The position numbers were made by a program, and so were the translations under genes. Shown piece after piece: positions 1-42,915 of a stretch of DNA of 42,915 bases. Within the stretch, counting starts at the first letter, position 1. Each line of letters starts with the position of its first letter. The stretch lies in the NCBI GenBank assembly GCA_013816405.1, contig JACDEL010000017.1:1-42915 (forward strand). Direction: 5' to 3'. A model generated the notes under the pieces. It searched no databases and was not told the origin of the DNA. It saw only the letters and a program-made list of their open reading frames with translations. The DNA comes from Chloroflexota bacterium. Lineage in GTDB: Bacteria > Chloroflexota > Limnocylindria > QHBO01.

Positions 1-411
1 GGGCTCGCACGCCTCTGGGCCGATCCCGCCCGCCTGCCGACGCTGACCGTGGCCTTCTGGCTCCTCGTCTCCAGTCTGCTGGTCGCCTCCCTGCTCCAGG
101 CCTTGGTTGATCCGGGGGCGCTGGTCCCCCACCTTTCCCTGGGCGGCTGGACGGCATTGCTGTGGCTCGCGCTGCCGGCATCGGCCCTGCCCCATGTGCT
201 GGTGATCGCGACCCTGCGGCGGATGCCCGCCAGCCGGGCGGCACCATTCCTGCTGCTGATGCCAATCTCCGGCGCCCTTATCGCGGCCGCGCTGCTCGGG
301 GAGCGCCTCGACCAGATCCAGCTGGCAGGCGCCGCGCTGATCCTGCTGGGAATTGCCGCGGCCACGCTTCGTGGGAGGCGTGGTGTTGTCGAGCCAGCCC
401 CGGCCGAGTAG
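1..411 (+). CDS. EamA/DMT-family permease, C-terminal part (5' truncated by window edge)
   Basis: The frame is open from base 1, so this is the end of a longer gene whose start lies outside the window; GTG at 49 is an internal codon. About 136 residues are visible, with hydrophobic segments around residues 17-37, 50-70 and 78-100. The last contains the GALIAAALLGERL-type stretch typical of the final repeat of drug/metabolite transporters (EamA domain: transport, permease, then a conserved Glu in the last helices). The short polar tail ends at TAG. It would sit in the inner membrane; the substrate cannot be told. It is convergent with gatB, 86 bp apart. The family call rests on the helix pattern and the G-E-R-L motif only. 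Confidence 0.7.
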   Translation, partial: GLARLWADPARLPTLTVAFWLLVSSLLVASLLQALVDPGALVPHLSLGGWTALLWLALPASALPHVLVIATLRRMPASRAAPFLLLMPISGALIAAALLGERLDQIQLAGAALILLGIAAATLRGRRGVVEPAPAE

Positions 412-497
412 CGGCGAGTCAACAAACACATTGCGCGAGCGGGAGTGACTGCCCCACAATCTGCGGTGCGACGTCGTGGCCTGGGTCCAGTAGCGCT

Positions 498-1967
498 CTA
501 CTCCTCCAGGCGGCGCCGAAGCTCGTCATTGACCAGGCGGGCGTCGGCGCGGCCCGCCGTGCGCTTCATGACCTGACCGACCAAGAACCCAAAGAGCTGC
601 GGCTTCCCCGAGCGGTACTCTGCGACCTGCGAGGGAAACTCGGCCATCACAGCCTCGATCTCAGCCCCGATGCTCTCCGCGTCACCCACCTGCTGCAGGC
701 CCAGCCGATCCACCACTGCCTTGGGCGACTCGCCGGTCGCGAAGACCTCCGCGAGCACAGTCTTGGCATTCGCCGCCGAGACCTTCCCGCCCTCGACCCC
801 GCTGATCAGCTCGGCCAGTCCCGCAGGCCGCAACCCGACCGCCGAAGACCGCAGTCCCTCGGCCGCGTGCTGGTTGAGCAGCCGGCTGAACTCGCCGGTC
901 ACCCAGTTTGCCGCGCTCTTCGGGGCTATCCCAGCCGCAACGACCGCGTCGAAGTAGTCGGCCAGGGCAAGGTCCGCGGTGAGCACCTCGGCGTCATAGG
1001 CGGAGAGGCTGAGCCCGTCGACATATCGTGCGCGGCGGGCTGCGGGCAGCTCCGGCAGCGAGGCGCGCAGCCGGGCCACCCACTCCTCGGAGGGTCGCAG
1101 CGGGGGCAGATCAGGCTCGGGGAAGTAGCGGTAGTCGTTCGCCTCTTCTTTGGCGCGCTGGGTCATCGTGCGGCCCTCGGTCTCATGCCAGCCGCGGGTC
1201 TCCTGCACCAGCCGCTCGCCGCGCTCCAGGGCATCGGCCTGGCGAGCGACCTCGAACTCCATGGCACGCTCGAGCGAGCGGAACGAGTTCAGGTTCTTTA
1301 CCTCTACCTTGGTGCCGAAGGCATCGGTCCCGATCGGTCTCAGGCTGACGTTGCCCTCGATTCGCATCGAGCCGGTCTCCATGTCGCCATCCGATGCGCC
1401 GATGTACCGCAGGATGTCGCGCAGGGTCTCGCCGTAGGCTCTGGCCTGGGCCGGGCTGCGCACGTCGGGCTCGGTGACGATCTCCATCAGCGGCACCCCG
1501 GCCCGATTGAAGTCGAGCAGTGAGTACCCTCGGCCGCCATGTTGCAAGCGGGCGGTGTCCTCCTCGAGGTGCGCCCGGGTGATGCCGATGCTGACGCTCG
1601 TCTCCTCGGCGGGAACCGGCACCTCCAGGCGCCCATTGGCGCAGAGCGGCAGGGCGTACTGGCTGATCTGGTAGCCCTTGGGCAGGTCCGGGTAGAAGTA
1701 GTTCTTGCGCTCGAACCGGACCGCGGCCGTCTGGATCTCGCAGTCGAGCGCGAGGCCGGTCAGCATCACCAGCTCGACCGCTTTCCGGTTGATGACGGGC
1801 AGCGTTCCAGGGAGGGCCATGCAGACAGGGCACGTCCGGGTGTTCGGCTCGTCCTTCTCGCCGGGCGGCGGGGCGGTGGCGCAGGAGCAGAACATCTTGG
1901 ATTCGGTGCGCAGCTGGGCATGCACCTCGATCCCGATGATCGTCTCGTACCTCGTGCTCACCGCCAT
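498..1967 (-). CDS. gatB: Asp-tRNA(Asn)/Glu-tRNA(Gln) amidotransferase subunit B
   Basis: GatB activates the misacylated Glu-tRNA(Gln) or Asp-tRNA(Asn) and amidates it with ammonia channelled from GatA. The 489-residue protein has the diagnostic start [13 protein letters not shown], the Zn-site Cys pair in MFCSCAT and CPVCMALPG, the [14 protein letters not shown] signature, [11 protein letters not shown], and the C-terminal YqeY-like tail ending in [13 protein letters not shown] at 1967 is chosen because homologues begin just before YETIIG and a TACAAT box lies 6 nt upstream. An upstream in-frame extension to 2165 runs through a repeat element and is not credible. The gene stands alone, 7.7 kb from gatCA, so the complex is encoded at two loci. 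The stop is TAG. Confidence 0.97.
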
Positions 1968-1973
1968 ATGCCG

Positions 1974-1979
1974 ATTGTA
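1974..1979 (-). promoter_or_regulatory. -10 box of gatB (predicted leaderless)
   Basis: TACAAT on the minus strand, 6 nt before the gatB ATG (CGGCAT in between). Transcription starting 6-7 nt downstream would begin at or next to the AUG, so no ribosome-binding site is expected and none is seen. No good -35 is present; a tandem 13-bp repeat occupies that position. Confidence 0.6.
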
Positions 1980-1989
1980 AGTGCGGCTA

Positions 1990-2023
1990 GGCGGTGTGGC
2001 TTGGCGGTGTGGCTTGGCGGTGG
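1990..2023. repeat. Tandem 13-bp direct repeat in the gatB promoter
   Basis: GGCGGTGTGGCTT occurs at 1990-2002 and exactly again at 2003-2015, followed by a partial third copy (GGCGGTGG) at 2016-2023. It covers the place where the gatB -35 hexamer should be, so it could be an activator or repressor site. It could also be simple slippage in noncoding DNA. Confidence 0.7.
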
Positions 2024-2049
2024 CGCGGCTCCTTGGCTCGGTCTCCTCC

Positions 2050-2103
2050 GCGTCAGGGTTGTCCGTGCACTTGTGCTGCACGACTGCACGAGCGGACGTG
2101 ACA
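2050..2103 (+). repeat. GTGCA palindromic intergenic repeat, copy 1
   Basis: It starts GCGTCAGGGTTG, then has GTGCA units around the core GTGCTGCACGACTGCAC (core palindrome 2073-2081), and ends CGTGACA. GTCCG at 2061 and CGGAC at 2092 pair, so a single strand can fold into a cruciform-like hairpin. Copies 2-4 at 6439, 10323 and 15386 share the same ends and core. It lies 83-136 bp upstream of gatB. Function unknown. Confidence 0.75.
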
Positions 2104-2319
2104 ACGGCCCGCCGCCCAGGGAAGCTCCTGCAATCCGGCAGGTACGAAGGGTTGCGCCTAGGCAATTCAGATCAGGGCGACACTAATCGCGTCCGAGTGG
2201 GCTGAACCGGCAGTCCTGCAGGATCACGGCCGCATCGCACGCTGGCACATGCGATTCGCCTCCGTAACGCGCGCCTGGTCTGAATCTGCCGAAACCGCCC
2301 GCCGCACGCGAGGCGGCGC

Positions 2320-2325
2320 TATCCT
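2320..2325 (+). promoter_or_regulatory. -10 box of the gene at 2333 (predicted leaderless)
   Basis: TATCCT, followed by 7 nt (CCGTGCG) and the ATG at 2333. There is no Shine-Dalgarno sequence between them. The same box-to-start spacing occurs at several other first genes in this window. Confidence 0.5.
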
Positions 2326-2332
2326 CCGTGCG

Positions 2333-2758
2333 ATGAAGATCGGCGAGTGGGACACCCTGGGCCGGGCTCGCTCCATCCTGCAGCATCAGCTGGGGGAGCT
2401 GGGAGCCGCCGAGATCGCGGCGCACGTCGCCCTCAACGCGGACAACGGCCGGCTCCGGGTGCTGATCGCGACTGACATGGGCCTGCTCGACTACCACTAC
2501 CAGCCGGCGGGCGCCGATCCGGAGGGACCCTGGTCGCTCCGCGGCGAAGTCCACCGATGGGCAAGCGTGCGTGGCCTGCGCCTCCAGACCGATGCCCAGG
2601 TGGAAGAGCAGGGCGACAACGTCGAAGCGCGTTGGGTCTGGCGGCTCATCGCCGAGGATCCCAAGATCGACCTCAGCGCCGAGTCGAACGCGTCCGGCGA
2701 GCGCTCGCCGTGGGCGCTCCTGCCGCTGGCGACGGCCTGCATCGAGCACGCCCGCTGA
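2333..2758 (+). CDS. Conserved-looking hypothetical protein, 141 aa
   Basis: Not recognised. It is a soluble protein without signal peptide or membrane helix, starting MKIGEWDTLGRARSILQHQL. The middle (residues 40-110) reads as alternating beta strands (RLRVLIATDMGLLDYHY, EARWVWRLIAED), which resembles a small PH-like or beta-barrel fold, but that is a guess. Third codon positions are strongly G/C, which supports real coding. ATG at 2333 is preferred over the upstream GTG/ATG candidates because of the TATCCT box 7 nt before it and the poor coding quality upstream. It is convergent with the methyltransferase gene, with a GC-rich hairpin between them. Confidence 0.7.
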   Translation: MKIGEWDTLGRARSILQHQLGELGAAEIAAHVALNADNGRLRVLIATDMGLLDYHYQPAGADPEGPWSLRGEVHRWASVRGLRLQTDAQVEEQGDNVEARWVWRLIAEDPKIDLSAESNASGERSPWALLPLATACIEHAR

Positions 2759-2774
2759 GGTCGCCCCGCTGACG

Positions 2775-2800
2775 ACCGCCCGCTACCCGTTGCGGGCGGT
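2775..2800. terminator. GC-rich hairpin between convergent genes
   Basis: The arms ACCGCCCGC and GCGGGCGGT are a perfect 9-bp match around an 8-nt loop. It covers the stop codon of the minus-strand methyltransferase and lies 17 nt beyond the plus-strand gene. No clear U-run follows on either strand, so it may be a bidirectional, Rho-assisted or weak terminator. Confidence 0.5.
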
Positions 2801-3553
2801 TAGGTAGAGCGTTCCGAAGGGAATGTGGAGCAGGCCATCGGGCCCGATCGGGGTGGCGGCCATCAGGTCGGCCGAAAGCGCGGCGAAGCGCTCGTCGCTG
2901 AGGGCGCGGCTCGTGCCCGAGCGCGAGCCGGTGCGCATCCAGCGCTCGAAGGAATCGGGCCCTGCAAGGCGGATGGTGGTGGCCGGATCGGCCTCGACCG
3001 CGGCGTGCCGCCAGCCTGCGGCCCGCGCCCATGCCAGCAGCTTGGTCCGGGTCGGCACCTCGACACGGCGCTGTACGCCGTGGCGCCGGTAGATCGGGTC
3101 ATAGATCCGGTACGAGAGCGCTGCGCGTGGGCCGGGCGCGGAGAGCGAGAGGCGACCACCGGGGGTCGTGACGCGTCGCCACTCCTCCAGGACGGCCACC
3201 GGGTCCGTGGCGAAATGCAGCGCGTGGACCGAGATGACGACGTCGAAGGAACCGGCCGGGAACGGCAGCTTGGCGAAATCGGCCTCGACGAACTTCGCTC
3301 CCGGCACCTCGCGTCGCGCAATGGCCAACATTCCGGGGGCGGCATCGACGCCGACAACCTCTCGTCCCGCGCTCATCGCCGCGGAAGCAGCGATACCTGT
3401 GCCGGTGCCGGCGTCCAGGATCCGGTCTCGCTCGCGCAGCCGCGCTCGCTGCACGACCACGACGGCCATGGTACGCAGCGACGGGGCCATGCTGTGGGCG
3501 TAGTTTTCGGCGCTCTCCGAGAATCCCTCGACGACACGCCGCCAGGCGGTCAC
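2783..3553 (-). CDS. Class I SAM-dependent methyltransferase (methyltransf_11 type)
   Basis: 256 residues. The SAM-binding motif I is ILDAGTGTGIAASAA (about residues 45-59). It is followed by the acidic motif VVGVDAAPGMLAIAR, motif FVEADFAKLPFPAGSFDVV and VLEEWRRVTTPGGRL, the usual order of UbiE/Methyltransf_11 enzymes. The substrate cannot be deduced. GTG at 3553 overlaps the stop of the upstream aminotransferase gene (GTGA), so the two are translationally coupled and probably act in a related pathway. Stop TAG at 2783-2785. Confidence 0.85.
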   Translation of the reverse strand: MTAWRRVVEGFSESAENYAHSMAPSLRTMAVVVVQRARLRERDRILDAGTGTGIAASAAMSAGREVVGVDAAPGMLAIARREVPGAKFVEADFAKLPFPAGSFDVVISVHALHFATDPVAVLEEWRRVTTPGGRLSLSAPGPRAALSYRIYDPIYRRHGVQRRVEVPTRTKLLAWARAAGWRHAAVEADPATTIRLAGPDSFERWMRTGSRSGTSRALSDERFAALSADLMAATPIGPDGLLHIPFGTLYLTARNG

Positions 3554-4779
3554 GCCGGGCGCTGCTCCGCGGCGGGCCCGGGATGGCGCTGCACGAAGCG
3601 CTCGATCCGGTCCAGTGCCTCAACCAGCTCCTCGTAGGAGGTGGCGTAGCAGACGCGGATGTGATCGGCGCCCGAGGGACCAAAGGCCGTCCCCGGCACG
3701 ACCGCCACCCGCTCTTCGCGCAGCAGCTCCTGGGCGAACGTCTCGTCGTCCAATCCGGTGCGCGCGATATTCGGGAAGCAGTAGAAGGCGCCGCGCGGCT
3801 CGAAGCACAGCAGCCCCATCGCGTTCAGCCGGCTGGTCATCAGCTGCCGGCGCCTGTCGTATTCGGCATGCATCTCGAGCACGAATGGCTCTCCGATGCG
3901 CAGCGCCTCGAGTGCCGCGAACTGCGCGACGGTGGGCGCGCACATGATCCCGTACTGGTGCACCTTGGCGATCCCGACCATCAGTTCCGCCGGAGCCGCC
4001 ACCCAGCCGATCCGCCAACCGGTCATGGCATAGCTCTTGCTGAAGCCACCGATGAGCACGGTCCGCTCCCGCATGCCGGGGAGCGCCGAGAACGGCACGT
4101 GCTCGTGGCCGCCGTACACCAGCCGCTCGTAGATCTCGTCGCTGATCACCAGCAGGTCGTGCCGCTCGACGACCGCCGCGATCTGCTCCAGCTCCCCGCG
4201 GTCCAGGACGGCCCCGGTCGGGTTGTTGGGATAGCCCAGGAAGAGCGCCTTGGTACGAGGCGTGATCGCCGCCTCCAGCTGCGCGGCGGTGATCTGGAAA
4301 TCGGTCTCGTCGCCGGTGGCGATGGCGACCGGGAGGCCGCCGGCGAGCGTGATGCACGGGGCGTAGGCCACGAACGATGGCTCGTGGTAGATCACCTCGT
4401 CGCCTGGGTCGCAGATCGCCCGCAGCGCCGCGTCGACCGCCTCGGACGCGCCGACCGTGATGATCAGCTCAGTGCGCGGCTCGTAATGGATCCCGTATCG
4501 CGCCTCCAGGTCGGCGACGATCGCTTCGCGCAGCTCGACCATTCCGCCGTTGGCGGTGTAGTGGGTCTCCCCCGCCTCGAGGCTGGTGACGGCGGCCCGG
4601 ATGATCGGCTCAGGCGTGGTGAAGTCGGGTTCGCCGATGGTCAGGCTGATGACGTCCTTCATCTCGGCCAGCATGTCGAAGAAGCGGCGGATGCCCGAGG
4701 GCTTGAGGGAGCGGACCTTGTCCGACAGGAAGTCGGCCGGCGGGCGGGCCACGCGTGGCGCGGCGGGTTCGGTGGTCAT
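3550..4779 (-). CDS. Class I/II PLP-dependent aminotransferase (aspartate/aromatic type)
   Basis: 409 residues, fold-type I aminotransferase. Visible PLP-site features are NNPTG (Asn186), SDEIY (Asp214, Tyr217), the Schiff-base lysine in GGFSKSY (Lys248), and GWRIGW just after it. The N-terminal VISLTIGEPDFTTP motif is typical of the AspC/PatA-like group that transfers amino groups between glutamate or aspartate and 2-oxo acids. Exact substrate uncertain. ATG at 4779 has GGAGG only 2 nt before it and a TACACT box 9 nt upstream, so the leader would be at most a few nt. Divergent from the antiporter gene and coupled to the methyltransferase. Confidence 0.9.
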   Translation of the reverse strand: MTTEPAAPRVARPPADFLSDKVRSLKPSGIRRFFDMLAEMKDVISLTIGEPDFTTPEPIIRAAVTSLEAGETHYTANGGMVELREAIVADLEARYGIHYEPRTELIITVGASEAVDAALRAICDPGDEVIYHEPSFVAYAPCITLAGGLPVAIATGDETDFQITAAQLEAAITPRTKALFLGYPNNPTGAVLDRGELEQIAAVVERHDLLVISDEIYERLVYGGHEHVPFSALPGMRERTVLIGGFSKSYAMTGWRIGWVAAPAELMVGIAKVHQYGIMCAPTVAQFAALEALRIGEPFVLEMHAEYDRRRQLMTSRLNAMGLLCFEPRGAFYCFPNIARTGLDDETFAQELLREERVAVVPGTAFGPSGADHIRVCYATSYEELVEALDRIERFVQRHPGPAAEQRPA

Positions 4780-4788
4780 CGCCTCCGG

Positions 4789-4810
4789 AGTGTAATCCTC
4801 GCGCTACGCT
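4789..4810. promoter_or_regulatory. Divergent promoter pair: aminotransferase (-) and antiporter (+)
   Basis: On the minus strand, TACACT (4789-4794) lies 9 nt before the aminotransferase ATG. On the plus strand, TACGCT (4805-4810) lies 6 nt before the antiporter GTG at 4817. The whole intergenic gap is 37 bp, so the two promoters overlap and RNA polymerase can hardly occupy both at once. Confidence 0.5.
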
Positions 4811-4816
4811 TGCGAC

Positions 4817-6397
4817 GTGCAACCGGTCGAGGAGGTCCTGGCGCTCCTACTGGTGGTCGCGCTGCTTACGGTCGCCGCGCGACGCATCGGGATTCCCTAT
4901 CCGATCCTGATGACCCTGGGCGGCCTAGCGCTCGGCCTCGTGCCGGGGCTGCCCCACGTCGAGCTGGCGCCCGACCTCGTCTTCCTCCTCTTCCTGCCGC
5001 CCCTCCTCTTCTCCGCGGCCTTTTTCACCTCGCCGCGTGACCTGGCTGAGCACGCTCGGCCGATCGGCCTGCTGGCGGTTGGGCTCGTGCTGGCAACGAC
5101 GGGGATCGTGGCGGTGATCGTCCACACCCTGGCGCCGGGCATCCCGTGGGCGGTCGCCTTCCTGCTGGGCGCCGTCGTCTCACCGCCCGATGCCGTCGCC
5201 GCGACCTCGATCGCCCAGCGCCTTGGCCTGCCCCGCCGCGTGGTGATCATCCTGGAGGGCGAGTCGCTCGTGAACGACGCTACCGCCCTGGTGGCCTATC
5301 GCCTCGCCCTGGCGGCCGCGGTGAGCGGCACCTTCTCGCTCGGGGAGGCGGCGATCTCGTTCGTGGTGGTGAGCGTCGGAGGCGTGCTGATCGGCCTCAT
5401 CGCCGGCTGGGCGATCACCTGGGTGCTGGGGCTCTTCGAGGACCCGCCGGTGGAGGTCCTGCTATCGCTGCTCGCACCCTTTGGAGCGTGGCTGCCGGCG
5501 GAGGCGCTGGGAGTATCGGGCGTGCTCTCGGTCGTCACCGCCGGGATCCTGGTCGGCCGGCGGGCGCCGCGCATCATGAGCTCCGACACCCGGGTGCTCG
5601 GCTCGGGTGTGTGGCGGATGGTGGTCTTCACCCTCACCGGACTGGTCTTCATCCTGATCGGGCTCCAGCTGCCGACCATCCTGGACACGCTGCGTGCTTC
5701 GCGCTCGTTCGGGGAGGTCCTTTCGTGGGCGGTGGTGGTCAGCGTGACCGTCATCCTCGTGCGCCTGGTGTGGGTATTCCCCGGCACCTACCTGCCGCGC
5801 CTGCTGTCGTCGCGCGTTCGCGCGCGCGAGGTGCCGCCTTCGCCCCGCAACGTGCTGGTGGTGGGCTGGGCCGGGATGCGTGGCGTCGTGTCGCTGGCGG
5901 CCGCCCTGGCCCTGCCACTCACAGTGAAGGGCGGCGGTCCGTTCCCGGAGCGGGATCTGGTCATCTTCCTGACCTTCTCGGTGATCCTGGCCACGCTCGT
6001 GGGCCAGGGGCTGACGCTGCCATGGCTGATCCGGCGGCTCCGCGTGGGCGACGACGGTTCGGAGGCGCACGAGGAGTTGCACGCCCGCGAGGCGGCGGTG
6101 CTCGCCGCCCTGGCGAGGCTCGACGAGCTGGCAAAGGAGTGGCCGGGCCACCTGGAGCTGATCGATCACCTCCGGGATCGTCACGAGCACGCGACGGAGC
6201 ACCTGGAGCACGACCACGAGTCCGGGGAGGTGCCCGAGGACCAGGAGGCGGCCGAGCACGCCACCATCCAGCGCGCGGTCATCGAGGCGCAGCGGCTGGC
6301 GGTGATCGACCTGCGCGATCGCGGCGTGATCAGCGACGACGCATTGCGCACCGTCGAGCGCGGCCTGGACCTCGAGGAGCTGCGCGCCGAGGGCTAG
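4817..6397 (+). CDS. Na+/H+ antiporter, CPA1/NhaP family
   Basis: 526 residues. About twelve membrane segments fill residues 1-400. They include the CPA1 signatures LVFLLFLPPLLFSAAF, AFLLGAVVSPPDAVAATSIAQRL (Pro-Pro-Asp-Ala) and ILEGESLVNDATALVAYR (the acidic ion-binding site). GWAGMRGVVSLAAALALP is the conserved late-helix motif. A cytoplasmic tail of about 120 residues is helical, with a His/Glu-rich stretch (RHEHATEHLEHDHES) that could sense pH or metal. It exchanges monovalent cations for protons at the inner membrane. GTG at 4817 follows a TACGCT box by 6 nt. Ends at a hairpin plus T-run. Confidence 0.92.
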   Translation: MQPVEEVLALLLVVALLTVAARRIGIPYPILMTLGGLALGLVPGLPHVELAPDLVFLLFLPPLLFSAAFFTSPRDLAEHARPIGLLAVGLVLATTGIVAVIVHTLAPGIPWAVAFLLGAVVSPPDAVAATSIAQRLGLPRRVVIILEGESLVNDATALVAYRLALAAAVSGTFSLGEAAISFVVVSVGGVLIGLIAGWAITWVLGLFEDPPVEVLLSLLAPFGAWLPAEALGVSGVLSVVTAGILVGRRAPRIMSSDTRVLGSGVWRMVVFTLTGLVFILIGLQLPTILDTLRASRSFGEVLSWAVVVSVTVILVRLVWVFPGTYLPRLLSSRVRAREVPPSPRNVLVVGWAGMRGVVSLAAALALPLTVKGGGPFPERDLVIFLTFSVILATLVGQGLTLPWLIRRLRVGDDGSEAHEELHAREAAVLAALARLDELAKEWPGHLELIDHLRDRHEHATEHLEHDHESGEVPEDQEAAEHATIQRAVIEAQRLAVIDLRDRGVISDDALRTVERGLDLEELRAEG

Positions 6398-6405
6398 TCG
6401 AACCG

Positions 6406-6435
6406 AGCTTGCCAGGGGTTGCCGGGCGAGTTTTA
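6406..6435 (+). terminator. Intrinsic terminator of the antiporter gene
   Basis: AGCTTGCC (6406-6413) pairs with GGCGAGTT (6425-6432, including G-U pairs) around an 11-nt loop and runs into TTTTAT. It lies 8 nt after the TAG stop. The stem is short, so efficiency is uncertain. Confidence 0.55.
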
Positions 6436-6438
6436 TCG

Positions 6439-6500
6439 GCGTCAGGCTCATTCATGCAGTCGTGCAGTCGTGCTGCACTGCTGCACTACCGACCGTGACA
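6439..6500 (+). repeat. GTGCA palindromic intergenic repeat, copy 2
   Basis: It starts GCGTCAGGCTCA, then two tandem TGCAGTCG units, then TGCTGCAC twice, and ends CCGTGACA. It sits between two convergent genes, just after the antiporter terminator, so here it cannot be an upstream promoter element for either neighbour. Confidence 0.72.
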
Positions 6501-6533
6501 GTGACGGGGCTCGCCTATCGGGTCCCGCCAGAT

Positions 6534-7361
6534 TCAGATCAGGGCAGCACCTGGAGCGTGCCAGGCCTTCTCCCCCGCCTCGATTCGCAGCGCGAGCTTG
6601 TTCTGCGGCGGCGGGAGCGGGCAGGTGGCATACGGAGAGAAGACACATGGCGGGTTGTAGGCCAGGTTGAAGTCGACCACGATGCTGCCGTCGGGCTGGA
6701 CGGGCTCGGTGTACAGGAAGCGGCCGCCGCCGTAAGTATCGGTCCCGTTGGTGGCGTCGCCGAAGATCAGCCACAGGCTGCCGTCGTCGTCGCCCGCCAG
6801 AGCGGCGATACGCCAGGTATCCCCGTCCCGCTCGAAGGCGACCGATCCGGGGGTGTGCTCCCCGCTCAAAGCTCCGGTGATGTCCACGATCTCGATGGAG
6901 GCATCCGCCGCTGCGGCTTCCAGCCTGCCAGTGAGGCGCCAGCCGGGATCGACCGGAAAGTGGGGCATGCCTGCGAATGTCGCCAGGACCGGGGCCGTCG
7001 CATCCCGCACCCGAACGCCGAATCGGTCACCACGCTTGATCACGTGGAACCGCAGCGATCCGAGTTCCAGGATCGTCGGCTCCCCCTCCTCGTCGTCTTC
7101 CAGCGCCGTCTCGGGCAGATCCACGCTCTCGTGTGGCACGAAGCGCACACGGCCGTCCTCCAGCCACAGCGACCCGACCCGCGGCAGGATCTCATGGCCG
7201 TGCAGCAGCACGGGATTGGAGAGGTGCGCCCCGGCATGGTTCTCCCCCGGCGTCAGCCACGATAGCCCTACCAGCGCAAGCCAGCCATCGGGGCTGCGCA
7301 GGCGCTCGTCGCGTTCCGCTCGCCAGGCCTCTACCCGAGCGACGTGCTCCTCTGGGGTCAG
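6534..7361 (-). CDS. DUF1684 family protein, predicted CTG start
   Basis: 275 residues. It matches the DUF1684 layout: N-terminal EAWRAERDERLRSPDGWLAL, then GLSWLTPGENHAG, an FAGMPHFPVDPGWRL region, and the C-terminal signature GGGRFLYTEP followed by VDFNLAYNPPCVFSPYATCPLPPPQN. Function unknown in the family. The first ATG/GTG/TTG in frame is GTG at 7211, which would cut off the conserved first 50 residues. Reading further back I find no ATG, GTG or TTG, only CTG at 7361, which overlaps the stop of the preceding gene as CTGA. So translation probably starts at CTG by coupling. A convergent repeat copy follows the gene. Confidence 0.82.
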   Translation of the reverse strand: MTPEEHVARVEAWRAERDERLRSPDGWLALVGLSWLTPGENHAGAHLSNPVLLHGHEILPRVGSLWLEDGRVRFVPHESVDLPETALEDDEEGEPTILELGSLRFHVIKRGDRFGVRVRDATAPVLATFAGMPHFPVDPGWRLTGRLEAAAADASIEIVDITGALSGEHTPGSVAFERDGDTWRIAALAGDDDGSLWLIFGDATNGTDTYGGGRFLYTEPVQPDGSIVVDFNLAYNPPCVFSPYATCPLPPPQNKLALRIEAGEKAWHAPGAALI

Positions 7362-8134
7362 CGGACAAGTCCCCCGATGGCTGCGCCGATGCCGTACGTC
7401 ACGGTGGCCGCGGCGGCGCCGAAGGCGAGCTGTCGCAGACCCGCCCGAATCGGGTTCATCCCAGTCAGATTCGTGATCGCGGCACCTAGCCCGAACAGCG
7501 CGACGCCGCTCACGGCAGCCGCCACCGCGACAGCGGCGCTGCTACCCAGGAGCACGAAGGGCAGGAGTGGAATCAGCGCTCCGACCGCGAAGAGGACGAG
7601 CGAGGTGCCGGCCGCAACCCACGCGGAGCCCCCGAGCTGGCCGGGGTCGATGCCGAGCTCCTCCCGCGCCATGGTATCGAGGGCGAAGGCCGGGTTCCCG
7701 CGCACGATGCGCTCTGCAAGTGCGTGCGCCTGGTCGGTCGGGATCCCCTTGCGCTCGTAAATGGCGCACAGTTCATCTACCTCTGCCGCGGGATTGGTCG
7801 CCAATTCGTGCGCCTCGATCTCCAGCTCGTGCGCAAACAGTTCCCGGCTGCTCTGGACCGAGAGGTACTCCCCGAGACCCATCGACAATGCGCCGGCGAC
7901 GAGCCCGGCCAGCCCGGCGATGATCACCACATTGCCGGCGACGCCGGAGCCTGCGACTCCCATCACCAGACTCAGGTTGGAGACGAGGCCATCGCTGGCG
8001 CCGAGCACTCCGGCGCGCAGCGCCGGACCGTGACGGGCACGGTTGGGCTCCGGGGCGACCGTCCAATGCCGATGGCTGCTGCCTGACGACGCTGCAGGGC
8101 GGTCGCGCTCCTGATCCGTCATCGTTTCAGCCAT
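7358..8134 (-). CDS. VIT1/CCC1 family iron/manganese transporter
   Basis: 258 residues. Conserved start of the fold is AGVLGASDGLVSNLSLVMGVAG (first membrane helix with the Asp used in transport). A glycine-rich second helix follows, with SMGLGEYLSVQSSRELF. Then comes a soluble helical part rich in Glu (ELEIEAHELATNPAAEVDE) like the metal-binding domain of plant VIT1, and three C-terminal helices ending in YGIGAAIGGLVR. It likely moves Fe2+ or Mn2+ out of the cytosol. ATG at 8134 overlaps the end of gatA by 8 nt. A second ATG at 8122, just after the gatA stop, is an alternative. Same operon as gatCA. Confidence 0.87.
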   Translation of the reverse strand: MAETMTDQERDRPAASSGSSHRHWTVAPEPNRARHGPALRAGVLGASDGLVSNLSLVMGVAGSGVAGNVVIIAGLAGLVAGALSMGLGEYLSVQSSRELFAHELEIEAHELATNPAAEVDELCAIYERKGIPTDQAHALAERIVRGNPAFALDTMAREELGIDPGQLGGSAWVAAGTSLVLFAVGALIPLLPFVLLGSSAAVAVAAAVSGVALFGLGAAITNLTGMNPIRAGLRQLAFGAAAATVTYGIGAAIGGLVR

Positions 8135-9635
8135 ACGCCGTCGGAGGTCGCAGGTCTATGAATCCCGCGGCACGCTGATAGGCATCGGCCACGCGCAGCA
8201 CGGTCGACTCGTCGAAGGCGCGCCCGATCACCTGGAACCCCACCGGCAACCCATCGGACAGCCCGCACGGGACCGATATCCCCGGCAGCCCGGCGATGTT
8301 GACCGGCAGCGTGCAGGCGTCGTTGAGGTACATCAGCAGCGGATCGTCTGCCTTGGCGCCGATCTTGAAGGCGACCGATGGCGAGGTGGGAGCCAGCAGC
8401 GCGTCCACGCCGGACAGGACGCTGTCGAACTCGGCCTTGATCAGCGTGCGCACCTGCTGCGCCTTGACGTAGTAGGCGTCGTAGTAGCCGGCCGACAGGG
8501 CGTAGGTGCCCAGGATGATGCGGCGCTTGACTTCCGGGCCGAAGCCGGAGCCACGCGTGCGCACGTAGTTCTCGATCAGGTCGTCGTCGCCCGCACTCAG
8601 CCCGTACCGCACGCCGTCGTATCGGGCCAGGTTGGCGCTCGCCTCGGCCGGCGTGATGATGTAGTAGGTCGCCAGGCCGTGGTCGGTGGAGGGCAGCGAG
8701 ACCTCGACAATCTCGGCGCCCAACCCCTCCAGGACGCCGATTGCGGAGCGCACCGCCGCCTCGACCCCCGGCTCCATGCCCGCCACGAAGTACTCGCGCG
8801 GAACGCCGAGTTTCAGCCCCCGAACGTCGCCGGTCAGCGCCGCGCCATAGTCGGGCACGGGAGTGTCGACGCTCGTCGAGTCGCGCGGGTCGTGCCCGGC
8901 GAGTGCCTGCAGGACTGTCGCCGCGTCGCCCACCGAGCGCACGAGCGGGCCGCACTGGTCGAGTGACGAGGCGAAAGCGACCATGCCGTATCGGCTCACC
9001 CGGCCGTAGGTCGGCTTGAATCCCACGATCCCGGAGAGCGAGGCGGGTTGGCGAATGCTGCCGCCGGTATCGGTCCCGGTGGCGAAGAAGGCTTGGCCCG
9101 ATGCCACCGCCGCGGCCGATCCACCGCTGCTGCCTCCCGGCACCAGCCTGTCATCCCACGGGTTGTGGACGGGGCCGTAGGCGCTGTTCTCGTTGCTCGA
9201 GCCCATGGCGAACTCGTCGAGGTTGGTCTTGCCGAGCAGCACGGCACGCGCGTTACTGAGGCGCTCCTCCGCGCTCGAGGCGTAGGCGCAGCGATACCCC
9301 TCCAGGATGCGCGAGCCGGCGGTCGTGGGGAGGCCGCCGTTCGGCTGCCCATCGTCGTCGAGGGCACGGGTCACGAAGATGTCCTTCAGCGCATACGGGA
9401 TGCCAAGAAGGGGCTTGTCCGCTCCCCCGCCATCCTTGAGGGCAGCGTCCGCTGCGTCGGCCGCGGCAAGCGCACGCTCCTCACCCACTGCCAAGAAGGT
9501 ATTGAGCCGCTCACCGTCACGGGCGATGCGCCCCAGGCAGGCCTCCGTCAGGTCACGGGAGCTGACCTCGCGACGGCGAAGGAGCTCCCCGACCTCGGCA
9601 ATGGTGCGGTCGGCGAGCGGGAGGGTGCCTGGCAT
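8127..9635 (-). CDS. gatA: Asp-tRNA(Asn)/Glu-tRNA(Gln) amidotransferase subunit A
   Basis: 502 residues. Amidase-signature enzyme that releases ammonia from glutamine for GatB. The catalytic Ser-cisSer-Lys triad is visible: Lys84 in GIPYALKDIF, Ser169 in the PGGSSGGSAAAVASG glycine-serine loop, and nucleophile Ser193 in DTGGSIRQPAS. Later motifs GFKPTYGRVSRYG and ALLAPTSPSVAF are typical. Start ATG at 9635 (MPGTLPLADRTIAEV) is chosen because it lies 4 nt after the gatC stop and matches family starts. The extension to 9689 lies inside gatC. The stop overlaps the VIT-type gene. Confidence 0.97.
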   Translation of the reverse strand: MPGTLPLADRTIAEVGELLRRREVSSRDLTEACLGRIARDGERLNTFLAVGEERALAAADAADAALKDGGGADKPLLGIPYALKDIFVTRALDDDGQPNGGLPTTAGSRILEGYRCAYASSAEERLSNARAVLLGKTNLDEFAMGSSNENSAYGPVHNPWDDRLVPGGSSGGSAAAVASGQAFFATGTDTGGSIRQPASLSGIVGFKPTYGRVSRYGMVAFASSLDQCGPLVRSVGDAATVLQALAGHDPRDSTSVDTPVPDYGAALTGDVRGLKLGVPREYFVAGMEPGVEAAVRSAIGVLEGLGAEIVEVSLPSTDHGLATYYIITPAEASANLARYDGVRYGLSAGDDDLIENYVRTRGSGFGPEVKRRIILGTYALSAGYYDAYYVKAQQVRTLIKAEFDSVLSGVDALLAPTSPSVAFKIGAKADDPLLMYLNDACTLPVNIAGLPGISVPCGLSDGLPVGFQVIGRAFDESTVLRVADAYQRAAGFIDLRPPTAYG

Positions 9636-9639
9636 CGTG

Positions 9640-9933
9640 CTAGCGCCCCTCCTCCAGCACGACCGGCACGCGCAGCAGGCCACCCTCACGGATCGGGGCC
9701 TCTGCCAGCGCAGCCTCGCGGCTCATGCTCGGCCGCGCCACGTCGTCGCGCATCACGTTCTCGAGCGCGATCACCTGCGCGGTCGGCCCAACCGAGCTCG
9801 TATCCACGGCCGAGAGCTTCCCGACCGCCTCGAGGATCCGGCTCAGCTGGGGCACGAGCCGGTCGATCTCCTCATCGGTCAGGCCCAGGCGAGCCAGGCG
9901 GGCGACGTGCTCGACGTCGGAGCGGTTGATCAT
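9640..9933 (-). CDS. gatC: Asp-tRNA(Asn)/Glu-tRNA(Gln) amidotransferase subunit C
   Basis: 97 residues, the usual GatC size. It begins INRSDVEHVARLARLGLTDEE, carries the helical pair ending in LSRILEAVGKL, then the extended MRDDVARPSMSREAAL belt (conserved R-D-D) that wraps the GatA-GatB interface. It stabilises the heterotrimer. ATG at 9933 sits 6 nt after TATGAT, so the mRNA is probably leaderless. A longer frame to 10581 crosses a repeat and the divergent gene and is spurious. gatA follows after 4 nt. Confidence 0.95.
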   Translation of the reverse strand: MINRSDVEHVARLARLGLTDEEIDRLVPQLSRILEAVGKLSAVDTSSVGPTAQVIALENVMRDDVARPSMSREAALAEAPIREGGLLRVPVVLEEGR

Positions 9934-9939
9934 GGCCCG

Positions 9940-9945
9940 ATCATA
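9940..9945 (-). promoter_or_regulatory. -10 box of gatCA operon (predicted leaderless)
   Basis: TATGAT on the minus strand, one mismatch from TATAAT, 6 nt (CGGGCC) before the gatC ATG. It lies within a 48-bp divergent gap. On the plus strand a weaker CATCCT (9970-9975) stands 6 nt before the GTG at 9982. Confidence 0.65.
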
Positions 9946-9981
9946 AGCCGCCGATAAGGACCTAGAGCCCATCCTGCCGCT

Positions 9982-10335
9982 GTGCCCGAGGCTGTTCCCC
10001 GCGTTCCGCGCGACACGAGCGTGACCTTCCGCGTTGACTACGACGTCCTCACCTGGGCGCGCGCCCGTGCGTTCTTCGGCGGTTTGAGCCTCAACGCCGT
10101 CATCCGGCGGTTTCTGGAGGAATACGCCGCTGTGCCGCCGCGCTGGATGGCACGCCTCCCGCCGCCATGGACTCCCGAAAACCGGATCAGACTGGTGATG
10201 GACCCGATCGCAGCGGGACACGAGGCCGCAGGTCGCACGGCGTTGGGCAGGCCGAGCGATGTGGTCGACTCGGCGATCGCCGAGGTGCTCTGGGTTGAGG
10301 CTGATCCGGACGAGCCCCTCCGACGTCAGGGTTGA
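9982..10335 (+). CDS. Small protein with ribbon-helix-helix-like N-terminus
   Basis: 117 residues. DTSVTFRVDYDVLTWARARA followed by SLNAVIRRFLEEYA reads as strand-helix-helix, the layout of MetJ/Arc-type DNA-binding domains, where the strand sits in the major groove. A proline-rich middle (PPRWMARLPPPWTPEN) and a helical end follow. No specific family recognised, so a transcription factor role is inference. High G/C at third positions supports coding. GTG at 9982 is divergent from gatC. The last codons and the TGA stop (10333-10335) lie inside copy 3 of the palindromic repeat. Confidence 0.55.
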   Translation: MPEAVPRVPRDTSVTFRVDYDVLTWARARAFFGGLSLNAVIRRFLEEYAAVPPRWMARLPPPWTPENRIRLVMDPIAAGHEAAGRTALGRPSDVVDSAIAEVLWVEADPDEPLRRQG

Positions 10336-10384
10336 TCGTGCACTCATGCACTCGTGCTGCACGACTGCACGCGCAGCCATGACA
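10323..10384 (+). repeat. GTGCA palindromic intergenic repeat, copy 3
   Basis: It starts ACGTCAGGGTTGATC, then GTGCACTCATGCAC (near-palindrome), then CGTGCTGCACG (11-bp palindrome) with GACTGCAC, and ends CATGACA. It is closest to copy 1: both share CGTCAGGGTTG and GTGCTGCACGACTGCACG. Its left end overlaps the last four codons and the stop of the preceding gene, and it lies 50-111 bp before the hydrolase gene. Confidence 0.78.
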
Positions 10385-10420
10385 CCGCGGGGACACGGCG
10401 CTGCGCCTCCTTCGGCCCGC

Positions 10421-10426
10421 CACAAT
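10421..10426 (+). promoter_or_regulatory. -10 box of alpha/beta hydrolase gene (predicted leaderless)
   Basis: CACAAT, one step from TACAAT, 7 nt (GACGCGT) before ATG at 10434. It overlaps an earlier in-frame ATG at 10425, which is why the later ATG is taken as the start. Confidence 0.45.
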
Positions 10427-10433
10427 GACGCGT

Positions 10434-11288
10434 ATGTCCGAGGAGCCGAGCGCCATCGCCATCCCGATTCCCGGCGGGCGGATCGAAGCGCTGCTCCTGC
10501 CCGGCGGCCCGGGCGTGCCGCTCCTTGTGCTCGGCGGCGTGGAGATCGGGCTGCGGCTGTTGGCCGGATCCGAGAATGCACACGTTCGCCGATGGGAGCG
10601 CCGCACGGCTCGCCGCCCGGTCGTGATCATGGGACGGCCACTGCCGGACCACCCTGCCGATGCGGCCCGAATGCTGCACCCACGAGCAGCTGCCGAGGCC
10701 GTGGCGCGCGGGCTCAAGGCCTTGCGCGACGTGGTGCCGCCGGTGGCGGTCGAGGCCGAGTCCGGCGGAGGACGAATCTCCCTGTGGCTGACCGTCGATC
10801 ACCCGGGGCTGGTCGCGCGCCTCGTCCTCTCCTCTGTTGCCTCGGAGACGCCTCCAGCCTCGCCCATGACGGAGCGCATGGCCCAGTGGCTGGAATTCGC
10901 CGAGCAGGGACAGTGGGCCGATTTCTTCGCCCGGCTGGCCGTCCAGCTCAAGCCGGCGGGGAGCGTGCGCGCCGAGGCCACACAAGTCAGCAGCGGGTTC
11001 CAGCCAACCCCCTCCACCCCGGAGCGATTCATCGGGGAGCTGCGGGCGACACTCGACCCAAGCTCGTTCGTTACGGATCGGCTCGGGGAGATCGCGGTGC
11101 CGACCCTCGTGCTGGCCGGTGGCCAGGACCAGGTGGTGCCGGTCGCCTCGACGCAGCTGGTGGCCGAGCACATTCCCGGCGCTCGCTTCGAGATCGACCC
11201 GGAGTCAGGCCACACCGTCCGCTCCTCGTTCCGCGGCTACGACGGCCTGGTTGAGGCGTTCCTTGCCGAGGGCGACCAGCCAGCCTAG
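10434..11288 (+). CDS. Alpha/beta hydrolase fold protein
   Basis: 284 residues. The nucleophile elbow reads EAESGGGRISLWL (Ser in A-E-S-G-G instead of the classic G-x-S-x-G), followed by HPGLVARLVLSSV as in the family. The acid residue is in VLAGGQDQVVPV and the histidine in DPESGHTVR. The N-terminal half is unusual: a poor oxyanion region and an insertion GRPLPDHPADAARML. It is probably a hydrolase, but the altered elbow makes catalysis less certain. The substrate is unknown. The TAG stop shares the tetramer CTAG with the stop of the convergent MFS gene, so there is no room for a terminator between them. Confidence 0.78.
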   Translation: MSEEPSAIAIPIPGGRIEALLLPGGPGVPLLVLGGVEIGLRLLAGSENAHVRRWERRTARRPVVIMGRPLPDHPADAARMLHPRAAAEAVARGLKALRDVVPPVAVEAESGGGRISLWLTVDHPGLVARLVLSSVASETPPASPMTERMAQWLEFAEQGQWADFFARLAVQLKPAGSVRAEATQVSSGFQPTPSTPERFIGELRATLDPSSFVTDRLGEIAVPTLVLAGGQDQVVPVASTQLVAEHIPGARFEIDPESGHTVRSSFRGYDGLVEAFLAEGDQPA

Positions 11289-12439
11289 GCCGGCGTCGCG
11301 TCCCGCAGCCAGCGCCACAGGATGGCGGCGCCGATCAGCGCCACGCCGGCCGCGCTGAGGAAGGCAATCGGCGTGGTGCTGGACGCGGCCACGGCGCCCA
11401 TCACGATCGGCCCTGCGCCGAAGGCCAGGTCGATGAAGGCGCTGAACGTGCCAAGCGCAGCGCCCCGCTCGCTCGGAGGCGCGCGGCTCACCGTCAGCGA
11501 CGCCAACGCCGGCGTCGTGAACGCCACTCCCAGGCCAAGCAGCAGCGTGCCGGCCAGCAGGCCCGAGACCGTTGGCAGAAAGCCCATGAGCGCCAATCCG
11601 CTCGCTATGACGAGCAACGCCGTTCCGGAGAGCCTGCGGGCACCGATCCGATCCGGCAGCCGGGCCCCGACCAACCGTGCCACGATCACCGTGCCCCCGA
11701 AGGTGAGCAGGAAGATCCTCGCGCCGTCCAGTCCCAGCGGCCCGACCGCGTAGGGCGGCAGCAGCGTGAAGTAGCCACCCATGCCCCACACGCCGGTCAT
11801 CAGGATCAGGCCCGGCAGGACGCCAGCGGGGTGCAACAGGCGGCCCGGGGCACGAGGACCCGGCTCATCTGCCGGGCGTGTCTCGGGGACGGCCAGCGCG
11901 ACCAGCGCGGCGATCCCCGCCATGACTGCCGATGCGATCCAGACCGCAGGGAATCCGCCCTTGTCGAAGGCCGCCTCCCCGATAAGCGGGCCCACCGCGA
12001 TCCCGGCGTATAGCGACAACGAGAAGTAGGTCAGCGCCTCGCCGCGCCGCTCCGCGGGAGCCAGGTCCGCCTCAGCTGCGAATGCCGCCACGAACACGAC
12101 CGCCTCGGCCACGCCGAGGAGGAGGCGCAGTACAACCAGGACCAGCAACGAGCCGGCCAGCAGGTGCGCGAGCATCACCGCCCCGAAGAGGAGCGACCCG
12201 CCGACCATCAGCGGCCGCCGCCCTCGCCGATCCGCGAGGCCGCCGGCCAGTGGGCGCAGCACGAGCGCGGAGAGGCTGAACGCGCCGAAGGTCAGCCCGG
12301 CGCCGAAGGCGTCCGAGTGCAGGGGCCCGGTCGCAAAGCGCGCCACCAGCGCCAGGGAGGTGCCATCGGCCACGAAGTAGGCGAGTGAGGCGAGGCTGAC
12401 CAGCAGGAATGGCCGGGTCAGGATGGGCGGCTTGATCAA
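11285..12439 (-). CDS. MFS transporter, predicted TTG start
   Basis: 384 residues with twelve predicted membrane helices. The MFS motif A between helices 2 and 3 is GGLADRRGRRPLMVGG. A PETRPADEPGPRAP loop separates the two halves. This is the drug-efflux type (DHA1-like); the substrate is unknown. The frame is open upstream to 12625 but that part overlaps two other genes and is Arg-rich. TTG at 12439 begins LIKPPILTRPFLL directly before helix 1 and overlaps the upstream stop as TTGA, so it is the likely coupled start. Confidence 0.85.
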   Translation of the reverse strand: MIKPPILTRPFLLVSLASLAYFVADGTSLALVARFATGPLHSDAFGAGLTFGAFSLSALVLRPLAGGLADRRGRRPLMVGGSLLFGAVMLAHLLAGSLLVLVVLRLLLGVAEAVVFVAAFAAEADLAPAERRGEALTYFSLSLYAGIAVGPLIGEAAFDKGGFPAVWIASAVMAGIAALVALAVPETRPADEPGPRAPGRLLHPAGVLPGLILMTGVWGMGGYFTLLPPYAVGPLGLDGARIFLLTFGGTVIVARLVGARLPDRIGARRLSGTALLVIASGLALMGFLPTVSGLLAGTLLLGLGVAFTTPALASLTVSRAPPSERGAALGTFSAFIDLAFGAGPIVMGAVAASSTTPIAFLSAAGVALIGAAILWRWLRDATPA

Positions 12440-12744
12440 TGTTGGGTGGGTAGGATCGGCTGTACGAAGGCTTGCCGGGACTCCTCGACCCAGTGAGCGG
12501 GATCGGGATCGAGGGCCGCCCGTTCGGGTGATGCGTAGTACGCGTCGTTGAGCGCCTCCCCCTCGTGCTCGGGGGCGTCGTGCGCCAGGATCCAGACGAA
12601 TCGGCTTTCGGAGAGGACCGTCCACGCGCCCTCGATCCGGAAGCCGAAGCGCTCCCGCAGAGGCACCACGCCCTTCAGCCAGGCTGCCACGAACTCCTCC
12701 AGGTGCCCCTCCGCGATCACGTAGTCACGCAGCTCGGCGGTCAC
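12436..12744 (-). CDS. NIPSNAP-family protein
   Basis: 102 residues, one dimeric alpha-beta barrel (ferredoxin-like) domain. AELRDYVIAEGHLEEFVAAW and PLRERFGFRIEGAW match the NIPSNAP pattern of a first strand with the R-x-Y motif, followed by SRFVWILAHD and a helix with YYASPERAAL. Function in bacteria is poorly defined. GTG at 12744 overlaps the ligA stop (GTGA), and its own stop overlaps the MFS start (TTGA), so it is coupled on both sides. Confidence 0.82.
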   Translation of the reverse strand: MTAELRDYVIAEGHLEEFVAAWLKGVVPLRERFGFRIEGAWTVLSESRFVWILAHDAPEHEGEALNDAYYASPERAALDPDPAHWVEESRQAFVQPILPTQH

Positions 12745-14819
12745 GCTCCACCGCCATCCAGCAGCCGGCGGAATGCCTCCTCGTCGAGCACCGGCACGCC
12801 CAGCTTCTCCGCCCTGCCGAGCTTGCTGCCCGCCTTCTCGCCGACCACGAGGTAGTCGGTCTTGGCGCTCACCGAGCCTCCGGCATGCCCGCCTGCACTA
12901 CGGATCGCGTCCTCCGCCCCTTCGCGGCTGAAGCCGGCCAGGGTGCCGGTGACCACCAGCGTCTTTCCGGCAAGCGGTCCCTCGCTGGCCTCGACCGTCG
13001 CCCCGGGCTCGGGAGCCTCCGCGACCACGCCCGCGTCGAGCAGGTGCTGCAGCGTGGCGCGCGTGTGCTCATCGGCGAAGTAGCCGGCAATGCCCTCTGC
13101 CACCACCTTGCCGATCCCGAAGACGGCGGTCAGCTCCTCGGCCGAGGCGTCGCACAGGCGGTCAGCCACCCGTCGCGTCCACGCGGCTTCGTCTTCGCCA
13201 TCGAGACGCGTGGTCTCTCGCGTCAGCCAGTTGCCCAAGTCGATCGCCGTCTGCTCCCCTACGTGCCGGATGCCGAGCGAGTTGAGGATGCGCGCCAGCG
13301 GGCGGCGCCTAGCGCCCTGGATCGCGGCGAACAGGTTCTCGGCGCTCTTGCGGGCATATCGGTCCAGTCCCTCGAACGTCTCGACTTCGAGCCGGAAGAT
13401 GTCGGCCGGCTCGCGCAGGAGCTCGCGCTCCGCGAGCTGGTTGACGACGGCGTAGCCCGCTCCCTCGATGTCCATTCCGCCGCGACCGGTGAAATGCAGC
13501 AGCCCCCCGATGCGCTGCGCCGGGCACCACGGGTTCGGGCAGCGCCAGACGACCTCGCCCTCCTCACGGACCGCCGCCGTCCCGCACACGGGGCAGGCAG
13601 ATGGCATCTCCCAGACCGTCTCCGAGCCGTCGCGCGCGTCGAGCACGGCGCTCACCACCTCGGGGATCACGTCACCCGCTCGCTGCAGCACGACGGTGTC
13701 GCCCACCCGCAGATCCTTGCGACGGATCTCGTCGATGTTGTGGAGCGTGGCATTGCGCACGGTGGTGCCGCCCACGACGATCGGGGTCACGTGCGCGACA
13801 GGGGTCAGCGCTCCGGTCCGCCCGACGTAGACCTCGATCTCCTCGAGCTTCGTCGTCACCTGTTGAGCGGGGAACTTGTACGCGGTCGCCCAACGCGGGG
13901 CGCGCGAGACGAAGCCCAGCGTCTGCTCCTGCTCGACGCTGTCGACCTTGATCACGATCCCATCGGTCTCGTAGTCCAGGTCCTTGCGGGCCTCCGCCCA
14001 CTCCTCGACGTACTCGATCACGGCGTCGACGCCTTCCACCCGCCGGGCATGCGGGTTGACGGGGAAGCCAAGCTCGCGCATCAGCTTCAGCGACTCCGAG
14101 TGACTGGCAAGACCAGGAACGCCAACCACCTGGTAGGTCCAGACCGATAGCCTTCTACCCGCGGTGACTGCCGGGGCCTTCTGGCGCACCGTGCCGGCGG
14201 CAGTGTTGCGGGCGTTGGCATACAACGGCTTTCCCTCCCGCTCGAGCTGCTCGTTCAGCGCTACGAACGCACCGCGCGGCATGAAGACCTCGCCGCGCAC
14301 CTCCAGCGTCTCGCCGGGCGGGTCGTCGCGCAGGCGCAGGGGTATGGCACGCACCGTTCGCAGGTTTGGCGTGACGTCCTCGCCGGTGCTCCCGTCGCCG
14401 CGGGTGGCGCCACGGACGAACGAACGCCCGTCGTAGCGCAGGCTGATCGCCAGCCCGTCGATCTTCAGCTCGCAGACGTAGACGACTGCCGGGTCGTCCG
14501 CGCCAAGGCCCAGTCCCTTCCGAACGCGGGCGTCGAACTCGCGCAGCTCGTCGTGCCCGAAGGCGTTGCCGAGCGAGAGCATCGGGAACTCGTGGCGAAC
14601 CTCGGCAAAGAGGGTCGAGGGCGCGGCACCAACCCGTTGTGTCGGCGAGTCGGGCGATGCCAGCTCGGGGTGCGCGGCCTCAAGCTCGGTCAGCTCCCGC
14701 AGCATGCGGTCGTAGGCAGCGTCCTCGAGGGTCGGGTCGTCCAGGACGTAGTAGCGGTAGTTCGCGTCGTCGAGCGCGGCGCGCAGCTCTGCGACCCGCG
14801 CGGCGGGGTCAGTCGGCAT
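12741..14819 (-). CDS. ligA: NAD+-dependent DNA ligase LigA
   Basis: 692 residues, full length. Seals nicks using NAD+. Domains in order: Ia domain (YYVLDDPTLEDAAYDRMLREL), nucleotidyltransferase with adenylated Lys119 in CELKIDG and YANARNTAAGTVRQ, OB fold (VGRTGALTPVAHVTP), four-cysteine zinc finger (CPVCG ... CPNPWCPAQ), helix-hairpin-helix repeats, and a C-terminal BRCT domain (LAGKTLVVTGTLAGFSREGAE). ATG at 14819 lies 11 nt inside the end of the DinB-like gene. A frame extension to 15446 overlaps that gene entirely and is spurious. Coupled to the NIPSNAP gene by GTGA. Confidence 0.97.
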   Translation of the reverse strand: MPTDPAARVAELRAALDDANYRYYVLDDPTLEDAAYDRMLRELTELEAAHPELASPDSPTQRVGAAPSTLFAEVRHEFPMLSLGNAFGHDELREFDARVRKGLGLGADDPAVVYVCELKIDGLAISLRYDGRSFVRGATRGDGSTGEDVTPNLRTVRAIPLRLRDDPPGETLEVRGEVFMPRGAFVALNEQLEREGKPLYANARNTAAGTVRQKAPAVTAGRRLSVWTYQVVGVPGLASHSESLKLMRELGFPVNPHARRVEGVDAVIEYVEEWAEARKDLDYETDGIVIKVDSVEQEQTLGFVSRAPRWATAYKFPAQQVTTKLEEIEVYVGRTGALTPVAHVTPIVVGGTTVRNATLHNIDEIRRKDLRVGDTVVLQRAGDVIPEVVSAVLDARDGSETVWEMPSACPVCGTAAVREEGEVVWRCPNPWCPAQRIGGLLHFTGRGGMDIEGAGYAVVNQLAERELLREPADIFRLEVETFEGLDRYARKSAENLFAAIQGARRRPLARILNSLGIRHVGEQTAIDLGNWLTRETTRLDGEDEAAWTRRVADRLCDASAEELTAVFGIGKVVAEGIAGYFADEHTRATLQHLLDAGVVAEAPEPGATVEASEGPLAGKTLVVTGTLAGFSREGAEDAIRSAGGHAGGSVSAKTDYLVVGEKAGSKLGRAEKLGVPVLDEEAFRRLLDGGGA

Positions 14820-15345
14820 CGGCCTCGTCGGGAGCGGCATCTTCGGCGTCGGCCTCGTCGGGGGCCTCCTTGTCGTCGAACCAGGCACGAACGTCGAGCG
14901 TGTGCTCACGGTAGTGTCCGGCTCCGTCGAAGCCGACGATCTCCTCGAGCGAGTCGCCATCTGCATCCCGATCCGGGAGCAACTCCGGGTCAACCGCGGA
15001 GAGACGCGCCACGAAGGCCTCGTAGGCGGCCTGCTCGCGACTTGAGACGGTCGCGTAGGCCGTGTCGCGCGCCACGCGCGCCACGACCTCGTTGCGCTCG
15101 TCGACCGATATGTCGTCGCGGCCGAACTCGGACAGCTCCCCCTGCTCGGCGCGATGCAGCGACTCGGCCGCGTGCCCGGCCCAGTAGCCGACGTGCGCCA
15201 GCAGGTCACGTGCCGACCAATCGCCCACCAGCCCAGGCGTGGTCCGCAGGGTGGGGTCGATGTCCGCCACAGCGGCGAGGAACTCGTCGCGTGCGGTGGC
15301 AAGGTCGTCGAGCAGCTCCTGGACGTGTGGATCGGGTTCGGCCAT
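14809..15345 (-). CDS. DinB-like / maleylpyruvate isomerase N-terminal domain protein
   Basis: 178 residues. Four-helix bundle of the DinB_2/MDMPI type. Metal-binding histidines are suggested by LLAHVGYWAGH (about residues 50-60) and GHYREHTLDVRAWF near the end; WSARDLLAHV is the family signature. Members bind a divalent metal and often use thiol cofactors; the reaction here is unknown. The C-terminus is a short acidic direct repeat (APDEADA twice), and the ligA start codon lies within its last codons. ATG at 15345 follows TAGAAT by 7 nt. First gene of the ligA operon. Confidence 0.82.
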   Translation of the reverse strand: MAEPDPHVQELLDDLATARDEFLAAVADIDPTLRTTPGLVGDWSARDLLAHVGYWAGHAAESLHRAEQGELSEFGRDDISVDERNEVVARVARDTAYATVSSREQAAYEAFVARLSAVDPELLPDRDADGDSLEEIVGFDGAGHYREHTLDVRAWFDDKEAPDEADAEDAAPDEADAD

Positions 15346-15352
15346 GCGGCGG

Positions 15353-15358
15353 ATTCTA
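15353..15358 (-). promoter_or_regulatory. -10 box of DinB-ligA operon (predicted leaderless)
   Basis: TAGAAT, 7 nt (CCGCCGC) before the ATG at 15345. A TTGACA at the end of repeat copy 4 lies 27 nt further upstream, too far for an ordinary 17-nt spacer. Confidence 0.6.
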
Positions 15359-15385
15359 GTGGTCGGTGTCGGGGGGCGCCGCCTG

Positions 15386-15454
15386 TGTCAAGCCTGTTCG
15401 TGCTACACGAATGCTCGACTGCACGGCTGCACGGCTGCACGAGCACTCCGACGC
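15386..15454 (-). repeat. GTGCA palindromic intergenic repeat, copy 4
   Basis: Inverted relative to copies 1-3. Read on the minus strand it starts GCGTCGGAGTGCTC, has three GTGCAGNCG-like units in tandem, then the palindrome TTCGTG-TAG-CACGAA (6-bp arms), and ends GCTTGACA. It lies between pcrA and the DinB-ligA operon, both on the minus strand. It is the most diverged copy but keeps both ends. Confidence 0.68.
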
Positions 15455-15480
15455 AGCACGAGGTGCTTCCGGCGCGCCTC

Positions 15481-15579
15481 CTAGGTTCGCTCCAGGCCGG
15501 CGTACGCGGCGATCAGCTCCTTGACCCCCTGCCCCACGAACGCGACGGTCACCCACTCGTCCCCCTTCTCGAGCCGGCT
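15481..15579 (-). other. Detached in-frame 3' end of pcrA after an amber codon
   Basis: After the TAG at 15580-15582 the pcrA frame continues without a gap for 32 sense codons to a second TAG (15481-15483). It encodes SRLEKGDEWVTVAF then GQGVKELIAAYAGLE, which is the expected end of the PcrA Tudor-like C-terminal domain. So the family's usual C-terminus is present but separated by one stop codon. Confidence 0.85.
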
Positions 15580-17988
15580 CTACACGACGATCCCCTCCCC
15601 GAACCGGCGGTGGCGCACCTTGTCGCCGGCCCGCCACTCGACGGCCGTGGCGTCGGCGGTCGCCACCGCATCAGGGCGCGAAGCGGTGAACGCCCCACTG
15701 CCGAGGTCGAGCTCCTCGCCCTTCTCGTACTGGGCCTGCGAGACGCGCTCGCGGGCAGCGTCCAGCTCCTTCCCGATCGGCACCGGCGCCGACAAGTCGG
15801 GCAGGTTCACCGGCCGGAGATTCTCGCGAACCCGACGCCCCGGTGAGCGGTAGCCGCCCGGCAGCCACTCGTCGTCATCGGTCCCGCGGCGCTGCCAGCC
15901 GCCCTGGGCTCCCCGGGCGCGGCGATACGGCGTTGCCGCCTCGCGATCCGCCTCCAGCAGCTCCTCGGGCAGCTCGGCGAGGAAGCGCGACGGCTCGCTT
16001 GCGGCGCCAACCCCCCAGGTGGACCGATGATTGGCATGCACCAGGTAGAGCCGATCCTTCGCCCGCGTCATCCCCACGTAGGCGAGGCGCCGCTCCTCCT
16101 CCAGCTCGCGGTCGTCCTCGAGGGCGCGCCGGTGGGGCAGCAGCCCCTCCTCCAGCCCGACGATGAAGACGACCGGGAACTCCAGCCCCTTGGCGGCATG
16201 CAGGGTGATGAGCGTCACTCGCTCGGGCCGATCCTCCAGCTCGTCCTGGTCGCTCACCAGCGCGACCTCCTCCAGGAAGCGCTCGAGACCTTCGGGGATC
16301 GCCAGCTCGTCGAACTCCGCGGCATGGTTGCGCAGCTCGAGCAGGTTCGTCCAGCGCTCCTCGTCGTCATCGGTGCCGTCCTGGAGCTGCTCGCGCAGAC
16401 CCGTGCGCTCGTACACCGCGTCGAAGATCGCCGACGGGGGCTCCGCCGCGGCAATCGCCGCAAAGCCTCGCACCAGCTCGGCAAAGCCGGACAGCGCGGT
16501 GCGGGCGCGAGGTGACAGGTTCGGGTTCTCGCGGACGCGCTCGATGGCATCCCACAGGGTCCCGCCACGCCCCTCCGCGGAGGCGCGCAACTCCTCCAGG
16601 GTCTTGTTGCCGATCCCCCTCGCCGGCACGTTGATCACCCGCTCCAATGCCACCCGGTCCGAGGTGTTTCGCGACAGGCGGACGTAGCCCAGCGCGTCCT
16701 TCACCTCGCGGCGCTCGTAGAAGCGGGTCCCGCCGACCAGCTGGTACGGGATCCCGAAGCGGACGAAGGACTCCTCCAGCACCCGGCTCTGGGCGTTGAT
16801 GCGGTACGTGACGGCGATCTCGCCGTAGCGCAGGGAGCCTGCCTCGTCATCGGCCCGGGCGGTGAGCATGGCGTTGAGCCCTCCGCGCCCTGACCCGGTC
16901 AGGCGCTCGACCTGGCGCGCCACGAACTCCGCCTCCTCGTACTCGTTGTAGGCATCGAAGAGGGTGATCGCGGTGCCGGCTCCGCGATCGGTCCAGAGCT
17001 TCTTCTCCTTGCGCCCCTCGTTGCGCGAGACGACCGCGTGGGCAGCGTCCAGGATCGTCTGCGTGGAGCGATAGTTCTGCTCCAGCTTCACAACCTTGGT
17101 GGTGGGGTGGTCGCGCTCGAAGTCCAGGATGTTGCGCAGGTCCGCGCCACGCCAGGAGTAGATGCTCTGGTCGTCGTCGCCGACCACCGCAAGGTTGCCG
17201 TGCTTCGCCGCCAGCAGGCTGCAGAGCAGGTACTGCGCCCGGTTGGTGTCCTGGTACTCGTCGACCAGGATCTGCTGCCACCGGCCCTGGTAGCGGGCCA
17301 GGATCTCGGGATGCTGCTCGAAGAGGAAGACGGCGCGCATCAGCAGGTCGTCGAAGTCGACCGCGTCGTCCTCGTTCAGCTGCTCCTGGTAGGCGGCATA
17401 GACGCGGGCCGCCGTCTCATCGTAGTAGTTCGCTGCCTGCCTCGTTGCGGTGGCCGGGTCGGCCAGCTCGTCCTTGCGCTGACCGATCCAGGCGAGCATT
17501 CCCGCGGGCGCGAATCGCTTGTCGTCGAGATCCAGGCGGCGCAGGATCCCCTTGACCATCGCAACCTGGTCGGCCCGGTCGTAGATGGTGAAGGACCGCG
17601 TGAGGCCGATGGCGTTGCCGTCGCGGCGCAGGATGCGCGCGCAGATGGCATGAAAGGTGCCGATCGTCGCCTCGCGGGCCGCCTCCTCGCCGATCAGCCC
17701 CGCGATCCGCTCCCGCATCTCGTTGGCCGCCTTGTTGGTGAAGGTGACCGCCACGATCTGCCATGGCTTGGTGCCGGTGGCGACCAGGTACGCGACCCGA
17801 TGCGCCAGCACTCGTGTCTTGCCCGATCCCGCGCCAGCCAGGATCAGGAGCGGGCCGCTCGTGTGGGAGACCGCCTCCACCTGTGGGGGGTTGAGGCGGG
17901 CCAGGATCTCCTCCGGAGTGAGGGTCATGGGGGCAGCTCGGGACGGCGGCGGGGGGGCAGATATTTCGGGCTTCGGCTCGGTGGGCAT
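15580..17988 (-). CDS. pcrA: ATP-dependent DNA helicase PcrA/UvrD, interrupted by an in-frame TAG near the C-terminus
   Basis: 802 residues up to the TAG. SF1A 3'-5' helicase for repair and rolling-circle unwinding. Motifs in order: Q motif LNPPQVEAV, Walker A AGAGSGKT, Ia TFTNKAANEM, Walker B VDEYQDTN, III GDDDQSIYSWRGA, IV KLEQNYRST, V VTLITLHAAKGLEF, VI RRLAYVGMTRAKDRL. The C-terminal RNA-polymerase-binding Tudor domain starts at VRHRRFGEGIVV and is cut by TAG; the remaining strands follow in frame (see 15481-15579). Start 17988 (ATG) is preferred, with an AGGGAT-like RBS and TAGAAT 10 nt upstream. ATG at 17928 (MTLTPEEIL) is an alternative giving 782 residues. Confidence 0.93.
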   Translation of the reverse strand: MPTEPKPEISAPPPPSRAAPMTLTPEEILARLNPPQVEAVSHTSGPLLILAGAGSGKTRVLAHRVAYLVATGTKPWQIVAVTFTNKAANEMRERIAGLIGEEAAREATIGTFHAICARILRRDGNAIGLTRSFTIYDRADQVAMVKGILRRLDLDDKRFAPAGMLAWIGQRKDELADPATATRQAANYYDETAARVYAAYQEQLNEDDAVDFDDLLMRAVFLFEQHPEILARYQGRWQQILVDEYQDTNRAQYLLCSLLAAKHGNLAVVGDDDQSIYSWRGADLRNILDFERDHPTTKVVKLEQNYRSTQTILDAAHAVVSRNEGRKEKKLWTDRGAGTAITLFDAYNEYEEAEFVARQVERLTGSGRGGLNAMLTARADDEAGSLRYGEIAVTYRINAQSRVLEESFVRFGIPYQLVGGTRFYERREVKDALGYVRLSRNTSDRVALERVINVPARGIGNKTLEELRASAEGRGGTLWDAIERVRENPNLSPRARTALSGFAELVRGFAAIAAAEPPSAIFDAVYERTGLREQLQDGTDDDEERWTNLLELRNHAAEFDELAIPEGLERFLEEVALVSDQDELEDRPERVTLITLHAAKGLEFPVVFIVGLEEGLLPHRRALEDDRELEEERRLAYVGMTRAKDRLYLVHANHRSTWGVGAASEPSRFLAELPEELLEADREAATPYRRARGAQGGWQRRGTDDDEWLPGGYRSPGRRVRENLRPVNLPDLSAPVPIGKELDAARERVSQAQYEKGEELDLGSGAFTASRPDAVATADATAVEWRAGDKVRHRRFGEGIVV

Positions 17989-17998
17989 CGGATCCCTG

Positions 17999-18004
17999 AT
18001 TCTA
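17999..18004 (-). promoter_or_regulatory. -10 box of pcrA
   Basis: TAGAAT on the minus strand, 10 nt before the ATG at 17988. The same CTAGAATC string stands before the DinB-like gene. The leader would be about 3 nt, so initiation may be nearly leaderless. Confidence 0.5.
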
Positions 18005-18122
18005 GGGTCGATGCCCCCTGACCGCCTCATCGTCACACGGGCGCCAACTGGTTGATCAGCCCTGCCAATCAGGTGTCGGCAATGACAACCGGATGGTCAC
18101 GCGAAGCGGGAGCGCGACCCGG

Positions 18123-18482
18123 CTAGTGCTCGGCGACCGCCTCGACCTGGACGCCGGCGCCGGGGCCCTGCAGCAGCGAAGGCCACTCGGCGGCCATCGC
18201 CATGGCCGTATCCCATCCGTCCACCTCGACGATGATCACGCTGCCGAGCATTTCCTTGGCCTCGATGAACGGGCCGTCCGTGGTGACCGGCTGCCCAGCC
18301 CGGCGCCGGACGGTGCGGATCACCTTGGGCCAGGCCAGGTCGGCGGCGCCGCGGATGCGGTCGCCGTACCGCTCGAACCACGCGACGTGCTCCGTGAGCG
18401 AGTCCGCTCGCTCCTTCTCGGACATGGCGTCCCAACGGGCGGCATAGGCCGGATCGGGGTAGGTGAAGAGTACGAAGCGCAT
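18123..18482 (-). CDS. YCII-related (DGPF-domain) protein
   Basis: 119 residues, a single YCII/DGPF ferredoxin-like domain. MRFVLFTYPDPAY, then the signature VTTDGPFIEAKEMLGSVIIVEVDGWDTAMAMA, and GAGVQVEAVAEH at the end. Members are small dimeric proteins often encoded beside ECF sigma factors; no enzyme activity is established. ATG at 18482 has GAGG 8 nt upstream, so this start looks Shine-Dalgarno driven. Longer frame to 18836 overlaps groEL and its terminator. Between groEL and pcrA, all minus strand. Confidence 0.85.
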   Translation of the reverse strand: MRFVLFTYPDPAYAARWDAMSEKERADSLTEHVAWFERYGDRIRGAADLAWPKVIRTVRRRAGQPVTTDGPFIEAKEMLGSVIIVEVDGWDTAMAMAAEWPSLLQGPGAGVQVEAVAEH

Positions 18483-18583
18483 CGGTTCGACCTCAGCTTG
18501 GGTGGCGCGCAACGGGGCGCCGTCCACACCGTACGACGAACGCGCCGTACCGGGAATCGACGAAATGCGCTCCGGAAACGACG

Positions 18584-18609
18584 AGAGCCCCGGCCGAAGC
18601 CGAGGCTCT
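18584..18609 (-). terminator. Terminator hairpin after groEL
   Basis: On the minus-strand RNA, AGAGCCUCGGC pairs with GCCGGGGCUCU (11 bp with one U-G) around a UUCG tetraloop, followed by CGUCGUUUCC. It lies 21 nt after the groEL stop. Very stable stem; the U-tract is poor. On the plus strand the same stem has a C-A mismatch, so it acts mainly for groESL. Confidence 0.8.
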
Positions 18610-18630
18610 GTATCGCCGTAGGAGATCGGG

Positions 18631-20259
18631 CTAGTAGTCGCCCATCCCGCCCCCGCCCATGCCGGGCATCGGCGCCTTCTCCTTCTCGGGCAGATCGGTG
18701 ACGACCGTCTCGGTGGTGAGCAGCAGGGCTGCCACCGATGCGGCGTTCTCGAGTGCCGAGCGGGTGACCTTGGCCGGGTCGATGATGCCGGCCACGAACA
18801 TATCGGTGTACTCGGCCTTCTGGGCATCCCAGCCATTGCCGGGCTTCAGCTTGCGAACCGCCTCGACAACGACCGATCCCTCCCAGCCGCCGTTCGCAGC
18901 GATCTGGCGGAGCGGCTCCTCGAGCGCGCGGCGCAGGATGTTGACGCCGGTCGCCTCGTCACCGAGCGCCTCGACCTTGTCCAGGGCGGGAATCGCATGG
19001 AGCAGGACCGAGCCGCCACCGGCGACCATCCCCTCCTCGACCCCGGCACGGGCTGCCGAGAGCGCATCCTCGATGCGGTGCTTCTTCTCCTTCAGCTCGA
19101 CCTCGGTGGCCGCGCCGACCTTCAGGATCGCCACGCCGCCGGAGAGCTTGGCCAGGCGCTCCTGGAGCTTCTCACGGTCGAAGTCGCTGGTGGTGTCGTC
19201 GATCTGAAGCTTGATCTGAGACTTGCGGGCCTCGATCGCGTTCGCATCGCCCTTCCCCTCGACGATGGTCGTGGTGTCCTTGGTGGCGGTCACGCGACGC
19301 GCCTGGCCAAGGTCCTCGAGCGCCACGCTGTCGAGCTTGCGGCCGACCTCCTCGGAGATGACTCGCGCACCGGTCAGGGTGCCGATGTCCTCGAGCATGG
19401 CCTTGCGGCGATCGCCGAAGCCTGGGGCCTTGATGGCGAGGACGCTGATGGTGCCCTTCAGCTTGTTGACGACGAGGGTGGCGAGCGCCTCGCCGTCCAC
19501 GTCCTCGGCCACGATCAGGAGCGGCCTCCCGGCCCCGACGACCTTCTCGAGGGTCGGCAGGATGTCGGCCACGGCGCTGATCTTCTTGTCGGTGACGAGG
19601 ATGTAGGGCGCCTCGAGGGTGGCCTCCATGCGGCCAGCGTCGTTCGAGGTGACCATGTAGGCGCTGACGTAGCCCCGATCGAGCTGCATCCCCTCGACGT
19701 ACTCCTTGTCGAGCTTGAGCCCCTGGCTCTCCTCGACCGTGACCACGCCGTCCTTGCCGACCTTCTCCATGACCTCGGCGATCATCTCGCCGATCTCGGT
19801 GTCGCGGGCGCTGATGGCGGCGATGTGAGCGATGTCGTCCTTGGTGAGGACCGGCTTCGAGAGCCGCTTGATCTCTTCCACGACCGCGGTCACGCCACGC
19901 TCGATACCGCGCTTGAGCGCCATCGGGTTGGCACCGGCGGTCACGTTGCGCAGGCCCTCGCTGATGATGGCCTGCGCCAGCACGATGCTGGTGGTGGTGC
20001 CGTCACCGGCGATGTCGTTGGTCTTGGCCGCGACCTCCTCGAGCAACTGAGCCCCCATGTTCTCGTAGGGGTCCTCCAGCTCGATGTCGCGGGCGATGGT
20101 GACGCCGTCGTTGGTGATCGTCGGCGATCCGTACTTCTTGTCCAGGAGCGCGTACCGGCCACGCGGGCCTAGGGTGACCTTGACGGCGTCGGCCATCTTG
20201 TCGACCCCGCGCTTCAGCGCGCGTCGTGCCTCTTCGTCGAACAGGAGCTGCTTTGCCAC
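18631..20259 (-). CDS. groL: Chaperonin GroEL
   Basis: 542 residues, 60-kDa chaperonin that folds proteins inside its ring with Gro[17 protein letters not shown], the ATP-site [14 protein letters not shown], the apical [31 protein letters not shown], and the equatorial signature [13 protein letters not shown]-like stretch (here [17 protein letters not shown]) are all present. The tail is Gly-Met rich ([12 protein letters not shown]), as in typical group I chaperonins. GTG start at 20259 lies 21 nt after groES, with GGAGG 12 nt upstream. Followed by a strong hairpin. Confidence 0.98.
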
Positions 20260-20280
20260 GGTGTTGTTTGTCCTCCGAAA

Positions 20281-20604
20281 CTACTTGATGACTGCCAGGA
20301 CGTCCTTCTGGGAGAGGATCAGGAGATCCTCTTCATCCAGCTTGAACTCGGTCCCGGCGTACTTCTGGAACAGGATCTTCTCGCCGACCGCGACCTCGAT
20401 CGGCTCGCGGCTGCCGTCGTCCAGTGTGCGCCCCGGTCCGACCGCCAGGATCGTCCCTTCCTGGGGACGCTCCTTGACCGTATCGGGCAGCACGATGCCG
20501 CTCTTGGTCATCTCCTCGCGGGCGCTGGGCCTGACGACCAGGCGGTCGCCGAGGGGCTTGAGCTTGGTCTCCGATGCGACCTTGGATGCGACCTTGGTGG
20601 CCAT
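20281..20604 (-). CDS. groS: Co-chaperonin GroES
   Basis: 107 residues. The conserved 10-kDa lid protein of Gro[29 protein letters not shown] contains the mobile loop (MTKSGIVLP) that docks on GroEL, and the end is [17 protein letters not shown]. There is an extra N-terminal stretch, [13 protein letters not shown], about 12 residues longer than usual, with a small direct repeat (KVAS twice). ATG at 20604 has GAGGAGG 12 nt upstream. The leader is over 100 nt and carries a CIRCE operator, so it is heat-shock regulated by HrcA. Confidence 0.97.
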
Positions 20605-20697
20605 AGGTGCGTGATGCCTCCTCAACCGATGATTCGCGGGCGCTGCGTTTGGTTCATCTCAGCGGGAGAAGCCGGCAGGGCCGATGCGACCGGAGTG

Positions 20698-20724
20698 CTG
20701 GCACTCAACCGCTGAGAGTGCTAA
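20698..20724 (-). promoter_or_regulatory. CIRCE operator (HrcA binding site) of groESL
   Basis: CTGGCACTC - 9 nt - GAGTGCTAA, matching the consensus TTAGCACTC-N9-GAGTGCTAA in 16 of 18 arm bases. It starts 3 nt downstream of the groE -10 box, so it covers the transcription start and would block initiation when HrcA is bound. hrcA itself is not in the window. Confidence 0.93.
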
Positions 20725-20727
20725 TAG

Positions 20728-20757
20728 ATCGTAGTCCGGCGGCAGGTCGCGTGTCAA
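20728..20757 (-). promoter_or_regulatory. groESL housekeeping-sigma promoter
   Basis: TTGACA (20752-20757), 18-nt spacer, TACGAT (20728-20733) on the minus strand. This is the best -35/-10 pair in the window and sits directly against the CIRCE element. Confidence 0.85.
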
Positions 20758-20789
20758 GAATGAGCCGTTCGCGTGCTCCGGTGGTCCTG

Positions 20790-20818
20790 TTGACGCCCGG
20801 CCGATGCGGGCGCACAAC
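20790..20818 (+). promoter_or_regulatory. Promoter of the small gene at 20825 (predicted leaderless)
   Basis: TTGACG (20790-20795), exactly 17 nt, then CACAAC (20813-20818), then 6 nt (CGTGCC) to the ATG. It is back-to-back with the groESL promoter, 33 bp apart at their -35 boxes. Confidence 0.5.
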
Positions 20819-20824
20819 CGTGCC

Positions 20825-21055
20825 ATGCATCACCTGGTCGCCTGCATCTTCTGCGGTGGGATGGATCCCAATGCCGACAGCCTGCTGCTGCAGGCCGCCA
20901 TCGCCGGCGGCATCAGCGCCCCGTGGATGCTCCGCAGCAAGCTGCTGGCGCTGGTCAGCCGGCTCCGCGGCCGCCCCGCGGCGGCCGACCTCAATGACGC
21001 CGCCTGCCCGCTCCCCTATCCCGTCGACGCGGAGACGCCGACCAGCAAGCGGTAG
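20825..21055 (+). CDS. Small uncharacterised protein (76 aa), divergent from groESL
   Basis: Not recognised. Starts MHHLVACIFCGGMDPNADSL; a Cys-x2-Cys (CIFC) and a glycine-rich hydrophobic stretch (LLLQAAIAGGISAPWML) are followed by a basic helix (SKLLALVSRLRGR) and a polar tail. Nearly every third codon position is G or C, which supports real coding despite the small size. It could be membrane-associated or metal-binding; neither is proven. ATG at 20825 is chosen because a 17-nt-spaced promoter ends 6 nt before it. Its last 40 bp overlap the convergent TatD gene. Confidence 0.6.
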   Translation: MHHLVACIFCGGMDPNADSLLLQAAIAGGISAPWMLRSKLLALVSRLRGRPAAADLNDAACPLPYPVDAETPTSKR

Positions 21056-21837
21056 GCGGCCGCCACACCCGAGGCGATGGCGTCCGGCGATGTCCCGCGC
21101 AATCGGGCCAGCTCTGCCGCCACCCGCAACGCCGTGGTCGGCTCATTGCGCTGGTCGCCGCCTCCCGGCGCGAGCCACGGCGAATCCGTCTCGACCAGGA
21201 AGCTCCCTCCCGGGAGAGCCGCTGCCGCGGCGCGCGGGCCTCGGGCGGAGGAGAACGTGACCGGCAGCGCGAAACTGATGAGGTAGCCACCCGCTGCCAG
21301 GTCCTGAGCCAGGGTCGCGTCGCCAGAGAAGCAGTGCAGCACGCCGCGCAGGGTCCCCCGGCCGGGACCCTTCCAGGCCAGGAGCGCGGTTCGCACCTCG
21401 TCGTGCGCGTCGCGGCTGTGGATCAGTACCGGCTTGCGGACCGAGGCCGCCATCGCCAGCTGACGCTCGAACGCCGCCCGCTGGGCCTCCCGCGACGACA
21501 GGTCGCGATGGAAGTCGAGCCCGATCTCCCCGACCGCCACCACCCGGGGGTCGGCAGCGAGGACGGCCAGCTCATCCCACTCGGCCGGCGTGGGAGCGGC
21601 TGAGAAGTGCGGATGCACACCCACCGCCGCGTCGATCAGCTCGGGGTGCGCCTCGGCCAGCGCGACCGCTGCCTGCGACGAGGTGAGGTCGTAGCCGGGG
21701 GCCAGGATGCGGACGATTCCCGCCTCCACGGCCCGCCCGATGACAGCCTCGCGATCGGCGTCGAAGGCGGCGTCCTGCAAGTGACAGTGCGAGTCGACCA
21801 GCCCGGCGAGGCGTGCCGGAGCGCGGTGGCGGCTCAG
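21016..21837 (-). CDS. TatD-family metal-dependent DNase, predicted CTG start
   Basis: 273 residues. TIM-barrel hydrolase acting on DNA 3' ends. Metal ligands visible: VDSHCHL (His17, His19), VGEIGLDFHRD (Glu), VLIHSRDA (His), LRGVLHCFSGD (His) and the ETDSPWLAP Asp. The first TTG in frame (21780) lies after the essential H-x-H. Between it and the in-frame TGA upstream (inside metG) there is no ATG, GTG or TTG. CTG at 21837 overlaps the metG stop as CTGA and gives an N-terminus of normal length, so it is taken as the start; CTG two codons before VDSH is the only other choice. Often encoded after metG, as here. Confidence 0.9.
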   Translation of the reverse strand: MSRHRAPARLAGLVDSHCHLQDAAFDADREAVIGRAVEAGIVRILAPGYDLTSSQAAVALAEAHPELIDAAVGVHPHFSAAPTPAEWDELAVLAADPRVVAVGEIGLDFHRDLSSREAQRAAFERQLAMAASVRKPVLIHSRDAHDEVRTALLAWKGPGRGTLRGVLHCFSGDATLAQDLAAGGYLISFALPVTFSSARGPRAAAAALPGGSFLVETDSPWLAPGGGDQRNEPTTALRVAAELARLRGTSPDAIASGVAAAYRLLVGVSASTG

Positions 21838-23429
21838 GGAACGCCACCGGCCGGAGGCGCTTCGCCCTCGGACAGCTCGACGCGCGGGAAGAGCGGCTGC
21901 GCGTCACCCGTCTGCCATCCCTCGGGCACCGAGCCCCAGGCCAGCAGCCGCTCCAGGCCTGGGCCGCCGGCCCCGCGGTCGTCGTACGGAACGCCCACCC
22001 CCAGCTGGGTGTGTAGCTCCGCGGCGGCGGCAGGGGTGAAGGGGGCCATCAGGTGCCCGAGGATGCGGCAGGTCTCGGCCATGGTCGCGAGGATTGCGCC
22101 GACCCGCGCCGCGTCCCCCTCCTTGTCTCGTACCCACGGCGCCTGTGACTCGGCGTAGCCGTTGGCGGCCGAGGTCAGGTCCATGACCGCCCCCAGCGCC
22201 TCGTCGAGGTGCAGGCGGGCCATTGCCGCGTGGTACGCCTCGACCGCCGACGCCGCGGCGGCCTGCAGCTCCCGGTCGGCCGGGGCATCGGCCACTGACA
22301 CCGACGGGAGCGACCGATCCAGGTAACGCGCGCTCATGCTGACCGTGCGGTTGACGAGGTTGCCGAGGTCGTTGGCGAGCTCGGCGTTGTAGCGGCGCAC
22401 GAGGCTCTCGGCCGTCACGTCACCGTCGCGGTCGAACGGGATCTCCCGCAGGACCACGTAGCGCACCCCGTCGACCCCAAACAGCGCGGCCGCGACCTCC
22501 GGATCGATGATGTTCCCACGCGTCTTCGACATGCGCTCGCCCTTCATCTGCATGAATCCATGGGCGAAGATGCTCTCGGGCAGCGGCAGCCCCGCACTCA
22601 TCAGCATCGCCGGCCAGTAGAGGCAATGGAAGCGGGTGATGTTCTTGCCGATGACGTGGAGGTCGGCGGGCCACCAGAGCTCGAACGAGCCGGGGTCATC
22701 GGGGAAGCCGGCACCGGTCAGGTAGTTGGTGAGGGCGTCGAACCAGACGTAGATGCGGTGTGTCGAGTCGTCGGGGAATGGGATCCCCCAGGTCCCGCCT
22801 GCGCGGCTGATCGAGAAGTCGGTGACCCCGTCGTTCAGCCAGCCGAGCACCTCGTTGCGGAAATGCTCGGGCTCGCAGAAGGACGGGTGCTCGCGGTACA
22901 GCTGCTCGAGCGCGCCCTGGTAGCGCGACAGGCGGAAGAAGTAGTTCTCCTCCTCCAGCCATTCGAGCTCCAGCGTGGGGTGGTCCGGACAACGACCGTC
23001 GACGATCTGGCTATCGGTCTTGAACTCGTTGTCGCCCGGGCAGAACCAGCCCGCGTAGGTTCCCTTGTAGATGTCGCCGGTTGCGAGCGCGCGACGGACC
23101 ATCTCGATGGAGGCCCGGGCGTGATCCGGGTCCGTGGTGCGAATGAATCGGTCGTAGCTGATCTCGAACCGATCGAACCCCGCCCGCCAGCTGGCGGCCC
23201 ACTCGTCCACCAGAGCTCGCGGCTCGACGCCGCGCTCCCGCGCCTGTCGCTCGAGGTTGGCCGAGTGCTCGTCCATCCCGGTCAGGAAGCGGACGTCTTT
23301 GCCCAGCAGCCGCTGGTAGCGCGCGACGGCGTCCGCCCCGATCGCCTCGAACAGCGAGTGCAGCGCCGGCCCGGCGCTCGGGTAGAAGATGGCCGTGGTG
23401 AGGTAGTAGCGATCCGCCAACGGGCTCAG
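21834..23429 (-). CDS. metG: Methionyl-tRNA synthetase, HIGH motif not conserved, predicted CTG start
   Basis: 531 residues. Class Ia aaRS charging tRNA(Met). N-terminal ADRYYLTTAIFYPS, ARYQRLLGKDVRFLTGMDEHS, the zinc-knuckle Cys (WFCPGD, GRCPDH), ENYFFRLSRYQGALE, YVWFDALTNYLTG, GKNITRFHCLYWPAML, KMSKS-type ERMSKTRGN (299-303) and a helical anticodon-binding domain are all present. The HIGH signature, expected after YPS, reads PALHS (residues 21-25): both catalytic histidine positions are Ala and Ser. No C-terminal dimerisation domain. No ATG/GTG lies between the upstream stop and ADRYY; CTG at 23429 overlaps that stop as CTGA (TTG three codons later is the alternative). Confidence 0.9.
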   Translation of the reverse strand: MSPLADRYYLTTAIFYPSAGPALHSLFEAIGADAVARYQRLLGKDVRFLTGMDEHSANLERQARERGVEPRALVDEWAASWRAGFDRFEISYDRFIRTTDPDHARASIEMVRRALATGDIYKGTYAGWFCPGDNEFKTDSQIVDGRCPDHPTLELEWLEEENYFFRLSRYQGALEQLYREHPSFCEPEHFRNEVLGWLNDGVTDFSISRAGGTWGIPFPDDSTHRIYVWFDALTNYLTGAGFPDDPGSFELWWPADLHVIGKNITRFHCLYWPAMLMSAGLPLPESIFAHGFMQMKGERMSKTRGNIIDPEVAAALFGVDGVRYVVLREIPFDRDGDVTAESLVRRYNAELANDLGNLVNRTVSMSARYLDRSLPSVSVADAPADRELQAAAASAVEAYHAAMARLHLDEALGAVMDLTSAANGYAESQAPWVRDKEGDAARVGAILATMAETCRILGHLMAPFTPAAAAELHTQLGVGVPYDDRGAGGPGLERLLAWGSVPEGWQTGDAQPLFPRVELSEGEAPPAGGVP

Positions 23430-24172
23430 TGCTCCCTTCCCTTGGGCCAGTACAGCTCCTTTCGGACCTGCTCCGGCGGGAAGCCGCGCGCCGCCGCCAT
23501 CGCCTCGACCGCCTCGATCATGTCCGGGTTGCCGCACAGGTAGATGGTGGTGTTCTCAGGCGTGAGCCGATGCTCCTCGAGCTGACCCTCCACGATCGCC
23601 TCGACCCGGCCGGTCAGCCCCGTCCAGTCCGGGCAGTTCTGGGGGCGCGACACGGTCCCCGCGTACCTCACCGGGAAGCTCCCCGAAGCGACGAGCGCCT
23701 CCAGCTGGCTGCGCCAGGCCAGGTCGAAGTCGTGGCTCACACCGTGGAGCAGCACCAGGTCGCGCGTCTGTCTTCGGTCACGCAGTGTCTCGATCATGCT
23801 CATGAACGGGGCGAGTCCCGTGCCACTGGCGACGAGCAGGCCCGTTCGGTCATCGTCCTGCAGGACGAAGCGGCCCTTTGCGCCCTTGATGTTGATCGGG
23901 TCCCCCACCCGCCGGTCCCACAGGAGCGGTGTGAACTCGCCACCCTCCACCAGCCGGATGAAGAACTCGTACTCATCCAGGCGATCGGCGGACGAGGAGA
24001 TCGACATCGGCCGCTGGACCAGCTTGTCGGGACCCATGAGGCCCAGGGTTGCGTATTGGCCCGGGTTGAAGGGAAATGGGTTCTGGAGCGCCTGCACACC
24101 CACGATCGCCAGCCCCTCGGCGATCTCCTCCCAGCGGCTCAGCAGCCCGGTATACGGGTAGTCGGTGCTCAT
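23426..24172 (-). CDS. FAD/NAD(P)-binding oxidoreductase (ferredoxin-NADP+ reductase type)
   Basis: 248 residues. N-terminal FAD-binding barrel with PFPFNPGQYATLGL and the flavin motif QRPMSISSS. The C-terminal nucleotide-binding domain has GLLVASGTGLAPFMSMI, VLLHGVSHDFDLAW and the late motif IYLCGNPDMIEAV. It moves electrons between NAD(P)H and a ferredoxin/flavodoxin-like partner; partner not visible here. ATG at 24172 follows a weak GATGCT box by 6 nt. It overlaps metG as CTGA. Sits between the YdeI-like remnant and metG in one minus-strand cluster. Confidence 0.9.
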   Translation of the reverse strand: MSTDYPYTGLLSRWEEIAEGLAIVGVQALQNPFPFNPGQYATLGLMGPDKLVQRPMSISSSADRLDEYEFFIRLVEGGEFTPLLWDRRVGDPINIKGAKGRFVLQDDDRTGLLVASGTGLAPFMSMIETLRDRRQTRDLVLLHGVSHDFDLAWRSQLEALVASGSFPVRYAGTVSRPQNCPDWTGLTGRVEAIVEGQLEEHRLTPENTTIYLCGNPDMIEAVEAMAAARGFPPEQVRKELYWPKGREH

Positions 24173-24190
24173 GCGCGCAGCATCCCCGCC

Positions 24191-24630
24191 CTAGCCTCCG
24201 CGCAGGGCGGCAAGCGCCTTGGCGATGTTTCGGTCGCGCGTCTCGGCTGTCTTCGCGTTCGCGACGGGATCGACCAGAAGGCGCTGCTTGCTGTACGACA
24301 GCGCCTCGAACGCCCGGCGCGCCGCGGGGTCGGCGGCCAGCTCCGTGGCCAACTCGGGGGGACAGCGACCTCGCGAGGCGCGGTGTCGAGCACCATCTCG
24401 ACCTCGACCTCGTCCCCAGCCGCGACGCCAGCGTTGGCTCGCACCTCGTTGCTCACGCCCACCATGAACCGGCCGCCGACCGTTGCCACGGTGCTGCGAT
24501 AGGTGTAGCCGTTGATCGTGACCCGAACCGGCGGTCGCTTGGTCTGTCCCAGGGCGGTTACCACCTCGGCGGGGACCTCGATGCCTGCCGCCGTCTTCCC
24601 GGCTCCCTCGATCAGGGCGTGGAATTTCAT
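24191..24630 (-). pseudogene. YdeI/OmdA-like protein (DUF1905 plus OmdA domain), frameshifted
   Basis: The first 91 codons encode a DUF1905 barrel (MKFHALIEGAGKTAAGIEVP, RVTINGYTYRSTVA, VSNEVRANAGVAAGDEVEV). At the C-run on the minus strand (plus-strand G6 at 24356-24361) the frame breaks. In the original frame the rest is Arg/Pro nonsense to 24169. One extra C restores ELATELAADPAARRAFEAL, SYSKQRLLVDPVANAKTAET and RDRNIAKALAALRGG, the OmdA bacteriocin-protection domain, ending at TAG 24191-24193. So the intact gene would be 24191-24630. Either a recent lesion, slippage-controlled switching, or a sequencing error. Homologues are tied to bacteriocin tolerance only loosely. Confidence 0.85.
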
Positions 24631-24642
24631 GCCAGCGAGTGC

Positions 24643-24891
24643 CTACGCGCCGGGCTCCACCTCGTAGAGGGTGTGGGCCTCGAGGCCATGCGCCTCGCGG
24701 TGCGTGCGGTTGGCGCTCTCCTTGTCGGGAGCCTCGACCAGGCAGAACACCTTGCCGTCCTCCTCATCGACCCAATACTGCTTGTAATTGACGCCGTACT
24801 TGTCCTGCACCTTCAGATCGGCCTCATGCGCTCCGGCCACGTCGGCTGCCTTCACGCCGGGAATGTCGTGCATGTCCATGTAGGTTGGCAT
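24643..24891 (-). CDS. DUF4242 / nickel-binding SCO4226-like small protein
   Basis: 82 residues, ferredoxin-like fold. PTYMDMHDIPGVKAADVAGAHEADL, then QYWVDEEDGKVFCLVEAPD and the H-x3-H-G stretch THREAHGLEAHTLYEVEP are the family hallmarks; SCO4226 of Streptomyces binds nickel through such residues. The physiological role is unknown. ATG at 24891 has GAGGAG about 12 nt upstream. First gene of the minus-strand cluster that leads to metG; divergent from an MFS gene 103 bp away. Confidence 0.85.
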   Translation of the reverse strand: MPTYMDMHDIPGVKAADVAGAHEADLKVQDKYGVNYKQYWVDEEDGKVFCLVEAPDKESANRTHREAHGLEAHTLYEVEPGA

Positions 24892-24982
24892 CAGGGGTGT
24901 CGCTCCTCAGTGATCGGTGCCATGTGGTGGGGTGAACGCCCGCTGGTGGTGGCGCACCCCGGACCCGGAAAGTGTAGCCATC

Positions 24983-24988
24983 TAGACT
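24983..24988 (+). promoter_or_regulatory. -10 box of MFS gene (predicted leaderless)
   Basis: TAGACT followed by 6 nt (CGGATC) and the GTG at 24995. The preceding 90 bp also contain a loose inverted pair GGGGTG...CACCCC, of doubtful meaning. Confidence 0.6.
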
Positions 24989-24994
24989 CGGATC

Positions 24995-26230
24995 GTGCGC
25001 CTTCCCGTCTCGTTCGACGTGCTCCACGAGCGGAGCTTTGCCCGCTACCTGGCGGCCAGCACGGTCTCCACCCTCGGCTCGGGGATGGCCATGGTGGCAC
25101 TCGCCTTTGCAGTGCTCGGGTTCGGGGGCGCCACCGACCTTGGCATCGTCCTGCTGGCTCGCGAGATTCCGATCGTCCTTCTCCTGCTGCTGGGCGGCGT
25201 CTTCGCTGACCGCATGCCGCGTCGGACGATCCTGGTCGGCAGCGACCTCGTCAAGGGAGCAGCGCAGGTGGGCACGGCCATCCTCCTCTTCTCCGGCACC
25301 GCCAACGTCTGGAACGTGGCCGCTCTGCAGGCGGTCTTCGGGATGTCGGCCGCGTTCTCACGGCCCGCGACGACCGGGATGGTCAGGGAGGCGGTGAGTG
25401 ATGCGCGACTCCAGGAGGCGAACGCCCTGCTGGGGCTGTCCAGCAGCGTGCTCTCGATCGCAGGTCCGGCGATTGGGGCTTTCATCGTTGCCACCGGCAG
25501 TCCGGCCTGGGCGATCCTGGTCGACTCGATCACGTTCTTCATGTCCGCAGTGCTGGTCGCCTCGATGCACCTGACAGCCACGGTGCGCATCGCGTCGGCA
25601 TCGATCCTCGAGGACCTTCGCGATGGATGGCGCGAGTTCGTCACGCGCCCCTGGGCGGTGGCCATGGTGGCCTCGTTCGGCCTCTTCCAGCTGACCTACT
25701 TCCCTGCCCTGCTCGTGCTCGGGCCGCTTGTCGCCAAGCGTGAGCTCGGCGGGGCGGGGGCCTGGGGGCTCATCCTGGCGGTGGAATCGTTCGGCGCCGT
25801 CGCCGGGGGAATGTTCGCGCTGCGGCTCAGGTTCAACCGGCCGCTTGTCGCCTCCCAGCTGATGGTGGTGCCGGCGGGTCTCTTGCTGGCAGCCCTCGCC
25901 GTACCGCTCCCCCTGATCGGTCTCGCCGTGGTCAGCTTCGTCGTGGGGATCGGGTTCGCGCTCGGGAACACGCTCTGGATGACCGCGCTGCAGCGCAACG
26001 TGCCCGAGCATGCGCTGTCGAGGATCAGCTCATTCGACTGGCTTGGCTCGGTCGCGCTCAACCCGATCGGCTACGCGCTGATCGGGCCGATCGCCGCAGG
26101 CTTCGGAACGTCACGGACCCTCGCACTGGCGGCCATCCTCAACGTCGCGGTCTGCGTCAGCGTCGTGCTCGTCCCCTCGGTCCGACAGATTGGCATGCAC
26201 CCCCGCTCTGCCGTCGCCGTCGGCGACTAG
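24995..26230 (+). CDS. MFS transporter, EntS/MefA-like (MFS_3)
   Basis: 411 residues with twelve hydrophobic segments. First helix starts ARYLAASTVSTLGSGMAMVALAF without the preceding halves split; motif A is GGVFADRMPRRTILVGSD; RPATTGMVREAV and ALLGLSSSVLSIAGPAIGA are typical of the MFS_3 branch that includes enterobactin and macrolide exporters. The late NTLWMTALQRNVPEHALSRISS segment fits the same branch. Substrate unknown; inner membrane. GTG at 24995 is set by the TAGACT box 6 nt upstream. Confidence 0.88.
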   Translation: MRLPVSFDVLHERSFARYLAASTVSTLGSGMAMVALAFAVLGFGGATDLGIVLLAREIPIVLLLLLGGVFADRMPRRTILVGSDLVKGAAQVGTAILLFSGTANVWNVAALQAVFGMSAAFSRPATTGMVREAVSDARLQEANALLGLSSSVLSIAGPAIGAFIVATGSPAWAILVDSITFFMSAVLVASMHLTATVRIASASILEDLRDGWREFVTRPWAVAMVASFGLFQLTYFPALLVLGPLVAKRELGGAGAWGLILAVESFGAVAGGMFALRLRFNRPLVASQLMVVPAGLLLAALAVPLPLIGLAVVSFVVGIGFALGNTLWMTALQRNVPEHALSRISSFDWLGSVALNPIGYALIGPIAAGFGTSRTLALAAILNVAVCVSVVLVPSVRQIGMHPRSAVAVGD

Positions 26231-26439
26231 CCAACGACCTCAGCTAGAGCCGATTCTGCCGGCTGGCCGATCCGAGGGACGTATCGGGCAAGACCTAGCA
26301 GAGGCCCGGAGCGCTTGGTACGTCGATGCAACGACGGGCCGGCTCATTGCTGCTCACGCGCCGAGGTCGCCGCGGCAGGCTGTCCCAAGGCCTGCCGAGG
26401 AGATGGTGAGGGCCACGCGAGGTATCCGAGGAGCGAGTC

Positions 26440-26940
26440 ATGTCGCGATTTGAGAAATCGGTCGAGGTCGGCGTGCCCGTCCGAGTGGCGTACGACAAGT
26501 GGACCCAGTTCGAGGACTTCCCGAGGTTCATGGAGGGCGTCGAGCGCGTGGTCCAGCTAGACGACAAGCACCTCCGCTGGACCGCCTCCATCGCCGGAAA
26601 GAGGAAGGACTGGGAGGCCGAAATCGTCGATCAGACCCCCGACACGCGAATTGCCTGGAAGAGCACCCAGGGTGCCGAGAACGCTGGTGCGGTCTTCTTC
26701 GAAGCCCTCGGCCAAGACCGCACGATATTGACGCTGCGGATGGACGCCGAACCTCATGGCCTGATCGAGACTGCCGGCGATGCGCTCGGCTTCCTGCAGC
26801 GACAGGTAGAAGGCGATCTCAAGCGGTTCAAGGAGCAGATCGAAGACACCGAGAGTGACAGCGAGGGTTGGCGGGGCGAGATCCACGGTGACGACGTGAG
26901 TCCTGATCCAGCCTCCACCTCCGGAGCGGCGAACCGCTAA
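26440..26940 (+). CDS. SRPBCC-family (polyketide cyclase/dehydrase-like) protein
   Basis: 166 residues. START/SRPBCC ligand-binding fold: SRFEKSVEVGVPVRVAYDKW, QFEDFPRFMEGVERV, then RWTASIAGKRKDWEAEI and IAWKSTQGAENAGAVFFE, and a final helix FLQRQVEGDLKRFKEQIED. This matches the group often annotated as cyclase/dehydrase, which bind hydrophobic ligands. The last 35 residues are acidic and disordered. ATG at 26440 has GAGGAG 7 nt upstream. The 209 bp before it contain no gene I can support and no clear promoter. Confidence 0.85.
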   Translation: MSRFEKSVEVGVPVRVAYDKWTQFEDFPRFMEGVERVVQLDDKHLRWTASIAGKRKDWEAEIVDQTPDTRIAWKSTQGAENAGAVFFEALGQDRTILTLRMDAEPHGLIETAGDALGFLQRQVEGDLKRFKEQIEDTESDSEGWRGEIHGDDVSPDPASTSGAANR

Positions 26941-27027
26941 CGGCCGGGTTCCGCGCTGGTCCCCGCCTATCCCGCCAAGAGGGTCACCTTGTCGCTGAGG
27001 CGGGCGGAGTACGCGCCCGCACAACAG

Positions 27028-27459
27028 CTACATCGCGACGAGGGCTTCCTCGGCGGCACCGTTCGTCTCGCTCGCGATCGCGGAGGGCAGGCCATCCTCG
27101 CCGGTCGCGGCGACGGTCTGCGCCTCCTTGGCGTACTCCTTCTTGCCGCGGCCGGAGAGCATCTCGAGCTGATTGATGACGACCTCCGTCTTCCAGTGTC
27201 GGACGCCACCATCGTCGTCCCACTGGCGGGTCTGAAGACGCCCTTCTACATCGACCAGCTGGCCCTTCGAGAGGAACTGCCCGCAGATCTCCGCCAGCCG
27301 ATCCCACGCCACGAGGTTGTGGTACTCGGTCCGCTCAGGGGCACCGTTGCCGCGGAACTCGTTCGTCGCGACCACGAAATTCGCGACCGGCTTGCCCGAC
27401 GGCAGCGTGCGCAGCTCAGGGTCACGCGTGAGCCGCCCGACCAGAAACACCTTGTTCAT
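27028..27459 (-). CDS. ssb: Single-stranded DNA-binding protein, without the acidic C-terminal tip
   Basis: 143 residues. OB-fold SSB: NKVFLVGRLTRDPELRTLPSGKPVANFVVATN, then RTEYHNLVAWDRLAEICGQFLSKGQLVDVEGRL and the HWKTEVVINQLEML strand. It coats single-stranded DNA as a tetramer. The C-terminus is Glu/Ala rich and ends AAEEALVAM instead of the D-D-I-P-F tip that recruits partner enzymes, so this may be a secondary SSB. ATG at 27459 is chosen by alignment; AGGAGG stands 11 nt upstream. Follows rsmI after about 97 bp, same strand. Confidence 0.93.
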   Translation of the reverse strand: MNKVFLVGRLTRDPELRTLPSGKPVANFVVATNEFRGNGAPERTEYHNLVAWDRLAEICGQFLSKGQLVDVEGRLQTRQWDDDGGVRHWKTEVVINQLEMLSGRGKKEYAKEAQTVAATGEDGLPSAIASETNGAAEEALVAM

Positions 27460-27556
27460 GCTTTGCCATTCCTCCTGCCCGATCTCGGGCTCACGGCGCA
27501 CCGGGCGAGGCGGCCACCGGATGAAGGCAGGCTACGGCTGCGGCCTTACCGCGGGC

Positions 27557-28402
27557 TTAGTCGTCGCTTACCGCTGCCGAGGTTTGCGCGACCCGGTACG
27601 CATCGCGGCGCGGGACCCCCGCAGCGCGCAGCAGCTCGACGACGGTGCGTGGCGACAGGCCGGCACGGCCGGCCGCATCCCCGAGCGCGGACAGATCAAC
27701 GGCGAATGCCGGCTCACGCCGCGGGATGCGGCTGATGACCAGGGTGAACTCGCCGCGCGGGTCGAAGCCGACGGCCCGCACCTCGGCGGGCGTACCGACC
27801 AGGACCTCCTCGTGCAGCTTGGTCAACTCCCGGCAGACCGCCACGCGGCCGTCGGGCACCTCGCGCTGCAGGGCCGCCAGCAGCGCCTCCATGCGATGCG
27901 GCGCCTCAAACAGCACCAGCGGCATCCCCGCTGACCCGCTTGCGTCAAGCAGACGCCGCAGCGCCACGCCGCGCGCAGAATCCGGGCGGGACGGGAGGAA
28001 GCCACCGAACAGGAACCCGAGCGAATCGACCCCCGCTGCTGCGACCGCCGCCGTCACGGCCGACGGCCCGGGCAGCACCTCGACCGATGCCCCGGCCGCC
28101 CTCGCCACCTCAACGAGGCGTGCGCCCGGATCGGACACGGCAGGCATCCCCGCATCGGTCGTGAACGCGAGCGTGGCCCCTCCGGCGAGGCGATCCAGGA
28201 GCTCACTCGTTCGCGTCTCGGGCGAATGGTCGTTGTAGCTGACGATCGGCCGCTTCGCCCCCAGATGCGCGAGGAGGCGCCGCGCCATCCGGGTGTCCTC
28301 CGCGACAACGAGGTCGGCGCTGCGCAACGCATCGACCGCGCGCGGGGTGAGGTCCCCCAGGTTGCCGATCGGGGTTCCCACCACCAGGAGACGTCCAGCC
28401 AC
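27557..28402 (-). CDS. rsmI: 16S rRNA (cytidine-1402-2'-O)-methyltransferase
   Basis: 281 residues. Tetrapyrrole-methylase fold that methylates C1402 in the 30S P site. GRLLVVGTPIGNLGDLTPRA, VVAEDTRMARRLL, VSYNDHSPETR, TDAGMPAVSDPGARLV, and FLFGGFLPSRPDSARG followed by VLFEAPHRMEALL are the RsmI motifs in order. The GTG at 28402 (8 nt after the nadE stop) is preferred to the ATG at 28459, which would lie inside nadE and add a non-conserved Gly/Ala leader. Last gene of the long transporter-NAD operon. Confidence 0.94.
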   Translation of the reverse strand: MAGRLLVVGTPIGNLGDLTPRAVDALRSADLVVAEDTRMARRLLAHLGAKRPIVSYNDHSPETRTSELLDRLAGGATLAFTTDAGMPAVSDPGARLVEVARAAGASVEVLPGPSAVTAAVAAAGVDSLGFLFGGFLPSRPDSARGVALRRLLDASGSAGMPLVLFEAPHRMEALLAALQREVPDGRVAVCRELTKLHEEVLVGTPAEVRAVGFDPRGEFTLVISRIPRREPAFAVDLSALGDAAGRAGLSPRTVVELLRAAGVPRRDAYRVAQTSAAVSDD

Positions 28403-28409
28403 GCTGCGC

Positions 28410-29264
28410 TTAGCTCCCCCGCCGGGAGCCGGGCCGGCGGCGCGGGTAGAGATGGTCAACGCCGGGGGTTCGGAGGCTCACCTTGGCGACCGGCGGGATC
28501 TGGCGCTTGAACTCGTTGCGCGCCACGCGCTCCGCCACCCAGGCCACCAGCTTGGCGTCCATGCCCGCCGCGACGCAGCGCTCGACGCTCCATCGCCGGT
28601 CCACGAGCGCGAACAGGATCCGATCCAGGTCGTCGTAGCTGGCACCCAGCTCGGCCTCATCGGTCTGGTCCGGCCACAGGTCAGCCGATGGCGGCTTGGC
28701 CAGGATCTCAGCAGGAACGCCAAGCGCACCTGCCACCGCACGCAGCTGACTCTTGTACAGGTCACCGATCGGCGTCAGGGCGCTGGCCATGTCGCCGTGG
28801 AGCGTTCCGTAGCCGAGCAGTGCCTCGGTCTTGTTGCTCGTCCCCACCACCAGGGCGTCGAACGCGGCAGATCGGTCGTACAGCACGATCATTCGCTCAC
28901 GGGCCATGACGTTGCCCCTCCGCACCCGCAGCGCAGCCTCGTCGTCCCCCCCGATCAGGGCAAGCATCGGCTCGACCATCGGGGTGATGTCGACTCGCTC
29001 CGTGCGGCAGCCCAGGGCGGTCACCACGCGCATGGCATCGGCCTCGGAGTCGGGTGACGAGCTGCGATAGGGCATGCGGACCGCCAGGAGGTTGTCGGCG
29101 CCAATTGCCCGCGCCGCCAGGAAGGCGACGGTCGCCGAATCGACGCCACCAGAGAGGCCGACCACCAGACGCCGGAAGCCGGTCTGCTCGGCCTGGGAGC
29201 GGATGAAGGCGATGATGACTTCTAACGCGGAGGGCGCGTCGATCTCCGGAAGGGCAGCCGTCAC
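28410..29264 (-). CDS. nadE: NAD+ synthetase (ammonia-type catalytic subunit)
   Basis: 284 residues. N-type ATP pyrophosphatase: P-loop GLSGGVDSATVAFLA (SGGVDS 38-43), then SSSPDSEADAMRV, VVGTSNKTEALLGYGTLHGDMA and IGDLYKSQL, PPSADLWPDQTDE. It converts deamido-NAD+ and ammonia to NAD+ with ATP. It has no glutaminase domain of its own. GTG start overlaps the upstream amidase gene by GTGA, so the two are expressed together as separate halves of a glutamine-dependent enzyme (inference). Confidence 0.95.
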   Translation of the reverse strand: MTAALPEIDAPSALEVIIAFIRSQAEQTGFRRLVVGLSGGVDSATVAFLAARAIGADNLLAVRMPYRSSSPDSEADAMRVVTALGCRTERVDITPMVEPMLALIGGDDEAALRVRRGNVMARERMIVLYDRSAAFDALVVGTSNKTEALLGYGTLHGDMASALTPIGDLYKSQLRAVAGALGVPAEILAKPPSADLWPDQTDEAELGASYDDLDRILFALVDRRWSVERCVAAGMDAKLVAWVAERVARNEFKRQIPPVAKVSLRTPGVDHLYPRRRPGSRRGS

Positions 29265-30145
29265 GTGTCATCCTGGTCGGGCGGTGATGGCAGCCCGGCA
29301 CGCTCCGCGATGATCCGATCCAGCTCGCGACGGACGAGCTCGAGGCGCTCGTCGGAGAGGAGCGGAAGGCCGTAGCGCTGCATGCGCAGGTCGTCGCTGT
29401 CGATCGAGCCAACGACGAGAGCCTCCTCGTACAGCAGGCCCTGGGCGATGGTCGACCCATCGGCTCCGAGCAGGCGCGAGCCGCCCCAGAAGGTTAGCCC
29501 CTCCTCGTTGCCGACCCGGTTGCAGAACGCGATCGCGACCGTGCCAAGCAGCGCATAGGTGTCCTGCATCTTGTGCCAGCCGGCGATCGCCGCAAGCCCC
29601 GCAGAGCTGCCCGGGGCGCGAGCCGGACCCGCGGCCAGGTTGACGAGCAGGCTGGCACCGTCGAGCGCCTGGAGCATCGGCAGGCTGGCATGCCAGAAGT
29701 CCTCGCAGACGCTGAGGCCGATGCTGCCCAGTGGCTCCACGGGATGCGTCCGGATCCGATCCCCGGCCCGGGTGAAGCGCCCTTCGTCGAACATCCCGTA
29801 GGTCGGCAGGTAGACCTTGCGGTGCAGGCCGATCAGCTCGCCGTCGCGCAGCAGCGCGGCGCTGTTGCAGAAGCGATGCGCATCGGTCTCCTCGACGAAG
29901 CCGATGGCCACCACCACCCCGGGCGCCTCGCGGCTGAGGGTGGCGAGGCGCGGGTCGTCCGCTCGCATCGCGACCTCGGGCACCAGGTCGGACAGCAGGT
30001 AGCCGGTCAGCGCCAGCTCCGGAAAGGCGACCAGCTGCGCCCCCTCGGTCGCGCCGCGACGCAGCCAGCCAGCCGCGAGCTCGAGATTTGCGTCCACTTC
30101 GCCCAGGCGCGGGGCGTATTGCGCCAGCCCGATCCGGAATTCCAC
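29261..30145 (-). CDS. Carbon-nitrogen hydrolase (nitrilase superfamily), likely glutaminase partner of NadE
   Basis: 294 residues. Nitrilase-fold amidase with the Glu-Lys-Cys triad: Glu43 in FPELALTGYLL, Lys109 in LHRKVYLPTYGMFDEGR, Cys146 in LSVCEDFWH. The YLPTYGMFDE and VCEDFW motifs are those of the amidase domain of glutamine-dependent NAD+ synthetases. Because nadE follows with a 4-nt overlap, it probably supplies ammonia from glutamine. The GTG start at 30145 is 8 nt after the stop of the second transporter ATPase gene, so it is in the same operon. Confidence 0.9.
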   Translation of the reverse strand: MEFRIGLAQYAPRLGEVDANLELAAGWLRRGATEGAQLVAFPELALTGYLLSDLVPEVAMRADDPRLATLSREAPGVVVAIGFVEETDAHRFCNSAALLRDGELIGLHRKVYLPTYGMFDEGRFTRAGDRIRTHPVEPLGSIGLSVCEDFWHASLPMLQALDGASLLVNLAAGPARAPGSSAGLAAIAGWHKMQDTYALLGTVAIAFCNRVGNEEGLTFWGGSRLLGADGSTIAQGLLYEEALVVGSIDSDDLRMQRYGLPLLSDERLELVRRELDRIIAERAGLPSPPDQDDT

Positions 30146-30153
30146 GCGAGGGC

Positions 30154-31349
30154 TCAGGCCCGGGGCTTGTTCAGACTGACGCCCTCTTCGGCGGCGCCCC
30201 CCTCATCGAGGGCCTCTTCCTGAGCGCCCCTCCCCTTGCCGGCCGCCCCCGCAGCTCCGTCGGCGGCTTCTTCCCGGGAGACGATCTGGACGTCGGGGGT
30301 GGCCTCCTGCGGGTCGTCGGCAGTGAGCGCCTGTACCTCGGCCCTGGCCGGCAGGTCTTCGACGGCGATCGGGAAGTGACACGCCACATGGTGGCCGGGT
30401 GCCAGCTCGACGAGCGGAGGAACCTCCACGGCGCAGCGCTCCTGCGCCTGGAAGCAGCGCGTCCGGAAGACACAGCCGCTGGGCGGATCGATCGGGCTCG
30501 GCAGGTCGCCGTGCAGGACGATGCGGCTCTTCCGATGTGCCTGTCGCTTCGGATCCGGGACCGGTACTGCCGACAGGAGTGAGTGAGTATATGGGTGCAG
30601 GGGCCTGGAGTAGATCAGCTCGCGCGGCGCGGTCTCCATGATCTTGCCGAGGTACATCACCGCGACTCGGTGCGAGATCTGGCGGACGACGGCGAGGTCG
30701 TGGGCTACGAACAGGTACGCGATGCCGAACTCCTTCTGGAGATCGCGCAGGAGGTTCAGGATCTGGGCCTGGATCGAGACGTCGAGCGCCGAGACCGGCT
30801 CGTCGCAGACGATCAGCTTCGGCCGGAGGGCAATTGCCCTGGCGATGCCGATCCGCTGCCGTTGGCCGCCTGAGAACTCATTCGGATAGCGGTTGTAGTG
30901 CTCCGGGTTCAGCCCGACCCGCTCCATCAGCTCCAGGACCCCCTTCTTGACGCCACCCGGAGGCACCACCTTCTGGACCTTGAACGGGGCGGTGATGATG
31001 GCGCCGACGGTGTGGCGGGGGTTCAGGGCGTTGTACGGATCCTGGAAGATCATCTGCGCTTTGCGCCGGATCGGCATGAGCTTCCGCGCCGAGAGATCCG
31101 TGATCTCCTCGCCATCGATCTTGACGCTGCCGCCGGTCGGACGGACCAGCATCAGGATCGACCGGGCCGCAGTCGTCTTCCCCGAGCCGCTCTCGCCGAC
31201 GAGCCCAAGGGTCTCGCCGGCGTCGAGGCTCAGGCTTACACCGTCGACCGCCTTAACCGCGCCGATGGTCCTGGGGATCAGTCCACGTGACCTGACCGGG
31301 AAATAGGTCCGGAGATCGGTGACGTCAAGGACATCGCTCGTCTGGTTCG

Positions 31350-31353
<4 letters not shown>
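30154..31353 (-). CDS. Oligopeptide-type ABC transporter ATP-binding protein (DppF/OppF-like)
   Basis: 399 residues. Walker A GLVGESGSGKTTAA, Q loop MIFQDPYNALNP, signature FSGGQRQRIGIARAIALRP, Walker B KLIVCDEPVSALD, His switch VAHDLAVV, and the C-terminal oligopeptide/dipeptide box with cysteines (CVFRTRCFQAQERCA) that can bind an Fe-S cluster in relatives. A roughly 70-residue tail rich in Glu/Ala/Gly (QALTADDPQEATPDVQIVS onward) is longer than usual. GTG at 31353 overlaps the other ATPase gene (GTGA). Works as heterodimer with it. Confidence 0.95.
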
Positions 31354-32434
<1,081 letters not shown>

Positions 32435-32438
<4 letters not shown>

Positions 32439-33427
32439 ATGACGCGCACCCGCGGGTCGACCACGGCGTAGAGCAGGTCAACCACCAGGTTCGCGAAGAT
32501 GATGATTGCCGCCGTCAGGATCGTGATTCCGGTGATCAGCGGCAGGTCTGAATCGATGATCGAACTGATCGCGAGTGCCCCAAGCCCGGGGAGGCTGAAG
32601 ATGTTCTCCGAGATGATGGCGCCGCCCAGCAGCCCGGCGAGGTCGAGCCCGGCCGCCGTGACGATAGGCGTCAACCCGGCACGCAGCGCGTGCTTGACCA
32701 CGACCGTGCGCTCCGGCAGTCCCTTGGCGCGGGCGGTCCTGACGTAGTCATCACTGAGGACCTCGAGCACCTGGTTGCGCGTGAGACGAATGTAGAACGC
32801 TGCGTACAGCGTCGCCAGGAGGATCCAGGGCAGCAGCATCGTCTGGAAGAACTGGAACGGGTTCTCCCAGGGAGCCACGTACGCCGGGAACGGCAGGAAC
32901 TGCCATTTGATGATGACGAAGAAGACCAGGAGAAGCCCGAGGAAGAAGGACGGCATCGAGTAGCCGATCAGCGAGATGCCCATGATCAGCCGGTCCCCCC
33001 AGCGCCCGCGATTGAGGGCGGCAAAGATGCCCAGTGCAAGCCCCACGACGATCCAGATGACGAACGCCCCGATCGCGAGGAAGAAGGTGACTGGGGCCGA
33101 GCGTGCGATCAGCGACATGACCTGCTCCTGCCGGTTGAACGAGTATCCGAGGCAGGGGGCATCGCACTTGATGGGCTGGGGCGAGTCGGCTGAGAACGTA
33201 CGCCCGACAAAGATTCCCGACACGAACTTGACGTACTGGGTCAGCGGCGGCTCGTCGAGGCCAAGGCGATGTCGGTTGGACTCAATGATCGCCGGTGTGC
33301 AGGCCTTCCCGCACGTGAGCCGAGCCGGGTCGCCCGGCAGGATGGCGAAGAGCAGGAAGACGCTGACGCTGAGCAGGAACAGGAGCATCAGCATCAACAG
33401 GACTCGGCGAACCAAGTATGCGAACAC
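32435..33427 (-). CDS. Oligopeptide-type ABC transporter permease (DppB-like)
   Basis: 330 residues. N-terminal RRVLLMLMLLFLLSVSVFLLFAILPGDPAR is the DppB/OppB start; it has six membrane helices and the cytoplasmic EAA-like loop YVRTARAKGLPERTVVVKHALRAGLTP. The C-terminal GALAISSIIDSDLPLI matches the family. The periplasmic loop after helix 1 carries two Cys (CGKACTP, and later CDAPC), an unusual feature that may form a disulphide. Preceded by a strong hairpin that separates it from the binding-protein gene. Confidence 0.94.
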
Positions 33428-33457
33428 GCGGCCTGCCCTCCGTCAGAGAAAGGTTAC

Positions 33458-33493
33458 GTCCCGGGGGAGCGGCATCGCCACTCCCCCGGGGAC
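33458..33493 (-). terminator. Attenuator-like hairpin between binding-protein and permease genes
   Basis: Arms of 12 bp (GTCCCGGGGGAG and CTCCCCCGGGGAC, one bulged G) around an 11-nt loop. On the minus strand it starts 34 nt after the binding-protein stop and ends 31 nt before the permease start. No U-run follows. It probably stabilises or partly terminates the message so that more binding protein than permease is made. Confidence 0.7.
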
Positions 33494-33527
33494 CTGAACG
33501 CTAGTCCTAACTGACGCTACGTCCTAC

Positions 33528-35345
33528 CTATTTGACGACTGACAGGACACCGTACGACAAGGAGCCGTATGGACCCCAGAGGAAGAGGCCGTCAGAGTTG
33601 ATCTTTGTTCCGCCAAGGAACTGGGTCAACTCGAAGAAGGTCGGGATCACGTAGACGTTCTCCATGGCCTCCTTGTTGAGCGCCTGCCACAGCGCGTTCT
33701 GCGCCGTGCGATCGGTCTCTGCCACAGCGGCATCGATCTTGGCGTTCAAGGCCTCGTCGTCGACCTGGGAGAGGTCCCAGCCCCCAATCTGGGTGAAGAG
33801 CGGTGGGATGACGGTCGAGGCGTTCGGCCAGTCAGCTCCCCAGCCACCGACTCCGAAGTCGCCAGCCTTCTCGGGGTCGAAGACGATGCTGTAGTACTTG
33901 CCACTCTCGAGCGGCGCCGGCGTCACGGTGATGCCAGCCTTCGCGAACGAGGAGATGACAATTGCAGCGTTCTTGTTGCCTGTGGGGGTATCGGCGAAGT
34001 TGAAGCTGAGCTTCGGGGCCGGCTCGCCAGAGTCGGCGATCAACTGCTTCGCCAGCTCCGGGTCCCCGGTGTCCGGGACCGCTGCCCCAAACATGTCGGT
34101 CCACATCCCGCTTTCGGCATAGTCGGGGCCGATGTTCGGCTTGATGACCCCGTCGGCAAAGTCGCCGAGGAAGTTGCCACCGCCGTTCTTGCGGATGGCA
34201 TCGCGGTCAAGGGCGACCGCCATGGCCTGTCGATGCTTGACGTTCGGGACCTTCTGGACGTTGATCCAGTAATACAGGGCATAGATGTCGTAGCCGCTGA
34301 TCGCGCGGCCCTCGAACTTGGCCTGCGGAGTCTTCGGGTCCGTGAACACGGTGGGCAGGTTCTGGGGCTGCAGGCCGTCGCGCCCGATCGCGGTCACGTC
34401 ATTGCCCGCGCTGGCGATGAGCCGCTCGTCGATGACCGCCGGGTCAAGGCCGAAGTCGACCTCCCAGCCGTCGGGATACGGGGTGCGGTAGTCGTCGCTC
34501 GCCTGGTCCCAAGCCTCGTTCCTGGACAGGATCATCTTGCCACCGTTTCCGGTGGTGTAACTGTCGACCTTGTAGGGTCCCGAGGACATCGGGGGCTTCG
34601 CAATACCATAGGTTTCGCCCGTGTCGGCGGCCTTGGGGACTGGAGAGAATCCGAGCGTGGTCGTGTAGTTGAAGTCTGGATGCGGCCCGCTCAGGTTAAA
34701 GGTGATCGTCTTGCCGTCGCAGACCACGGCCTTGTCGAACAGCTCCTGGCCGGTGCCGTCATACGGACCGTAGTACGCCGAGAGGAACACCGACTTTGGA
34801 TCGTTCTCGTCAGTGATCGGGTTGGCAGGAACGTCCAGGTACTGGATCGCGTACGTCGGACCCTCACTGATGACGTCGTTCGCGAAGGTTCGTGAGACGC
34901 CGTACTTGACATCCTCGCAGGTGATATCCGAGCCATCCTGCCAGGTCACACCGTCACGGAGGGTGAACTCCCAGGAGGTAGCGTCCGCGTTTGCCGTGCC
35001 GGTGTCGGTCGCCAGGTCAGGGACGAGCACCGATGCTGCCTTGTCGTCCGAGGACACGGTGTAGGCCACGAGCGCCCGGTAGATCGTCGCTCCGAAGAAC
35101 GCGAGATCCTCGCCTGTGTAGGCGCGCTGCGGGTCGACGCGATTGAACTCATCGGCCTGGGTGAGGAGATAGATCGTGCCGCCTGTCTGACCAGCGGCAG
35201 CGGACCCTCCCGCACTGGCGCCGGGGCTTCCCGCGCCCGACCCACCGGGGCTCGACGTCGTGCCCGGGCCGCAAGCCGCCAGCACAAGCATGGCTACCAG
35301 GCTGAGGGCCAAGGTACGGAGCACCCGTACGTCTAATCTGACCAT
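33528..35345 (-). CDS. ABC transporter substrate-binding lipoprotein, family 5 (peptide/nickel type)
   Basis: 605 residues. Lipoprotein signal with lipobox VLAAC (Cys25), then a disordered Gly/Ser/Ala linker to about residue 55. The SBP family 5 core follows: VPDLATDTGTAN, WEFTLRDGVTWQDGSDITCEDVKYGVSR, GPYKVDSYTTGNGGKMILSRN, and HRQAMAVALDRDAIRK. Captures peptide-like or other solutes outside the membrane. ATG at 35345 is preferred (signal peptide start, GGAGGA 11 nt upstream) over the in-frame start at 35408. A TATGAT box at 35404-35409 suggests its own promoter. Confidence 0.94.
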   Translation of the reverse strand: MVRLDVRVLRTLALSLVAMLVLAACGPGTTSSPGGSGAGSPGASAGGSAAAGQTGGTIYLLTQADEFNRVDPQRAYTGEDLAFFGATIYRALVAYTVSSDDKAASVLVPDLATDTGTANADATSWEFTLRDGVTWQDGSDITCEDVKYGVSRTFANDVISEGPTYAIQYLDVPANPITDENDPKSVFLSAYYGPYDGTGQELFDKAVVCDGKTITFNLSGPHPDFNYTTTLGFSPVPKAADTGETYGIAKPPMSSGPYKVDSYTTGNGGKMILSRNEAWDQASDDYRTPYPDGWEVDFGLDPAVIDERLIASAGNDVTAIGRDGLQPQNLPTVFTDPKTPQAKFEGRAISGYDIYALYYWINVQKVPNVKHRQAMAVALDRDAIRKNGGGNFLGDFADGVIKPNIGPDYAESGMWTDMFGAAVPDTGDPELAKQLIADSGEPAPKLSFNFADTPTGNKNAAIVISSFAKAGITVTPAPLESGKYYSIVFDPEKAGDFGVGGWGADWPNASTVIPPLFTQIGGWDLSQVDDEALNAKIDAAVAETDRTAQNALWQALNKEAMENVYVIPTFFELTQFLGGTKINSDGLFLWGPYGSLSYGVLSVVK

Positions 35346-35372
35346 GTTGTTCCATCCTCCAACGAGTTGGGC

Positions 35373-35387
35373 CCGGGACGGTCCCGG
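35373..35387 (-). other. Small hairpin in the leader of the binding-protein gene
   Basis: CCGGGA-CGG-TCCCGG, a perfect 6-bp stem, 28 nt before the binding-protein ATG and just upstream of its GGAGGA. It could protect the 5' end of the mRNA or affect translation. Confidence 0.4.
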
Positions 35388-35403
35388 CTCAAGTTGATGC
35401 CCG

Positions 35404-35409
35404 ATCATA
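35404..35409 (-). promoter_or_regulatory. -10 box for the binding-protein gene
   Basis: TATGAT on the minus strand, 58 nt before the ATG at 35345, in the 133-bp gap after the permease gene at 35479. No good -35 at 17 nt. A leader of about 50 nt with hairpin and Shine-Dalgarno sequence would result. Confidence 0.45.
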
Positions 35410-35478
35410 CACGGGTAGATGCGTTGCGACTGCTCAAGCGCCGGCGGCTCCTACTCGCCGACTGCTGGCAGACCGAAC

Positions 35479-36456
35479 TCAATGAATGGCCTTTGGATCG
35501 AGTGCGTCCCGGAGCGAGTCGCCCAACAGGTTGAACGAGACCACCAGGATGACGAGCGCTGTGCCCGGGATGAACAGATACGTCGGGACGACGTTGAAGT
35601 AGGTGACGGAGGTGGCGAGCATCGCCCCGAACGTCGTCTCCGGTGGGAGCACGCCAACGCCCAGGAACGAGAGGGCGGCCTCTGTGCCGATGTACGCTGG
35701 CAACGTCAACGTCGCATACACCAGGATCGGCGCCCACAGGTTCGGCAGGATCTCGGTGAACAGGATCCTGCGCTTGCTCGACCCCATCGCGACTGCGGAT
35801 TCCACGAATTCGCGTTCGCGCAGGCTGAGCACCTGCCCGCGCACGATGCGGGCCAGGTACGGCCAGCCGAACACGCTGAGCACGAGGATGAGGTAGAGGA
35901 TGCGCGACGGGTTGCCTTCGGGGACTCCCAGTTGGGTGAGTCGCTGGGTGAGGACTCCCGAGAGCGCCAGGACGATGAGCAGGAACGGAAATGCGAGGAC
36001 CAGGTCCATGAAACGGCCGATGATCGAGTCGGTCCAGCCACCGCTGTACCCGGCGATGATGCCGACGACGGTCCCGATCGCGACGGTGATCAACGTGGCG
36101 CTGGTCGCGATGACGAGGGAGATGCGCAGGCCGAACAGGAGCTGGGCCATGATGTCCCGCCCTGTCCCCCATTCGACCCCGAGAGGGTGGGCGGCGCTGA
36201 TGCCGCCCCAGTCCAAGACCGGCTTCCCCGCGTTGTCGCTGATCGAGGCAGAGTCGAACTTGTAGGGGTCGATGCCCACCATTCCGCCGACGATCGGGCC
36301 AAAGATGCCGATCAGGTAGAACAGCACCAGGACGACCAGACAGATCATCGCAACGCGGTCGCGACGGAGGCGGGCCCAGATGATCTGCCGCAGGCTCCGG
36401 CCGCCCGTGAGGGCTGCGCTCTGGAAGCCGGCAGCGGTGTCCTGAACGACTGTCAT
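35479..36456 (-). CDS. Oligopeptide-type ABC transporter permease (DppC-like)
   Basis: 325 residues. DppC/OppC layout: a cytosolic N-terminus (GGRSLRQIIWARLRRDRVAM), helix 1, the HPLGVEWGTGRDIMAQLLFG box, five further helices and the EAA loop EREFVESAVAMGSSKRRILFTEILPN. The protein ends SLRDALDPKAIH as usual. It comes first in the transporter cluster, ahead of the binding protein, which is an uncommon order. ATG at 36456 is preferred to the in-frame ATG at 36525, because the extra residues are Arg-rich and unconserved; an AGGAGGG lies 13-19 nt upstream. Confidence 0.92.
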   Translation of the reverse strand: MTVVQDTAAGFQSAALTGGRSLRQIIWARLRRDRVAMICLVVLVLFYLIGIFGPIVGGMVGIDPYKFDSASISDNAGKPVLDWGGISAAHPLGVEWGTGRDIMAQLLFGLRISLVIATSATLITVAIGTVVGIIAGYSGGWTDSIIGRFMDLVLAFPFLLIVLALSGVLTQRLTQLGVPEGNPSRILYLILVLSVFGWPYLARIVRGQVLSLREREFVESAVAMGSSKRRILFTEILPNLWAPILVYATLTLPAYIGTEAALSFLGVGVLPPETTFGAMLATSVTYFNVVPTYLFIPGTALVILVVSFNLLGDSLRDALDPKAIH

Positions 36457-36637
36457 TGCGGGGCGAGAATCCCTCCTGTAGCGGCTATCGAGACGAATGC
36501 CCGTCCGCGGGTGGTTTGCGCCCATCTTCGTGGGCGCTGCACGATTCGGTCAAGTACGCGCTCAAGCGCGCTACTGCGTTTCATACCTAGTACCTCTGAC
36601 CGGCCACCTAGGTTCAAATCTCCTCCCGGGCCGACCG
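36457..36637. other. 181-bp leader between anti-sigma gene and transporter cluster
   Basis: No gene found. It contains three nested or adjacent inverted repeats (see 36518-36602) and a possible ECF-like promoter on the minus strand: TGAACC, 17 nt, GTACTA (right arm of the outer inverted repeat). The promoter call is weak. Confidence 0.4.
36518..36602 (-). promoter_or_regulatory. Structured leader / possible regulatory RNA upstream of the permease gene
   Basis: Hairpin 1: GCGCCCA - 6 nt - TGGGCGC (36518-36537), perfect 7 bp. Outer pair: CGGTCAAGTAC (36547-36557) with GTACCTCTGACCG (36590-36602), 9 of 11 pairs plus bulge. Inner hairpin: GCGC-TCAA-GCGC (36558-36569). Together they fill most of the leader, 62 nt before the start codon, and could act as an attenuator or protein-binding leader. 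Confidence 0.45.
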
Positions 36638-37198
36638 TCATTGCATCCGTCCGGGGATTGGCGGTTCGCCGTCGCGCGGTGTGGCCTCATCCGACACGTA
36701 TATGCGCATGGGCCAGCCCGGCAGCGGGGGGTACGTCTGGGGCGCAAGGTACTTGCTCGAGAGCGCAGTAGGCCAGACTCTGGCTTCCTCGACGGGCGGG
36801 ACAACCCGCCTGGCCGCAGAGGCGACGAACGGCGACTGGCTCATGGGAAGGAGCCTGCTCTGCGGGGCTGTGGCAACGGCGAATATCATCATGCCGGCCG
36901 CTGCGGCAGCGGACACCATGCCTCTCCAGTGCAGGACCCGCACCGCCCAGGGCCACACCGGCTGGTCGACTGTCCGGCTGCGGATCTGCCCCCAGCTCGC
37001 TCCAGACGGAGCGTAGCCCTCCACCCGCCCTCGCAGCGCACGACGCAGGTTCTCGACCAGCTCGCGGTCGATGCCCATCTCCCGGCGACAGTCCGCGCAG
37101 GATTCCAGGTGGGCCAGATGCGGCCCAGAGCGATACGTGAACTCTTCGCCAAGGGCGAACTGCTCCAGCAGCTGGCGACGTGCCTGGCTACAGCTCAC
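36638..37198 (-). CDS. Zinc-finger anti-sigma factor (predicted)
   Basis: 186 residues. Cytosolic N-terminus with the ZAS motif HLAHLESCADC (His30-x3-Cys34-x2-Cys37), then a linker, one membrane helix (GMVSAAAAAGMMIFAVATA, about 93-111) and an extracytoplasmic tail of about 75 residues ending GEPPIPGRMQ. Such proteins hold an ECF sigma factor inactive until a signal arrives. GTG at 37198 lies 11 nt inside the sigma gene end (SCSQARRQLLEQF); the in-frame start at 37216 is an alternative. Pairing with the upstream ECF gene is strong evidence for role. Confidence 0.85.
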   Translation of the reverse strand: MSCSQARRQLLEQFALGEEFTYRSGPHLAHLESCADCRREMGIDRELVENLRRALRGRVEGYAPSGASWGQIRSRTVDQPVWPWAVRVLHWRGMVSAAAAAGMMIFAVATAPQSRLLPMSQSPFVASAARRVVPPVEEARVWPTALSSKYLAPQTYPPLPGWPMRIYVSDEATPRDGEPPIPGRMQ

Positions 37199-37775
37199 GG
37201 CGGGACACCTTCGCACCGGCTGGCGCGCGCCGCTCGTCCGGGAGCCTCGATCGCAGCGCCTTGAGCGCGTAGTGCACGCGAGACTTCATGGTGCCCACGT
37301 TGCAGCGCGCTATCTCGGCCGATTGCGCAAGTGAGTAGCCATGCAGGTAGTAGAGGATAACGGCGGTCTGCTGCTTCGGAGGCAGCGTGTCGATGGCGCG
37401 CTGGAGCACCTCGATGATCTCAAGGGACTCGACCACCTGGTCCGGTCCGGAGGTCAGGTCCGCAACCCGGTTGCTGATCAGCGTGGTTATCGGCTCCAGG
37501 ATCATCCGCCGGCGAGCGATACGGCTGTAGCACAGGTTGGTGGTTACGCGATGGAGCCACGGCAGCGGAGACCGATCGGTTCGCAGCCGGTGCCTGGCGC
37601 GGTAGGCCTTGACGAAGCAGTCCTGCATGATCTCCTCGGCCAGAAAAGGGTCGCGAGTGATCGCCAGAGCGGTGATGTAGACCGGCCGCTCATATTTGGC
37701 GAAGAACTCCTCGAACGCGTCGGGATCCCCCAACGTCATGCGCGCGACGAGCCCGTCCGGCTGTTCAGTGACCAC
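37188..37775 (-). CDS. RNA polymerase ECF sigma factor
   Basis: 195 residues. Region 2: DAFEEFFAKYERPVYITALA, EEIMQDCFVKAYRARHRL and PLPWLHRVTTNLCYSRIARRR. Region 4: LPPKQQTAVILYYLHGYSLAQ then IARCNVGTMKSRVHYALKALR, the helix-turn-helix for -35 recognition. No region 3, so it is group IV. GTG at 37775 has GGAG 5 nt before it. It follows gcvPB by 38 bp and precedes its anti-sigma factor with an overlap. I could not find a clear -35 AAC-type motif before it, so autoregulation is not shown. Confidence 0.93.
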   Translation of the reverse strand: MVTEQPDGLVARMTLGDPDAFEEFFAKYERPVYITALAITRDPFLAEEIMQDCFVKAYRARHRLRTDRSPLPWLHRVTTNLCYSRIARRRMILEPITTLISNRVADLTSGPDQVVESLEIIEVLQRAIDTLPPKQQTAVILYYLHGYSLAQSAEIARCNVGTMKSRVHYALKALRSRLPDERRAPAGAKVSRREL

Positions 37776-37813
37776 CTGTACTCCGCGTACGATGCGCCGA
37801 CTGGTGGCGAATC

Positions 37814-39493
37814 CTACCCCTTTCCCGCCGCCTGGGGTCGATCAACAAGCTCCTGATGGACCGATGGGGCGGTCGACGCGGTGACGAAGTCGTGCTTCAG
37901 ATCGGGCCGGCGCGCCGCGGCTGCCTCGTCGAGGCGGCCGACCGGGGTGGTGCGGGGCGCCTGCTTGAGCTCATCGGGGGCGGTCTCGGCCAGCGACGCG
38001 ATGCCATGCATGATCTCGACAAAGCTGTCCAGCGTCTCGAGCGACTCGGTCTCGGTCGGCTCGATCATGAGCGCCTCCTCCACGATCAGGGGGAAGTAGA
38101 TCGTCGGCGGGTGGATGCGGTGGTCGAGGATCGCCTTGGCGATGTCCAGCGTGGTGACGCCGTGCTGCCGCTTCTGGCGCCGCCCTGAGAAGACCACCTC
38201 GTGCTTGCAGATGCGGTCGTAGGGCAGGTCGAAGGCATCGGCCAGTCGGACGCGCAGGTAGTTGGCTGCCAGCACCGCGTCGTCGCTCACCTCGCGCAGC
38301 CCGTCGCCGCCATTGCTCCGGATATAGGTATACGCGCGCACGAACATGCCGAAGTTGCCGGTGAAGGCGCGCACCTTGCCGATGGTGGTCGGCCTCGCCC
38401 CGGGCTCCTCCAGCGCGAAGCGGGCTGCCGGCGTGGGGCGCCCGGACCAGGCGTTGCTGCGTACCTCGTCTGGGTCACCGACGGCGAGCACTGGCAGCGG
38501 CGACGGCAGGAACGCCGCCAGTCTCTCGCTCACGCCGACCGGCCCCGCCCCAGGGCCTCCCCCGCCGTGCGGGGTCGAGAAGGTCTTGTGCAGGTTGAAG
38601 TGCATCACGTCGAAGCCCGCCTCGCCGGGTCGGAAGCGGCCGAGGATCGCGTTCAGGTTGGCTCCATCCATGTAGGCGATGGCGCCCGCCTCCTTGACGG
38701 CTGCCACAACCTGGTCGATCTGGTCCTCGAAGATGCCCAGAGTGGACGGATTGGTGATCATCAGGGCGGCGGTGTCCAGGCCCAGCGCCGCACGCAGCGC
38801 GTCGAGGTCGATCCCGCCGCGCGGGTTGGACGGGATCGTGACGGCCGTGTAGCCGACCATTGTTGCGGTCGCCGGGTTGGTACCGTGCGAGCTGTCGGGG
38901 ACGAGGACCTTTGTGCGCTGCTCGCCCTCCCCACGAGATCGATGGTAGGCGCGCGTCATCAGGAGCCCGGTCAGTTCGCCGTGGGCGCCGGCCGCCGGCT
39001 GCAGGCTGATCGCGGCAAAGCCGCTGAGCTCCTTGAGGAGCTCAGCCAGCAGCCACTCGAGCTCCAGGCTGCCCTGGGCCAGCGGATCGGGATCGAGGGG
39101 GTGCGAATCGGCAAGTCCGGGGAGGCGGGCCGCCCATTCGTTGACCTTGGGGTTGTACTTCATGGTGCAGGACCCGAGCGGATAGAAGCCCAGCTCGATG
39201 GCGTGGTTCAGGTGGCTGAGCCGATTGAAGTGGCGCAGCAGGTCGAGCTCGGCGACCTCCGGCAGGCGCGGGGCCGTCCTCCGGACCGCCGTCTCGGGGA
39301 TCTGGGGCTGATCGGCCGCGGCGGCCCGCGCAGCACTGGACGGGGACGGGTAGCGGACTGCGCGGCGGCCCGGCCGCGAGGAGTCGAAGATGAGCGGCTC
39401 GATGATCGTCAGCTGATCCCCCGCCTTGGGCGAGGCAAAGGCCGCGCCGCGACCCGACGCGTCGCCGGTTGGCGGCCGCTCGAGCACGCTCAT
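37814..39493 (-). CDS. gcvPB: Glycine dehydrogenase (decarboxylating) subunit 2
   Basis: 559 residues. PLP-bearing half of two-subunit glycine decarboxylase (P protein). ELGFYPLGSCTMKYNPKVNEW, LQPAAGAHGELTGLL, PDSSHGTNPATATMVGY and the PLP lysine in FNLHKTFSTPHGGGGPG are all present. Glycine is decarboxylated and the aminomethyl group passes to the GcvH lipoyl arm. The N-terminus (about 25 residues) and the C-terminus (TASTAPSVHQELVDRP) extend past the usual length. ATG at 39493 overlaps gcvPA as ATGA. Confidence 0.97.
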   Translation of the reverse strand: MSVLERPPTGDASGRGAAFASPKAGDQLTIIEPLIFDSSRPGRRAVRYPSPSSAARAAAADQPQIPETAVRRTAPRLPEVAELDLLRHFNRLSHLNHAIELGFYPLGSCTMKYNPKVNEWAARLPGLADSHPLDPDPLAQGSLELEWLLAELLKELSGFAAISLQPAAGAHGELTGLLMTRAYHRSRGEGEQRTKVLVPDSSHGTNPATATMVGYTAVTIPSNPRGGIDLDALRAALGLDTAALMITNPSTLGIFEDQIDQVVAAVKEAGAIAYMDGANLNAILGRFRPGEAGFDVMHFNLHKTFSTPHGGGGPGAGPVGVSERLAAFLPSPLPVLAVGDPDEVRSNAWSGRPTPAARFALEEPGARPTTIGKVRAFTGNFGMFVRAYTYIRSNGGDGLREVSDDAVLAANYLRVRLADAFDLPYDRICKHEVVFSGRRQKRQHGVTTLDIAKAILDHRIHPPTIYFPLIVEEALMIEPTETESLETLDSFVEIMHGIASLAETAPDELKQAPRTTPVGRLDEAAAARRPDLKHDFVTASTAPSVHQELVDRPQAAGKG

Positions 39494-40833
39494 CGGGTCG
39501 ATTCCAGGCCCGCGATCAGGGCCTCGATATCGGCATCGGTGGTCAGCTCGGTGGCCGCAAGCAGCAGCGTGTCGGCAAGCTGGGGGTAGTCGGACCCGAG
39601 TGGATAGCCCGCCACGATCCCCTGCTCTGCGAGGGCCGCGTGCCGGCCGGTCGCGTCTGGCACACGGATGGCCACCTCGGCGAAGTACGGAGCGCTGAAA
39701 CGCCGCTCACCGAGGCCGGCCGACTCGATCGCCGCCGCCACGTGGCGCGCCTGGGTGGCCGACAGGTCGGCCACCTCCCGGAGCCCCTGGGGGCCAACGG
39801 CCGACAGGTAGGTGGCGGCGGCCAATGCGCAGAGTGCCTGGTTGGTGCAGATATTGCTGGCCGCCTTCTCGCGGCGAATGTGCTGCTCGCGGGCCTGGAG
39901 GGTGAGCACGTAGCCCTTGCGCCCCTGCCCGTCTCGGGTCGCGCCGACCAGCCGGCCGGGCATCTGCCGCACGGACTCCATCCGGGCTGCCATCAGACCA
40001 ACGTATGGCCCGCCGTAGGAGGGCGGGATGCCGAGCGGCTGCCCCTCGGCTGCCACGATATCGGCGCCGTAGGAGCCAGGGGCGGCGAGCAGGGCCAGCG
40101 AGGTCGGCTCCACCACCGCCACCATCAGCGCGCCGACCGCGTGGGCCGCGTCTGCCAGCTCCGCCATCGGCTCGATTCCGCCGAACATGTTCGGCTGCTG
40201 GGCGATGAGGCACGCACTGTCGTCGGTCACTGCGACGGCGGCTGCCTCGAGGTCGGTCAGGCCGGTCCTCCCCTCCGACAGGTCTGCGGGCACCTCCACG
40301 ATCTCGACCCCCGGTCCGGCGCAATAGGTGGCGAGCACCCGCCGGACCTGCGGGTTCACCGCCGTTGAGACAGCCACCTGGTGGCGACCGGTCAGTCGGC
40401 AGGCCATCAGCGCCGCCTCGGCCGTGGCGGTCGCACCGTCGTAGTGAGAGGCGGAGGCGACCTCCATCCCGGTCAGCTCGCAGATCAGCGACTGGAACTC
40501 GTAGATGCTCTGCAGGGTCCCCTGGCTGACCTCCGGTTGGTACGGCGTGTAGGAAGTCGAGAATTCGGCGCGTCCGATCACTTCGCTCACCACCGCCGGG
40601 ACCAGGTGGCGGTAGGCGCCCGCACCCAGGAAGCTGACGCGCGGGATCCGGTTCTGCCCGGCCAGGCGCGCCAGCTCGGCGCGGACCTCCTGCTCGGTGA
40701 GTGGCGCGGGCAGGTCGAACCGGGTGGCGCGCACGGCGGCCGGAATGTCGGCGAAGAGGTCGTCGACCGACTCGACCCCGATCGCCGCGAGCATCCGCTC
40801 GCGGTCGGCGGCGGTGTGCGGGGAGTAGGACAT
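39490..40833 (-). CDS. gcvPA: Glycine dehydrogenase (decarboxylating) subunit 1
   Basis: 447 residues. Start YSPHTAADRERMLAAIGV, then SFLGAGAYRHLVPAVV, FSTSYTPYQPEVSQGTLQSIYEFQ, and SHYDGATATAEAALMA, the typical GcvPA order. ASNICTNQALCALAAATYL and GPQGLREVADL follow. It forms the heterotetramer with GcvPB and closes the active site. ATG at 40833 overlaps the gcvH stop by one base (TGATG). Expected stoichiometry with gcvPB follows from the ATGA coupling. Confidence 0.97.
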   Translation of the reverse strand: MSYSPHTAADRERMLAAIGVESVDDLFADIPAAVRATRFDLPAPLTEQEVRAELARLAGQNRIPRVSFLGAGAYRHLVPAVVSEVIGRAEFSTSYTPYQPEVSQGTLQSIYEFQSLICELTGMEVASASHYDGATATAEAALMACRLTGRHQVAVSTAVNPQVRRVLATYCAGPGVEIVEVPADLSEGRTGLTDLEAAAVAVTDDSACLIAQQPNMFGGIEPMAELADAAHAVGALMVAVVEPTSLALLAAPGSYGADIVAAEGQPLGIPPSYGGPYVGLMAARMESVRQMPGRLVGATRDGQGRKGYVLTLQAREQHIRREKAASNICTNQALCALAAATYLSAVGPQGLREVADLSATQARHVAAAIESAGLGERRFSAPYFAEVAIRVPDATGRHAALAEQGIVAGYPLGSDYPQLADTLLLAATELTTDADIEALIAGLESTR

Positions 40834-41219
40834 CAGCCGGCGGTGAGCTCCGCATAGGCGGCCGCGTCCATCAGCTTGTCCATCTCCGCGGGGTCGCCGA
40901 GGGTCACCTTTGCGATCCAGCCGCTCCCGAACGGATCGGTGTTGAGCAGCTCAGGGCTCGTGCGCAGGTCGCCATTGACCTCGGCCACCTCGCCCGATAC
41001 TGGCGCGAACAGGTCGCTCACCGCCTTCACGCTCTCGACCACGCCGAAGCTCGAGAATTGAGTGAGGCGCGCCCCGACCTCGGGCAGCTCGACGTAGACG
41101 ATGTCTCCGAGCTCGTCGGCGGCGAAGCTGGTGATGCCGATCATGGCCACCGCGCCCTCGACGCGCACCCACTCGTGCTCTCGGGAGTAGCGCCGGTCGT
41201 CTGGCGGGGTCGTGGACAT
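40833..41219 (-). CDS. gcvH: Glycine cleavage system H protein
   Basis: 128 residues. Lipoyl carrier that shuttles the aminomethyl group between P and T proteins. YSREHEWVRVEG, ITSFAADELGDIVYVELPEVG, and the lipoylation site FGVVESVKAVSDLFAPVSGEV with Lys65. NPFG-type end replaced by NTDPFGSGWIAKV. ATG at 41219 has GAAGGAG 4 nt upstream, a good Shine-Dalgarno start in a genome where many first genes lack one. 33 bp after gcvT. Confidence 0.97.
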   Translation of the reverse strand: MSTTPPDDRRYSREHEWVRVEGAVAMIGITSFAADELGDIVYVELPEVGARLTQFSSFGVVESVKAVSDLFAPVSGEVAEVNGDLRTSPELLNTDPFGSGWIAKVTLGDPAEMDKLMDAAAYAELTAG

Positions 41220-41252
41220 CGGGCTCCTTCGAGGTCGTCCGGCCGTCGCGCG

Positions 41253-42377
41253 TCAGGCAGCGTCCGGCTTTGGGCGTCGGTAGAACGGCAACTTTACCTG
41301 CTCGGCTGGGTGCGGGCGCTCGCGGACGAGCACCTCGACCGCGGCACCCACCGCTGCGCGGGCGGCGGGGAGGTAGGCCATCGCGATCCTCTCGCCGAGG
41401 GTCGGCGAGAGGGTTCCGCTCGTCACCGACCCGGCCTCCGTGCCATCGACCAGCACTGGGTAGCCGTGACGGGCGATCGCCTCGTCGCGCATCACGAGCC
41501 CGACCAGCTTGCGCTGGGGACCGGTCTGCTGCACCGCGGCCAGGGCTCCGCGCCCGACGAACTCGCCCTTCTCAAGCTTGACCACCCGGCCGAGGTTGGC
41601 CTCGTACGGGTTGACCGATCGGTCCAGCTCGTTGCCGTACAGCGGCATTCCCGCCTCCAGGCGGAGGGTGTCGCGGCTCCCGAGCCCGCAGGGCCGGAGC
41701 CCGAGGTCCTCGCCGGTCGAGATGAGCGCGTCCCACAGGCGCTGAGCGCGCCGCGCGGCGCAGAACAGCTCGAAACCGTCCTCGCCGGTATAGCCGGTGC
41801 GGGCCACCAGGCACTCGGTGCCGGCTACCCGGCCCTGGATCGAGCGATAGTTGCCGAGCGTCGACAGATCGAGGTCGGTGAGCCGGGCGAGCAGCTCCGC
41901 GGCCTTCGGGCCTTGCGGTGCGATCAGGGCGGTCTCATCCGAGCGGTCCGACACCTGCACGTCAAAGTCGCCGCGGCCGCCGAGCGACTGCAGCTGCGCC
42001 AGCACCGCATCGTGGTTGGCCGCATTACACACGATCAGGTACCCGTCCTCGACGCGGTAGACGATCACGTCGTCGATGATCCCGCCGTCGGGAGCGCACA
42101 GCATCGAGTACTGGGCCTGACCCGGCTCCAGCAGGCCCGGGTCGCTGACGACCGCATAGCGAACGAATGCGAGGGCCTCGGGCCCCGACAGGTGGATCTC
42201 TCCCATGTGCGACAGATCGAAGAGGCCGACCGCGCTGCGCACGGTCCGGTGCTCGTCGATGATCGAGGTGTACTGCACCGGCATCTCATAGCCGGCGTAC
42301 GGAACCATCCGGGCTTGGAGAGCCAGGTGGCTGGCATGCAGCGGCGTGTGGCGCAGCAGCGCCGGGGCCTCGGTCAC
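41253..42377 (-). CDS. gcvT: Glycine cleavage system T protein (aminomethyltransferase)
   Basis: 374 residues. Transfers the aminomethyl carbon from GcvH to tetrahydrofolate, releasing ammonia. RMVPYAGYEMPVQYTSIIDEH, GLFDLSHMGEI, LCAPDGGIIDDVIVYR (with the folate-binding Asp) and RTGYTGEDGFELF are the T-protein motifs; LRLEAGMPLYGNELD follows. GTG at 42377 overlaps the Nudix stop as GTGA. Start of the gcvTHPAPB series. No gcvL (lipoamide dehydrogenase) is in the window, and no glycine riboswitch is visible, but the operon start lies at the window edge. Confidence 0.96.
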   Translation of the reverse strand: MTEAPALLRHTPLHASHLALQARMVPYAGYEMPVQYTSIIDEHRTVRSAVGLFDLSHMGEIHLSGPEALAFVRYAVVSDPGLLEPGQAQYSMLCAPDGGIIDDVIVYRVEDGYLIVCNAANHDAVLAQLQSLGGRGDFDVQVSDRSDETALIAPQGPKAAELLARLTDLDLSTLGNYRSIQGRVAGTECLVARTGYTGEDGFELFCAARRAQRLWDALISTGEDLGLRPCGLGSRDTLRLEAGMPLYGNELDRSVNPYEANLGRVVKLEKGEFVGRGALAAVQQTGPQRKLVGLVMRDEAIARHGYPVLVDGTEAGSVTSGTLSPTLGERIAMAYLPAARAAVGAAVEVLVRERPHPAEQVKLPFYRRPKPDAA

Positions 42378-42844
42378 GACGGGGCCCTGCTGACCGACAG
42401 CTCCGCCACCTCTCCGCGCGCAGTCAGCAGCTCGGCCGTGCGCTGCACCACCCCCCGCTCGGTTGCGTGCGTCATCAGCTGCAGCGCCTCGTCGATTTGG
42501 AACCAGCCGACCTCGTCGAACTCGTGGTCGTGGTCCTCCAAGCGACCACCGATGGGATGCATCAGGAAGAAATGGACGGTCTTATGGAAGCGCGTCCGGC
42601 CATGCACGAAGAAGTAGGTGATCGCACGGATCGGCTGCTCGATCTCGACCAGCAGGCCGGTCTCCTCGCTCGTCTCGCGAATGGCGGTCTCGGCCAGCGT
42701 CTCGCCCGAGTTGGGGGTTCCCTTGGGAAGGGCCCAGAGCGGCGGCTGGCGGCGGCGGACCAGGACGATCTCGACGCGACCGCCCTCAGCGCGGTGAACG
42801 ACCCCGCCGGCCGACGTTGCCCTGGCGGAACGCAGCGCGGCCAC
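42374..42844 (-). CDS. Nudix hydrolase (5' end uncertain)
   Basis: 156 residues from GTG at 42844. The Nudix box GX5EX7REUXEEXGU is present as GTPNSGETLAETAI-RETSEETGL (Gly42 to Leu64). Before it, SAGGVVHRAEGGRVEIVLVRRRQPPLWALPKG is the usual Nudix start. Hydrolyses a nucleoside-diphosphate-linked substrate; which one is unknown. In-frame codons continue open to the window edge (42915), so the true start may be further upstream. Coupled to gcvT by GTGA, an unexpected partner for a glycine operon. Confidence 0.85.
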   Translation of the reverse strand: MAALRSARATSAGGVVHRAEGGRVEIVLVRRRQPPLWALPKGTPNSGETLAETAIRETSEETGLLVEIEQPIRAITYFFVHGRTRFHKTVHFFLMHPIGGRLEDHDHEFDEVGWFQIDEALQLMTHATERGVVQRTAELLTARGEVAELSVSRAPS

Positions 42845-42915
42845 CCGCGCTGCTACGCGCGACGGGCGCGCGGTAGCCCCAGCGACAGGAGTGCGCGCCG
42901 GGGGCTGACGCGGCC

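Follow-up and report, generated by a model that had tools for sequence, protein, structure and literature searches.

A swapped HIGH motif in the methionyl-tRNA synthetase of a Chloroflexota class

Introduction

Class I aminoacyl-tRNA synthetases are defined by two signatures, of which the HIGH motif is one; it binds ATP and is highly conserved. The closest described departure from it is that of IleRS2, in which HXGH has become G/AXHH and the third-position His, with its nitrogen where that of the first His would be, takes over the role of the first His (Brkic et al., 2023; PMC10485003). Swapped IleRS2 enzymes stay active, kcat being reduced by up to about tenfold in mutants, and the swap causes mupirocin hyper-resistance, with a Ki up to about a thousandfold higher (PMC10485003). 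In IleRS2 the swap was gained at least twice and has also reverted in nature, and IleRS1 is intolerant of it, the same exchange abolishing activity (PMC10485003). Its authors call the swap exclusive to IleRS2 (PMC10485003).

For canonical MetRS, a study of the Mycobacterium tuberculosis enzyme (PMC6038951) describes adenine N7 as bonded by the first His of the motif, adenine C6 and N1 as touched by the Gly, and the alpha-phosphate as held by the last His; based on these contacts, an exchange of the first and third residues would alter the contacts with both adenine and phosphate. We identified no report of such a swap in MetRS in the open-licence literature, in which the IleRS2 paper was also the only one found on GXHH in a tRNA synthetase. 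Here we describe a metG gene with an exchanged motif, together with its distribution, inferred history and possible meaning. The gene lies on a contig of a Chloroflexota bacterium, and the whole stretch of 42,915 nucleotides that was analyzed is referred to as the window.

The metG gene and its product

The metG gene (Table 1) probably starts with TTG at 23418-23420, five bases beyond the point at which the reductase gene upstream ends, and its stop codon is at 21834-21836. Residue numbers follow the structure model and a 79-row alignment (A1; 45 swapped and 34 canonical MetRS), with this TTG counted as residue 2. Because the swap is family-wide, assignment to MetRS relied on the other parts of the protein. 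The profile score for TIGR00398 (metG) is 437.2 bits, above the curated cut-off of 336.35, and PF09334 matches with 324 bits; the score for the narrower PRK12267 model, 564, is below its cut-off of 598. The best solved relatives by sequence alignment are MetRS. The AlphaFold2 model has a mean pLDDT of 93.2, its closest structural match is M. tuberculosis MetRS 5xet, with Z 45.3 and an rmsd of 1.6 across 497 residues, and all 50 structural matches listed for the model are MetRS. The protein is not an IleRS, being metG by family score in a genome whose IleRS is a separate gene. Judged from this remainder of the protein, the window gene is a predicted housekeeping MetRS.

Table 1. Features of the metG locus, numbered along the window.
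Feature	Position	Strand	Basis
tatD-family nuclease gene, downstream of metG	21016..21780	(-)	PF01026, 208 bits
metG, methionine--tRNA ligase; 528 codons + stop	21834..23420	(-)	ORF, family score, fold
RMSKT, KMSKS equivalent	22521..22535	(-)	frame and alignment
Asn261 in HVIGKN, matching ribose-binding Asp263 of M. tuberculosis MetRS	22641..22643	(-)	alignment; role of Asp263 from PMC6038951
Swapped HIGH motif, P-A-L-H-S	23355..23369	(-)	read in frame and ungapped alignment
CAC, His22, at the third motif position, where canonical MetRS have Gly; proposed stand-in for first His	23358..23360	(-)	analogy with IleRS2 (PMC10485003)
FAD/NAD-binding oxidoreductase (flavin reductase), adjoining metG upstream	23426..24172	(-)	PF00175 and PF00970

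The surroundings of metG are unremarkable, with groES and groEL (from ORF reading) further along past its neighbors. Elsewhere in the window, glycine decarboxylase is encoded as two neighboring genes (37814-40833; Pfam matches), and a DNA ligase ORF (12741-15446) has approximately 215 residues ahead of its first Pfam match, which may mean that the start is wrongly assigned or that the protein is extended at its N terminus.

The motif and the remainder of the active site

On the minus strand the motif is encoded by CCG GCG CTG CAC TCG in one uninterrupted frame, in agreement with the reading of PALHS and the lack of a frameshift in a first-pass annotation of this DNA. Two alignments against solved MetRS chains, both without gaps across the motif, place Ala20 where canonical MetRS have the first His, His22 where they have the Gly and Ser23 where they have the last His, which also bears out the gap-free register proposed earlier, with Ala and Ser at the two His sites. 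Helix 1 of the model begins at residue 21 with its register unshifted; together with the ungapped alignment, this rejects the idea that a HIGH-equivalent lies elsewhere in the chain. The enzyme therefore has ALHS in place of HxGH, with neither His in place and the Gly also replaced. The earlier description of both His as missing was correct for these two sites and incomplete in that the Gly site, position 3, is now occupied by a His. As read from the aligned sequences, the HIGH motif is changed by an exchange of positions 1 and 3 and not by loss.

The enzyme otherwise resembles canonical MetRS (5xet, HVGH) in fold, domain order, KMSKS and most residues that contact Met-AMP: Glu26, Asp51, His288, Gly289 and Phe290, which correspond to Met-AMP contacts of M. 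tuberculosis MetRS, are kept, RMSKT retains Ser299 and Lys300, and WFDAL is present, the latter two motifs being intact as annotated. It differs from 5xet in the exchange of the first His and the Gly. In the window's family (f1), Ser additionally replaces the last His, and Asn replaces Asp263; the Asn occupies the ribose-binding Asp site (HIGKD segment) in all 12 f1 rows examined. The zinc site, first described as intact, retains Cys128, Cys145 and His148, but position 131 is Asp. This position is Cys in 46 of the 79 aligned rows and a gap in 24, and Asp is found in the window MetRS and six other rows.

Distribution in Chloroflexota

A 101-base pattern around the swapped motif matched 139 of 177 genomes of the host's Chloroflexota class, including 47 of the 53 with at least 90% completeness and at most 5% contamination; reversed-pattern controls gave zero matches in the rows listed. 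Within a sample of 400 genomes of the phylum, matches were found for 50 of 55 class members and for one of 345 others (G345). The first-pass annotation had raised an altered active site in this lineage and proposed checking whether the motif is clade-wide; its form P[AP]LHS is that of family f1, and the underlying change is common to most of the class. Other families have PGLHT or PGVHT (f3 and f5), PGLHF (f4), or mostly PGLHH (f2). The survey covered Chloroflexota, and the swap may exist outside this phylum; one scan of viral contigs revealed no relative.

The 38 class genomes without the pattern comprise two whose MetRS is of the same kind and has PHLGH (G052 and G173), nine that encode a distant kind of MetRS, and 27 with no metG or with pieces that lack the motif. 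Eight of the distant enzymes have HLGH (G022, G028, G036, G042, G044, G168, G169 and G171), and in the ninth (G040) the motif is off its contig. In certain f2 relatives (L115-L120 and L263-L265), the swapped metG has given way to a distant MetRS of the HLGH type (30-32% identity where measured). Such replacement suggests that the swapped form could carry a cost, and its occurrence in several f2 genomes argues against a constant strong benefit.

Two motif states and their interconversion

Across 185 readable MetRS loci, only four pairs of residues were seen at positions 1 and 3: His/Gly (101 loci), Gly/His (60), Ala/His (18) and Pro/His (6). Neither two His nor no His was ever observed. These counts include near-duplicates (the same organisms in two collections) and many Bacillales, 30 of the loci were fetched by a pattern that demanded His at position 3 with position 1 free, and the exclusivity applies to Chloroflexota and Bacillota sequences. 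Position 4 is variable even among canonical MetRS, being His in 27 of the 101 rows and Thr in 62 (mostly Bacillales); among the 84 swapped loci it is His in nine, and Ser or Thr in most.

In alignment A1, the third His is present in 45/45 swapped rows, and complete separation of the two states is given by columns 20 and 22 only. Several further columns show a strong but incomplete difference between the swapped and the canonical rows; as candidates for compensating changes, none besides 20 and 22 fully separates the states.

A careful tree of 44 rows, built without the motif columns, requires at least three changes of state (three to four in bootstraps); the minimum is also three in a quick tree of 103 rows. 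Within f2, a clade of G052 and G173 (95/98) lies among swapped relatives, and a reversion to PHLGH in this pair is well supported by the sequence phylogeny. A recombination patch was considered as the origin of the G052 motif, PHLGH, and rejected: both flanks of the motif are closest to swapped relatives, not to outgroups, and thus the change was local. The reverted enzyme of G052 (L130) has KLAKS instead of KMSKS and a long branch. Family f19 and the class cluster together (97/98); within f19, G345 has PALHY, and PHLG[FY] is found in the five remaining rows of this family in the tree. The swap either arose twice, or arose once with an additional loss in f19. Among otherwise invariant columns, the two events examined, G052 and G345, share changes only at columns 20, 22, 82 and 498, and the last two have no obvious place in the active site.

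Comparison with IleRS2 and other synthetases of the same genome

As described for IleRS2 (PMC10485003), the swapped MetRS have motif positions 1 and 3 exchanged and can have Gly or Ala at the first of these; in both synthetases the swap was gained repeatedly and has reverted, and the enzyme kept its housekeeping role. The window enzyme accordingly has the Ala and His expected at positions 1 and 3 of G/AXHH, and departs from it with Ser23 at position 4. As a group, the MetRS differ from IleRS2 in being methionine enzymes with a predicted activity, in also having Pro at position 1, in the predominance of Ser and Thr over His at position 4, and in having no known linked inhibitor, where IleRS2 has mupirocin.

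The IleRS of the window's genome (L210, G000:C70) has GVHH and is itself of the published swapped type; the organism thus has two swapped synthetases. All 30 class IleRS loci are swapped (24 GVHH, 4 GIHH and 2 GVHS), as are 28 of 29 further IleRS loci with a readable motif, 28 of those 29 being outside the class; an IleRS with HIGH is found in G249. The GVHS loci (L205 in G036 and L206 in G028) have lost the fourth His after the swap, as in f1 MetRS. A link between the IleRS and MetRS swaps was considered and rejected, given that GXHH IleRS also occur with canonical MetRS (28/29 loci, including class member G052).

Among other synthetases of this genome, LeuRS has HIGH, the presumed ValRS HVGH, CysRS HIGN, GluRS HIGT and ArgRS TVGN. 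The CysRS, GluRS and ArgRS variants differ from the canonical motif at position 4, and that of ArgRS also at position 1; all keep Gly at position 3, unlike the swapped MetRS. Two CysRS-like genes were identified (G000:C42, L259; G000:C69, L260), with HIGN and KMARS in one and HLGH and KMSKS in the other.

Proposed mechanism and alternative explanations

We consider it likely that the window gene encodes an active housekeeping MetRS in which a HIGH swap evolved independently and the third His does the work of the first. By analogy with IleRS2, the His at position 3 would reach the site of the first His, bind ATP and stabilize the transition state, and the small residue at position 1 would leave space for it. 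A small shift of the helix tip would make room for adenine, as in IleRS2 (PMC10485003), and the fourth His, variable across MetRS, would be represented by Ser in f1. We infer this catalytic take-over from the exclusivity, repeated change and reversion that MetRS shares with IleRS2. A point against this reading is the loss of activity in IleRS1 with the same swap (same source), so tolerance of the swap depends on enzyme architecture and is a prediction for MetRS.

A distinctly less likely reading is that the ATP site has been re-engineered more broadly, with other residues or KMSKS alone replacing the first His and the third His having a structural role. The Ser at position 4 and the invariant Asn for the ribose-binding Asp in f1, the Asp at zinc-ligand position 131, and the columns that differ strongly between swapped and canonical rows speak for such a reading, but the third His is constant across the swapped rows of A1, and of the four changed columns shared by the G052 and G345 events two are the motif positions themselves.

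It is highly improbable that the gene is a paralog or decaying copy, with a canonical metG elsewhere charging the tRNA, as the first-pass annotation had offered as its other option. A protein search (E up to 10) and TIGR00398 revealed no second metG in the window's genome, only weak hits to other proteins; this assembly is 95% complete in 102 contigs, such that one gene, and in principle a second copy, could be absent from it. The near-complete genome of a relative (G002; 99% complete, 7 contigs) also has a single metG, which already contradicts this reading, and among 61 genomes searched, of which 54 matched, none had clear evidence of two, the double matches being pieces of one gene or contig ends. 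The metG values of dN/dS, 0.08 to 0.26 across six pairs, indicate purifying selection, and the family score exceeds the TIGR00398 cut-off. The probability of an alignment, frameshift or sequencing artefact is negligible, this having been refuted by the ungapped alignment, the uninterrupted frame and the recurrence of the pattern across the class. Overall, the earlier interpretation is partly supported: the data favor an altered active site and do not support a second enzyme.

Implications

A class-wide swap in MetRS, with gains and a reversion, indicates that a second synthetase tolerates the exchange of these motif positions, and the natural pairs of swapped and canonical sister enzymes (G052 and G173 versus their relatives, and G345 versus its family) provide systems for the study of active-site switching. 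The finding also suggests a search for MetRS inhibitors that bind the ATP pocket. A further possibility, which we regard as rather doubtful and which draws on the IleRS2 analogy, is that the swap confers resistance, the His at position 3 keeping out a natural inhibitor that occupies the pocket for ATP and adenine in MetRS. If this were true, the class would mark the existence of an undescribed natural product that targets MetRS, and class Ia synthetases in general could become resistant by swapping the motif.
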